From a virus, in IMG/VR virus record IMGVR_UViG_3300042564_000538, positions 1-39,811 of that record: a DNA stretch of 39,811 nucleotides. One strand, given 5' to 3'. The stretch's first letter is position 1; each line of letters starts with the position of its first letter. Shown piece by piece: positions 1-39,811 of this stretch. The notes beneath the pieces are model-generated. The model was not told the DNA's origin, did no database searches, and was given only the letters and a program-made list of their open reading frames with translations. Position numbers and translations under genes: made by a program.

Positions 1-833
1 ACGATATCTTTATTGCGAGGCTCATTATCCATTATTATTGTTGCATTAACGAGCAACTGACGGATTGTAGGAGTATCGAAACTTGAACCAGATACAGCAA
101 TTGCATTCGGTAAGAATAAAGAATCAATTGGTCCTTCAACTACATAGATTCTTTTGGAATAATCAACCCTATCAAGACCGTAAATCTTTTCTTGAGTCTC
201 ATCTACCTTAATGGTATAATACTTAGGCTGTTCATCTCCATAGGCTCTAGCCTGAAACGCAAAACACTTTCCAGCAGGTGTAAAGAATGGAATGATCATC
301 CTTGGATGTTCACCTTCAATGGGCTCTTGGAATTTTGGTGAGACAGAATTAGTGAATGCTTTAAACTTTGGAGCAAAGTAAAGAAGATTCCATTTGTCTC
401 GGGGAATTTTACGTTTTGCCACGTATTGAACAGCAGGATGTTTCTCATCCATAACATCAAGACGAGATAAACCTCCAAGCACTGAGTCTTCAAGGAACTG
501 TACTGGTTTGGATTCAGGAACGAATTGCGTTACGTCTTTGTGCGAGTTATACTTTGATGCACCAGCCTTGTATCGTTCAAGCACATACTCATCATACAGG
601 ATTGAATCAACACGTTTGATTAGATTGCCAAGATTACTACCATAACCGCAGTTGTGGCACTTGCAAAACAACTCGGTCTTTTTACGATAGATGTAACCAC
701 GTGCTTTCAATTTATTAGTTGTGCTGTCCCCGCAAACTGGACATGAATAGTTCCAGAGATAGTCTTTCTGTTGTTTGAAGTTGCGTAGACGACTGCCAAC
801 GAAAGCAGCGTATTTTTGATCAATGTATAACAT
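1..833 (-). CDS. 61: DNA primase, T4 gp61-like (C-terminal part missing at window edge)
   Basis: This protein would make the RNA primers for lagging-strand synthesis together with the gp41-type helicase encoded at 20.3-21.7 kb. The visible 277 residues start at an ATG at 833. A zinc-binding domain is seen near the N terminus: CPVC at residues 31-34, then CKCHNC at 57-62. A Toprim-like catalytic core follows, with the glutamate in VVEGPIDSLF (E233) and an aspartate in IIMDNE (D269). The reading frame is open to base 1, so the end lies outside the window. A sigma70-type promoter lies 26 bases upstream and its -10 box is inside a hairpin. The zinc finger plus Toprim order is what the gp61/DnaG group shows; the family assignment is by recognition, not by search. 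Confidence 0.85.
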   Translation of the reverse strand, partial: MLYIDQKYAAFVGSRLRNFKQQKDYLWNYSCPVCGDSTTNKLKARGYIYRKKTELFCKCHNCGYGSNLGNLIKRVDSILYDEYVLERYKAGASKYNSHKDVTQFVPESKPVQFLEDSVLGGLSRLDVMDEKHPAVQYVAKRKIPRDKWNLLYFAPKFKAFTNSVSPKFQEPIEGEHPRMIIPFFTPAGKCFAFQARAYGDEQPKYYTIKVDETQEKIYGLDRVDYSKRIYVVEGPIDSLFLPNAIAVSGSSFDTPTIRQLLVNATIIMDNEPRNKDI

Positions 834-847
834 AATAATCCACCAGT

Positions 848-887
848 GTAGGGTAACAATTATACCCTACAATTCATTACAAAGCAA
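848..887 (-). promoter_or_regulatory. Promoter with -10 box inside a perfect hairpin, upstream of primase
   Basis: On the minus strand a TTGCTT -35 (882-887) is separated by 17 bases from a TATAAT -10 (859-864). The -10 lies at the edge of the loop of the inverted repeat GTAGGGTA...TACCCTAC (848-870). The primase ATG at 833 follows closely. The same arrangement occurs upstream of the gp44 gene. Confidence 0.6.
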
Positions 888-890
888 GTT

Positions 891-1247
891 TTATTTTAGG
901 TATTTTGCAATTTCGTTTATATGACCAAGAAGAAAACCTAAAACTGCAGCACCGCCAATTACATACCATTTCCACTGCTCAAGAGCAGATACTCTGGCAT
1001 TCATTTTTTCTAAATCTGCAACAACTTCTTTTTTGATTTCAGCATGCTGATCTTGAGAGATCTGTGCATTGGCTTGCATCTTATGTTCAAGACGTGTTTG
1101 CATATCGTCAATCTTATCAACGATCTCACGATTCGATGTTGTAATGCGAGAGTGAATCTCTTTGATGTCATGCTTCACCTCTTGAACATCTTCTTTGAGT
1201 GCATCCATTTGAGCTTCCAATTTAGCAATTCTTTCTGGCGATTCCAT
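891..1247 (-). CDS. Coiled-coil protein with C-terminal membrane anchor, XhlA-like
   Basis: This is a 118-residue protein if translation starts at the ATG at 1247 (MESPERIAKLEAQ), one base after the stop of the upstream lipoprotein gene. Residues 5 to about 85 are heptad-like and highly charged. The C terminus has one hydrophobic segment (YVIGGAAVLGFLLG) followed by a short polar tail. This layout matches the haemolysin XhlA family, which is often found in phage lysis cassettes as an accessory to holins. Its position directly after two spanin-like genes supports a lysis role by context. A longer form could start about 18 codons upstream, but that would overlap the previous gene. A tail or structural membrane protein is an alternative. 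Confidence 0.6.
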   Translation of the reverse strand: MESPERIAKLEAQMDALKEDVQEVKHDIKEIHSRITTSNREIVDKIDDMQTRLEHKMQANAQISQDQHAEIKKEVVADLEKMNARVSALEQWKWYVIGGAAVLGFLLGHINEIAKYLK

Positions 1248-1248
1248 T

Positions 1249-1512
1249 TTATTTTTTATCGAATTCTTGTTGTTGATTTTTATACCACTCAATCCAAGCA
1301 TCTACTTTGAATCTGCACTGATGGTAATCCGAATAGTTTTTAGTAACCACAATTAACACATCACTAAGTTTTTCAGTTTCCTTGACTTCTGTTAAGTCAG
1401 GGCATGGCATCATTAAACTTTGCGACGCAGGTGGAAACTTTTGTTTGACTGGAACTGCTGTAGTAGAGCATCCAACCAATAGAATCATAAAAATAGGTAG
1501 TAAGAGTTTCAT
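1249..1512 (-). CDS. Small lipoprotein, candidate o-spanin (Rz1-like)
   Basis: The 87-residue product begins with a short positively charged N terminus and a hydrophobic stretch ending in LVGC, a clear lipobox with the modified cysteine at about residue 15. The rest is short and proline-bearing (PVKQKFPPA), with two further cysteines and a charged C terminus. It overlaps by four bases the end of the gene before it, which encodes a membrane-anchored coiled-coil protein. An inner-membrane coiled-coil protein followed by an outer-membrane lipoprotein is the typical two-component spanin arrangement. Spanins join inner and outer membranes at the last step of lysis of Gram-negative hosts. The role is inferred from architecture and context, not from strong sequence similarity. 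Confidence 0.6.
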   Translation of the reverse strand: MKLLLPIFMILLVGCSTTAVPVKQKFPPASQSLMMPCPDLTEVKETEKLSDVLIVVTKNYSDYHQCRFKVDAWIEWYKNQQQEFDKK

Positions 1513-1970
1513 TTCTTACCTCCAGGAACTTTTGATGCTTCGTTTAGAATACTAAGTGCTTCTGGTGCAACCTTACATCCAGAATCAATTATCTTTTCTT
1601 TCTCAACGATCTTCTCTTGAATTATAACTTGAACGTCTTTGACGACCTTCACTTTATCAATAAACTTATACTCAATCTTAGCACTAGCCTCAGCTGCTTT
1701 TTGTTCGGCAATCTTTACTTGGGCTTGCGCTTCTTCAACTTTCTCTCGCCAATACATCTCAGTATTGTATGACCCTTTTAGGTATACACCAAGTGCAAGA
1801 ATCAATACGCTTACTACTTGTAGTGCTGTTCTATATGGGATTAGAGTTGGAACAAATTTGATTACGTATTTGAATAATGAAGATACTACTACGCCCACTA
1901 CACCAATAAACAGTATAGCATTAACTATGAATGCTAGAAATGCTGACGGTAGGAACGCAAGTATCCACAT
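1509..1970 (-). CDS. Membrane protein with periplasmic coiled coil, candidate i-spanin
   Basis: The 153-residue product has two or three hydrophobic segments in its first 66 residues. A long charged helical region follows (about 75-130), rich in alanine, lysine and glutamate. Its end is Gly-Gly-Lys-Lys and it has one cysteine in IIDSGCKVAPEAL. The coiled coil would lie in the periplasm and could meet the lipoprotein encoded just downstream (ATGA-type overlap at 1509-1512). The classical Rz i-spanin has one membrane segment, so the extra segment is unusual, although multi-helix variants occur in marine T4-like phages. A purely structural membrane protein is possible. Confidence 0.5.
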   Translation of the reverse strand: MWILAFLPSAFLAFIVNAILFIGVVGVVVSSLFKYVIKFVPTLIPYRTALQVVSVLILALGVYLKGSYNTEMYWREKVEEAQAQVKIAEQKAAEASAKIEYKFIDKVKVVKDVQVIIQEKIVEKEKIIDSGCKVAPEALSILNEASKVPGGKK

Positions 1971-2512
1971 TACTTCATCTCTACTGGCGTAGGACGACGT
2001 GTCATTTTCTGATATTTCTTAATATCTTTTTTTCTGATAACAGGCTCACGCACTGAAGCACCTGCTGTATTGTTTGCTGGTGGTCCACCTACTGGTGCTG
2101 CACCATCTTCAGAGATATACTGTAAAAAACTTTTAACTTCCATTTCTTCCTCCACTAAGATTACGCCTTCTTCCAATTTGGAAAGAATACGGATTAACTT
2201 TTCTTCCATTAAGGAAGTTGTGCGGTCTTTACTTTGATAGTATTCTTTAACTAACCAAAGACCAGCTATAAGATTCTTAATTTTAGAATCTCCACCTGGA
2301 AGTTTCAACAGAATCTTCTTCATGTTGAATACTAAGCGATGCAAATAACTATATGCATCACGCTCTTCAGAAGTCTTCAGGGTAGAAGTCTTCTTTAAAT
2401 TCTTGCCATTGGCATCAATGATATTAAGTTTGAATGCTGTTGTGTCAGTGAATGGTGTCACTAACATACTAAGGATACGATAAGCGATTAAATTGTCAAT
2501 AATTCTTGACAT
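1970..2512 (-). CDS. Conserved T4-like phage protein, unknown function
   Basis: The 180-residue protein starts MSRIIDNLIAYRILSMLVTP and is mostly alpha-helical and charged up to about residue 130. A low-complexity glycine/proline/alanine segment (DGAAPVGGPPANN) and a basic tail follow. I recognise this type of protein from aquatic T4-like phages, where it sits with virion genes, but I know of no assigned function. Its stop overlaps the spanin-like gene by one base, and its ATG overlaps the stop of the gene before it (2512), so the three are probably translationally coupled. Confidence 0.75.
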   Translation of the reverse strand: MSRIIDNLIAYRILSMLVTPFTDTTAFKLNIIDANGKNLKKTSTLKTSEERDAYSYLHRLVFNMKKILLKLPGGDSKIKNLIAGLWLVKEYYQSKDRTTSLMEEKLIRILSKLEEGVILVEEEMEVKSFLQYISEDGAAPVGGPPANNTAGASVREPVIRKKDIKKYQKMTRRPTPVEMK

Positions 2513-2892
2513 TAAATTTTCCTTAAAACAGAAATTACGGTTTCATCCAACGCAATATCAGACAGTTTAATAGAATGCTGGGTAACTTTTTCAGGCATAC
2601 GTTCTAGATAAACTAAAAACGTAACCAAAGTATCCCAGCAATCTTCATCTACTTTGTAAAACAACATGTTAGTGGCAGCGTCGCCAAACACGTTATATAA
2701 AACAATAATATGATTGAGAATCAATCGTTCACGTAACTCTCCATCTTTCTTATAACGAGAAAGAAGTTTCTTAAGATACAGGAATTTCTTTAAATCTTCT
2801 TCAAATTCTTCTAGACTATGACATTGTGGATTATCATAGTGATGCATGGCATAGAGTAAAAAATTACTGTCACTTAATTTATCTTGTAACAA
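2512..2892 (-). CDS. Conserved small T4-like phage protein, unknown function
   Basis: The 126-residue product has a compact pattern that I associate with a widespread family in marine T4-like phages: an N-terminal NFLLYAMHHYDNPQC motif, then LNHIIVLYNVFGDAATNMLF in the middle. No enzymatic motif is visible. It is the first gene after the terminator at 2917-2937. An ATAAATA late-promoter-like site lies about 50 bases upstream of its ATG, consistent with expression alongside virion genes. Confidence 0.75.
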   Translation of the reverse strand: MLQDKLSDSNFLLYAMHHYDNPQCHSLEEFEEDLKKFLYLKKLLSRYKKDGELRERLILNHIIVLYNVFGDAATNMLFYKVDEDCWDTLVTFLVYLERMPEKVTQHSIKLSDIALDETVISVLRKI

Positions 2893-2916
2893 AACAATTA
2901 ACCTTCAAATCAAAAT

Positions 2917-2937
2917 GAGGGGAGAAAACCTCCCCTC
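2917..2937 (-). terminator. Intrinsic terminator after the 426-residue structural gene
   Basis: On the minus strand there is a GAGGGGAG/CTCCCCTC stem of 8 pairs with a short T-rich loop, followed by ATTTTGATTT. It lies about 14 bases after the stop codon of the gene ending at 2951. Confidence 0.8.
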
Positions 2938-2944
2938 TCATTGC

Positions 2945-2952
2945 TATTTATT
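2945..2952 (-). promoter_or_regulatory. Late-promoter-like box AATAAATA
   Basis: The minus strand reads AATAAATA, seven of eight matches to the T4 late promoter TATAAATA. It overlaps the stop codon of the structural gene, and the ATG at 2892 is 53 bases downstream. The terminator hairpin lies between, which weakens the case unless that hairpin acts only on upstream transcripts. Confidence 0.3.
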
Positions 2953-4231
2953 AAGCGTCTGGATATTGGATATCGTCAGCCTGATCGCCAGTCATTGAAC
3001 CCATGGCAACCAAGACTTCTTGATTGACACGACCAGCACGACCGCCAGTACCAACAGTACGACGAACCCAACCAGCGTGAGTCAAAGTAGTACCGCCAGC
3101 ACCAGAACCCAATGATGCAGTTGCAGTAGCTTGATCAGCAGCAGCTTGGATTTCAAAGTACTGAGCATTGTTACCAGTGCCACTAATCATAACGATTGTG
3201 TATGGTGTATATGTTAAACCAGTACCATTACCAACAGTAGAAACAACTGCAGTGCCGTCTTCTTGAGTAACAGTGAAACCAGTTACGCTTGGTGAAGTGC
3301 CAGTTACAGCAGAAACTTCATAGATCTTACCAGCAGTGTGGCTAGTGATAGAACCAGTACCAGTGACAGTACCACCGATAACGATGTGATCACCAACTGC
3401 TAGAGTAGTTGCAGTACATGTAAATTCACCACCAGTGCCAGAGATAGCAACACCAGCAAGAGCAGTGCGACCTGCTGAAGCAAGAGCAGTAGTTGCTAGA
3501 CGGAAAGTGCCTGCAGCTAAACCAAGACCAGATACGAAATACTCAGTATCATTGGATAAACCAGTGATAGCAGTACTACCACCATGGAAATACTTTACTG
3601 ACTCAGCGGCAGTTAAGCCATGAGCAGTATATGCAATTTGCTCAGTGGCAATTGTTACTCCAGTAGTAGGAATAGTGCGTTTTGGTTTGGCAATAGCAAC
3701 AGTTGGTGCTGAAGTGTATCCAGAACCTACGTTTGTTACAGCGATTGAACTAACTGCGCCACCAGCGATAGATGCAGTGGCTGCAGCAGAAGAACCTTCA
3801 CCACCAGAGAATGTAACTGCTGGAACTTCTAGGTAACGAGTTTTGCCAGAAACAACAGCTACGTTAGTAACATTGTCTCCACCAGCTGATTCTTCAGTGC
3901 CATCAACACCGAATACGCTTGAAGATGCACCAGATACAGCTGAAGATGATGCAGATTCGTGTGCAACGAACGCTGGCTTTTCAGACAATGTATATGATTG
4001 AGCAGAACAAGTAGTAACTGTGCCGTTACCATTGTTTGTACCCATAATTACTTTGGCAACTGTGTCGCTTGTAATTGTTACGATTTGATAATCAACACCA
4101 GCTGCACGAATAGTGTTGCCGATTTTTGCTTGTGTAGTAAATGCAGTGCTTGATCCAGTAACTACGCCAGTATCAGCGATGCTAACTGTTCCGCTTGCTG
4201 TTTTACTATCTTTATTTCCCCATAGAGCCAT
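2951..4231 (-). CDS. Virion structural or decoration protein, Thr/Ser/Gly/Ala-rich beta protein
   Basis: The 426-residue protein starts MALWGNKDSKTASGTVSI. It is extremely rich in Thr, Ser, Gly and Ala, with almost no Cys or Trp. The pattern is of short beta strands separated by Gly/Ser turns. A sub-motif AVTNVGSGYTSAPTVAI (about residues 164-180) is of the kind found repeatedly in surface or fibre proteins of marine T4-like phages. I recognise the N terminus as that of a virion protein in this group, possibly a capsid decoration protein. No enzymatic motif is seen. A good terminator follows, so this gene ends a transcription unit. Its codon use is biased to GCA/ACA/GTA-type triplets, which produces several long but meaningless open frames on the plus strand. 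Confidence 0.7.
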   Translation of the reverse strand: MALWGNKDSKTASGTVSIADTGVVTGSSTAFTTQAKIGNTIRAAGVDYQIVTITSDTVAKVIMGTNNGNGTVTTCSAQSYTLSEKPAFVAHESASSSAVSGASSSVFGVDGTEESAGGDNVTNVAVVSGKTRYLEVPAVTFSGGEGSSAAATASIAGGAVSSIAVTNVGSGYTSAPTVAIAKPKRTIPTTGVTIATEQIAYTAHGLTAAESVKYFHGGSTAITGLSNDTEYFVSGLGLAAGTFRLATTALASAGRTALAGVAISGTGGEFTCTATTLAVGDHIVIGGTVTGTGSITSHTAGKIYEVSAVTGTSPSVTGFTVTQEDGTAVVSTVGNGTGLTYTPYTIVMISGTGNNAQYFEIQAAADQATATASLGSGAGGTTLTHAGWVRRTVGTGGRAGRVNQEVLVAMGSMTGDQADDIQYPDA

Positions 4232-4247
4232 TTGATTTCCCCTTAAA

Positions 4248-4514
4248 TTATTTTGGTAGGTTTAGAGTGTGGGTAGCGATGCCACCGTATGATTTGCCAG
4301 AAGAAACCTTCTGATTTGCGCCAGATTTAGCGCCAGCGGGACGACCACGACCACGTTTTACCGCAGATGGTTCTGCCTTGCTTGGCTTGTCATCGTCTTC
4401 ACTGTCGTATGACTTACCATAAGAACCTTTAGTATGGCGATATACACCCTCTTTATCAGATTCGTATTCTAACAGCTGTTCAACGAACTGACTGTATGTT
4501 TTCTTTTCTGCCAT
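4248..4514 (-). CDS. Candidate internal start: 88-residue AT-hook protein nested in frame
   Basis: Within the 552-codon gene, the ATG at 4514 is preceded by AAGGA with a 6-base gap, a strong ribosome binding site. The product would begin MAEKKTYSQFVEQLLEYE, an apparent capsid-targeting leader, and end with the AT-hook-like KRGRGRPAG and a basic Lys/Ser/Gly-rich tail. It could therefore be made both as the end of the large protein and as a free DNA-binding head protein. The reading is in frame, so it may simply be a fused gene with a relict start. Confidence 0.4.
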   Translation of the reverse strand: MAEKKTYSQFVEQLLEYESDKEGVYRHTKGSYGKSYDSEDDDKPSKAEPSAVKRGRGRPAGAKSGANQKVSSGKSYGGIATHTLNLPK

Positions 4515-5906
4515 TAGATTTCCTTCTTCATCGAAATTAATGTCTTCTTTATTAGTTGGCATACCATTGATTGGTTTCTTTGTTGCTTTGTATGCTTTGT
4601 TCTCAGGTGTTCCTTTGATATATTTTCTATCTGGAACTGGAGCAACTGGTGCTTGTTCGTTCTGTTGCTTTGGTAGATCACGTTGGACTTTGAACTGATG
4701 AGTTTTACCAGAAGTATCTTTGATATGAACAGCTTTGCCATCGTTCTTAGTTACTTTACCAGAAACTTTATCGCCAGAGCCATGAGCATAGAAGTCAATA
4801 GTACTGCCAGTGACTTTGTGTACTGCATGAGCAGCATGGTCAGGGTGCATCAAACCATGTGACGCATATTCACGACCATTGATCATTGCTTCGTCAATAG
4901 CTTCTTCTTTGCGTAGTAGCTTGAAGTCATGGGCATCAACTTTACCATTTTTGTTCTTGTCAATCTTATGTTGATTACCCTTTAATGCTTCATTCATTTC
5001 TGAAGTCATGTAATCACATGCAGTCTGCAAGTAGTCAGTTGCAAGAGTAATCTTTGATTGAACCCACTCAGGTAAGTCTGTGTCAGGCTTCAACATATCT
5101 TTGAGATATGTAGCATGACGAATAGAAGTTTCCAACTGAGTCATAGCCATGTCACCTTCGTAACCATACTCTTGTTCGTCTTTGGCTTCTGCTACAGTTT
5201 CTTCTTTAACGCCACCAGCTTTTAACATAGCGATGCGATCACGATAACCACTGACTCCAGGTTTGATATCTTTTGCAGCTTTCTTTAGTGCAGGAGAAGC
5301 ATTAGGAATATGCTTCATCGTTGTCTTTGACTGATGACTTTCTGCTTCTTCGATATTCTCTGCTTCTTCTTTAATATTGGCAGGTTTGTCTTTATAAACA
5401 GTGCCAAGGTGCTTTGCACCAGCCGATGCTAAAGAATTACGTCCACTAGAATTCATTGTATGATTAACATCATACCCACCAGATTTATGTTTATACACTT
5501 CAATACCATCTAAGTTATCACGATGTGTTTTAACTTTATCTGTGGCATGAGCAACTGCTTGATCTAGAGTTTTAAACGGAGCAGCTTCAGCTAACTCAAC
5601 TTCTTCTTTCATGTCTTTCTTGGCAGCCATGTATGCAGCGATTCCCATCATACGTTTCTTCTCCTTGGTTTTACCTTTGAATTGTGGTGCGTCAGATTTC
5701 TGGAAATCTTTAATGTATGCACCTGCACCCATAGATGGGTTTAACTCTTCACGTTTGAGTTTGTCGTCTTTTTCTTGATCGACAGAACCATTGTGGAAGA
5801 CGATCTCTTTGTGAGATTTCTTGCCTGCTTTGTCTAGTTTATAGTCTGCACGAGGAATTATATCAACACCCTCATTCAATTTATCCATGAATTTTTTATA
5901 GTTCAT
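4248..5906 (-). CDS. Large low-complexity head-cargo-like protein with EF-hand-like loop and AT-hook
   Basis: The 552-residue product begins MNYKKFMDKLNEG, resembling the T4 capsid targeting sequence (MKTYQEFIAEA in T4 internal protein III). It is very hydrophilic. A canonical 12-residue EF-hand-like loop runs from D316 (DKNKNGKVDAHD). Around residue 465 a second leader-like segment, MAEKKTYSQFVEQLLEYE, restarts the protein. It ends with an AT-hook-like KRGRGRPAG at 517-525. Several LAE/IEE/VAE sites before Ala (for example EEVELAEAA) resemble the prohead protease consensus ([LI]xE before a small residue). I infer a prohead core or internal head protein, possibly a polyprotein. It lies between a Dps-like gene and the decoration-like protein gene. 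Confidence 0.65.
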   Translation of the reverse strand: MNYKKFMDKLNEGVDIIPRADYKLDKAGKKSHKEIVFHNGSVDQEKDDKLKREELNPSMGAGAYIKDFQKSDAPQFKGKTKEKKRMMGIAAYMAAKKDMKEEVELAEAAPFKTLDQAVAHATDKVKTHRDNLDGIEVYKHKSGGYDVNHTMNSSGRNSLASAGAKHLGTVYKDKPANIKEEAENIEEAESHQSKTTMKHIPNASPALKKAAKDIKPGVSGYRDRIAMLKAGGVKEETVAEAKDEQEYGYEGDMAMTQLETSIRHATYLKDMLKPDTDLPEWVQSKITLATDYLQTACDYMTSEMNEALKGNQHKIDKNKNGKVDAHDFKLLRKEEAIDEAMINGREYASHGLMHPDHAAHAVHKVTGSTIDFYAHGSGDKVSGKVTKNDGKAVHIKDTSGKTHQFKVQRDLPKQQNEQAPVAPVPDRKYIKGTPENKAYKATKKPINGMPTNKEDINFDEEGNLMAEKKTYSQFVEQLLEYESDKEGVYRHTKGSYGKSYDSEDDDKPSKAEPSAVKRGRGRPAGAKSGANQKVSSGKSYGGIATHTLNLPK

Positions 5907-5910
5907 TTAG

Positions 5911-6357
5911 TTATCCTATGTTCTTTGCAGATGAACGTAACATCCAACCATGCTTTTCATGCGTGTCCAGTCTACCTGCAATAAAATCACATAGACCTTG
6001 CTTGTTTTCTCTTGTTCCAAGAGCGAATACTCTATTTAGGCTTGCGATGACTTTATCGTTATCCATAATTAGGGTTGCTAGCATATCACGCAGCAACACA
6101 ACAAGAGTTTCGTTCTCGTCAACTGTCTTATAGCGATAGAGTTCACTTAGACTAACTGGAGTATACGCATCTAATTTGCGAATGTTCTCTGCAGTTGGGT
6201 CTGTTGAAGCATAGATGTCCTCGTAGAGTTCACCAAAGAAATCATGGTACTGAGAAAATTCAATACCCTCAATATTCCAGTGATAGCTATGAGTTTTGTA
6301 GTACATGAAGGTTTGGTTGGCCAACAATACCTTTAATGCTGTTACTAGTTCTTCCAT
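5911..6357 (-). CDS. Dps-like ferritin family protein with intact ferroxidase ligands
   Basis: The 148-residue helical protein has the Dps signature THSYHWNIEGIEFSQYH. Aligned by spacing to E. coli Dps (H51, H63, D78, E82), the ligands are H26, H38, D53 and E57, with identical gaps of 12, 15 and 4. In Dps and bacterioferritin-like proteins these residues oxidise Fe(II) and store iron, protecting DNA from oxidative damage. The usual basic N-terminal DNA-binding tail of E. coli Dps is absent: the protein starts MEELVTALK. The gene sits between two head-type genes (4 bases from the next), so packaging in the head or action in the infected cell are both possible. Family confidence is high, role uncertain. 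Confidence 0.8.
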   Translation of the reverse strand: MEELVTALKVLLANQTFMYYKTHSYHWNIEGIEFSQYHDFFGELYEDIYASTDPTAENIRKLDAYTPVSLSELYRYKTVDENETLVVLLRDMLATLIMDNDKVIASLNRVFALGTRENKQGLCDFIAGRLDTHEKHGWMLRSSAKNIG

Positions 6358-6358
6358 T

Positions 6359-6844
6359 TTAACTTCCTACTACGTTAATGTTATCATAAACTGAGAATTC
6401 AGCAGTCTCAACTTTTGGATTCCAACCTTCTTTACGCAAACGAATAATGCAATGTCCTGGACCATCGAATGCCAAACGAATGTCTTTGTTGGCATAAACT
6501 CTATCTGCAATTCCGCTATGACCATAATCATAATAGCCAGCATTTATCAGATAGTAATGTGAATGTAAAACTGGTCCAGTTGGATTAAGAATTCTTGTGA
6601 TATCTAACTGTTTGTCTTTCTTAAGACCCCACCAAATACCAGTAATATAAACTCTGGAACCAGTATAGTCAAATAAACCACCACCAGTTTCATCAGGAAC
6701 AGATGTCGGTGTAACATAAACCTGAGTTGTTTTAGTCATATCATTGGTCAGACTTAAATCAACATTACCACCAGCAGATTCTGTGATATAACACTTGAAA
6801 ACAATTTCAGTTTCAGTGTGTTTGATTATATGTTTGAGTGACAT
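6359..6844 (-). CDS. Conserved T4-like phage virion-associated protein, unknown function
   Basis: The 161-residue protein starts at the ATG at 6844 (MSLKHIIKHTETEIVFK), which overlaps the TAA of the preceding gene as TAATG. This start is preferred over one four codons upstream. The composition suggests an all-beta fold: alternating hydrophobic and Thr residues, a GGGLFDYTGSRVYITGIWWG segment, and a C-terminal stretch with RLAFDGPGHCIIRLRKEG. No catalytic motif is visible. I know similar proteins from marine T4-like phages next to head genes, without known function. A beta-sandwich virion component is the best guess. Confidence 0.7.
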   Translation of the reverse strand: MSLKHIIKHTETEIVFKCYITESAGGNVDLSLTNDMTKTTQVYVTPTSVPDETGGGLFDYTGSRVYITGIWWGLKKDKQLDITRILNPTGPVLHSHYYLINAGYYDYGHSGIADRVYANKDIRLAFDGPGHCIIRLRKEGWNPKVETAEFSVYDNINVVGS

Positions 6845-8202
6845 TAGCAGTTCCACTTTCTAAGAGCCAGTGCTTTTCTAGTTGGCTCTCCGTTAGGTTT
6901 CTTCATTGGTCCATCTACACCAGACATTCTAGCGCAGAAAGACTTACGACGATTGGCAGCTTTGCTACCAGCTTTTAATTTTGATGGTGGAGTAGTGACT
7001 GGTGCTTTAAGATTTCCACCAGATTGTCTGTTGTAGTAATCACGACCCTTTTGAGTCAAACCACCAGTAGAACTTTTATGTCCTTTAGCATCAACTGCTG
7101 CTTCTAGCAGTTCATCATCAGTGATACTTTCCAAGGTTTCCCAAATACTTTCTGAGTCCATATTATGAACCAAAGCAAGTTCTTCTACATACTCTTCAAT
7201 TAGATCAAACTGGGCTTCAAATTCTTCACTGTAAGAACGACCAGACTTTTCGTCTCTACCACCAAGTGGTTTGTATGGTTCTTGCTTTTGTGGAGTAGCT
7301 GGCTTTGCTTTGGCTCTGGCAGCAGCTGCTTTCGCAGCATTCTTAGCTTTTTCTTCTGGACTAGCTTCGACCTTCTTCAGAATCTTTTGCATGTAGTCAG
7401 GGAACAAGTGATGGTCTTCATAACCTTCATTCTTTGGCACGCAGTCAGGCACCATCTTGTCGCCCTTCTTCTTCATACCAACTTGCTTGTGAGTATCCCA
7501 GCATGCTTCGTAAATTTCTTCGTCCATGTCTTCACCAAACATAGCACGATACTTTTTAGTATGCTCAGACTCTTTAGTCTTGGCAGTTGCATCTCCAGGT
7601 GCTGGCTTATACGCACGTGGGTCGCTGTCTGATAATTTGTCAGCAGCTGCAAAATGAGCAGCACGTGCTTTGGCAGTTGACTTTGAGAGACCAGCTACGT
7701 ACTTCTTTGGTAAACCAGACTCTTTATCTTTTGGAACTGGATTAGTTTCTTCACTCAGAGATTTCTCATGGTGGTAATCAGCTTTCTCTGCATGCTTATC
7801 TGCTGATGCAGAACGACCCTTTGAGTCATGCCACTCTGACATAGAATCATGATGGTCTGCCATATGAGCATGAAAAGATTTCTTGTCACCTTTAGCATCA
7901 GCATCATTCGCCTTCGATAGATGCATTTCAGCTTGTGCGTGGTAATCGGTAGCTTCTTCACGCAGATCTTTGTCAGCACCGTGATAAGTTCCCTTACCTT
8001 TAGTGATGTAAGAGTTTACACGAGCCATACCCCACTGCTGTGGTGTAGTTCCTGGACGATGACCAGAGTTCCATGCAGCAACACCACGCTTGTAAACTTT
8101 ACGTAATGTGCCGATTGATACACCTGTTTTTTCTGCCTTTGCTGCAAGACCAGCATCAGCTGTTTCACATATAGAGTTATTAAATTCTTTAAATGCTAAC
8201 AT
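6844..8202 (-). CDS. Modular hydrophilic head-cargo-like protein (several small domains)
   Basis: The 452-residue product starts MLAFKEFNNSICETAD, again resembling a capsid-targeting leader. A compact domain at about 17-78 (AAKAEKTGVSIGTLRKVYKRG...) is a small helical module known from many phage and mobile-element proteins. A His-rich charged region follows (about 85-146). Next comes the cassette ACWDTHKQVGMKKKGDKMVP (C234, with C254 just after it), which recurs in marine T4-like head proteins. The C-terminal domain ends SFCARMSGVDGPMKKPNGEP. LLEAA at about 370 resembles a prohead protease site. I infer an internal head protein assembled from exchangeable modules; no enzymatic activity can be assigned. 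It overlaps the previous gene by 14 bases. Confidence 0.65.
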   Translation of the reverse strand: MLAFKEFNNSICETADAGLAAKAEKTGVSIGTLRKVYKRGVAAWNSGHRPGTTPQQWGMARVNSYITKGKGTYHGADKDLREEATDYHAQAEMHLSKANDADAKGDKKSFHAHMADHHDSMSEWHDSKGRSASADKHAEKADYHHEKSLSEETNPVPKDKESGLPKKYVAGLSKSTAKARAAHFAAADKLSDSDPRAYKPAPGDATAKTKESEHTKKYRAMFGEDMDEEIYEACWDTHKQVGMKKKGDKMVPDCVPKNEGYEDHHLFPDYMQKILKKVEASPEEKAKNAAKAAAARAKAKPATPQKQEPYKPLGGRDEKSGRSYSEEFEAQFDLIEEYVEELALVHNMDSESIWETLESITDDELLEAAVDAKGHKSSTGGLTQKGRDYYNRQSGGNLKAPVTTPPSKLKAGSKAANRRKSFCARMSGVDGPMKKPNGEPTRKALALRKWNC

Positions 8203-10411
8203 TTGGAGTAGAACCTTGTGTGAATTTAGTATGAGTCATGCGTGCTTTCTCGATCTTACGAACACGTGGAGCCAAACGCATTGCTAAACGACCAATGACT
8301 GCTTTACGCTTTTCAATTGTTCGCTCGATTCTTTCTTTTTCTCCAACTGAAACCTTCGTTGGATCACGACCACGCAGTAGACGTGTCTTCATTAGCTTGA
8401 TGGCTAAACGACGTGCACGTTTGTTAATCTTTTCTGAGCCAGAGTATGTTCTAAGAGCAATCTTAGTGGCACGTTCACGTTTTGCTGATGAACGCTTGAT
8501 GCGCATCTTAGCACGCATACGTTCCATGCGAGACAAAACTTCCGTGATAGCTTGTTCGCTGAATTGTTTTTCTTCTTCAGTGTCTGGGATTTCTTCACCA
8601 GTGTCGTCATCAACGATAGCCAATTCGTCTTCGTCGTACATATCAATAACATCATCAATGTCATTGATTTCGTCAGCCATCTTATCTAAATCTTCATCAG
8701 AGATTTCTTCGCCTTCCATGTTATGATCATAGTCACCTTCATAGGCAGACAAGTCAACAACTGGAGACTTTACAGGTTGCTCAACGTCAGATTCTTCTGC
8801 AAAGAATGGATCGAACGTAGGTTCCATTGCTTTACTGTAACCATGAGTAGTTTCTTTACAAGAAGCAGAGTTGCAGATTGGACATGCTGGCATCATTGAA
8901 TCAGCATCTTCTTCATCAGTTGATTCTTTAGTTAAACGATCCAAAGCACGATCAACACCAGCCTTACGTTGCTTTCCCATATCTTTCTCGATACGATTAT
9001 ACATGTTTGGCTTTATGCCAACTTTATCTACATGTTTCTTTGTAGCTGCGGCATAGTAATCACCAGCAAGTTTCTGAGAGATCTCATCAAGAGTATCTTC
9101 AGTAACATGCTTGGCTTTGAGTTTACGTACAATATCGTTACCCTTGTGTTCTAAAGAATTTGCTGGCTCATTAACGCCATGAGCCTGTTCTTCGAATTCT
9201 GGTGTATTCATTTTCTTCAATTTAACAAAGTCAGAATAACGTAAACGATCTTTGGCAATATTAAATTTGCTATTTTTATTTACAACTGGTGAGTCAGTAG
9301 TCACTGGAATTTGATCAGTACCATTTGGTTGAAGAACACCTTCTTTTAATTTCGAAGGTTTCAATGTAGCGTCATACTGAATACCAACTTCAGTAGCCAA
9401 TGCTAACATTTTGTCAAGAATCTTAAGTGCTTCTGGATTCAATGCTTTGTTACGAATTTTACGTAGCGCAATATTGACTAACATTTCAGGATTAGCTGAT
9501 GCTTCAGCATTGTCAGTACCAAGCATTGTTGCGATAATTCTAGCAACCTTAATTTTATCTGTTGGTTTGAGTGTCTTGTCTGTTAGTTCTTCTGGAAGCA
9601 TACTTTCCTCTAGGTGTAATTCTTCAGCTATTGAAACATCTTGGAGCCACTTGGAAATAAGTTTACCAGATTGTTCTTTTAGCAATAAGTGATTTGATCC
9701 ACGCTTAACGATTTCGTATGATTGACCATTAGCCTCAACGATATCGCCAATGTTGAAAATCTCGCCACGGAAATACTGCTCACGCAGATCATTCTTGACG
9801 AGATTGATTTGTTCTTTAATTGAGTCAAGTCCCATACCCATACGAACATCATTCATCAAACGACGTCCATCAATGTCACGCATTGTGGATGGTAAACCTT
9901 GTTTAAAGTGGGAGTAATCTCCCTTTGATGCCGCAGCACGCATCTTACTGGCAGACATACCAGTTGCATCATCGGCATCTGGATCTCGCTCACCAGCAGA
10001 GATAACTTGTACAGTGTCATAGTGGAAGTCTTTACCATTATATTTGGTAAGGATCTTCTCATATTCTGGAACACGATCGCTACCAGCAACCATGATCAGA
10101 CTTTTATATTTCTTGTTTAGATTTTTTACAGCTTCGATAAAGGTACGTTCTTGTTCATTCGCTGCCACGAAGTGAGTACCTGGAAACATCAGGTTCAAAT
10201 AATGAACCTTCTTGTCTACTGTGAGAGGATTCTTTTTAGAATCTTGAGTCTTCGATGCGTAGATAGCATGGTCAGCTTTATGTGTAGCTGCTAGCTTTTT
10301 GACTGCTTTAATTAGCAGTTCATGTCCCGTAGTCGGGGGATTGAACCTGCCAAAAGCAAATACTACTGTTTTGTTAGGTAGTTCCTTTAGGAACTGCGAA
10401 TATTTTTTCAT
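8189..10411 (-). CDS. Nucleotidyltransferase (NMNAT-like) fused to long acidic and basic regions
   Basis: About 740 residues. The chosen ATG at 10411 gives MKKYSQFLKELPNK, a capsid-targeting-like leader; a start three codons upstream is possible. Residues 15-190 form a HIGH-type nucleotidyltransferase domain: FGRFNPPTTGHE (TTGH at 27-30) and the second signature GMSASKMR (151-158), as in nicotinamide mononucleotide or cytidyl transferases. The following 370 residues are of mixed, mostly low-complexity composition, with a CPICNSASC metal-binding-like motif. An acidic stretch then gives way to a strongly basic, arginine/lysine-rich C terminus of about 120 residues. Such proteins occur in the head gene region of marine T4-like phages. 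Possible roles include NAD metabolism by an ejected enzyme, or a virion protein using the fold; neither is shown. Confidence 0.75.
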   Translation of the reverse strand: MKKYSQFLKELPNKTVVFAFGRFNPPTTGHELLIKAVKKLAATHKADHAIYASKTQDSKKNPLTVDKKVHYLNLMFPGTHFVAANEQERTFIEAVKNLNKKYKSLIMVAGSDRVPEYEKILTKYNGKDFHYDTVQVISAGERDPDADDATGMSASKMRAAASKGDYSHFKQGLPSTMRDIDGRRLMNDVRMGMGLDSIKEQINLVKNDLREQYFRGEIFNIGDIVEANGQSYEIVKRGSNHLLLKEQSGKLISKWLQDVSIAEELHLEESMLPEELTDKTLKPTDKIKVARIIATMLGTDNAEASANPEMLVNIALRKIRNKALNPEALKILDKMLALATEVGIQYDATLKPSKLKEGVLQPNGTDQIPVTTDSPVVNKNSKFNIAKDRLRYSDFVKLKKMNTPEFEEQAHGVNEPANSLEHKGNDIVRKLKAKHVTEDTLDEISQKLAGDYYAAATKKHVDKVGIKPNMYNRIEKDMGKQRKAGVDRALDRLTKESTDEEDADSMMPACPICNSASCKETTHGYSKAMEPTFDPFFAEESDVEQPVKSPVVDLSAYEGDYDHNMEGEEISDEDLDKMADEINDIDDVIDMYDEDELAIVDDDTGEEIPDTEEEKQFSEQAITEVLSRMERMRAKMRIKRSSAKRERATKIALRTYSGSEKINKRARRLAIKLMKTRLLRGRDPTKVSVGEKERIERTIEKRKAVIGRLAMRLAPRVRKIEKARMTHTKFTQGSTPNVSI

Positions 10412-10457
10412 GAGACCCATCTATAAAATTGTAACTGTATATTATTTAGCGAATTTA

Positions 10458-11687
10458 TTATCGCTGCCATCCCTTGATAATCTCTGGATTAAAGTTATTA
10501 CGACTAAATTCCATTCTATCAACAACCTTAACAGCACCACCTGTTAAGTGATCAATAGCAACGAAACCTTCTACGCCAGCAATCTTAAATCCATTTGCGG
10601 TTTTAACAAAGGTAGAGATATGTCCTGCCTGATTCATCTTAGCGATGATTGGCATCTTGACGTCGGCAATAAGATTTGATATTTGAAAGATCTTTGCAAT
10701 TTCATCTTGTGGATGTTCAGCAAAGAACTTCAGGATCTTCTTACGCTTTTCTTCTTGGGCAGACTTACCCTTTTCGGTTTTCTTTGTATCAATATCTTTC
10801 TGGAATCTATCATAGATCCAGTCGAACAATTCTTTAACGTGTTTCTTTGGATTGATCTGAACACCTGCACGAACTTTAGTATTATTGTATGTCTTAATGA
10901 GCATCAATAAGTCTTCATCTTGGTGAATGGCATTAATAGTTGCGGCAGCTGCACCATTGAATAGAGTACCAATCTCTGAGAGCATATCATTGATATTCTT
11001 AGTCTCAGCTGCAGTAAATGTAGCAGTGCCAGAATAGTCTTTGTAGTTGGCATCGTCCATCCAAACAGATGGAATCTTTTTCATATGTTGAACAATTGAT
11101 TGTCCAAACGATGCTTTCATAGTCTCGAAGGATTCACCTGAGTAGGTGGTGTGCCACACCACTCCCAATTTGGCACGTCTAATTGTAGTGCCGAGTGCGC
11201 TGTCGTATGGAACAGCATAGACGATAGTGTTAGGATGGAAAGTTGTATAAGTTTCGCCATTGATAACTTCTTTCTTGATATCATCGTGAGTAAACATAAG
11301 GTCGCCTTGATAAACACCTTTGGTGATACCAAGTTTCTTAAATTCAGATAATGCGAGTTTTAATTTCTCAGCTAAATCACCAGAAGTATCAGCGTCAACT
11401 TCAGCTGAGGTTTTATAAACCTTTGGTTCTTTATTGAACACACCCTTCTTGGCTACGAAGAATTTTCCATCACGTGGATCGATACCAGCAAAGATGGCTG
11501 GAGCACCATCCCACTTCACAGTTGCAGTAATTTTACTGCCCGTATGACCAGCGAGCATGTCACGCAGATCACGAAGGAAGTTGATTGCCTTTCGAGTACC
11601 TTCTACACCTTCATTGAAAATGAGGTCTTCCAAATGTTCCATGTGAACATTTTTTTCTTCTTTAATAAACTCTTTTAATTTCAGCAT
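10458..11687 (-). CDS. Putative covalent nucleotidyltransferase (ligase-fold) head protein
   Basis: The 409-residue protein starts MLKLKEFIKEEKNVHMEHLE. It has the ordered motifs of the DNA/RNA ligase superfamily: motif I VKWDGAP (K58), an acidic GDL near 128, AKLGVVWHTTY at 172-182 (motif IIIa-like), VEGFVAI (E373, motif IV-like) and AVKVVDR (K387, motif V-like). In that superfamily the motif I lysine becomes nucleotidylated by ATP, GTP or NAD. It is not the replicative ligase, which is encoded at 28.4-29.7 kb. I recognise it as a conserved protein of aquatic T4-like phages with no established function. A promoter lies immediately upstream, so the transcript may have almost no leader, or translation may begin at a downstream methionine (residue 16). 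Confidence 0.65.
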   Translation of the reverse strand: MLKLKEFIKEEKNVHMEHLEDLIFNEGVEGTRKAINFLRDLRDMLAGHTGSKITATVKWDGAPAIFAGIDPRDGKFFVAKKGVFNKEPKVYKTSAEVDADTSGDLAEKLKLALSEFKKLGITKGVYQGDLMFTHDDIKKEVINGETYTTFHPNTIVYAVPYDSALGTTIRRAKLGVVWHTTYSGESFETMKASFGQSIVQHMKKIPSVWMDDANYKDYSGTATFTAAETKNINDMLSEIGTLFNGAAAATINAIHQDEDLLMLIKTYNNTKVRAGVQINPKKHVKELFDWIYDRFQKDIDTKKTEKGKSAQEEKRKKILKFFAEHPQDEIAKIFQISNLIADVKMPIIAKMNQAGHISTFVKTANGFKIAGVEGFVAIDHLTGGAVKVVDRMEFSRNNFNPEIIKGWQR

Positions 11688-11699
11688 CTTTATACTCTT

Positions 11700-11728
11700 A
11701 TTATACCCTAAATCGTTGTAAAAGTAAA
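11700..11728 (-). promoter_or_regulatory. Sigma70-type promoter for the ligase-fold gene
   Basis: Minus strand: TTTACT (11723-11728), 17 bases, TATAAT (11700-11705). The ATG at 11687 is about 13 bases from the -10, giving a very short leader. The terminator-like hairpin at 11735-11752 lies just upstream. Confidence 0.75.
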
Positions 11729-11734
11729 CAATAA

Positions 11735-11752
11735 CCCCACAGATGTGAGGGG
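11735..11752 (-). terminator. Terminator-like hairpin between transcription units
   Basis: Minus strand CCCC-T-CA...TG-T-GGGG stem with a 4-base loop, followed by GTTATTGTTTACTTTT. The T-tract is imperfect. It follows the stop of the gene ending at 11778 and precedes a promoter. Confidence 0.5.
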
Positions 11753-11757
11753 ATTAT

Positions 11758-11782
11758 TCCCTTTATAAATCAACAACTTACC
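11758..11782 (-). repeat. GGTAAGTTGTTGATTTATAA element, copy 1
   Basis: The minus strand carries this 20-base word, including the TAA stop of the gene ending at 11778, followed by AGGG. An identical 20-base copy lies on the opposite strand at 31158-31177, and a diverged copy at 39597-39618. Confidence 0.6.
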
Positions 11783-12689
11783 ATGGGTCTCCAGATAATT
11801 TGACGGAAGAAGCCATCTTTTCCGACTCGAACTTGAAACGGATCTTCATAATCTTCTTTTCACCAGCTTTAACACCGATGGATTCGTTTCCGACTTTCTC
11901 TAGTGTAATTTTATACTTAGACAGAGCATCCAACTTTTCGTTCTTAGTTGGATCCATTGATACTGCTTTGTATGGTTCTTTGTTACCTTGACCAGTTACT
12001 TTGATGTATGGTGGCTTGACAATATCAGCATCCATCCAATCAGTTAGCAAGTATTTAATTAACTCTGGTTGTTTGAACTTTAACAAACGAACCATAAGTT
12101 CATCACGCATGGCTGCTAAAATTTGCACACCAATTGCCTCAGTCTGCTGTTTAATACCAGCATTGGCACGAATATACGCTTTACGTTTCTCTGCAGAATC
12201 GGGTAAGCTAAACTTCTTGATAGTTTGTTTTAGTTGGTTGTCATATTCTTCAGCCAACTTGATGTTTAGATTTCTATCGATGGTGCCAAGTCCTGGATTC
12301 TTAAATCCAATATCACCACTGCCTTGTGTAGCTTTGGCTGAAAGACCAAGGAATCCATCACATGGTCCACTTGTAAATTCAACTAAAATGTCTGTTGGGT
12401 TTTTCTTTTGATCAACAGGATAGCCGACTGCACCAGACATACTTCCTGGACGAGCAGTCCACCAAACTTGCTTCACTGTACCACTGTACTTGTTAGCCTT
12501 AGCCCATTTTTTAAATTCTTCAGCCATAACTTTGGCTTTGCCAATGGCATCTGCCACTTCATCTGCGGTTGCTTGTTTGGCACGCATATTGAATTGGTTC
12601 TTGGCTTCATTGTCAAACCACTTTTCTCCATTGAGAAAGTATCCTGTTTGGATTTCGTTGATGTCTGATAATATAGTATTGGCTGTCAT
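11778..12689 (-). CDS. Conserved phage protein, possible PD-(D/E)XK-type nuclease
   Basis: The 303-residue protein is not clearly recognised. Its middle reads PTDILVEFTSG (about 98-108) followed by FLGLSAKAT. This Asp - beta strand - Ser/Ala-x-Lys pattern is seen in PD-(D/E)XK nuclease cores, where the Asp and Lys bind metal and water. It is followed by a Gly-rich segment GSGDIGFKNPG. The rest is helical and lysine-rich. The nuclease idea rests only on this pattern and is weak. It lies upstream of the ligase-fold gene and downstream of a metallopeptidase gene, in a region of head-associated genes. A late-promoter-like box is found 27 bases before the ATG. Confidence 0.55.
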   Translation of the reverse strand: MTANTILSDINEIQTGYFLNGEKWFDNEAKNQFNMRAKQATADEVADAIGKAKVMAEEFKKWAKANKYSGTVKQVWWTARPGSMSGAVGYPVDQKKNPTDILVEFTSGPCDGFLGLSAKATQGSGDIGFKNPGLGTIDRNLNIKLAEEYDNQLKQTIKKFSLPDSAEKRKAYIRANAGIKQQTEAIGVQILAAMRDELMVRLLKFKQPELIKYLLTDWMDADIVKPPYIKVTGQGNKEPYKAVSMDPTKNEKLDALSKYKITLEKVGNESIGVKAGEKKIMKIRFKFESEKMASSVKLSGDPW

Positions 12690-12715
12690 TGGGCTTCCTA
12701 AAGAGATTATTATAC

Positions 12716-12723
12716 TATTTATT
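12716..12723 (-). promoter_or_regulatory. Late-promoter-like box AATAAATA
   Basis: Minus strand AATAAATA, close to the T4 late consensus TATAAATA, 27 bases before the ATG at 12689. A TATAAT follows it (12708-12713), but no -35 box is found 17 bases upstream, unlike the sigma70-type set. Confidence 0.4.
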
Positions 12724-13432
12724 TGCGTTTGGAGGCACGAATAACTCTATCATATTTGCGATCCCACTTAATTATTTGCTGTATAATCTTGTGTACAGCT
12801 ACGTTATTTTTATAGTCGTAGTTGAAGGTCTTTAGGAAGTAGTGTAGAGTTTTGGAATCACGATGCTTAGTTGCACGTTTAATGAGTTGTTCTGTGGTAT
12901 AGTCTGGTCTAAAGACTTTATAGTCTAATAGAACACAATGCGCATATGCTTGAATCTCATCGAACTCTGATAGATACTTGCGCTCTTTATCTACCTTAGC
13001 ATGACCAATTTTCTTATAAGGAACAACGTAATTGCTCCACTCATCATATCTTCTGTCAAACTGCATGAAGTGTATTAGCTCATGCATATGAACCTGAATT
13101 ACTTTATACTTAAATCTCTGCCATGAGACATCAGTAAAGTTAAAGTTATCGTAATAATGAGTGTGGATTTGTATGACGCATTGGCGATCTTCGGGAGAGT
13201 ATTCTCCACCAACACAGACGTAGTTGTCAAACATCTTAGCGTTTGACTTTTCTTGAAACCATTCTATTCTAGTGCGCCACTTCTTAAAGTAGTTAGTAAG
13301 ACCGACCGAATCATTGCGATATCGATCTAGGTCTTTCCACACTTTTGCTGGAATGTACTTAGCCCTAAATGGACGCTCATGAAAATTGAGTAGATCCATC
13401 CAGTCGAAGGTTGCTCTTTCCAGGAAATACAT
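12719..13432 (-). CDS. Putative zinc metallopeptidase (HELIH)
   Basis: The 237-residue protein has the zinc-binding HEXXH motif as VHMHELIHFMQ (H117, E118, H121). About 35 residues later comes the conserved-looking EFDEIQAYAH (E156-H165), whose acidic residue could be the third zinc ligand, as in gluzincin-type peptidases. No signal peptide or membrane segment is seen, so it would act in the cytoplasm or in the virion. Aromatic and basic residues are abundant. The gene follows the P-loop kinase gene by 24 bases and may belong to the same transcript as the modification block. The substrate is unknown; maturation of a phage protein or attack on a host protein are both possible. Confidence 0.65.
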   Translation of the reverse strand: MYFLERATFDWMDLLNFHERPFRAKYIPAKVWKDLDRYRNDSVGLTNYFKKWRTRIEWFQEKSNAKMFDNYVCVGGEYSPEDRQCVIQIHTHYYDNFNFTDVSWQRFKYKVIQVHMHELIHFMQFDRRYDEWSNYVVPYKKIGHAKVDKERKYLSEFDEIQAYAHCVLLDYKVFRPDYTTEQLIKRATKHRDSKTLHYFLKTFNYDYKNNVAVHKIIQQIIKWDRKYDRVIRASKRK

Positions 13433-13456
13433 TCATATCCCAGAAAATCCTCACAT

Positions 13457-14059
13457 TTAGGCTAAGTGCTGATTCATAAATGCAAGAACTTTCCCTTGCT
13501 CCTCTAAGTTGGTGTTTACAAACTCAGTAATATAGGGCATCAACTCGAAATTAGAGAGGATGTTACTATATTTAGTTGCCCTACCTTTTAGGAAAGTCTC
13601 GGATTGGTCGGAACCACGATCTGCATAACGCTGTTTAAGCATAGCATCTGGAACCTTCAAGTATATTACCTGAAGATCCGTATTCTCAAGACGCATTGAG
13701 AACTCTAGGAAGGACTGATTGAAGATTCTATCACCTTCGAATAGGATATTTGAGTTGGTTTCCTTAACGAACTCTTGAGCCACTGGCTGGACTGCCATAG
13801 ACAAACGATCTGTACCAGCGAAGGTTTCTCCATCTTCATACTTACCGAGGATGTAAAGATCAAGTGCCTTACAATAGAGTGCAGGGAGCATCTTCTTGGG
13901 CTCTACCTTCTCCCACTCATGCGCTTCCATAAACTTACGGAACAGAGTAGTCTTACCAGTTCCTGGCTGACCACCTACAGCAAGAAACTTACGTTTCTTG
14001 ACATCACCTTTAATGAGTTGGATAGAAATAGTATCTGCCACTCCAAACTTATCATGCAT
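13457..14059 (-). CDS. P-loop kinase, candidate hydroxymethylpyrimidine DNA-base kinase
   Basis: The 200-residue protein starts at the ATG at 14059, chosen because GAGGAAG lies 6 bases upstream; a TTG start at 14074 is less likely. Walker A is VGGQPGTGKTT (28-38). A lid-like arginine pattern, KQRYADRGSDQSETFLKGR, lies in the C-terminal half, consistent with a small-molecule or nucleotide kinase of the P-loop fold. In known thymidine-hypermodifying phages, a P-loop kinase phosphorylates 5-hydroxymethyluracil in DNA before amino acids or amines are added. Here it overlaps a small gene that follows an ADDT-like transferase gene, so this role is plausible but inferred from context. A general nucleotide kinase cannot be excluded. 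Confidence 0.65.
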   Translation of the reverse strand: MHDKFGVADTISIQLIKGDVKKRKFLAVGGQPGTGKTTLFRKFMEAHEWEKVEPKKMLPALYCKALDLYILGKYEDGETFAGTDRLSMAVQPVAQEFVKETNSNILFEGDRIFNQSFLEFSMRLENTDLQVIYLKVPDAMLKQRYADRGSDQSETFLKGRATKYSNILSNFELMPYITEFVNTNLEEQGKVLAFMNQHLA

Positions 14060-14477
14060 TTCGTGCTTCCTCAATCAATTGAATCAATTCTTCTTTAGTG
14101 AAAACATAAACCCTACCATAGAAGTGGTGTGTATCTTCATCAGGTAATTTCTTCTTCGTGAATGTCATTTTGTTAATGACTTCTCTGGTAGCTTTCTTAG
14201 CAATATTTTCTTTAATATGATCTGCATAGTCTGGTTGAACTTCTTTTAGTTTCAACATTTCCATTTCTGAAACTTTATGATCAACTACAATGAGATTCAT
14301 ATCTCTTCTATCAAGAAGATCGTGTACTGAAGTTGTATTGATACTAATTGTTGGTCCACTAGTAGCAGTAGTATAAGTACTTCCCATTGTAATCCCACTA
14401 GTGATACCAGAAGAAGTAATAGTAATCAAATCCTGCGCTGGTGTGGTAATAGTATTACCCATATTAATGTCGCTCAT
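14052..14477 (-). CDS. Small protein with Thr/Ser/Ile/Gly-rich N terminus, unknown
   Basis: The 141-residue product has two parts. Residues 1-50 are repetitive and Thr/Ser/Gly/Ile-rich (TITSSGITSGITMGSTYTT), likely beta-structured or disordered. Residues 51-141 are charged and helical and end TKEELIQLIEEARNA. It overlaps its neighbours on both sides (ATGA-type at 14474-14477; 8 bases at 14052-14059), so it is probably co-translated with the ADDT-like transferase and the kinase. I do not recognise the family. The N-terminal style is more typical of virion proteins than of enzymes. Confidence 0.6.
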   Translation of the reverse strand: MSDINMGNTITTPAQDLITITSSGITSGITMGSTYTTATSGPTISINTTSVHDLLDRRDMNLIVVDHKVSEMEMLKLKEVQPDYADHIKENIAKKATREVINKMTFTKKKLPDEDTHHFYGRVYVFTKEELIQLIEEARNA

Positions 14478-15493
14478 ACAAATGCCTCCAATCCTAAAAG
14501 TTGTGGTTGTTCATCATCAAACATCCAGTCTAAGTTTTCTATTCTACCTGATCTAATAAAATTAGGAAACTTTTCTTTATCAATACCACGTTCATGATCT
14601 AAACGTAAATCAATAGTTTCATTTCTTGCTTGCCATAAAACATTCCAATCAATACCATACCATCCATCTGATTCGCATTGTTGGATTTCTTCACATTGAC
14701 GATCTAGGTAGTAACCCAAATAGCGTCCATGTTTATCACGGAAGATCTTCTTGAATGAACACAAGCAAGTTTCCATTGTAAAGAAGTCTACTTGACTTGC
14801 CACTTCTGGGAATCTATGTCGTACTTCTTCAAGAATACTCCTGCCATTTGCCTCAAGTCGTTGATACTCCAATGTAGTGAGTTTTCGATCCACATCGTCT
14901 TCTTGTCCAAGGGCATAAAGTAATCCATTACGATGAGAACGAGAGCCATCATAATCGTCCAGCATAAGACTAGTGGGCTCAATAACAATACCAGCAGTGT
15001 GCTTAAGATGTTGCATATAGAACCAAGTACTATAACGACCAAATTTATGCAGGCTTCCTTTAAGAGTTGCCCACAAATTTGTAAAGTTTTCATGTTCGTT
15101 GTCTCCATAATAACTCTCTAGTTTCTCACGTTGTGATTTACCATCAATGAACTCTTGATAAGAAGCAAACATCGAAGGTAAGTGCCCCTTGTTCCACTTT
15201 GTATCAGTTTGATAACGAAGTCGTTTGTAGTTGGCAGTGTTCCATTGGGTAATTCGATCTACTGTTGCTAACTCAAAGTCTGGGAATTCATTCATGAGAA
15301 CCCAAGAAGTTGGAAGGTAGTAAGTATTACCGTAAAGCCATGCTAACCATAAACGCTGTTCATCATTATGTTCATATCGTTTGTTTAGATAGTTGGTAGC
15401 CCATACCGCTGGATCACAGTCATCATACTTCATTGACCATGCGTACCAGCGAATGAATGCTTCACGTCTGTTTTCTGCTAATCTATAATCCAT
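14474..15493 (-). CDS. Putative ADDT-like DNA base hypermodification transferase
   Basis: The 339-residue protein has a dense set of aromatic and basic motifs: LWLAWLYGNTYYLPTSW (48-64), YQTDTKWNKGHLP (94-106), HKFGRYSTWFYMQ (149-161), DDYDGSRSHRNG (179-190) and METCLCSFKKIFRD in the C-terminal half. I associate this pattern with the amino-acid:DNA transferase / glutamyl-putrescinyl-thymine pyrophosphorylase group predicted and partly tested in thymidine-hypermodifying phages, where such enzymes replace the phosphate on 5-hydroxymethyluracil by an amino acid or amine. Which of these families it belongs to I cannot settle. The C terminus LLGLEAFV resembles the polymerase C terminus. It starts at the last base of the upstream gene. 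Confidence 0.55.
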   Translation of the reverse strand: MDYRLAENRREAFIRWYAWSMKYDDCDPAVWATNYLNKRYEHNDEQRLWLAWLYGNTYYLPTSWVLMNEFPDFELATVDRITQWNTANYKRLRYQTDTKWNKGHLPSMFASYQEFIDGKSQREKLESYYGDNEHENFTNLWATLKGSLHKFGRYSTWFYMQHLKHTAGIVIEPTSLMLDDYDGSRSHRNGLLYALGQEDDVDRKLTTLEYQRLEANGRSILEEVRHRFPEVASQVDFFTMETCLCSFKKIFRDKHGRYLGYYLDRQCEEIQQCESDGWYGIDWNVLWQARNETIDLRLDHERGIDKEKFPNFIRSGRIENLDWMFDDEQPQLLGLEAFV

Positions 15494-16788
15494 TACACTT
15501 TAACTTTGGTTTGTTTCTTGAACGAATTCAATACTACATATTTAATTTTACAGTTGGGATGTACACGCATCATAGCCTTCTTCAATTTAGTTTCTGAATC
15601 TGTCCAGCGTTCATAGTCACCAATACCTGCATGGTGAGTAACAATAATACCTTTCCAAACATCCATCTCACCAGTCTTATTAAGAATCGCACCCAATCCA
15701 GCATTATAAATCGAACCTGACGTAACACTAATCACTGCCATCTCTGGATCCATATCAGTAATCTGACGAATTATAGAATCTAAGTCTGGTTTAGAATAAG
15801 TTTGGAAGTTCAATTCAGCATGGGCAGCATCAGTCTTAATACGTTCAATAGCTGACTTCAAGTTAGCTGAGATTTGGCTTTTAGTCCATTGTGGATACAG
15901 AATCTCTTCACACGTAGTTTTAAACTTATCGCTAGTCAACAGCTGGAAGTTTTCATCTTGATCTTTTAGATTGCGAGAATAAAGATTAATGATGGCACGT
16001 TGGCAGTCTTGACTGCTATTTGGTTTTTTGATTTTGGGATTGTGGTTTGCAATGATACCAAAATGGTCAATGTTCGATTGTTTGTCCAAGAATTCGCTAC
16101 TGTTAATAAAGATAACAGGTGCACTTGGCCAACCAGCTTCAGCAACTGCACGTGACGTATGGTTACCATCAACAATAGTACGAGTACCATCTTTACTAAC
16201 GCACACGATGATTGGAGAAATATTCTTACGTGCTTCTACAGGATCGTGTTTCATACGCTCAGCAATGTCATGAACGTGATTTTGATCAATCATAATCAAG
16301 CGAACTTGGTTCTGCGCATATCCAGCAATCTCTGTGGTAGAGGTTTCATACACTTGGTACTTACCTTCTTTGACAGCTTCCCAAATATCATCAACAACAT
16401 CACTATCAACTAGATTGAAAATGTCTGGATCTTCTTCAACTGGATCAATTCCATTAATCCAGTCAATACCGACTTTAGCTTCTACATCAGTAATTGTGGT
16501 GTAGTCAAGAATTCCTGCACCACCACCATTTGATTTGTTATAAAATTTATCACTGCGACGTGCGTCAGCATGCTTCAGAAGTTTGCGCTCATGAGTAATA
16601 GCTTCTGATACTGTGCCACGAAAAAGAATAGAACGATGAAGTTCACCCATACCCCATGCTTGCTTCAATTCAGGATCAACTGATGAAAAGATATAACCAT
16701 CATTTACATCTGAGTTTTTACGAAACCCGATATACTTTTTACCGTTTTTTTGATTTCGATATCCATAAACAAATGCTTCAAAAGACAT
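15493..16788 (-). CDS. GIY-YIG-like plus ParB/sulfiredoxin-like fusion protein
   Basis: The start at 16788 (MSFEAFVYGYRNQKNG) is chosen because GGAG lies 9 bases before it; the ATG at 16803 is embedded in the ribosome binding site. Residues 5-90 look like a GIY-YIG nuclease fold: YGY (8-10), KYIG (18-21), a possible catalytic glutamate (E67) and an Asn-rich end (KFYNKSNGG). Residues 155-235 contain a ParB/Srx-type domain: SPIIVCVSKDGTRTIVDGNH with the DGNHTSR signature at 207-213. ParB-like domains bind nucleotides or DNA. The remaining 190 residues are helical and then alpha/beta (MAVISVTSGS). Its neighbours suggest DNA modification; alternatively it is a nuclease acting on host DNA. Confidence 0.65.
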   Translation of the reverse strand: MSFEAFVYGYRNQKNGKKYIGFRKNSDVNDGYIFSSVDPELKQAWGMGELHRSILFRGTVSEAITHERKLLKHADARRSDKFYNKSNGGGAGILDYTTITDVEAKVGIDWINGIDPVEEDPDIFNLVDSDVVDDIWEAVKEGKYQVYETSTTEIAGYAQNQVRLIMIDQNHVHDIAERMKHDPVEARKNISPIIVCVSKDGTRTIVDGNHTSRAVAEAGWPSAPVIFINSSEFLDKQSNIDHFGIIANHNPKIKKPNSSQDCQRAIINLYSRNLKDQDENFQLLTSDKFKTTCEEILYPQWTKSQISANLKSAIERIKTDAAHAELNFQTYSKPDLDSIIRQITDMDPEMAVISVTSGSIYNAGLGAILNKTGEMDVWKGIIVTHHAGIGDYERWTDSETKLKKAMMRVHPNCKIKYVVLNSFKKQTKVKV

Positions 16789-16814
16789 GACAAAATTCTC
16801 CATAATATAATACT

Positions 16815-16843
16815 ATTATACTACAAAAATGAATTTAAGTCAA
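16815..16843 (-). promoter_or_regulatory. Sigma70-type promoter inside the modification block
   Basis: Minus strand: TTGACT (16838-16843), 17 bases, TATAAT (16815-16820). The -35 and spacer lie in the 3' end of the GNAT gene. It would drive the GIY-YIG/ParB-like gene and those after it independently of the dioxygenase operon. ATTATGGAGAAT follows as leader. Confidence 0.75.
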
Positions 16844-17429
16844 CACTTTCTTGCACCTTATAAGACGATGCTAGGCTTCCCTTCCGACCTGAAAATAATG
16901 CCTTACGAATTGTAGGGTCATTTTCATCGTAGATTCCATCCTCTAGTAGACCATTTATCTTGAAGATGCTTAGGGAACAACCTGATTTCTGTTTGCCCCA
17001 AAAAGTAAAACTTAAGGATTCGTAAAAGGGTACTGCAGGTGCCTCGGCAGATACTCTGAAATAAACCGCACCTCGCCCCACTATATCGGTGTAGGAGCGC
17101 AGAGTGAGTTCTTTGGCTACACCTTTACGTCTATGCTTGTTAAATGTATGTAGCAATTGTAGGTTAGCAACCTTAGGCTCAGTACGACTAAGAGTAGTAA
17201 TAATTGCACCCATGAGTTCACCATCATCGTTAAAAGCACCAAGACATTCATCCCACTGCTCTTGCATATCTGCTTTGGCTCTGAATGTCTTGGCGAAACC
17301 ATCGGCTTTGTCGTCAGTGATTGCTGCGACAAATTCGTCTCTAGTGCATTTACGCAACTGCAAGGTATTCACGTTGTTTGTTGCCACGTTCTTTATCCCA
17401 CTTTGTCTTTTCCCATCCAACATACTCAT
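16821..17429 (-). CDS. GNAT-family acetyltransferase
   Basis: Up to 202 residues. The central part LMGAIITTLSRTEPKVANLQ, the acetyl-CoA pyrophosphate loop HRRKGVAKEL and the later AVPFYESLSFTFWG are the ordered signatures of the GNAT fold. Acetyl-CoA-dependent transfer to an amine is the usual reaction. The first roughly 20 residues overlap the amidoligase gene, so a GTG start at 17387 or 17372 is also possible. In this block the acetyl acceptor could be an amino group on a modified DNA base. The C terminus SVDLNSFL resembles the clamp-binding-type C termini of the phage polymerase and dioxygenase. It is translated from the dioxygenase side, and the next promoter sits within its end. Confidence 0.75.
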   Translation of the reverse strand: MSMLDGKRQSGIKNVATNNVNTLQLRKCTRDEFVAAITDDKADGFAKTFRAKADMQEQWDECLGAFNDDGELMGAIITTLSRTEPKVANLQLLHTFNKHRRKGVAKELTLRSYTDIVGRGAVYFRVSAEAPAVPFYESLSFTFWGKQKSGCSLSIFKINGLLEDGIYDENDPTIRKALFSGRKGSLASSYKVQESVDLNSFL

Positions 17430-18228
17430 TAAGATCCCAAACGAATGGTGGGAACTTGTAGTTGTCTGCAGCTAGAATTTCTTTAACACTTGGTCCATCG
17501 TTTAGCGCAGCATCAATAAACTTCTCTGCAAAACGGAACTGTGATTCAATCTCGTCACGTTTAGTTGACGAACGGAAACAACGGAACTCGATTGTACCTG
17601 TATGTTTCATGCAGTAAGTATTGATTGCGTAGCGGAATGGACGACCCATTGATACACCATCTTTGCCAGCAGCATGTAACTTGATAAAGTGTTCAAAATC
17701 TGTTGCTAGATTGATGATATTATCACACATGTATTCTGGCATTTCTCGTCCACCATCATACTTGAGATACATCTTAGCACCCTTGGAACCTTTCATCTGT
17801 CCAGTTTCATAGAAACCATAACATGACTCAATGGTGTCTGTTTGATTGGCTTTGATATAAGCAACTAACTTCTTCAATGAAGCCACATCATCTTTAAGAC
17901 CTGGAACGAACACGTGAAGGTGACCATGATTGACGCATGATGCAGAAGGTTGATTGCCGTTATCAACAAAGAACTGATGCAGTTCCATTACACGATCTAC
18001 TTGTTCTTGCCAAGTAGCAGTTGGCTTGGTATTAATCTCTCCACCCATGTAAGGTTCAGTGCCCATGGGATCGCAAGCAACATACTTGAATGGTTCATGA
18101 ATGTTTACAATATCAGTTTCAGCAAATTCCCATTTACCAAGATGCTCAGGTAGAGTCAAACGACGATCTACATCACCCCACTCAATCTCATAACCCCATG
18201 TAAACTTATCAGATGCGTACTGTTTCAT
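17350..18228 (-). CDS. Amidoligase (glutamine-synthetase-like fold)
   Basis: The 292-residue protein shows the markers of the amidoligase group related to gamma-glutamylcysteine and glutamine synthetases: GYEIEW (E14, E16), GGEINTKP (E64), NHGHLHVFVPG (H101, H103, H105) and GTIEFRCFR (E214, R216). Such enzymes use ATP to join a carboxyl group to an amine or ammonia; the acidic and histidine residues bind metal-ATP. It overlaps by 20 bases the gene for a class II glutamine amidotransferase, a pairing that suggests ammonia supply or peptide-type ligation. In its present company it may build or attach an amide side chain on a modified base, or tag a protein. Confidence 0.75.
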   Translation of the reverse strand: MKQYASDKFTWGYEIEWGDVDRRLTLPEHLGKWEFAETDIVNIHEPFKYVACDPMGTEPYMGGEINTKPTATWQEQVDRVMELHQFFVDNGNQPSASCVNHGHLHVFVPGLKDDVASLKKLVAYIKANQTDTIESCYGFYETGQMKGSKGAKMYLKYDGGREMPEYMCDNIINLATDFEHFIKLHAAGKDGVSMGRPFRYAINTYCMKHTGTIEFRCFRSSTKRDEIESQFRFAEKFIDAALNDGPSVKEILAADNYKFPPFVWDLNEYVGWEKTKWDKERGNKQREYLAVA

Positions 18229-18904
18229 ATTCTATCCCCTGCAAATCTTTATTAATAATATCAACTCTTTCCATGTTCATTGATAGGTAACCATCAACTG
18301 TCATGTACATATTCATAGGAACTTCAACTGGTATATCAAGACCTGCACGTTTGGCAATGTCTTTAGTAGAAGTAATTATACAACCATTATCAAATAAAGT
18401 AAAATAAATCGGACGTTTACCATTGCGGTAGAAACGAACTTTCTTGTCGAGTGAAAGTTCGCATACACCCATTGACATGTTAGAATATTCTCTCAATGGA
18501 TCTTTAGAGTGAAGAACTAACTCGCTATCGTTTTTAGTCATGCAGTCATAACCATACAAGTCTTTCCATTTCTCTGGCGACTCTTGAGAGATGACGCCAT
18601 TGTGAACAATACTTTTAGTATCATCTGCCATGGGTTGATTATATTCTAAGTCACTGGTGCTATATCTGCAATGCCCAATGAGGTAAAGATTACCATCCTC
18701 ATTGATCATCTCTTCTAAATTGTCCAAATGATTAAACTTGTCTGCAGGAACTGATTCTTTAAATGTAACAATTTTATTGTTTAGAACAATAGAAATCCCA
18801 GTAGCATGCATACCACGAATCTTAGACTCATGGAAAACTCTGCGTAGGGTTTCAAAATCATCCTTAGTTGGTGATTGAATTACAGCACCAATTACGCTAC
18901 ACAT
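18209..18904 (-). CDS. Class II glutamine amidotransferase (Ntn hydrolase)
   Basis: The 231-residue product starts MCSVIGAVIQ, so Cys2 becomes the N-terminal nucleophile after methionine removal. Further class II markers are RGMHATGIS (30-38), GHCRYST (77-83, with the glutamine-binding arginine), VHNGVI (100-105) and NDSELVL (125-131). All are as in the PurF/GlmS/AsnB glutaminase domain, which releases ammonia from glutamine. It has no fused synthase domain, so its partner must be a separate protein; the overlapping amidoligase gene is the obvious candidate. Its ATG overlaps the TGA of the TET/JBP-like gene (TGATG), suggesting translational coupling. Confidence 0.85.
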   Translation of the reverse strand: MCSVIGAVIQSPTKDDFETLRRVFHESKIRGMHATGISIVLNNKIVTFKESVPADKFNHLDNLEEMINEDGNLYLIGHCRYSTSDLEYNQPMADDTKSIVHNGVISQESPEKWKDLYGYDCMTKNDSELVLHSKDPLREYSNMSMGVCELSLDKKVRFYRNGKRPIYFTLFDNGCIITSTKDIAKRAGLDIPVEVPMNMYMTVDGYLSMNMERVDIINKDLQGIEYETVRI

Positions 18905-20244
18905 CAGAAGAATCCTTCAAGTGAAGATGCTTTCTCAGCTTCTGGGTGATACTTTATTAGAGTTTCACGACCAAGTTTCTTTTCGCAGTATTCATACCAC
19001 TCATCAGATGCCCACATGGAAGCTGATACACCATTCCAAAGATGACGCCACTCTGGATGTTCTTTGTTTAGTCTGCGTGACTCTACAAAGTTAAAACGGC
19101 ATTCTTCATACTCTTTGCTACCCAACTCAAGCATCTTCTCACGGAAGTAAACTACCAATGAGATGCGCTCAGATCCTTCTTCGCAAACGATAGGTGTATT
19201 GCCATGCATAACTTCGTGGTTGTTAATCAGAAGCAAGTCTCCTGGACGTACATTAACTGCAATGCGATACTCGGGTGCGATTAAATAACCACCTGAATAC
19301 TTACCATCATTGGAAAGTGTCAACAGATTAGACAAACCTTCATTCAAGTCACCAGCATCATAGTGAGCAGCAGTGCGGAATGTTTTGTTCACAGTCACTG
19401 TTGTAAATGGAGTTCCTGGAACCAAGAATGATTGATCCAATTTCTTGGCAGCTTCCATCTGATTGTTGTAACGCCATGGAAGAAGATCCTTAAATCCTTG
19501 AGCAAGTTGCTGTAGGAATGGGAATGCCATGGCAAACTTCTCTGGATTCTTAGCAGTATAAGCTGTTGCACGACCATAAGGAATACGTGGGTAACGATCA
19601 AACCATCCAGCAATACCAGAGTTTACTGAGTTGGCATATGTAGTTGCGCAGATTAGATCTTCAGCAACGTGAATAGCTTCTTTCTTTGCATCATCTTGTG
19701 GGAGTTTACGAGCATGCTCAATCCATTCTTCGAAGTTGAACTTCTCTTTCTTTACACGATCAATAGACCATACACGTGCACGATTAGATACTTCTGGTTT
19801 CTTACCAGCATACTTCTTACGAATCTCTTCAATTGGATCTTCTCCAAAAAGATTCTCAGATGGCTTCAAGAAATAGTCAACAATGTCATACTCATACTCA
19901 GTAACCCACTCACGATTACCTAGCTTCTCACCACGTGGTCCAGCTGCAAGACCACGATTCTGCGTTTCAATTGCAGCTTCTCTTAGACCAGCGTATGCTG
20001 CGTCTTGTTGTTCTTTAGTGAAGTAGTTTTTGCGGAACTTGAAAACAATCTTGCGCTCATCCAAACCAGTTTCACATGTGCTGCAGTCTCGGTCGCAACC
20101 TGCTTGATTGCCAAGATCGCAATCTGGTGGAGCATAAACATCACAATCTTCTTCAACCAATAAGTCATAGTGACTCTCATCAACAAACTGACCAAGTAGG
20201 TGTTGACAATCATGTTTTCTATCTGCTACAATAACTTTTACCAT
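18904..20244 (-). CDS. TET/JBP-type Fe(II)/2-oxoglutarate DNA base dioxygenase
   Basis: The 446-residue protein starts at the ATG at 20244, with AAGGAG 7 bases upstream. The C-terminal half holds the double-stranded beta-helix core with TET/JBP hallmarks: TAAHYDAGD (H294, D296), GGYLIAPEYRIAVNVRPGD (318-336), NNHEVMHGNTPI (iron-binding H343 or H347) and SERISLVVYFR (R360, for 2-oxoglutarate). TET/JBP enzymes oxidise the methyl group of 5-methylcytosine or thymine in DNA; phage members are known. Five cysteines at 34, 42, 50, 54 and 57 could bind metal, which is not part of the core family. The protein ends ASSLEGFF, nearly the same as the polymerase end SSLEDFFG. It lies 10 bases after the replicative helicase gene. 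Confidence 0.8.
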   Translation of the reverse strand: MVKVIVADRKHDCQHLLGQFVDESHYDLLVEEDCDVYAPPDCDLGNQAGCDRDCSTCETGLDERKIVFKFRKNYFTKEQQDAAYAGLREAAIETQNRGLAAGPRGEKLGNREWVTEYEYDIVDYFLKPSENLFGEDPIEEIRKKYAGKKPEVSNRARVWSIDRVKKEKFNFEEWIEHARKLPQDDAKKEAIHVAEDLICATTYANSVNSGIAGWFDRYPRIPYGRATAYTAKNPEKFAMAFPFLQQLAQGFKDLLPWRYNNQMEAAKKLDQSFLVPGTPFTTVTVNKTFRTAAHYDAGDLNEGLSNLLTLSNDGKYSGGYLIAPEYRIAVNVRPGDLLLINNHEVMHGNTPIVCEEGSERISLVVYFREKMLELGSKEYEECRFNFVESRRLNKEHPEWRHLWNGVSASMWASDEWYEYCEKKLGRETLIKYHPEAEKASSLEGFF

Positions 20245-20254
20245 TTTATTCTCC

Positions 20255-21655
20255 TTAGAACTTGAATCCATTAAAACCTTCACTACTATGTATACGTTTG
20301 CCAAAGTCTGATTTATCAAACATTGGTTTATCATCATCTTTCATATGACCAGCATCGGACAAACCAGCTTGCGCAGAAATCTCTACGTCATACAGTTTCA
20401 TCTTCGATCGATCAACTCCAATGATAAAACGCTTGTAGTAATTTGGATCATTATAACGATTCTTAAGTTGCTTCACAATAATTTGATTCAACTGCTCTAG
20501 TTCTTCATTACTTACCAACGCAAACATAAAGTCGGCAGTGGCTGGTAATCCAAACGATTCAGAAGTATCTTCAAGACCTGGATCTGAATTAGTGAATCCA
20601 GATCGAGTAGTTTGCGTGGCTGATACAATGGGAACATTATATTCAACTGCAAGACCACGGAGTTCTTCAGCAATTGCCTTAATATATGTATAAGAGTTAA
20701 TCGAACCACCTTGCTTCATTCGTTGGCTTGAACAAATATTAAGATAGTCAATCATAACAATATCAGGTTTGAATTCACGTTTTAGTTTTAACTCTTCAAG
20801 CAAGGCACGAAAGTGACCTGCATGGGCAGATGCCGTTGGATACTCTTTGACAATCAAGTGTCCTTGAGTTTTTTTGGCAATCTTATCAATACGACTCTCA
20901 TAGATGTCACGATCGACAACCTTCAATTCATCCATAGTAAGATTCAATAAGTTTGCATCAATACGTTCAGCGATACGTTCTTCTGCCATTTCCATGGTAA
21001 TGTAAAGAACATTACGACCAGCAGACAGCGCACCAGCTGCAACGTGACACATAAACAAAGACTTACCAACACCAGTACCAGCCAGACAGATGTTTAGTGT
21101 TTTCTTTGACAAACCACCTTTAGTGATTTTGTTGAACATGTCCAAATCGAATGGAACTTTCTCTTCAACTCTGTGATAATAATCATAACGAGAAGAAGCA
21201 TCTTCAATGTAATCATGACCAACATGGTTATCAAAACATACGGAAAGAGCATCAGAAAGGATAGAAGGAATGGCGTCTTGTTGTAGAGTCTTGTCACGTC
21301 CATCGATGATTTTAATTGAATTTAAAATTGCATTATAGACTGCACGATCTTTACAGAACTTCTCTGTTTGACCGATTAGCCATTCTTGGTTTGGTTCTGC
21401 TTTGTCAAATAACCTGACCAGTTCCTGCATCTCAGGAATTTCTTTATCAGTAAATCCTTTTAGATTACCAATTTCAATCTGAATTACTTCAGGTGAAGCT
21501 GGCTTGTTATAATCTTCAAAGAACTTAATCAGCAATGAGACTATTGCTGCCTCTTTACGATCACCAAAGTAATCTCTCTTCAAGTGTGGGACTACCTTGC
21601 GGCAATACTCTTCACTGTGAATCAGGTTCGATAATATCGCCTGTTCAATTCTCAT
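20255..21655 (-). CDS. 41: Replicative DNA helicase, T4 gp41-like (DnaB family)
   Basis: The 466-residue protein has a helical N-terminal domain and a RecA-like core. Walker A is AGTGVGKS (192-199), a Walker B-like strand is DIVMIDYLNICSS (about 300), and VPIVSATQTTRSG is a DnaB motif. The product unwinds the fork on the lagging strand and works with the gp61 primase. The ATG overlaps the stop of the upstream small gene (TAATG). The TET/JBP-like gene begins 10 bases after its stop, so fork helicase and base dioxygenase are probably co-expressed. Confidence 0.92.
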   Translation of the reverse strand: MRIEQAILSNLIHSEEYCRKVVPHLKRDYFGDRKEAAIVSLLIKFFEDYNKPASPEVIQIEIGNLKGFTDKEIPEMQELVRLFDKAEPNQEWLIGQTEKFCKDRAVYNAILNSIKIIDGRDKTLQQDAIPSILSDALSVCFDNHVGHDYIEDASSRYDYYHRVEEKVPFDLDMFNKITKGGLSKKTLNICLAGTGVGKSLFMCHVAAGALSAGRNVLYITMEMAEERIAERIDANLLNLTMDELKVVDRDIYESRIDKIAKKTQGHLIVKEYPTASAHAGHFRALLEELKLKREFKPDIVMIDYLNICSSQRMKQGGSINSYTYIKAIAEELRGLAVEYNVPIVSATQTTRSGFTNSDPGLEDTSESFGLPATADFMFALVSNEELEQLNQIIVKQLKNRYNDPNYYKRFIIGVDRSKMKLYDVEISAQAGLSDAGHMKDDDKPMFDKSDFGKRIHSSEGFNGFKF

Positions 21656-21930
21656 TATAAATCTTTCTGATAATTTTCTGCAAATCTAAACCACATACCT
21701 AGATATTCTTCAACAGCAAGTTCTAAACCTTCCTGTGAAATATTATCAGGGATTTTCTCTACTTCATATTCATATGTTACAGAATCATCTTTATCGTGAT
21801 GTTTAACATTAGTATAAATTACATTTATACCATCTAGAATTCCTGCACAAGGAAGTAATTTAATAGTACCTTTGCCGTCACTGATAAGTGGGTATATATT
21901 TTCATATCTCAATAAAAGTGATTTATCCAT
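21655..21930 (-). CDS. Small conserved phage protein, unknown
   Basis: This 91-residue acidic protein has an alternating beta pattern in the first half (IKLLPCAGILDGINVIY) and a helix with an aromatic end (LAVEEYLGMWFRFAENY). Its layout parallels the next protein upstream (99 residues), including a YEYEVEKIPD strand and a YLG motif, so the two may be distant paralogues. It overlaps both neighbours by a few bases between uvsX and the helicase gene. No function is recognised. Confidence 0.7.
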   Translation of the reverse strand: MDKSLLLRYENIYPLISDGKGTIKLLPCAGILDGINVIYTNVKHHDKDDSVTYEYEVEKIPDNISQEGLELAVEEYLGMWFRFAENYQKDL

Positions 21931-22213
21931 CTAAACCTCCAATATAACTTAAATTATTTTCTTCAAGACCTTCATGGATAAGTTGCTGAAGAAGATCACC
22001 AAGATACTTTTCAAAAGGTTTTAGATCTGTGAAATCTTTACCAGCTTTGTCATGAATCTCATACTCAAATTTTAATCTAAGAGTATCATTGGCATCGTCT
22101 TCCTCAAACTCAACCTTACCGTAAGAAATAATTATACCTGAAAATGGGTCATCAAGCAACTTTATTGCGTCATAACCTGTATGTTTATTTTCTACGACAA
22201 CATATTTAAACAT
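21923..22213 (-). CDS. Small conserved phage protein, unknown, possible paralogue of its neighbour
   Basis: The start at ATG 22213 gives MFKYVVVENKHTGYDAIKLL, 96 residues; a TTG start three codons earlier is less likely. It is acidic, with the pattern strands - acidic turn (EFEEDDANDTL) - KFEYEIHDK - helix KYLGDLLQQLI. The FEYE and YLG elements recur in the downstream protein at similar places. The gene overlaps the end of uvsX by 8 bases. I see no catalytic motif. Confidence 0.65.
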   Translation of the reverse strand: MFKYVVVENKHTGYDAIKLLDDPFSGIIISYGKVEFEEDDANDTLRLKFEYEIHDKAGKDFTDLKPFEKYLGDLLQQLIHEGLEENNLSYIGGLDG

Positions 22214-23276
22214 CGGTATCAATCTCCGCTAGTTCAGCTGCAATGTCCTCATCTTTAAGAATATCGCCAGAAGAAACTTGGTACTTACTTTTTACAAAAT
22301 CAATAAAAGATTGTTGTTTAAGAATTGGCATCCAAAACTCTTTTGTATCAGTATCTTTAATACGATACTTTTTATCTTCCATCTCACCTGTTTCTTTATC
22401 TACTTTTTGATACCAACCATTGGAAGGTTTGATGACATGTCCAGATTCAAGCGCAATGTCAAGTAAACCAGACCAACGACTAATGCCACCATCAAAAGAT
22501 ACGCTAACAGGAATCTTAGATTTTTCTTTAACATAACGACTTTTCTCTACGTTAATAATGAAGTTATATCCAATTACTTCAGTGCCTTCTTTTTCTTGTT
22601 GACGTCCAAGAATAAAGATGTTGTCGGCAGAGTAATATGAACCAGTACCACCACCAACGATATCTTTCGGATACAAACCGATCTCTTTGTATGTGTGATT
22701 GACAACTACACAAGGGATATCTTTCATGGTCAAGTGCGGTGTAACCATACGCCATAAAGACTTCATCTGTTTGGCACGACTCATATCAGCAACAGACTTA
22801 CCATCCATGGCATCTTCAACTTCTTTCTTAGAAGCCAAGTTACCAATAGAGTCAACTAGAATTATTACGTGCTCACCACGTTCAATCTGATTGATCTGCT
22901 GCATGATATCAAACTTCAATTGCTCAACATCAGTAATGGGAGTATGGATAACACGCTTGGTGTCAATTCCGAATGAATCAAAATAAGACTGAGGAGTACC
23001 AAACTCAGAATCATAAAACAATACAACGCCATCTTCATACTTGTCAAGATATGCCTTTGCCATCAATAGACTGAATGCAGTCTTAAAGTGTTTTGATGGA
23101 CCAGCCCACATTGTGAGTCCTGGAGTCAATCCACCATCTAAACGACCAGACAATGCCACGTTAATGACAGGAATGGAAGTTTGAATCATGTCCTTCTTTT
23201 GGAAGAACTTAGAATTAGAAAGGACAGATGTGTCCTTGATTGTAGAATTCTTACGTAGTTTTTCTAGTACACTCAT
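22206..23276 (-). CDS. uvsX: UvsX RecA-like recombinase
   Basis: The 356-residue protein has Walker A GPSKHFKT (59-66, the form typical of T4 UvsX), a Walker B-like strand VIILVDSIGNLA, and DNA-binding-loop-type sequence IVGGGTGSYYSADNIFILG. It promotes strand exchange for recombination-dependent replication and repair. Its ATG follows the stop codon of the thioredoxin-like gene directly (TAAATG), with GGAG as ribosome binding site. The acidic C terminus (LAEIDTDV) is as in RecA-type proteins. Confidence 0.92.
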   Translation of the reverse strand: MSVLEKLRKNSTIKDTSVLSNSKFFQKKDMIQTSIPVINVALSGRLDGGLTPGLTMWAGPSKHFKTAFSLLMAKAYLDKYEDGVVLFYDSEFGTPQSYFDSFGIDTKRVIHTPITDVEQLKFDIMQQINQIERGEHVIILVDSIGNLASKKEVEDAMDGKSVADMSRAKQMKSLWRMVTPHLTMKDIPCVVVNHTYKEIGLYPKDIVGGGTGSYYSADNIFILGRQQEKEGTEVIGYNFIINVEKSRYVKEKSKIPVSVSFDGGISRWSGLLDIALESGHVIKPSNGWYQKVDKETGEMEDKKYRIKDTDTKEFWMPILKQQSFIDFVKSKYQVSSGDILKDEDIAAELAEIDTDV

Positions 23277-23528
23277 TTAATCTCCAATAAATTCAAGTAG
23301 TTTTTTCTCGTCTGCCATACCAGTCATACGATCAATCTCAGTTCCGTCATCATCAGCTAGAATCAGTACTGGTACACCACGGATGTTATATTTCTTAACA
23401 GCATCCATATTCTCATCAATGTCAATCTCTTCAATAGGAATGCTAATTTTATCTTTAGCTCCATTGATAACCATAGACAATCCCTTGCATGGTCCGCACC
23501 AAGATGCGTAAAATTTTAACAGTTTCAT
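23277..23528 (-). CDS. Thioredoxin-like protein
   Basis: The 83-residue protein has the active site WCGPC at 10-14 and the cis-proline loop RGVPVLI, with a short thioredoxin fold (strand-helix-strand-helix-strand-strand-helix). It would exchange disulfides, for example to reduce ribonucleotide reductase or host proteins. It is shorter than E. coli thioredoxin (about 108 residues), as in many phage glutaredoxin/thioredoxin-like proteins. It is the first gene behind the promoter at 23552-23580 and is adjacent to uvsX. Confidence 0.85.
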   Translation of the reverse strand: MKLLKFYASWCGPCKGLSMVINGAKDKISIPIEEIDIDENMDAVKKYNIRGVPVLILADDDGTEIDRMTGMADEKKLLEFIGD

Positions 23529-23551
23529 TTATTCTCCAACAGTTATATCTT

Positions 23552-23580
23552 ATTATACATTAGTTCTCATTGCAAGTCAA
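23552..23580 (-). promoter_or_regulatory. Sigma70-type promoter for thioredoxin-uvsX-helicase genes
   Basis: Minus strand: TTGACT (23575-23580), 17 bases, TATAAT (23552-23557). The -35 box overlaps the stop codon of the upstream oxygenase gene. The ATG at 23528 with GGAG lies downstream. Confidence 0.8.
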
Positions 23581-24125
23581 ATGTATTTCGGGTTCTTTAC
23601 ATCAAACACAAATGTAATTCTTACTACATCTCCAAGGTTTTCTGTTCCATGTGGAAGTTTATTGTTGAACCAAAGTAATGTTCCTGGCTCAACATCATAA
23701 TACTCATCACCTACAAAGTATCTATATCTTCCTTGAATGGATAGATGATAACGATCTCTCGATTGATAGTAGGTTCCAATGTCAATATGTTTACCAACAG
23801 TTCCACCAACTGGAAGTGATAGAAATCCACAACGACTAACTGTGCGGAAATAACTACCAAGGATTTTTAAAATCTCAGTATGACGATCCATTGCTGGTGT
23901 TGGAATACAAATTTCTGTATCTCCAACATACTGTCCTTGTTCTTCAATACCACCCATTACAAGTTGTAAAACACCAGCTTCTATTTTTGGAAACCCATGT
24001 TCTGTAACTAGATCAGAAACACCTTCAATGTTTTTCTGAGCACCCCAGTCTTCAGGATACTTTTTAAGTTGTTCAAGAACTTTTGAGACATCTATGCCTG
24101 TCTCTAGCACTTTAATATTATCCAA
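23577..24125 (-). CDS. Aspartyl/asparaginyl beta-hydroxylase-like 2-oxoglutarate oxygenase
   Basis: The 182-residue form starts at a TTG (24125) because GGAGG lies 6 bases upstream and the codon precedes the polymerase stop by three bases. A longer ATG form (24194) would overlap the polymerase gene by 77 bases and lacks a good ribosome binding site. Core features are GKHIDIGTYYQSRDRYHLSI (HxD iron ligands and substrate-side residues), VEPGTLLWFNN, then KLPHGTENLGDVVRITFVFD with the second histidine and the 2-oxoglutarate arginine. This order matches the Asp/Asn hydroxylase branch, which hydroxylates protein side chains or free substrates. It is a second oxygenase in the window, unrelated in detail to the TET/JBP-like one. 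Confidence 0.7.
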   Translation of the reverse strand: MDNIKVLETGIDVSKVLEQLKKYPEDWGAQKNIEGVSDLVTEHGFPKIEAGVLQLVMGGIEEQGQYVGDTEICIPTPAMDRHTEILKILGSYFRTVSRCGFLSLPVGGTVGKHIDIGTYYQSRDRYHLSIQGRYRYFVGDEYYDVEPGTLLWFNNKLPHGTENLGDVVRITFVFDVKNPKYI

Positions 24126-26607
24126 AGAAATCCTCCAATGAACTTTGTTCTTCAGTCTTCCAACCCAGCGGTTCAATAACTGTTTGAAGCGCATCGAGGA
24201 AAACTTTCTCGAACTGTAAATCGTAATCTACATAACTATGTATGCCGAATTCTTTAGGCAGTTCTTGGGGGAATGCAATAACATCTTCTTGAAATGGATT
24301 GGGCTTCTTGACATAAACGAACTTGATCTTGTCACCATCTTTAATTGCTTGATATTTCTTCTCAAGACCCAAACGCTTACAGTGGTGATTGAACAACAGA
24401 GAACCACGAACATGAATCGGTGTACCCTTAGTATAGATTGGTGAACCTTTGTAAGTGTTCATACCATTAACACCACGTGGGAATGCAATCTCTTCAACAG
24501 GTAATTGATTAAACTCTTTACGGAACTCTCCAACGAACTTGTGTAAATTCTCTTGACTACCTTCAAGGATAACCATGATGAATTCTTTCAGCTTGCTGCG
24601 AATGACTGCTGGTGTCGATGACTTAACCATCTCAAGACCCATAACCTTCAACTTAGGTTTGGCAAACTGAACACCCTCTGAGTTGTGCACATTAAGAATG
24701 TATCGCTTCTTGGCAGTCCAGATGGCTTTGTCGGCTAGAACCTCTCGCTTCATGACCATCTTTTGCGAATACGCATTCATATACTTTGCCAACTCTTGAT
24801 AACCTGTATCAATGAATGGCTGCAGAACTTCCTCACAAATCTTATCCATGGTCTTGATTTTCTGTTCGGTAGTTTTACCCACGCAAACACGTTCAATCAA
24901 TACCTCAAGTGTAAGATAAATCGAGTCAGTATCAATGGCAACAACATAATCAACGTCAGTAGTCTTTAGCGTCTTGTTCATAAAGACATTCAACTTGTTA
25001 GCCATCCAACGAATGGACAACTGACCAGAAGTTGTAATACCCTCAGCCATACGGATATCAAAGTATCGGAAATACTGATTACCCATGGCACCATAGGCAG
25101 AGTTCAATGCAATCTTCATAGCCATCTGAAGGTTATTCAGTCGGCTAATTTCCTTCAATAAACTAACTTTGGTTTTATCATTCTGATACTCTTGTTCAAT
25201 GGCAAGCATTTGTTTCTTGAACTTGGAACGATCCTTGTACATCTTTTCCATTAGCTCAGGCATGAACCCTTTTACATCTTTACGATAACACCAACCATTT
25301 GCAGTCATCGATAAGTCACGACGATGCGCATAGCTAGTATCAACTTCTTGTGTCAAAAGTTTCTCGACATTGCATGGAATCTTTTCAGAAGTCAATGTTT
25401 CTGGACTGATGTTATACTGCATGATCAAGTGAGGATACAGAGAGTTCAAGTCAAACGAGGCAAGCCATTTATGTTGACCAACAATTGGATCTTTAACATA
25501 CGCACCCTCAAACTGCTCTGCCTTAGAAGAGAAACCCTTTGCTGGAATTACAATCTTACGCTCACGCAGGTGATTATAAATGATGGCATCCCACATACGT
25601 ACTTGCGAGAATACATCTTCATAATTGATCTTAGCATTATATGCCATGGTCAAACACAACTCAATGAGACGCATCTTATCTTCCATGCGGTCGACAAGTT
25701 CAACGTCTTGAATGTTATACTCAACAAACTCCTGCCAATGATTCGTATAGAAGTCTTTGAAAGATTCTCCTGGATTCTCTTTCTTCTTATCACCCAACTC
25801 TTGCTCAGCAATGTAGTCAAGACGATATGACTCTTGCTTTGAGTATGTGAACTTCTTGTAGAGTTGTAGATAATCTAGCTGACTAATACCATGAATGTCA
25901 TAGTGGATTTCTTCGTTGCCTTTAATGAACGTCTTGCGCTCATTGATAACTCCCCAAGGACTCATCTTGTTGGCGAATGTATCACCCAACTCACGTTGAA
26001 TGCGTCGCACCAAATATGGCATGTCAAAGAAGTCAGTGTTCCAACCAGTAATGATATCAGGGTAGTTGCCTTGCCACCAGATCATGAACTCTTTAAGAAG
26101 ATGTTGTTCGTTGTTGCAGTGTTTGTATACTACATTATCACGATTGTGAACGAACGCACGTGAGCCGAATGTCACGATTTGTTTGGAAGCCAGATCCTTG
26201 ACAGTGATCAATAGAACTTCTTCATTGGCAGCTTTGATATCTGGAAACCCATACTCAGTGGCAGTCTCAATGTCAATGGTGCAGACTTTAATCTGTTCCA
26301 TATCAAAGCGAACATCATAGTCATAATTGTCACTGATATATTGACACACGTAATTGGTATTACCATAAATGTCAAAACCCTGCACTTCTTCGTAACGCTT
26401 AACAAACTCACGTGTGTCTTTAATCAGTCCAGGTTTCATCTCATCAACAATGGCACCATCCAATGTACGCCACTCGCTATCTTCTTTCTTGGAGTTGACG
26501 TAAAGAGTTGGGTAGTAGTCAAGTTTGTGTGAGAATGGCTTTCCGTTTTCATACCCACGGACAAGCATACGATTGCCGTAAGGGAAGACGTTTGTGTAAA
26601 ATTGCAT
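24118..26607 (-). CDS. 43: DNA polymerase, T4 gp43-like (family B)
   Basis: The 829-residue protein starts at ATG 26607 (MQFYTNVFPYGNRMLVRGYE), overlapping the dexA stop as TAATG. The 3'-5' exonuclease motifs are TIDIETA (D112, E114), GWNTDFFDMPY (D195) and YNIQD (Y298, D301). The polymerase motifs are A DLNSLYP (386-392), B KIALNSAYG (498-506) and C AIDTDS (D559, D561). The C terminus SSLEDFFG is the expected sliding-clamp-binding tail. Length is a little below T4 gp43 (898), mostly in the palm/thumb insertions. It is the replicative polymerase of the phage. Confidence 0.95.
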   Translation of the reverse strand: MQFYTNVFPYGNRMLVRGYENGKPFSHKLDYYPTLYVNSKKEDSEWRTLDGAIVDEMKPGLIKDTREFVKRYEEVQGFDIYGNTNYVCQYISDNYDYDVRFDMEQIKVCTIDIETATEYGFPDIKAANEEVLLITVKDLASKQIVTFGSRAFVHNRDNVVYKHCNNEQHLLKEFMIWWQGNYPDIITGWNTDFFDMPYLVRRIQRELGDTFANKMSPWGVINERKTFIKGNEEIHYDIHGISQLDYLQLYKKFTYSKQESYRLDYIAEQELGDKKKENPGESFKDFYTNHWQEFVEYNIQDVELVDRMEDKMRLIELCLTMAYNAKINYEDVFSQVRMWDAIIYNHLRERKIVIPAKGFSSKAEQFEGAYVKDPIVGQHKWLASFDLNSLYPHLIMQYNISPETLTSEKIPCNVEKLLTQEVDTSYAHRRDLSMTANGWCYRKDVKGFMPELMEKMYKDRSKFKKQMLAIEQEYQNDKTKVSLLKEISRLNNLQMAMKIALNSAYGAMGNQYFRYFDIRMAEGITTSGQLSIRWMANKLNVFMNKTLKTTDVDYVVAIDTDSIYLTLEVLIERVCVGKTTEQKIKTMDKICEEVLQPFIDTGYQELAKYMNAYSQKMVMKREVLADKAIWTAKKRYILNVHNSEGVQFAKPKLKVMGLEMVKSSTPAVIRSKLKEFIMVILEGSQENLHKFVGEFRKEFNQLPVEEIAFPRGVNGMNTYKGSPIYTKGTPIHVRGSLLFNHHCKRLGLEKKYQAIKDGDKIKFVYVKKPNPFQEDVIAFPQELPKEFGIHSYVDYDLQFEKVFLDALQTVIEPLGWKTEEQSSLEDFFG

Positions 26608-27179
26608 TAAACTTGTTTTCCGTACATTAGTTGCATCGCATCCAGAGCACAATCATGCACTGGGTGATGTTTAATTACTTCGTGGCGTTTGAAATCAGGA
26701 TGCACCACGTCAGTATATCCATTGGATGTTCCGTAAAGCATATCAACTGCAGTTCGTACATCTCTCCACATATTATAGTCTGTGATAGAATGCATGTCAA
26801 GTTTCTTGGCGAGTGAATCAATTGCCATCTGATCCAGAGAACCTCGTGCCCACATAGTTTGTTGGGATGGGTTTTTAAACTGGTTCATGTAATTATGCAA
26901 TCTGACGATAGCTTCTTCAGAAAGTAAGTCATCACTACTCACATCAAATGATACACTTCTTGTGTAAGAATGTTGATTCTTCCACCACTCCAATGTGCCA
27001 AGATCTATGGTACGCTTCAGTCTTTCAATCTGATCTTTGGCATTTAATTTAACAAAGCAAGCATTATCTAGCAGATTCTGATAGGTAGGTTTTTCAGATG
27101 GCTCAAAATGTATTAATGCTGCCGATAAAACGACAGCATTAGACTCAACACCTAGTGTCTCTATGTCAAAGATAAACAT
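26607..27179 (-). CDS. dexA: DexA-like 3'-5' exonuclease
   Basis: The 190-residue protein has the DnaQ-type exonuclease motifs FDIETLG (D5, E7), ARGSLDQMAIDSL (Exo II) and HDCALDAMQLMY (Exo III). T4 DexA degrades single-stranded or host DNA and is not essential. Position next to the polymerase gene is usual for T4-like phages. The ATG overlaps the stop of the preceding small gene by one base. Confidence 0.88.
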   Translation of the reverse strand: MFIFDIETLGVESNAVVLSAALIHFEPSEKPTYQNLLDNACFVKLNAKDQIERLKRTIDLGTLEWWKNQHSYTRSVSFDVSSDDLLSEEAIVRLHNYMNQFKNPSQQTMWARGSLDQMAIDSLAKKLDMHSITDYNMWRDVRTAVDMLYGTSNGYTDVVHPDFKRHEVIKHHPVHDCALDAMQLMYGKQV

Positions 27180-27490
27180 TAATAGTCCCTTTTATATCCA
27201 TGTTCAGTTACAAAGACTTCAAGTTTTCTTGCATCATCCCATGTTTTACAATAGTCATTATCGACATCACACAATTTAAGAATTTCTTCCTGAGTAACTT
27301 CACGTGAACTAGTAATAACTTCACCAAGCCACTTTTGAGAAAACTCTTTCATCTCTTCCATAGTAACAGTATCTTCTGCCCAAGTGATAGCTGTGCACGG
27401 ATACTCACCATCATTATGTGTGTCAGGAACTTCAATTACATATCGCTCACGAAATTGAGAAATTGTTTCAACCAATACAAACTTACTCAT
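27179..27490 (-). CDS. Small conserved phage protein, unknown
   Basis: The 103-residue product starts MSKFVLVETISQFRERYVIE, continues with a strand-rich first half and an acidic helical second half (EEMKEFSQKWLGEVI), and ends with a basic tail (HGYKRDY). Similar small proteins occur near dexA in T4-like phages, with no role known to me. It overlaps the preceding gene by 8 bases and the dexA start by one base. Confidence 0.7.
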   Translation of the reverse strand: MSKFVLVETISQFRERYVIEVPDTHNDGEYPCTAITWAEDTVTMEEMKEFSQKWLGEVITSSREVTQEEILKLCDVDNDYCKTWDDARKLEVFVTEHGYKRDY

Positions 27491-27818
27491 AATTCAACTC
27501 CATAAAATTAGTTTCTTCAGGTAGAATCTCAATAGTGATTCCATTCTTTGTAGCTGTGCCAATCATGTTGTTGAGCACAGAAGACCCATACATGTTAGAA
27601 CCATATGCGTCTTTATGGCATTGGTATACTGAACCAGAACTACCCTCGAATGAATATACATTTTCATCCAGAGTTACCTTCGTAACTCCACTGTTTAGTT
27701 TCCAAGAATCTGAACCTGCCCATCCACCATACCAAGTGGCGAATATTTTATACACACATGGAAATTTATCACTGGAGATTTTTACCATCAGCCATTTGTC
27801 TGGAACATATTCAGACAT
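27483..27818 (-). CDS. Small conserved phage protein, unknown
   Basis: The start at ATG 27818 (MSEYVPDKWLMVKI) is supported by AAGGA 7 bases upstream; longer forms run through the previous gene in another frame. The 111-residue product is Gly/Ser/Trp-rich (WYGGWAGSDSWKLNSGVTKV, GSSGSVYQCHKDAYGSNMYG) and looks like a small beta-barrel. I recognise the family from T4 and cyanophage genomes as conserved without known role. Confidence 0.7.
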   Translation of the reverse strand: MSEYVPDKWLMVKISSDKFPCVYKIFATWYGGWAGSDSWKLNSGVTKVTLDENVYSFEGSSGSVYQCHKDAYGSNMYGSSVLNNMIGTATKNGITIEILPEETNFMELNYE

Positions 27819-28221
27819 TGTAATTTCCTTTGGACACTTGATACATTGTTTCGTGTTTATCACAAAGAGTGCGAATCCATCCACCACTGCGACGCTGTCC
27901 ACGATCACCACAAGTCTCGCAACTAATACCTGCCCATGATTCTGCCATGCGCACCATACCACTAATTTCGGCATCTCCACCATCATAGTAGAAACGTAGT
28001 CCACCAAACTTCTCTTTAATTTGACGGACAACTACTTGTGGAACAACTTCGGTTTCTTTGTTCTTCCAATCTAGATGATGTTGAATGTTAGCGCAAAGAC
28101 GTTCAATGATTACCCACCATCCTTCACTGATGGCAAAACCACCATATGGTTCAGAAAACATCTTTGGATATTCAGCTTCCATTCGTTTTTCAAACGCTTC
28201 GTATTCTGCTTCATTATACAT
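27811..28221 (-). CDS. Small zinc-ribbon-like phage protein, unknown
   Basis: The start at ATG 28221 (MYNEAEYEAFEKRMEAEYP) gives 136 residues. A helical N-terminal half is followed by QIKEKFGGLRFYYDGGD and a C-terminal metal-binding-like motif CETCGDRGQRRSGGWIRTLC followed by DKH, with paired Cys residues that may form a treble-clef or ribbon. Proteins with this KFGGLRFYYDG plus Cys-pair layout are widespread in phages and function is not known to me. It overlaps its two neighbours by 8 bases each. Confidence 0.7.
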   Translation of the reverse strand: MYNEAEYEAFEKRMEAEYPKMFSEPYGGFAISEGWWVIIERLCANIQHHLDWKNKETEVVPQVVVRQIKEKFGGLRFYYDGGDAEISGMVRMAESWAGISCETCGDRGQRRSGGWIRTLCDKHETMYQVSKGNYNV

Positions 28222-28447
28222 TTTTAGTTCCACTAAAGTGATGACGACGATCGTATTTAATACCAAGTGCCCTGTGCGTAAGTTTATCACGCAGCATATC
28301 AGGTACTGATACGTACGGATACTCTAGAACAAATGGACACCCACCAACCCATCGATGATTGGCAAAGAACCCTCTTGCTGCAGCAATATCTTTTTTATTG
28401 CTAAGATCAAAATAGCGTTTCGGTCTTACAAGTGTCTCTAAAATCAT
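28214..28447 (-). CDS. Small conserved phage protein, unknown
   Basis: The 77-residue basic protein (MILETLVRPKRYFDLSNKKD) has a compact helix followed by RWVGGCPFVLEYPYVSVPDM. I recall such short proteins in other T4-like phages near the DNA ligase gene, without function. Its first ATG overlaps the ligase stop region by four bases, and its end overlaps the next gene by 8 bases. Confidence 0.65.
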   Translation of the reverse strand: MILETLVRPKRYFDLSNKKDIAAARGFFANHRWVGGCPFVLEYPYVSVPDMLRDKLTHRALGIKYDRRHHFSGTKNV

Positions 28448-29739
28448 TTGATATCCTCACTAGAATCTGCAACTTCTTTATCATTACGAATTTCAACAAA
28501 GATGGGTAAGAACAAACTTTCTTCTCCCAACTTATTCTTTATTCTCATATTATACTTCACAGCAACGATCTTGTCAAGTATTTCTTCACCAAGATTCTTG
28601 CGATGTTCATCATTGAATCCAGAACCAACACGAACCTTTATAACTCCATCTGCAGATTCGCAAAGAATTGCACCAAGCATACCTGCATATTTGCCGTTAC
28701 CTTCTTCAAGCCCAACAATTTTAAGGTCGCATTCCATCTCACCTTTGAATTTGATCTGATGCTTTGCACGTTTGTCTTCCCATGCACCATTCTTATCTTT
28801 CAGAATGATACCTTCTTGTCCAGTTGACAACAGATACTCAAAAAGAATTTGTGCCTTTTCCAAGTCATCAATTTCCCACGAGTCAACTAAACTAATGCGA
28901 CCAGATTGATTCTGTTCATATATTGTACGCAACGATTCCCATCGTTTGCCATATGGAACTGGGCATAATCCATCAACAAAATATGCATAAGGAATTACAT
29001 CCCAAACAGTAGCATGAACTTTCGATGCTTCTTTGGAAGAAATTGTTCCCTTGTTTGCTTTGTTGAGAATGCCGTTGCCTGTTTGACGATCAAGAATTAT
29101 CCCATCTTCTTTTACAAGAAGTTCACCATCAAACACACAATCAACCAAACCTGCCATTGCGGCAAATTCTTTTTCTAAATTACCAAGAAGTTGAATCTCT
29201 TTACCATTTCGGCTACGAAATTCTACCTTACCATCTTTTACGATCGCATTGAATCGCATTCCATCCATTTTGGTTTGTACCAGTGCGGGGAACTGGACTT
29301 TGTTCACCAACTTTACGTCGAACTGGCTGCACAACATCACGGGATACTCTTTGATCAAGCCACTCCATACGCTGTTTGCAGTTGATACTTGGACGCCACA
29401 TTTTAGATCCTTTGCTATAATACGTTCAATGACTTTAGCGTCATCGTCAGAAAGATTAGTGAGAACATTAGTCAAGTGTTCAATGGCGGCATTGCCAGTG
29501 ACGATACGTTGCGATAGATCGAACAGTGAATCAATACCTTCTTCCAGCGTCACTGTGTTCTCTGCGGAACCACGAGTATACTTTGGAATCTTACGTTGGT
29601 AGAATTGAGTGAAAGGATCGAGAGCCAAGCGCACAACTTCACGCAGGGTTTCGTTATCGCTGTTTGCGGATAGTTGCTCGATTTTGAAATTGCGGGAACT
29701 ATTGGCAGCAAGGCTCTCGAGGAAAACATTTATATTCAT
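28444..29739 (-). CDS. 30: ATP-dependent DNA ligase, T4 gp30-like
   Basis: The 431-residue protein has a helical N-terminal domain and the ligase core: motif I TKMDGMRF (K157 is the AMP-accepting lysine), FRSRNGKE (motif Ia region), VFDGELLV (motif III), GQEGIILK (motif IV) and HQIKFKGEMECD (motif V). An OB-fold C-terminal domain includes IKVRVGSGFND. It seals nicks between Okazaki fragments. It is distinct from the ligase-fold protein at 10.5-11.7 kb. Confidence 0.92.
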   Translation of the reverse strand: MNINVFLESLAANSSRNFKIEQLSANSDNETLREVVRLALDPFTQFYQRKIPKYTRGSAENTVTLEEGIDSLFDLSQRIVTGNAAIEHLTNVLTNLSDDDAKVIERIIAKDLKCGVQVSTANSVWSGLIKEYPVMLCSQFDVKLVNKVQFPALVQTKMDGMRFNAIVKDGKVEFRSRNGKEIQLLGNLEKEFAAMAGLVDCVFDGELLVKEDGIILDRQTGNGILNKANKGTISSKEASKVHATVWDVIPYAYFVDGLCPVPYGKRWESLRTIYEQNQSGRISLVDSWEIDDLEKAQILFEYLLSTGQEGIILKDKNGAWEDKRAKHQIKFKGEMECDLKIVGLEEGNGKYAGMLGAILCESADGVIKVRVGSGFNDEHRKNLGEEILDKIVAVKYNMRIKNKLGEESLFLPIFVEIRNDKEVADSSEDIK

Positions 29740-29918
29740 TTCAATTCCTTAAACGTGCGGTAACGTGTATCGAATCTAATTGGCTTAGAAAACTTCGTCA
29801 CCTTCTTTGTATCAACATTATAAAACGCAACCATCTTTGACTTGTCATCGGTCAAAAGATAGATGTGATTGGGACATTTGACTGCCCAATCTTTGGTAGT
29901 CTCTTGAAAGACTCTCAT
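29736..29918 (-). CDS. Very small phage protein, unknown
   Basis: The start at ATG 29918 (MRVFQETTKDWAVKCPNHIY) overlaps the previous stop as ATGA, giving 60 residues. It is a short beta-rich basic protein ending KPIRFDTRYRTFKELK. Its last bases overlap the ligase ATG, so it is probably translationally coupled with the ligase. No function is recognised. Confidence 0.6.
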   Translation of the reverse strand: MRVFQETTKDWAVKCPNHIYLLTDDKSKMVAFYNVDTKKVTKFSKPIRFDTRYRTFKELK

Positions 29919-30289
29919 GCTACTTTCCTGAAGTATTGGTAAGGCAAGCCCAGTGTCCAAGCCAAGTAGTCGTCATCACCATTCGTGCCTTCAGCTTCGT
30001 GGATCCAAACCATTGCAGCTTGACGATCACGAGCACCACAGGAAATCAACGAGGCAATCTGCGCTTCAAACCGAACACATGCTTCAGTCTCATCGATCTT
30101 GCGTTGGGCTTCTTCACGATCAATGGCTTGACCAAGGATCACAAACTCAGATGTAAAATCATCAAGAGTCCAAGTGCTGGTGTCGATACCACGAGGACGA
30201 ACACCATATGCATCTTTATACATATCCCAGAACTGGCATTGCGCTTGTTCTAAGTCAGACATTTCTTCCCAAGATTTGAATTCGTTCAT
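29915..30289 (-). CDS. Small helical phage protein, unknown
   Basis: The start at ATG 30289 (MNEFKSWEEMSDLEQAQ) has GGAG 6 bases upstream; the two upstream ATG codons belong to the leader. The 124-residue acidic helical protein has the pattern FWDMYKDAYGVRPRGIDTS near the N terminus and RQAAMVWIHEAEGTNGDDDY near the C terminus, known from many small proteins in phages of Proteobacteria. No role is known to me. The sigma70-type promoter at 30314-30342 lies just before it. Confidence 0.7.
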   Translation of the reverse strand: MNEFKSWEEMSDLEQAQCQFWDMYKDAYGVRPRGIDTSTWTLDDFTSEFVILGQAIDREEAQRKIDETEACVRFEAQIASLISCGARDRQAAMVWIHEAEGTNGDDDYLAWTLGLPYQYFRKVA

Positions 30290-30313
30290 CACATTCTCCA
30301 TCATAATATAACT

Positions 30314-30342
30314 ATTATACCGCAGGATCGAATTAAAGTCAA
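30314..30342 (-). promoter_or_regulatory. Sigma70-type promoter for small gene-ligase unit
   Basis: Minus strand: TTGACT (30337-30342), 17 bases beginning TTAATTC, TATAAT (30314-30319). It is nearly consensus for sigma70 and lies 25 bases before the ATG at 30289. Confidence 0.85.
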
Positions 30343-30346
30343 CAGC

Positions 30347-30547
30347 TTACAGACTCTTTGAAGGGTAGCCGACAGCAAAGCCAGAAGTACCAGTCGAACC
30401 AGACTTTGTAACTTTCCCACGCATCAATTGTTTAGGTGCTTTGCGGGACTTCACCAATTGGATTTGTCCACCACTGGCGAGGAATTGTTGCAATGCCTCG
30501 GAAGTTTCAACACGGAGTTCAGACTTTGCTTTGTAAATAACATTCAT
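30347..30547 (-). CDS. Small basic phage protein, unknown
   Basis: The start at ATG 30547 (MNVIYKAKSELRVETSEALQ), with AAGGA upstream, gives 66 residues. A helix is followed by the basic segment LVKSRKAPKQLMRGKVTKSG and a Gly/Ser-rich end (GTSGFAVGYPSKSL). The basic charge suggests nucleic-acid binding, but that is inference. It is the last gene of a short three-gene unit started by the promoter at 31065-31093. Confidence 0.65.
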   Translation of the reverse strand: MNVIYKAKSELRVETSEALQQFLASGGQIQLVKSRKAPKQLMRGKVTKSGSTGTSGFAVGYPSKSL

Positions 30548-30557
30548 GATATATTCC

Positions 30558-30815
30558 TTATTCAAATTCATAAAATTTCACTGAGGGATCCATCTGTTTG
30601 AGTTGGCGAGCAACAGTAGTCAATTCCCGATACTTTGCTTGCACGAGATTGCGTGGAAGTTCACCATCGCAAGTAAGGTTTTCAGGACTGAGGTCAGAAT
30701 CGATGCGATCAGCAAGACGCTGGCGACCCTTTGCAGTTTGGATTTCGAACTGCTCACCTTTGAAGATAGCGTTCCACTGATTCATTTTAGCGACGTAGGC
30801 ATTCAACTGTTTCAT
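30558..30815 (-). CDS. Small helical phage protein, unknown
   Basis: The 85-residue helical protein (MKQLNAYVAKMNQWNAIFKG) contains GRQRLADRIDSDLSPENLTC and a C-terminal helix (REL.TVARQLKQ). GAGGAA precedes its ATG. It is the middle gene of a short unit of three small genes. It is not recognised beyond this; an inhibitor or regulator role is possible for such early small phage genes. Confidence 0.65.
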   Translation of the reverse strand: MKQLNAYVAKMNQWNAIFKGEQFEIQTAKGRQRLADRIDSDLSPENLTCDGELPRNLVQAKYRELTTVARQLKQMDPSVKFYEFE

Positions 30816-30833
30816 AATATATTCCTCTTCAAG

Positions 30834-31034
30834 TTAAACAAAATCGTAGGCAGTTTCTTCACCAACACGGGAGAGCATAACACCACAATTCACAATTTTC
30901 AATAAAGCAGTTTCAATTTTTATCGCATCAGCGATAGAACATTCAACAAACAAAGTACCATTCGTAAACGATGCTTTGCGATCTTCTTTCAAAACTTTAG
31001 CAACTTCAACCAACACAGTCTTTTCGAATCCCAT
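30834..31034 (-). CDS. Small phage protein, unknown
   Basis: The start at ATG 31034 (MGFEKTVLVEVAKVLKEDRK), with AAGGA upstream, gives 66 residues. Upstream ATG codons fall within a few bases of the predicted transcript start. The pattern is alpha/beta (SFTNGTLFVECSIADAIKIE), and similar small proteins are seen in phages. It is the first gene behind the promoter at 31065-31093. Confidence 0.6.
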   Translation of the reverse strand: MGFEKTVLVEVAKVLKEDRKASFTNGTLFVECSIADAIKIETALLKIVNCGVMLSRVGEETAYDFV

Positions 31035-31064
31035 TTCAGTTCCTTTTCTTTTCATCATAAGACT

Positions 31065-31093
31065 ATTATACATCAGATCTGAATTAAAGTAAA
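31065..31093 (-). promoter_or_regulatory. Sigma70-type promoter for three small genes
   Basis: Minus strand: TTTACT (31088-31093), 17 bases beginning TTAATTC, TATAAT (31065-31070). It lies directly after the terminator at 31107-31127, so it starts a new unit. Confidence 0.85.
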
Positions 31094-31106
31094 CACCAAA
31101 TGTAAA

Positions 31107-31127
31107 AACCCTACTCTCGGTAGGGTT
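31107..31127 (-). terminator. Intrinsic terminator
   Basis: Minus strand AACCCTAC, loop CGAGA, GTAGGGTT, then TTT: an 8-pair stem with a T-tract. It ends the long untranslated region that follows the gene at 31281. Confidence 0.85.
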
Positions 31128-31131
31128 ATTA

Positions 31132-31278
31132 AAAAGTAAGTCTTTAGGGTTACTTTTGGTAAGTTGTTGATTTATAAGGGATTTTTCAGAGCCTAGAGAG
31201 GGCGTAGAAGCCTCTAGGACGATTAGGGTGGGTAAACCCCTAATCGGGTCTTTAAAAGCCTCTAGGACGTGCTAGAGG
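31132..31278 (-). other. Gene-free region with a chain of hairpins
   Basis: The stretch between the genes at 31034 and 31281 has no convincing reading frame on either strand. It holds four perfect inverted repeats in addition to the terminator: 31259-31278 (CCTCTAG/CTAGAGG), 31221-31245 (GATTAGGG/CCCTAATC), 31192-31218 (CCTAGAG/CTCTAGG) and 31132-31157 (AAAAGTAA/TTACTTTT). The 13-base word AGCCTCTAGGACG occurs twice (31209 and 31257), so the arms of two hairpins can exchange partners. This is a candidate for a small RNA or an alternative-folding terminator. Confidence 0.55.
31158..31180 (+). repeat. GGTAAGTTGTTGATTTATAA element, copy 2 (inverted)
   Basis: The plus strand carries the same 20 bases found on the minus strand at 11758-11782, followed by GGG. 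It lies in the hairpin-rich gene-free region. Confidence 0.6.
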
Positions 31279-31280
31279 GG

Positions 31281-31568
31281 TTAGATTGCTCCAGCTGAGA
31301 CTATCTGAATACCTGAGCCAAAGATTCGGCTGTATTCGTTCTGCATTTGAAGGTTGGGTTCACCCTCACATGCGATGGCTGTTCGCATTAATTTGTAGTT
31401 ACCTTCTACGTATGGCATGTATGGTGCCAACGCCACACCAACTCCACGTTCAGATTGCTGTAATACGATTGCAGCTGGTGACTTGAGTTCAAAGAACTGA
31501 TCAAACACCTGAAATTGTTCTGCGATTAGCTCAGTGCCATCGAGAAGTTTAAATACTTTAACTTTCAT
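31281..31568 (-). CDS. Small conserved phage protein, Sm-like fold possible
   Basis: The start at ATG 31568 (MKVKVFKLLDGTELIAEQFQ), with AAGGA upstream, gives 95 residues. The beginning has the strand pattern of small Sm-like or barrel proteins. A conserved-looking core reads AAIVLQQSERGVGVALAPYM and the end SRIFGSGIQIVS. I know this family as common in marine T4-like phages and unassigned. The Sm-like idea comes only from the N-terminal strand spacing. Two bases after its stop the hairpin chain begins. Confidence 0.7.
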   Translation of the reverse strand: MKVKVFKLLDGTELIAEQFQVFDQFFELKSPAAIVLQQSERGVGVALAPYMPYVEGNYKLMRTAIACEGEPNLQMQNEYSRIFGSGIQIVSAGAI

Positions 31569-31710
31569 AATCATCCTTTAGTGCTAACATATCAATGAAG
31601 TTCACTGCCTCATCATGATGTGTAAATTGTTTAACGAAAAATTGATCAGTCTCATAATAATGCTGAGCGACAATCATTACATAGTTGCGTTTGAATACAG
31701 ATATCTTCAT
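31558..31710 (-). CDS. Very small phage protein, unknown
   Basis: The start at ATG 31710 (MKISVFKRNYVMIVAQHYYE), with GAGG upstream, gives 50 residues. A longer form from 31776 adds 22 residues but has no ribosome binding site. It is an alpha/beta mini-protein ending IDMLALKDDYES, overlapping the next gene by 11 bases. Function unknown. Confidence 0.55.
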   Translation of the reverse strand: MKISVFKRNYVMIVAQHYYETDQFFVKQFTHHDEAVNFIDMLALKDDYES

Positions 31711-31785
31711 CACCCAGTTTCCTCTGCGGATGGTGATAAAGGATATAAGATTCGGTGAGACTTTTGCGTTCATCATACAAGTATT

Positions 31786-31807
31786 TAGGGAGACCGAAGT
31801 CCCCCTA
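31786..31807 (-). terminator. UUCG-capped hairpin, possible terminator or RNA stabiliser
   Basis: Minus strand TAGGGGGAC, loop TTCG, GTCTCCCTA: nine pairs (one G-T). UUCG tetraloops are exceptionally stable. The bases after it (AAATACTTG) are not a T-tract, so it may protect an mRNA end rather than terminate. Confidence 0.55.
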
Positions 31808-31822
31808 TTTTGTATGATTAGA

Positions 31823-31918
31823 TCACTTCACCTTACCTCTTTTAAAGAGTTTAAATTCATGAATGCCATCACGAAGACCATACATAAAGTTTTTAAAGAC
31901 GTTCAGCAGCTTCATCAT
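31823..31918 (-). CDS. Possible 31-residue basic peptide overlapping the Hsp20 gene end
   Basis: A short frame starts at ATG 31918 with GAGAGG 6 bases upstream and ends in TGA at 31823. Its product starts MMKLLNVFKNFMYG and ends KLFKRGKVK, an amphipathic basic peptide. It overlaps the last 26 bases of the Hsp20-like gene in another frame. The ribosome binding site is good but the size is small, so this is only a candidate. Confidence 0.4.
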   Translation of the reverse strand: MMKLLNVFKNFMYGLRDGIHEFKLFKRGKVK

Positions 31919-32399
31919 ATGAGTCCTCTCGCAATAGTTGTTTCTTACCACGAGTTTTAACTGGCACTTTCTTTGGCTTCATTTGTTCTGGAACTAGACG
32001 TTCTAGAGCAATCTTAAGCATACCATTAAACAACTCAGCATCTTTAACTTCAATATGATCATCAATAGCAAACGCACGAGTAAACGCACGAGTGGCAATA
32101 CCTTTGAACAAGAAGGTGTCTTCTAGCGCATCAGTAGCTGCATCAACATTACCCTTGACAATTAACTTTCCACCATCAATTTCAATGTCGATCTCAGTAT
32201 CAGCGAAACCAGCAACAGCGATCTCGATTGTGTATGAGTTCTCACCATTCTTACGAATGTTGTATGGAGGATAGTTAGGGATATTCTTTGTTACATCATC
32301 ATGAAGTTTTTGTAGATGAGCAAACTGTTCATCAAAACCTACAAAGAATTTATCCAAGTCTTTAGTGCCCCAGAAAGTGGGGATGAAGTTGTTTCCCAT
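31893..32399 (-). CDS. Small heat shock protein, Hsp20/IbpA-like
   Basis: The start at ATG 32399 (MGNNFIPTFWGTKDLDKFFV), with AAGGAG 6 bases upstream, gives 168 residues. The alpha-crystallin domain is visible: YPPYNIRKNGENSYTIEIAV, a strand pair with DIEIDGGKLIVKGN, then FNGMLKIALERLVPE with the expected G-x-L motif (GMLKIAL), and a lysine-rich tail. Hsp20 proteins hold unfolded proteins; cyanophages and other aquatic T4-like phages often carry one. It would act in the infected cell. Confidence 0.88.
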   Translation of the reverse strand: MGNNFIPTFWGTKDLDKFFVGFDEQFAHLQKLHDDVTKNIPNYPPYNIRKNGENSYTIEIAVAGFADTEIDIEIDGGKLIVKGNVDAATDALEDTFLFKGIATRAFTRAFAIDDHIEVKDAELFNGMLKIALERLVPEQMKPKKVPVKTRGKKQLLREDSYDEAAERL

Positions 32400-32409
32400 G
32401 TCAATCTCC

Positions 32410-32634
32410 TTATTGTTTCGTGAATGCTTTCTTCGCATCAAAGGTGTATGCGGACACACCTAAGGCAGTGAAGAAGTCATTATACGATTTAGCTACATTC
32501 TTCGCAAATGAAGACTGTGCAGCAATAAAGGCATTGAGGGGTTTTTTGAGTTCTTCGTTTTTGACGTGCGTCTCAACGAATTTAGTTTTGACACCTTGGA
32601 AAGTGTCGATGGCTGTGTTAATGTTATTCAACAT
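32410..32634 (-). CDS. Small helical phage protein, phasin-like
   Basis: The 74-residue helical protein (MLNNINTAIDTFQGVKTKFV) has heptad-like spacing and an Ala/Phe-rich middle (AFIAAQSSFAKNVAKSYNDF), resembling phasin-type amphipathic helices. AGGAGC precedes the ATG. It follows a structured untranslated region by about 30 bases and lies just before the Hsp20 gene. Function unknown. Confidence 0.65.
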   Translation of the reverse strand: MLNNINTAIDTFQGVKTKFVETHVKNEELKKPLNAFIAAQSSFAKNVAKSYNDFFTALGVSAYTFDAKKAFTKQ

Positions 32635-32666
32635 TTTTTGCTCCTATTAAGCGAGTGATTAAAAAT

Positions 32667-32685
32667 GATACCCCGAAGGCATATC
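32667..32685 (-). terminator. Intrinsic terminator with UUCG loop
   Basis: Minus strand GATATGCC, loop TTCG, GGGTATC, then ATTTTT. The stem has one mismatch and one wobble pair. It ends the transcript from the RegA side, about 30 bases before the next ATG. Confidence 0.7.
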
Positions 32686-32689
32686 GTTA

Positions 32690-32795
32690 AAATCCAGCTT
32701 ACCTTATACTGGCTCGAACTGTCGTGTCGAGGGTGTAATTACACGGACGCCTGTTACCGTAGCGACTAACGTGCCCTAAGGTGGGTTCTTATTAT
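32690..32795 (-). other. Structured untranslated region, possible small RNA
   Basis: About 105 bases between a stop codon (32796) and a terminator hold several inverted repeats on the minus strand: CTCGA...TCGAG, CCAG...CTGG, GTGTAATTACAC, GCACG...CGTGT and an outer ACCTTA...TAAGGT that would close a branched fold. No reading frame is seen. It does not fit the tRNA pattern. Confidence 0.4.
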
Positions 32796-32800
32796 TTATG
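32793..32800 (-). promoter_or_regulatory. Late-promoter-like box CATAAATA
   Basis: The minus strand reads CATAAATA at the end of the 59-codon gene, one base different from the T4 late consensus. It could start a transcript covering the structured region and the phasin-like and Hsp20 genes. Confidence 0.35.
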
Positions 32801-32975
32801 CTGCTGGAAGTTCAGCAGATGCAGATGCCTCAGCAGCCATGGCTGCAGCTTGAGGATCACCTTGCTCTTTAATTTTACCAATTAAGGAAACGACTTCCTC
32901 GAATGGATGTTTACCCAATACACGAAGAACCATGTTTGCTTCTTCCAAGGTCAATTCAATTTTAATTGTGCTCAT
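32796..32975 (-). CDS. Small Ala-rich phage protein (59 residues)
   Basis: The product begins MSTIKIELTLEEANMVLRVL, continues through GKHPFEEVVSLIGKIKEQG and ends with an Ala-rich tail (ELPAA). ATG 32975 overlaps the TGA of regA (ATGA). The pattern helix-turn-helix-Ala tail is common to a family of short proteins in phages, role unknown. Confidence 0.7.
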   Translation of the reverse strand: MSTIKIELTLEEANMVLRVLGKHPFEEVVSLIGKIKEQGDPQAAAMAAEASASAELPAA

Positions 32976-33391
32976 TTTATTTTCTTCCCAATATTATATT
33001 TCGGAACAAGTTCCCACTGATCTTTTTCTTTGAAAGAGACCACCTTAATTTGAGACAGAGATGCCTTTGGTTCTGCCTTAGCAACTGCTACGATTTTAAG
33101 TAGTTCCCAGTCAGCTAAAAGAGAAGTGATTGCATTTCTGCGCTCAATATCACCAGAAGTGATATTCGATTCTTTACCGTCCAAAGCAAATAGTTCTTTG
33201 AAATGTACGATAAAGTACCTGCCTTGCTTATGTAAAATATGGCAAGACTGGTATAATTTGTTTTCTTTACGGGATGCGATGCCGATGCGTGTAAGAGTCT
33301 CTCGAACCTTTAGAAAATTATCTGGTTCTGGTAACGTCACTTCAAGCATGGACTCTGGCGTCCAGTCGTAGTAAATCATTTCAACAGTCAT
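32972..33391 (-). CDS. regA: RegA translational repressor
   Basis: The 139-residue protein aligns by eye with T4 RegA: EPDNFLKVRETLTRIGIA, LYQSCHILHKQGRYFIVHFK, NAITSLLADWELLKIV and WELVPKYNIGKK. RegA binds the start regions of many early phage mRNAs and represses their translation. The present protein has about 14 extra residues before the position of the T4 start; the internal methionine at that place (MLEVTLPEPDNF) is an alternative start. The ATG overlaps the gp62 stop as TAATG, as expected for the conserved 45-44-62-regA order. Confidence 0.92.
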   Translation of the reverse strand: MTVEMIYYDWTPESMLEVTLPEPDNFLKVRETLTRIGIASRKENKLYQSCHILHKQGRYFIVHFKELFALDGKESNITSGDIERRNAITSLLADWELLKIVAVAKAEPKASLSQIKVVSFKEKDQWELVPKYNIGKKIK

Positions 33392-33768
33392 TATCTTCCA
33401 CCTTTTTGTAATTTTTCTTCAATAGTTATCAATTGATTTTCCGACAAGACGCTTAAGGCTTCCCTTGCTCTCTCGTTAGAATATCCGTAATACTCTTTAA
33501 CCAGTTGAAGCGATTTAGTTTCTTTGTCTTTTTTAGACCATTTACTGAAACGCTTTTTCTTTGGTATAGTATTTAGGAAATAGAAAAATTGCCAATCGTT
33601 AGGGATGGAAGAATAACGATTCATCTCATTGGCATAGAGAATCGTATCTGGGAAATATGATAGACCACGATTTACCATAAAGGCAGAATACTCTTTGAAA
33701 GACTGTGGGTCTTCAAACAGATTCTCTTTAGTGTAGTTGATGGAGTTGAGTACGTCAAATGGATTCAT
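33391..33768 (-). CDS. 62: Clamp loader small subunit, T4 gp62-like
   Basis: The 125-residue protein (MNPFDVLNSINYTKENLFED) contains AFMVNRGLSYFPDTILYANE and WQFFYFLNTIPKKKRFSKW, typical of gp62. It is the noncatalytic clamp loader subunit that works with gp44 to place gp45 on DNA. It is shorter than T4 gp62 (187) and lacks most of the C-terminal part. It is separated from the gp44 gene by a small membrane protein gene. Confidence 0.85.
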   Translation of the reverse strand: MNPFDVLNSINYTKENLFEDPQSFKEYSAFMVNRGLSYFPDTILYANEMNRYSSIPNDWQFFYFLNTIPKKKRFSKWSKKDKETKSLQLVKEYYGYSNERAREALSVLSENQLITIEEKLQKGGR

Positions 33769-34097
33769 TCGGCAAACCCCACTTCGACCAGATTGTCATG
33801 AGTACAAGCAAACTTCTTTCCTGGAAATAGCTTCATGAGGCTATGTTCTAATTCGTTGCGGGTTTTACCTTGTGCCATAAAAGTCTGGTCTTCCATTCTA
33901 TAAACATAGTAACAATCATTATGTTTATCAATTGTTATTTTGATTTCAGTTTCATCATTTTTAGTATCTTCTTCAATCTCCTCAACAAGAGATTTTAAAA
34001 CTTCTTTTGCATGTCTCTCACGAGCATTCCAACCAAGATGGAATCCAATACCCAAAACAATTAGCTGACCAAATATGATAGCTAAGAGATCAATCAT
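33765..34097 (-). CDS. Membrane-anchored small protein inserted between clamp loader genes
   Basis: The 110-residue protein has one N-terminal membrane segment (LLAIIFGQLIVLGIGFHLGW) followed by a charged helix and a cytoplasmic-type domain (EIKITIDKHNDCYYVYRMED, then GKTRNELEHSLMKLFPG). It overlaps the ends of both the gp44 and gp62 genes, so all three are probably translationally coupled. T4 has no gene at this place. Function unknown; a membrane contact for the replication machinery is conceivable but unsupported. Confidence 0.7.
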   Translation of the reverse strand: MIDLLAIIFGQLIVLGIGFHLGWNARERHAKEVLKSLVEEIEEDTKNDETEIKITIDKHNDCYYVYRMEDQTFMAQGKTRNELEHSLMKLFPGKKFACTHDNLVEVGFAE

Positions 34098-35044
34098 TAT
34101 TTGAACTTACAATTTGCCATAATCTCAGTCATAGCTGCCATGTTGTTCAATTCGTGGTCAGCAACGAATGCTGCCTTATATTGATATTCAGCTAGAATAA
34201 GAATAAGTTGAGGTACGCTTACTGGTTCCATAATAGTAGATGCAGAGTCATACAACTGACGAAATAAAGATACAGAATCGGTATCAGAGTTTTTACCAAC
34301 CCACTTACGAACTTCAGTAAAGTCTTTTTCCTTCATGAACTTGATAAGGCTCTTGTAAGATTCTTCACTAACATTGACAAGAATGCCAGTGTCAATCTTA
34401 CCAGATACAGAATACCTTTGTAGTTCATTAAGAATACGACGGAAGTCTGGAAAGTATTTAGTCAACATTTCAGCTACGACCTGAGGATCGAACTCAATGT
34501 TTTCTTGTGTAAGAATTTGCCTAGTGCGTTTGAAGAAACCTTCAAGCATGTTCTTCTTCTCTGCGTTATCAATCTTGAATTCAATCACAGCGCAACGACT
34601 GTGAAGTGGTTCAATGATACGATTCTTAAAGTTACATGTAAGAATGAAACGACAGTTGTTACTGAACTCTTCAATGAATGCACGCAACGCTGGTTGAGTA
34701 GAGTTGGGATTCAGATAGTCAGCTTCGTCTAGGATAACGACTTTCTTTGCATCAGTCAATGAAACTGATGATGCAAATGATTTGATCTTAGTACGCAATA
34801 CATCAATACCAGATTCTTCAGATCCGTTAATGAACATATACTCAGCACCGATCTCATTACACAGTGCTTTGGCTACGGTAGTCTTACCAGTGCCAGCTGT
34901 GCCACAAAGAAGGAAGTTAGGCAACTCTCCCTTGCTAATATATTCCTTGAATGTTTTCTTCAGTGCCTCAGGCAATACACAATCATCAATCTTCTGTGGA
35001 CGATACTTCTCAACCCACAAAAACATTTCATCACGAACTTCCAT
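34097..35044 (-). CDS. 44: Clamp loader large subunit, T4 gp44-like (AAA+ ATPase)
   Basis: The 315-residue AAA+ protein has Walker A GTAGTGKTT (48-56), Walker B VVILDEADYL, sensor 1 RFILTCNFKNRI and the SRC motif LHSRCAVIEF. Four or more copies with one gp62 open the gp45 clamp. The ATG at 35044 has GGAG 5 bases upstream. A promoter with its -10 box in a hairpin lies immediately before. Confidence 0.93.
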   Translation of the reverse strand: MEVRDEMFLWVEKYRPQKIDDCVLPEALKKTFKEYISKGELPNFLLCGTAGTGKTTVAKALCNEIGAEYMFINGSEESGIDVLRTKIKSFASSVSLTDAKKVVILDEADYLNPNSTQPALRAFIEEFSNNCRFILTCNFKNRIIEPLHSRCAVIEFKIDNAEKKNMLEGFFKRTRQILTQENIEFDPQVVAEMLTKYFPDFRRILNELQRYSVSGKIDTGILVNVSEESYKSLIKFMKEKDFTEVRKWVGKNSDTDSVSLFRQLYDSASTIMEPVSVPQLILILAEYQYKAAFVADHELNNMAAMTEIMANCKFK

Positions 35045-35067
35045 AATATCTCCATAATAAAAAAGAA

Positions 35068-35089
35068 ACAGGGGTAATTATACCCCTGT
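35068..35089 (-). terminator. Intrinsic terminator after the clamp gene
   Basis: Minus strand ACAGGGGTA...TACCCCTGT stem of nine pairs followed by TTCTTTTTT. It lies 18 bases after the clamp stop codon. The loop side also contains TATAAT of a promoter for gp44. Confidence 0.85.
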
Positions 35090-35105
35090 AATTCAAGCAA
35101 GACAA
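35077..35105 (-). promoter_or_regulatory. Promoter overlapping the terminator hairpin, upstream of gp44
   Basis: Minus strand: TTGTCT (35100-35105), 17 bases, TATAAT (35077-35082). The -10 lies within the terminator stem-loop at 35068-35089. The ATG of the gp44 gene is at 35044. Confidence 0.55.
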
Positions 35106-35106
35106 A

Positions 35107-35763
35107 TTAGAATGTCGAGTCAGCTTCAACTGCTACGTAATAAACCAATTCGCTTGTAGATGCTTTGAAGCGAGAGATTTTCTTGCTAGAGATGCTAACG
35201 ATGTAATCTCCTGGAAGCATCTTAAGATTCTCTACCTTCAGATTAGCTTGGAAGGTTTTATCGGTAGAACCAACATGCGCATTGTAGCTGTTACCTGTGA
35301 CATTCTTTTTATCACCAACTGCCACAACGATCTTACTACCATCACCGATAATCTGCAAGTCAGTGGCACGCAGAACAGATGCAGTACGATGGATCATGTT
35401 TAACATAGTTGATGTCAATGTGAATTCAATCTCAGCTTCTGGGAATGTAATTTTGCGGGATGGAACAGTCAACACTGAAGCATCTGCTGCGAAATACTTA
35501 ATGCTGCTACCATTCTCTTTAATAGTGACGAACTTCTCAGCGAATTCTAATTCAGGATCATTGAACAATGATAACGCACCCAAGAACTCATTAAGATCGT
35601 AGATACCAAAGTCTAGTGGGAACTGCTCACTAACGATAGTATCAGACATCACATTCTTTTGTGCACTGATTGTTGAAATTTCATTACCAGCTTTCAAAAG
35701 CATATTGCTGTTAATGCCAGCAAAATTCTTAAAGAGGTTTACGGTGTCTTTACTTAGTTTCAT
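35107..35763 (-). CDS. 45: Sliding clamp, T4 gp45-like
   Basis: The 218-residue protein (MKLSKDTVNLFKNFAGINSN) has the two-domain clamp pattern with QFPLDFGIYDLNEFLGALSL in the first half and YIVSISSKKISRFKA near the end. Three copies form a ring that tethers the polymerase and, in T4, late transcription factors. Length equals T4 gp45 (228) within 10 residues. A promoter lies 44 bases upstream and a strong terminator follows, so the clamp can be expressed alone. Confidence 0.93.
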   Translation of the reverse strand: MKLSKDTVNLFKNFAGINSNMLLKAGNEISTISAQKNVMSDTIVSEQFPLDFGIYDLNEFLGALSLFNDPELEFAEKFVTIKENGSSIKYFAADASVLTVPSRKITFPEAEIEFTLTSTMLNMIHRTASVLRATDLQIIGDGSKIVVAVGDKKNVTGNSYNAHVGSTDKTFQANLKVENLKMLPGDYIVSISSKKISRFKASTSELVYYVAVEADSTF

Positions 35764-35806
35764 ATGTTTCTCCTATAATTAAGTGTATACCTACTATGTA
35801 TAACAG

Positions 35807-35835
35807 ATTATACATCAGTAGGCACGTTTCGTCAA
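35807..35835 (-). promoter_or_regulatory. Sigma70-type promoter for the clamp gene
   Basis: Minus strand: TTGACG (35830-35835), 17 bases, TATAAT (35807-35812). It lies just after the stop of the SPFH-like gene and before the clamp ATG at 35763. Confidence 0.8.
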
Positions 35836-35837
35836 GT

Positions 35838-36635
35838 TTATTTGTTCATCATTAGAGCATTGAAGTTGCTAGGAACAACAATGGTTTGCACCTTACCTTG
35901 TTTAATACCTTCGGAGATATTCAACATAGCTTGGGCTTGCATGAATGCAATAGAACTAGAACTGTTATTTGCAAGTGCCGCCATACGACGAGACTCTGCT
36001 TCAGCAGTCTTAACTTCAACTTCTTTCTGCTTCAATTCGTTCTTACTGCGAACCAAAGCATTGGCTGATTCAACTACAGCATCTGCTGGTACAACATTAC
36101 GGATCAACACTTGACTGATCATAATCGTACCATCCAACTTTTCTTCAGCAAGGTTGCGAACGATTTCATCCTGAATGAACTTCTCCATTTCGCTACGTTT
36201 GTCTGCCATATCAAGTGCTTCATACTTTCGTGCTGCTTTGTAGATAGCGTTACGAGCATTTTGGATAATGTAGTTATACATCACATAAGTATCACCTTTG
36301 AACTCAGCGTGGAATGCTTTGTTCTTTGTTGAATACAATTCTGCCACTTGTTGTGGATTAATGTTATAAACAACCACAGCGTCAAAGTCTTTCATTGTGC
36401 TATTATCAGCAGCCACAGGAGTCATGTCATTCAATGCTACATTGACATCTTTGATAGGGAATGTAAGAACATCACCAATCAGAGTTTGATTAAATGATCC
36501 TGGAAGCAATTCTCCACTTTGAACTTGTTTATCAAAGCCAACACGAACACCAACCTCACCAGTCTCGATACGAGTACAACCAGTAGCCAGCATAGCAGCA
36601 GCAACCAGAGCAGAGATTTTCAAAACAGTTTTCAC
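35838..36635 (-). CDS. SPFH/prohibitin-like lipoprotein
   Basis: The 265-residue product starts at a GTG (36635) with AAAGGA 6 bases upstream, and begins with a lipoprotein signal (VKTVLKISALVAAAMLATGC, lipobox LATGC). The SPFH pattern follows: TGEVGVRVGFDKQVQSGELL, PGSFNQ, a DFDAVVVYNINPQQV strand region, NAIYKAARKYEALDM and a long coiled-coil helix (ELKQKEVEVKTAEAESRRMA). SPFH proteins form membrane rings and often control proteases such as FtsH. As a lipoprotein this one would sit on the periplasmic side of a membrane. Related proteins occur in some T4-like phages, role unknown. Confidence 0.8.
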   Translation of the reverse strand: MKTVLKISALVAAAMLATGCTRIETGEVGVRVGFDKQVQSGELLPGSFNQTLIGDVLTFPIKDVNVALNDMTPVAADNSTMKDFDAVVVYNINPQQVAELYSTKNKAFHAEFKGDTYVMYNYIIQNARNAIYKAARKYEALDMADKRSEMEKFIQDEIVRNLAEEKLDGTIMISQVLIRNVVPADAVVESANALVRSKNELKQKEVEVKTAEAESRRMAALANNSSSSIAFMQAQAMLNISEGIKQGKVQTIVVPSNFNALMMNK

Positions 36636-36645
36636 AATCAATCCT

Positions 36646-36822
36646 TTAAAATAAAACAACAACACTAACAAGAAACGCAATAACAACTAGAGATAATCCC
36701 ATACTGTATGAGAAAGTCTTGGCAAACTCCCACTTTTCAGATTTGGTCATTTTGTTAAATATTTCAATACCAAAATAGAATGCAGCGAACACTAAAACAA
36801 ATGTAATCAAAATCTTAATCAT
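36646..36822 (-). CDS. Small two-helix membrane protein (58 residues)
   Basis: ATG 36822 has GGAG 6 bases upstream. The peptide has a hydrophobic helix (ILITFVLVFAAFYFGIEIF), a polar linker with NKMTKSEKWEFAKTF, and a second helix (GLSLVVIAFLVSVVVLF). It lies immediately before the SPFH-like lipoprotein gene and overlaps the previous gene by four bases (ATGA). A holin-like or SPFH-associated role is possible; no evidence decides. Confidence 0.65.
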   Translation of the reverse strand: MIKILITFVLVFAAFYFGIEIFNKMTKSEKWEFAKTFSYSMGLSLVVIAFLVSVVVLF

Positions 36823-37160
36823 TTATTCTCCAAAGAGTATTTCACATCATGCTCATACAAAAACATTAAGCAACACATTGCATGTGCCAAGTGGTTCTTA
36901 CCAGTTTCGGGATCGTTTTGCTCTCCCTCTTTCCATGCCCAAAGATGCCTTTGCATTGCGTCAAAGTATCTACGTTTTGAGTCAGGAACATGTTTCCAAT
37001 TATCTGGTTCGTATTTCTCCGCACCAAATGTTAGAATCTCAACAGTTGCTTTTAATGCAAGTGGTGGCAGCAAACTATATTGAAGTTTACCACCATCAAA
37101 TTTTCTACCACCAGTCGTAGCTTCTTGACTGGCTTTCACTATATCTTTTTTCGTAGCCAT
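36819..37160 (-). CDS. dATP/dGTP diphosphohydrolase-like protein (MazZ-type N domain)
   Basis: The start at ATG 37160 (MATKKDIVKASQEATTGGRK), with TGGAGG upstream, gives 113 residues. The core GGRKFDGGKLQYSLLPPLAL, LTFGAEKYEPDNWKHV, RHLWAWKEGEQNDPETG and NHLAHAMCCLMFLYE is typical of a phage MazG-like helical family, members of which hydrolyse dATP or dGTP to the monophosphates. In Z-DNA phages this keeps the pool ready for 2-aminoadenine synthesis, but no PurZ-like gene is visible here. Pool cleaning is the general expectation. Confidence 0.75.
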   Translation of the reverse strand: MATKKDIVKASQEATTGGRKFDGGKLQYSLLPPLALKATVEILTFGAEKYEPDNWKHVPDSKRRYFDAMQRHLWAWKEGEQNDPETGKNHLAHAMCCLMFLYEHDVKYSLENK

Positions 37161-37220
37161 CTTTCCTCCAACAAAATCGAGTAAGAGTACTCTCTCGAAT
37201 ACCCTTACGCAATTCACTGA

Positions 37221-37481
37221 TTAACTACGTGTGAATACTTGCGCACCAAATACTTGGTTAGCCAGTTGAACCATCTTGCGTGATGGCTTACCGATACGGT
37301 ACTTAGTTGTCTCTGTGCCATCGGCTAGAGTTGCTCGGTTACCGTATACACAGTGACCTTGATTGCGCAATTGAAAAATTGCATCGTGGGGATTCTTCAA
37401 ACCGAAAGATCCAGCGATTTGCTTGGCAGTAACTTCAGCACCAGTGCTTAGGTAATTCAATAGTTTTGCTTGCTTGGACAT
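37221..37481 (-). CDS. Small winged-helix-like protein
   Basis: The start at ATG 37481 (MSKQAKLLNYLSTGAEVTAK) gives 86 residues. The helix-turn-helix pattern LLNYLSTGAEVTAKQIAGSF followed by GLKNPHDAIFQLRNQGHCVY and a wing-like TTKYRIG is typical of small phage DNA-binding proteins. It could regulate transcription. The terminator at 37521-37547 lies between it and the gene before, so its promoter is not obvious. Confidence 0.65.
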   Translation of the reverse strand: MSKQAKLLNYLSTGAEVTAKQIAGSFGLKNPHDAIFQLRNQGHCVYGNRATLADGTETTKYRIGKPSRKMVQLANQVFGAQVFTRS

Positions 37482-37520
37482 TAAATAATATCTCCATAAT
37501 AACACCATCATTAAAAAAGA

Positions 37521-37547
37521 TGGTAGGGGGGATGGCAACCCCTACCA
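37521..37547 (-). terminator. Intrinsic terminator
   Basis: Minus strand TGGTAGGGG...CCCCTACCA, nine pairs with a 9-base loop, followed by TCTTTTTT. It ends the unit of the gene at 37559-38029. Confidence 0.88.
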
Positions 37548-37558
37548 CCTGCGAGAAC

Positions 37559-38029
37559 TTAAACTTCGATGCCGTTGTCACGCAGGATCTGATTGAAGTC
37601 TTCAACGTCTTCGTCAACGTATGAAGATTCTTCGACAATCCGTGCAAGACGTGAACCAGAAACAACTTCTTCATCAGAAGCGATAGATTTCTTAGTTGTA
37701 GCGATCTTCACTGCTTTAACTTTAGCAAGTGCTTTGGCAACTTTGTTAACCTTGGCAGGTTTTACAGATGCTTTAGCATAGTCGCTAAGGTCATGTTCAG
37801 TAGGCAAAGGCAATTGGTAAATACCTTTCTCTACTTTGTTGCTTTTAAACAACCAGTTTGGATAACCAATCTTAACACCACCAGCATCACGCTGTGAGGC
37901 AAGATCTTGAGTAATGGCAACCACTTCTTTCAAAGTGATACGACCAGTTGCTTTAAGAGCAGGGGAGTGCTCAATCAAAGCAATTACACATTTCTTTTGG
38001 GAGGTAGACAAAGCATTAAATTTCAACAT
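37559..38029 (-). CDS. Putative DNA-binding protein sharing a domain with the neighbouring AAA+ ATPase
   Basis: The 156-residue protein has an N-terminal domain with YPNWLFKSNKVEKGIYQLPL at 56-75. This matches SPKWLMENRVGRGLYAIPG in the neighbouring AAA+ ATPase, so both carry the same small domain, probably a winged-helix fold. An Ala/Lys-rich linker (KVAKALAKVKAVKIATTKKS) and an acidic tail (SSYVDEDVEDFNQILRDNG) follow. The basic linker fits DNA binding. It has its own promoter and terminator. Confidence 0.7.
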   Translation of the reverse strand: MLKFNALSTSQKKCVIALIEHSPALKATGRITLKEVVAITQDLASQRDAGGVKIGYPNWLFKSNKVEKGIYQLPLPTEHDLSDYAKASVKPAKVNKVAKALAKVKAVKIATTKKSIASDEEVVSGSRLARIVEESSYVDEDVEDFNQILRDNGIEV

Positions 38030-38061
38030 AACAAATTTCCTTTTTCAAGTTTCAAGTAACA

Positions 38062-38090
38062 ATTATACCACAAGATGGAATTAAAGTCAA
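38062..38090 (-). promoter_or_regulatory. Sigma70-type promoter
   Basis: Minus strand: TTGACT (38085-38090), 17 bases beginning TTAATTC, TATAAT (38062-38067). It lies just after the AAA+ ATPase stop and before the ATG at 38029. Confidence 0.85.
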
Positions 38091-38098
38091 CAATTATT

Positions 38099-39238
38099 TT
38101 AGAACGGGATTTCCTGAGAAGGATCTACCGCTACAGCTTCAGGCTTTGCAGGTACTTCTGGCTCAGGATTTGCAACCTTCTCGTACAAGTCGATGAATGC
38201 CATCTTAGTTGCAGAATCGAAACGATTGCAGCAAAGTTCAACAGCCTTCTTCTCATTCTTGAAGATTGCATACGCACGAACGATGTGAATCATACGACGA
38301 GTCGTAATAGTTTCATCAACGCCACCATCCTCGAAAGTACGACGAATTGCTTCAGCCCACTTCACGAGTGTCTCTGCAAACACTTCGTTGACGCACGAAT
38401 ATGTTTCCATGAGATTCTTGATAATCTTAACTTCAACTTTAGCAGTTGGGTATTCCTGTTCAAAAGTAACAGCGAATCGTTCCAAGAATGCTTCGTTCAA
38501 GACGTTCGTACCGATGTAACGACCATCATCTGAACCCTTACCCTTGGTATTCGCAGTGGCAAAGACATTGAAACCTTCTTTGGGAACGATCATTTCGTTC
38601 TTGAGTTTGAAGTAATATGGCTTACCTTCAAGAATCGGTTGTAAGCAAAGCAAAGTATTTGCAGAACCTGCATCAATCTCATCAAGCAACAGGGAAGTAC
38701 CATTACGCATAGCGATAAGCACTGGTCCTTCGACAATCTGTACGTTGCCATTCTCTAGAGTTTTGGAGCCGATGAGTTGTTCTTCATCAGTCATCATGTT
38801 GAGGTTAACACGAATCAGTGGCTTCTTGTGCTTGGCACAGATTTGTTCCACCATTGTAGATTTGCCGTTCCCAGTTGGTCCACTGATGTAGGCTGGGTAG
38901 AAGATACCCGATTTGATAATGTTCTCTAGGTCGGAGTAGTTACCGAATGGAACAAAGTTGGAGTCTTTCTTGGGGATCAAGGACTCAGTATTCGTATAGT
39001 CAACTGTGAAGGATTCCATCACTTCTTCTTTCATAACAACATTAGATTTGGATCCAGGGATTGCATACAACCCACGTCCCACTCGATTTTCCATCAACCA
39101 CTTAGGCGACGTTTTGGTGTCAAGTGCACGCATCGTCTCTAGTAGTTCGGAATTCTTAACAGTTCCAATTGATTGAACATCAGGGAACAACTCAAACAGT
39201 TTTGTTTCAAACTGCGTACGAAAGGTATCATTACTCAT
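38099..39238 (-). CDS. CobS/MoxR-like AAA+ ATPase with N-terminal DNA-binding-like domain
   Basis: The start at ATG 39238 (MSNDTFRTQFETKLFELFPD), with GGAG 6 bases upstream, gives 379 residues. The N-terminal domain ends SPKWLMENRVGRGLYAIPG. The AAA+ core has Walker A GPTGNGKS (120-127), Walker B SLLLDEIDAG (about 178-187), sensor FNVFATANTKGKG and arginine finger region LNEAFLERFAVTFEQEYP, as in MoxR/CobS proteins. Such ATPases usually work with a von Willebrand-type (CobT-like) partner. Many aquatic T4-like phages carry a CobS-like gene; the process it serves is not settled. C terminus SQEIPF. Confidence 0.82.
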   Translation of the reverse strand: MSNDTFRTQFETKLFELFPDVQSIGTVKNSELLETMRALDTKTSPKWLMENRVGRGLYAIPGSKSNVVMKEEVMESFTVDYTNTESLIPKKDSNFVPFGNYSDLENIIKSGIFYPAYISGPTGNGKSTMVEQICAKHKKPLIRVNLNMMTDEEQLIGSKTLENGNVQIVEGPVLIAMRNGTSLLLDEIDAGSANTLLCLQPILEGKPYYFKLKNEMIVPKEGFNVFATANTKGKGSDDGRYIGTNVLNEAFLERFAVTFEQEYPTAKVEVKIIKNLMETYSCVNEVFAETLVKWAEAIRRTFEDGGVDETITTRRMIHIVRAYAIFKNEKKAVELCCNRFDSATKMAFIDLYEKVANPEPEVPAKPEAVAVDPSQEIPF

Positions 39239-39270
39239 CACATTCTCCATAATAAATCATCATAACAACT

Positions 39271-39299
39271 ATTATACTGCAAGACTCAATTAAAGTCAA
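39271..39299 (-). promoter_or_regulatory. Sigma70-type promoter for the AAA+ ATPase
   Basis: Minus strand: TTGACT (39294-39299), 17 bases beginning TTAATTG, TATAAT (39271-39276). The -35 box overlaps the end of the small gene at 39296. Confidence 0.85.
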
Positions 39300-39502
39300 G
39301 CATCTTTTTGCATGTGCTCACGTGCACTTTGCAAACTGCGAATCACTTCCATCTGCTTGTGCTTCGGAAGATCAGCAACCAAACCTGCAATAATGGATTC
39401 ATAATATCCAGTTGCATAAGAATAGCTACCTTTGGTTTGCATTGAGACTTGGGAAGTATCACGCAGTTCAGCAGCTATATCAGAATAAGTAAGTTTCGAC
39501 AT
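39296..39502 (-). CDS. Small phage protein, unknown
   Basis: The start at ATG 39502 (MSKLTYSDIAAELRDTSQVS), with GGAG 6 bases upstream, gives 68 residues. It is helical, with a Tyr/Ser-rich centre (KGSYSYATGYYESIIAGLVA) and a C-terminal helix (HKQMEVIRSLQSAREHMQ). It has its own promoter and is followed directly by the promoter of the AAA+ ATPase gene. Function unknown. Confidence 0.65.
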   Translation of the reverse strand: MSKLTYSDIAAELRDTSQVSMQTKGSYSYATGYYESIIAGLVADLPKHKQMEVIRSLQSAREHMQKDA

Positions 39503-39526
39503 CATTTTCTCCTAATCAATAGAGTT

Positions 39527-39555
39527 ATTATACATCAGGTGCGAATTAAAGTAAA
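39527..39555 (-). promoter_or_regulatory. Sigma70-type promoter
   Basis: Minus strand: TTTACT (39550-39555), 17 bases beginning TTAATTC, TATAAT (39527-39532). It drives the small gene at 39296-39502. Confidence 0.85.
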
Positions 39556-39579
39556 CACCCTAGTATAATAACCCTACAG

Positions 39580-39606
39580 CTAGAAGGGGATTATTTTCCC
39601 TTCTAG
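39580..39606 (-). terminator. Terminator-like hairpin after the rightmost gene
   Basis: Minus strand CTAGAAGGG...CCCTTCTAG, nine pairs with a 9-base loop AAAATAATC. It is followed by CTGTAGGGTTATTATAC, not a clean T-tract. It starts 9 bases after the stop codon at 39616. Confidence 0.6.
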
Positions 39607-39618
39607 ATCAACAACTTA
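39597..39618 (-). repeat. GTAAGTTGTTGAT element, copy 3 (diverged)
   Basis: Minus strand GTAAGTTGTTGATCTAGAAG followed by GG, again beginning at the TAA stop codon, and merging into the terminator-like hairpin. Thirteen leading bases are shared with copies 1 and 2. Confidence 0.5.
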
Positions 39619-39811
39619 CGCAACGTATCCGATGAACTTGTTCAACAGAACACGACTAGTACGCTGTCCGCTCATTTGTTTGGTAAACATACGGGCGATC
39701 TGGCGAGCACTTTGCTTTTCCTCAACAACAATGTCTTTGTCTTCAAACACCAGCTTGTTCTGGGGAACAATAAACAAGTCATCACGACCAGTGTTTTTGA
39801 TAGAAGCAAAG
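39616..39811 (-). CDS. C-terminal fragment of an unidentified phage protein
   Basis: The last 65 codons of a gene that starts beyond the window. The residues read SIKNTGRDDLFIVPQNKLVF, EDKDIVVEEKQSARQIARMF and end LLNKFIGYVA. It lies upstream of the AAA+ ATPase gene, where a CobT-like partner might be expected, but too little is visible to identify it. The frame is open to the edge. Confidence 0.6.
   Translation of the reverse strand, partial: FASIKNTGRDDLFIVPQNKLVFEDKDIVVEEKQSARQIARMFTKQMSGQRTSRVLLNKFIGYVA

Follow-up and report, generated by a model that had tools for sequence, protein, structure and literature searches.

Why would a phage keep a TET/JBP dioxygenase, a class II glutaminase, an amidoligase, a GNAT acetyltransferase, an ADDT transferase, and a P-loop kinase together on the minus strand, at 13457-20244 of the window? 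The window is the whole stretch of 39,811 nucleotides that we analyzed, itself a fragment, and the owner of the cassette is an uncultured T4-like phage, a freshwater virus of bacteria. The initial annotation suggested a DNA-base hypermodification island in which TET makes a hydroxymethyl group in DNA and the other enzymes build an amino-acid or amide adduct. Our main reading, to which we give a probability of roughly one in two, is that the cassette is the adduct-building part of a post-replicative pathway for DNA base hypermodification, with its enzymatic steps and a tether to the sliding clamp taken as one proposal. The genes concerned are listed in Table 1.

Table 1. Genes of the cassette, its borders, and the replication proteins discussed in the text
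Feature	Position	Strand	Matches and remarks
HExxH-containing protein (DN1)	12719..13432	-	Downstream slot border
P-loop nucleotide kinase	13457..14074	-	Ploopntkinase3 PF18751 8.3e-10
Small conserved protein (SMALL)	14052..14477	-	No Pfam match
ADDT (aGPT-PPlase clade 2) transferase	14474..15493	-	PF18724 2.3e-22; C-terminal GLEAFV
GIY-YIG + ParB-like protein	15493..16803	-	phrog_314 7.7e-11; PADLOC HEase 3.2e-9; ParB_N 0.013
GNAT acetyltransferase	16821..17429	-	PF13673 1.3e-7; C-terminal VDLNSFL
Glutamine-synthetase-fold amidoligase (COOH-NH2 ligase)	17350..18228	-	Structure model; conserved residues
Stand-alone class II glutamine amidotransferase domain (N-terminal Cys when mature)	18209..18904	-	GATase_6 1.8e-8
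TET/JBP 2-oxoglutarate/Fe(II) dioxygenase, 446 aa	18904..20244	-	PF12851 1.9e-25; C-terminal SSLEGFF
Replicative helicase, T4 gp41-type	20255..21655	-	phrog_19 1.2e-126; upstream slot border
DNA polymerase, T4 gp43-type	24118..26652	-	PF00136, phrog_262; ends SSLEDFFG, reference tail
Sliding clamp, gp45-type	35107..35763	-	PF09116 5.1e-10; proposed docking partner

The block exists as first described: there are eight ORFs, all on the minus strand, whose ends overlap or abut. Where dN/dS could be computed for cassette genes, it was 0.06-0.29, a sign of purifying selection, and the genes are therefore real. Gene order is kept in 57 distinct relatives, every one of which has glutaminase, ADDT, and kinase together with one or more N-acylating enzymes. 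The same enzyme combination is widespread in related IMG/VR contigs and hence not unique to the present virus. In relatives, too, the helicase gene adjoins TET, and DN1, which has no family match in Pfam or PHROG at E ≤ 0.001, is conserved behind every cassette type. The cassette adjoins replication genes of the virus. Across the locus, predicted promoters occurred at chance level, and a terminator scan returned 9 terminator-like sites against 4.9 expected, of which the only one on the coding strand (17986-17970) lies within the amidoligase gene.

Profile searches assigned the oxygenase to Tet_JBP (PF12851, 89.4 bits against a curated cut-off of 34.9) and the ADDT-like protein to PF18724 (80.3 bits against 26.2), and neither fell into an unrelated family; together with the kinase (PF18751), these are genuine family members. 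The HxD and R360 active site proposed for TET also held, with H294, D296, H347, and R360 (counted from the start at 20244) invariant in 16 TET relatives. ADDT belongs to the same Pfam family as gp199 of ViI, which matches it at 3.2e-58. For the kinase, the 5-hmdU DNA kinase families PF18723 and PF18747 were not among the best 25 of 27 matches at E ≤ 1; the kinases of VPALA and ViI do match these families. When the profiles of ADDT, amidoligase, and glutaminase were searched against PDB sequences, none found a match; ADDT thus has no solved relative at the sequence level, and the other two had to be placed by their folds. The glutaminase model had PurF as its top Foldseek match (7.6e-11), with GlmS also matched, and purF was its best NCBIfam match (4.9e-7). 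Its Cys, HCRYSTSD, HNG, and ND are invariant in the alignment, so that the catalytic Cys, the glutamine-binding motifs, and the PurF/GlmS (Ntn) fold of a class II amidotransferase are all present. The amidoligase matched Pfam Amidoligase_2 at E 0.0085 and 16.4 bits, under the curated cut-off of 22. Its assignment is upheld by a predicted fold matching gamma-glutamylcysteine synthetase (GCS), YbdK, and glutamine synthetase (GS) (VIA Z about 10) and by invariant metal-site and ExR residues (E14, E16, H103/H105 of HxH, and E214/R216 in T-x-E-F-R). The GNAT call is borne out by its Pfam match; most relatives carry a distantly related GNAT (c4) in the slot.

Two members of the block appear peripheral. 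SMALL was assigned to no family by Pfam, PADLOC, or NCBIfam and weakly matches a PHROG of unknown function; it occurs in 39 of 58 complete ADDT slots and is not essential. The GIY-YIG/ParB gene, initially counted with the pathway, falls outside it because the protein is homing-endonuclease-like (PHROG, PADLOC) and most relatives do not have the gene or carry an unrelated one in its stead (inserts c19 and c34). We rejected it as a pathway enzyme, as its site is an insertion hot spot, and judging from sequence it is probably a dispensable mobile insert related to homing endonucleases.

Evidence for a common function comes from the exchangeable slot between TET and DN1. Among 65 distinct viruses with a TET-to-DN1 slot, 57 carry glutaminase, ADDT, and kinase; two carry inositol-phosphate synthase, ADDT, and kinase; and six carry a glycosyltransferase or GT-like protein without ADDT and kinase. 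One slot glycosyltransferase is a TAGT (PF20691, 4.8e-19), and in L080, L081, and L085-L087 this very slot is filled by a TAGT cassette. Every ADDT slot among the 65 also has a kinase, and over complete slots the kinase was present in 58/58 with ADDT and in 0/12 without it. Kinase and ADDT are thus always together and are swapped as a unit for glycosyltransferases behind the same TET, which is what a pathway tailoring a hydroxymethyl base predicts. The proposal that the remaining enzymes would build an amide adduct is partly supported: it fits the glutaminase, which always has GNAT or amidoligase with it (one or both acylators in 57/57 glutaminase slots and in 0/8 slots without glutaminase), and fails for GIY-YIG/ParB. 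The inositol variant keeps ADDT and kinase but has inositol-1-phosphate synthase and a HAD protein in place of glutaminase and acylators; the glutaminase end therefore behaves like a supplier of the nucleophile.

In our main reading, TET would act on DNA that already contains a 5-methylpyrimidine, most probably thymine, and oxidize it to a 5-hydroxymethyl base (5-hydroxymethyl-U), and the P-loop kinase would phosphorylate the hydroxymethyl group to create a leaving group. The PurF-like glutaminase would free ammonia from glutamine, which ADDT would use to displace (pyro)phosphate, yielding a 5-aminomethyl-pyrimidine. Glutaminase and ADDT may in this way form a split, DNA-level analogue of PurF. 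Finally, GNAT and/or amidoligase would acylate the new amine. ADDT relatives in characterized phages use amino acids, as the family name records, and the nucleophile could instead be an amino acid or an amine from another source, with glutaminase and amidoligase then amidating or extending the adduct to give an amidated amino-acid adduct of hydroxymethyluracil. The match of the predicted amidoligase fold to carboxylate-amine ligases suits such a route, as does the amidoligase in 19 of the 57 glutaminase slots. Yet the other 38 have a glutaminase that must work independently of any amidoligase, and neither a PLP enzyme nor a decarboxylase turned up in the cassette; we regard this route as somewhat unlikely. 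It is also conceivable, though highly improbable, that glutaminase, amidoligase, and GNAT serve another end, either the making of a diffusible compound or the modification of protein or cell wall, and only lie beside a simpler TET/kinase/ADDT system. Clusters of glutaminase and amidoligase without TET or ADDT occur in LUZ24-like Pseudomonas phages (e.g., tf), where the role suggested is to modify wall or peptides. For glutaminase/amidoligase pairs, cell-wall modification and superinfection exclusion are published proposals (PMC10580990). In the viruses studied here, however, glutaminase, amidoligase, and GNAT occur only with ADDT and kinase, vanish when ADDT is replaced, and are encoded between TET and ADDT, and the GNATs bear a polymerase-like tail.

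Gene content makes thymine in DNA the most likely substrate of TET. A cytosine-5 methyltransferase (PF00145) was found in 0/20 relatives' records by a search that detects its target in 10 of 14 control genomes, and no thymidylate-synthase-type hydroxymethylase (PF00303) was present in 19 of 20, the exception being the thymidylate synthase of Cr30. The records include eight contigs of 126-171 kb, but contig completeness is not given, and the absence of a methyltransferase therefore falls short of proof. Phage TETs reported from other systems have 5-methylcytosine as their substrate and go with methyltransferases, in line with a competing view: 5-methylcytosine from the host or from an undetected phage enzyme might be oxidized to 5-hydroxymethylcytosine and then decorated. 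Human TET2, the closest solved relative (PDB, 2.9e-7), is a 5mC dioxygenase, and among the members of the TAGT family are the beta-glucosyl-hmC-alpha-glucosyltransferases found in T4-like phages. Besides the missing methyltransferase, the related records searched contain no dCMP hydroxymethylase, an invariant Arg (R368) aligns with the last base-contact His of TET2, and, to our knowledge, the only characterized ADDT/kinase chemistry is on thymine. A cytosine substrate thus seems unlikely.

Where the modification takes place may be written in the C-termini. TET, ADDT, GNAT, and two alternative glycosyltransferases end like the phage polymerase (SLE-FF), in a short hydrophobic/acidic terminus like that of T4 gp43. 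In T4, gp43, gp55, and gp33 bind the clamp through interchangeable C-termini of this kind (PMC2988020). The tail was present in the polymerase, TET, and ADDT of 34/34, 91/92, and 82/86 distinct relatives, respectively, and in 51/52 distinct sequences of GNAT2, 7/11 of GNAT, 1/1 of TAGT, and 2/2 of GT1. It was absent from glutaminase (0/72), amidoligase (0/22), and DN1 (0/76) and nearly so from the kinase (1/71); in 588 other ORFs, nearly all matches were the polymerase itself. Docked on gp45 by this tail, TET, ADDT, and GNAT would probably act on the DNA from there; glutaminase, amidoligase, and kinase do not have the tail. Its distribution suggests modification at the fork. The resemblance could be a short chance or structural similarity without clamp docking: the motif is short, clamp binding is a prediction, and ADDT and GNAT follow the motif less strictly than the polymerase does. 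But the tail is near-universal in four cassette families and near-absent from the others and, polymerase aside, from the 588 ORFs; ViI and Ag3 have other common tails, as do three VPALA enzymes, and the TET of HTVC112P, a virus unrelated to T4, has no such tail. Similarity without docking is, in our view, quite unlikely. In the experimentally studied ViI, as here, the polymerase has its tail in common with modifying enzymes, although the motif is different and the tail extends to the 5-hmdU kinase as well as ADDT; that the kinase is tail-bearing there and tail-less here counts against our main reading. T4 alpha-glucosyltransferase is likewise a base-modifying enzyme docked to the clamp, co-purifying with gp45 (PMC13216743), whereas docking in the present virus is predicted from tails. 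The C-terminus of the T4 enzyme (FDIITK) is without the polymerase motif that several enzymes have here, and tail and clamp binding are thus different things.

Other known systems share parts of this arrangement. Thymidine hypermodification in ViI and M6 combines a 5-hmdU DNA kinase with ADDT/aGPT-PPlase. The likeness lies in an ADDT of one Pfam family with a nucleotide kinase beside it and in activated hydroxymethyl chemistry; those phages, however, rely on a dUMP hydroxymethylase (a thyA-type gene in ViI), where TET would act on DNA here, and the present cassette has another kinase family plus glutaminase, GNAT, and amidoligase. Phage systems of TET and TET-associated glycosyltransferase similarly have one TET gene at one place, but kinase, ADDT, and glutaminase stand here instead of the glycosyltransferase, in viruses whose records yielded no C5-methyltransferase. 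PurF resembles the cassette in its glutaminase domain and in the proposed displacement of (pyro)phosphate by ammonia; the synthase half would here be a separate protein, ADDT acting on DNA, and not a PRPP-transferase. The CmoX/CmoY carboxymethylcytosine system also turns a phage DNA base into an amide with an ATP-dependent ligase, and some members have a glutaminase domain, but there the base bears the carboxyl, the ligase is asparagine-synthetase-like, and TET, kinase, and ADDT are lacking (PMC12783734).

These viruses offer a natural experiment: behind a single TET gene, a single place in the chromosome accommodates four or more downstream chemistries, so that gene content reveals the chemistry. 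We tentatively extend our reading to a modular, replisome-tethered platform, in which a clamp-docked TET oxidizes thymine in new DNA and slot cassettes add aminomethyl amides, an inositol ether, or sugars. The amides, derived from glutamine, would then represent a new class of natural DNA base, for example 5-(acylaminomethyl)deoxyuridine, produced by ADDT in concert with a PurF-like glutaminase. If right, a thymine-oxidizing phage TET would provide a route to hydroxymethyluracil for which no hydroxymethylase is needed, and glutaminase-fed base modification would join the known kinds. The polymerase tail, in turn, would be a simple signature marking unknown phage proteins that act on DNA at the fork, and it makes an old question, the timing of modification relative to replication, directly testable.

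The pattern of exchange between the TET gene and the downstream HExxH gene DN1 is direct evidence that the genes in this slot are functional modules behind one common TET. The window, a 39.8-kb piece of an uncultured virus recorded in IMG/VR, carries genes for a T4-type polymerase, helicase, recombinase, clamp, clamp loader and ligase. Behind the helicase, the minus strand encodes a TET/JBP protein, a class II glutaminase, an amidoligase, a GNAT, a GIY-YIG/ParB protein, an ADDT, a small protein and a P-loop kinase. The family assignments of the initial annotation held above Pfam cut-offs for the TET, glutaminase, GNAT, ADDT and kinase; the amidoligase fell below the Pfam threshold and was supported by its AlphaFold model (pLDDT 69), which matches gamma-glutamylcysteine synthetase, YbdK and glutamine synthetases, and by acidic, His and ExR residues that are invariant in an alignment of relatives. 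The glutaminase model (pLDDT 86) matches PurF and GlmS. Against three relatives, dN/dS of cassette genes was 0.06-0.29 where computable, with synonymous changes far outnumbering amino-acid changes. GenBank labels TET relatives in DLP6, Cr30, S-CBWM1 and HTVC112P "SNF2 DNA repair protein," and kinase relatives adenylate kinase or terminase small subunit.

We collected IMG/VR relatives with three seeds (TET, DN1 and ADDT), so slot proportions are not abundances. Among 113 complete TET-to-DN1 intervals, 65 were distinct at 95% identity. Glutaminase, a second GNAT, ADDT and kinase filled 38 of the 65; the window's own combination (glutaminase, amidoligase, GNAT, ADDT, kinase) filled 15; glutaminase, a distant amidoligase, ADDT and kinase, 4; and ADDT, inositol-1-phosphate synthase, a HAD protein and kinase, 2. 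The remaining 6 held a glycosyltransferase or a protein resembling one: TAGT in one slot, GT1 alongside a cytidylyltransferase-like protein in another, and in four GTb, an unassigned type that had no Pfam match and is glycosyltransferase-like by eye only. Pfam bore out TAGT, GT1, GNAT and inositol-phosphate synthase. The co-occurrence proposed initially as a check was found: a kinase was present in every ADDT slot and in no slot lacking ADDT, and a GNAT or amidoligase in 57/57 glutaminase slots and 0/8 others. In an earlier 48-slot set, the ADDT/kinase contingency was 42/0/0/6 (Fisher 8e-8, with related phages not independent). DN1, kept behind every cassette type, matched no known family. Radical-SAM proteins inserted next to ADDT (two in one locus, one in another, L055) and extra 2OG oxygenases (group c17) adjoining TET in some other cassettes are candidates for further tailoring steps.

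Coordinates of features in the window and in related loci
Feature	Record	Position	Strand
DN1, HExxH-containing protein	window	12719-13432	-
Second 2OG-type oxygenase (Asp_Arg_Hydrox 4.5e-6), encoded between the genes for polymerase and recombinase	window	23577-24194	
Inositol-1-phosphate synthase and HAD protein between ADDT-415 and kinase	L041	3667-7216	
Same arrangement	L172-L178, L004 (Cr30)		
Same synthase/HAD pair adjoining QueC, queuine-transferase and QueE genes	L168 (Stenotrophomonas phage Moby)	7001-11621	
Two radical-SAM proteins next to ADDT	L057	12870-16354	
ADDT, HMUDK_hel kinase and annotated DNA methyltransferase	L248 (Vibrio phage VPALA)	31154-34346	

ADDT and kinase together form the known route that replaces the activated hydroxymethyl oxygen on thymine (ViI/M6). 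ViI encodes both ADDT and a 5-hmdU kinase, and in VioletZ and VPALA the ADDT gene adjoins or lies near a kinase gene. The product of a stand-alone class II glutaminase is ammonia, and in PurF, the best match of the cassette glutaminase, ammonia displaces pyrophosphate. The glutaminase always accompanies the 339-aa ADDT, with or without the amidoligase, and is missing where inositol synthesis replaces it. Given this likeness and linkage, we propose that glutaminase-derived ammonia would be the nucleophile displacing the activated group via ADDT, with N-acylation by GNAT and/or amidoligase following. By the same logic, the inositol variant, found at 8 loci, would yield an inositol ether, a possible inositol-decorated base. 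The Que genes of Moby are of the deazaguanine DNA modification type.

Were 5-methylcytosine the TET substrate, the phage would normally carry a C5-methyltransferase; were the hydroxymethyl group brought in from nucleotides, it would carry a thymidylate-synthase-family hydroxymethylase. We searched 20 records, among them four complete genomes and eight contigs 126-171 kb long. PF00145 matched none of them, and PF00303 matched only the Cr30 thymidylate synthase; the searches gave matches in 10/14 and 9/14 control genomes, respectively. Thymine, the base modified in ADDT/kinase phages, would thus be the simplest substrate. A point against it is that the nearest relative with a solved structure is TET2, which acts on 5mC. 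D299 and R368 of the phage TET align with, and differ from, the Asn and His base contacts of TET2, so TET2 specificity is not transferable.

Several cassette proteins end like the window's DNA polymerase (SSLEDFFG): TET (SSLEGFF), GNAT (VDLNSFL) and ADDT (GLEAFV), and in relatives the second GNAT (PSLEEFL), TAGT (NTLDEFFG) and GT1 (VDLESFFG). Scored on distinct sequences, the C-terminal pattern [LI][DEN]x[FL] was present in polymerase (34/34), TET (91/92), ADDT (82/86), second GNAT (51/52) and GNAT (7/11), and near-absent from glutaminase (0/72), amidoligase (0/22), small protein (0/53), DN1 (0/76) and kinase (1/71). A stricter pattern had 27 matches among 588 other ORFs, about 24 being polymerase itself by inspection. 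T4 polymerase ends SLDFLFG and gp55 carries SLDFLYE close to its end; these C-termini are established as clamp-binding epitopes and can stand in for one another (PMC2988020). T4 alpha-glucosyltransferase, which is without the motif, binds the clamp gp45 in vitro (PMC13216743). In ViI and Ag3, a different tail is common to polymerase, 5-hmdU kinase and ADDT (VNLLSMMGKKG, VSLLGLMRKA and VNLMSLLKR in ViI), and the three VPALA proteins tabulated share exactly STAKRLW. The Moby queuine-transferase-like protein ends NSLDDLFG, like polymerase. We found no published statement of tail sharing within the partial literature searched. From these sequences, docking on gp45 is putative and the tail appears to mark proteins acting on DNA, which predicts that GNAT acts on a DNA adduct rather than a free metabolite.

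Phage systems combining TET with glycosyltransferases are already known, and Iyer is said to have predicted in 2013 that TET-made hydroxymethylpyrimidines are starting points for further modification. As far as we have checked, the following are new: the conserved module formed by the glutaminase/GNAT/amidoligase branch, the branch with inositol, the exchange slot, the lack of a methyltransferase and the clamp tails.
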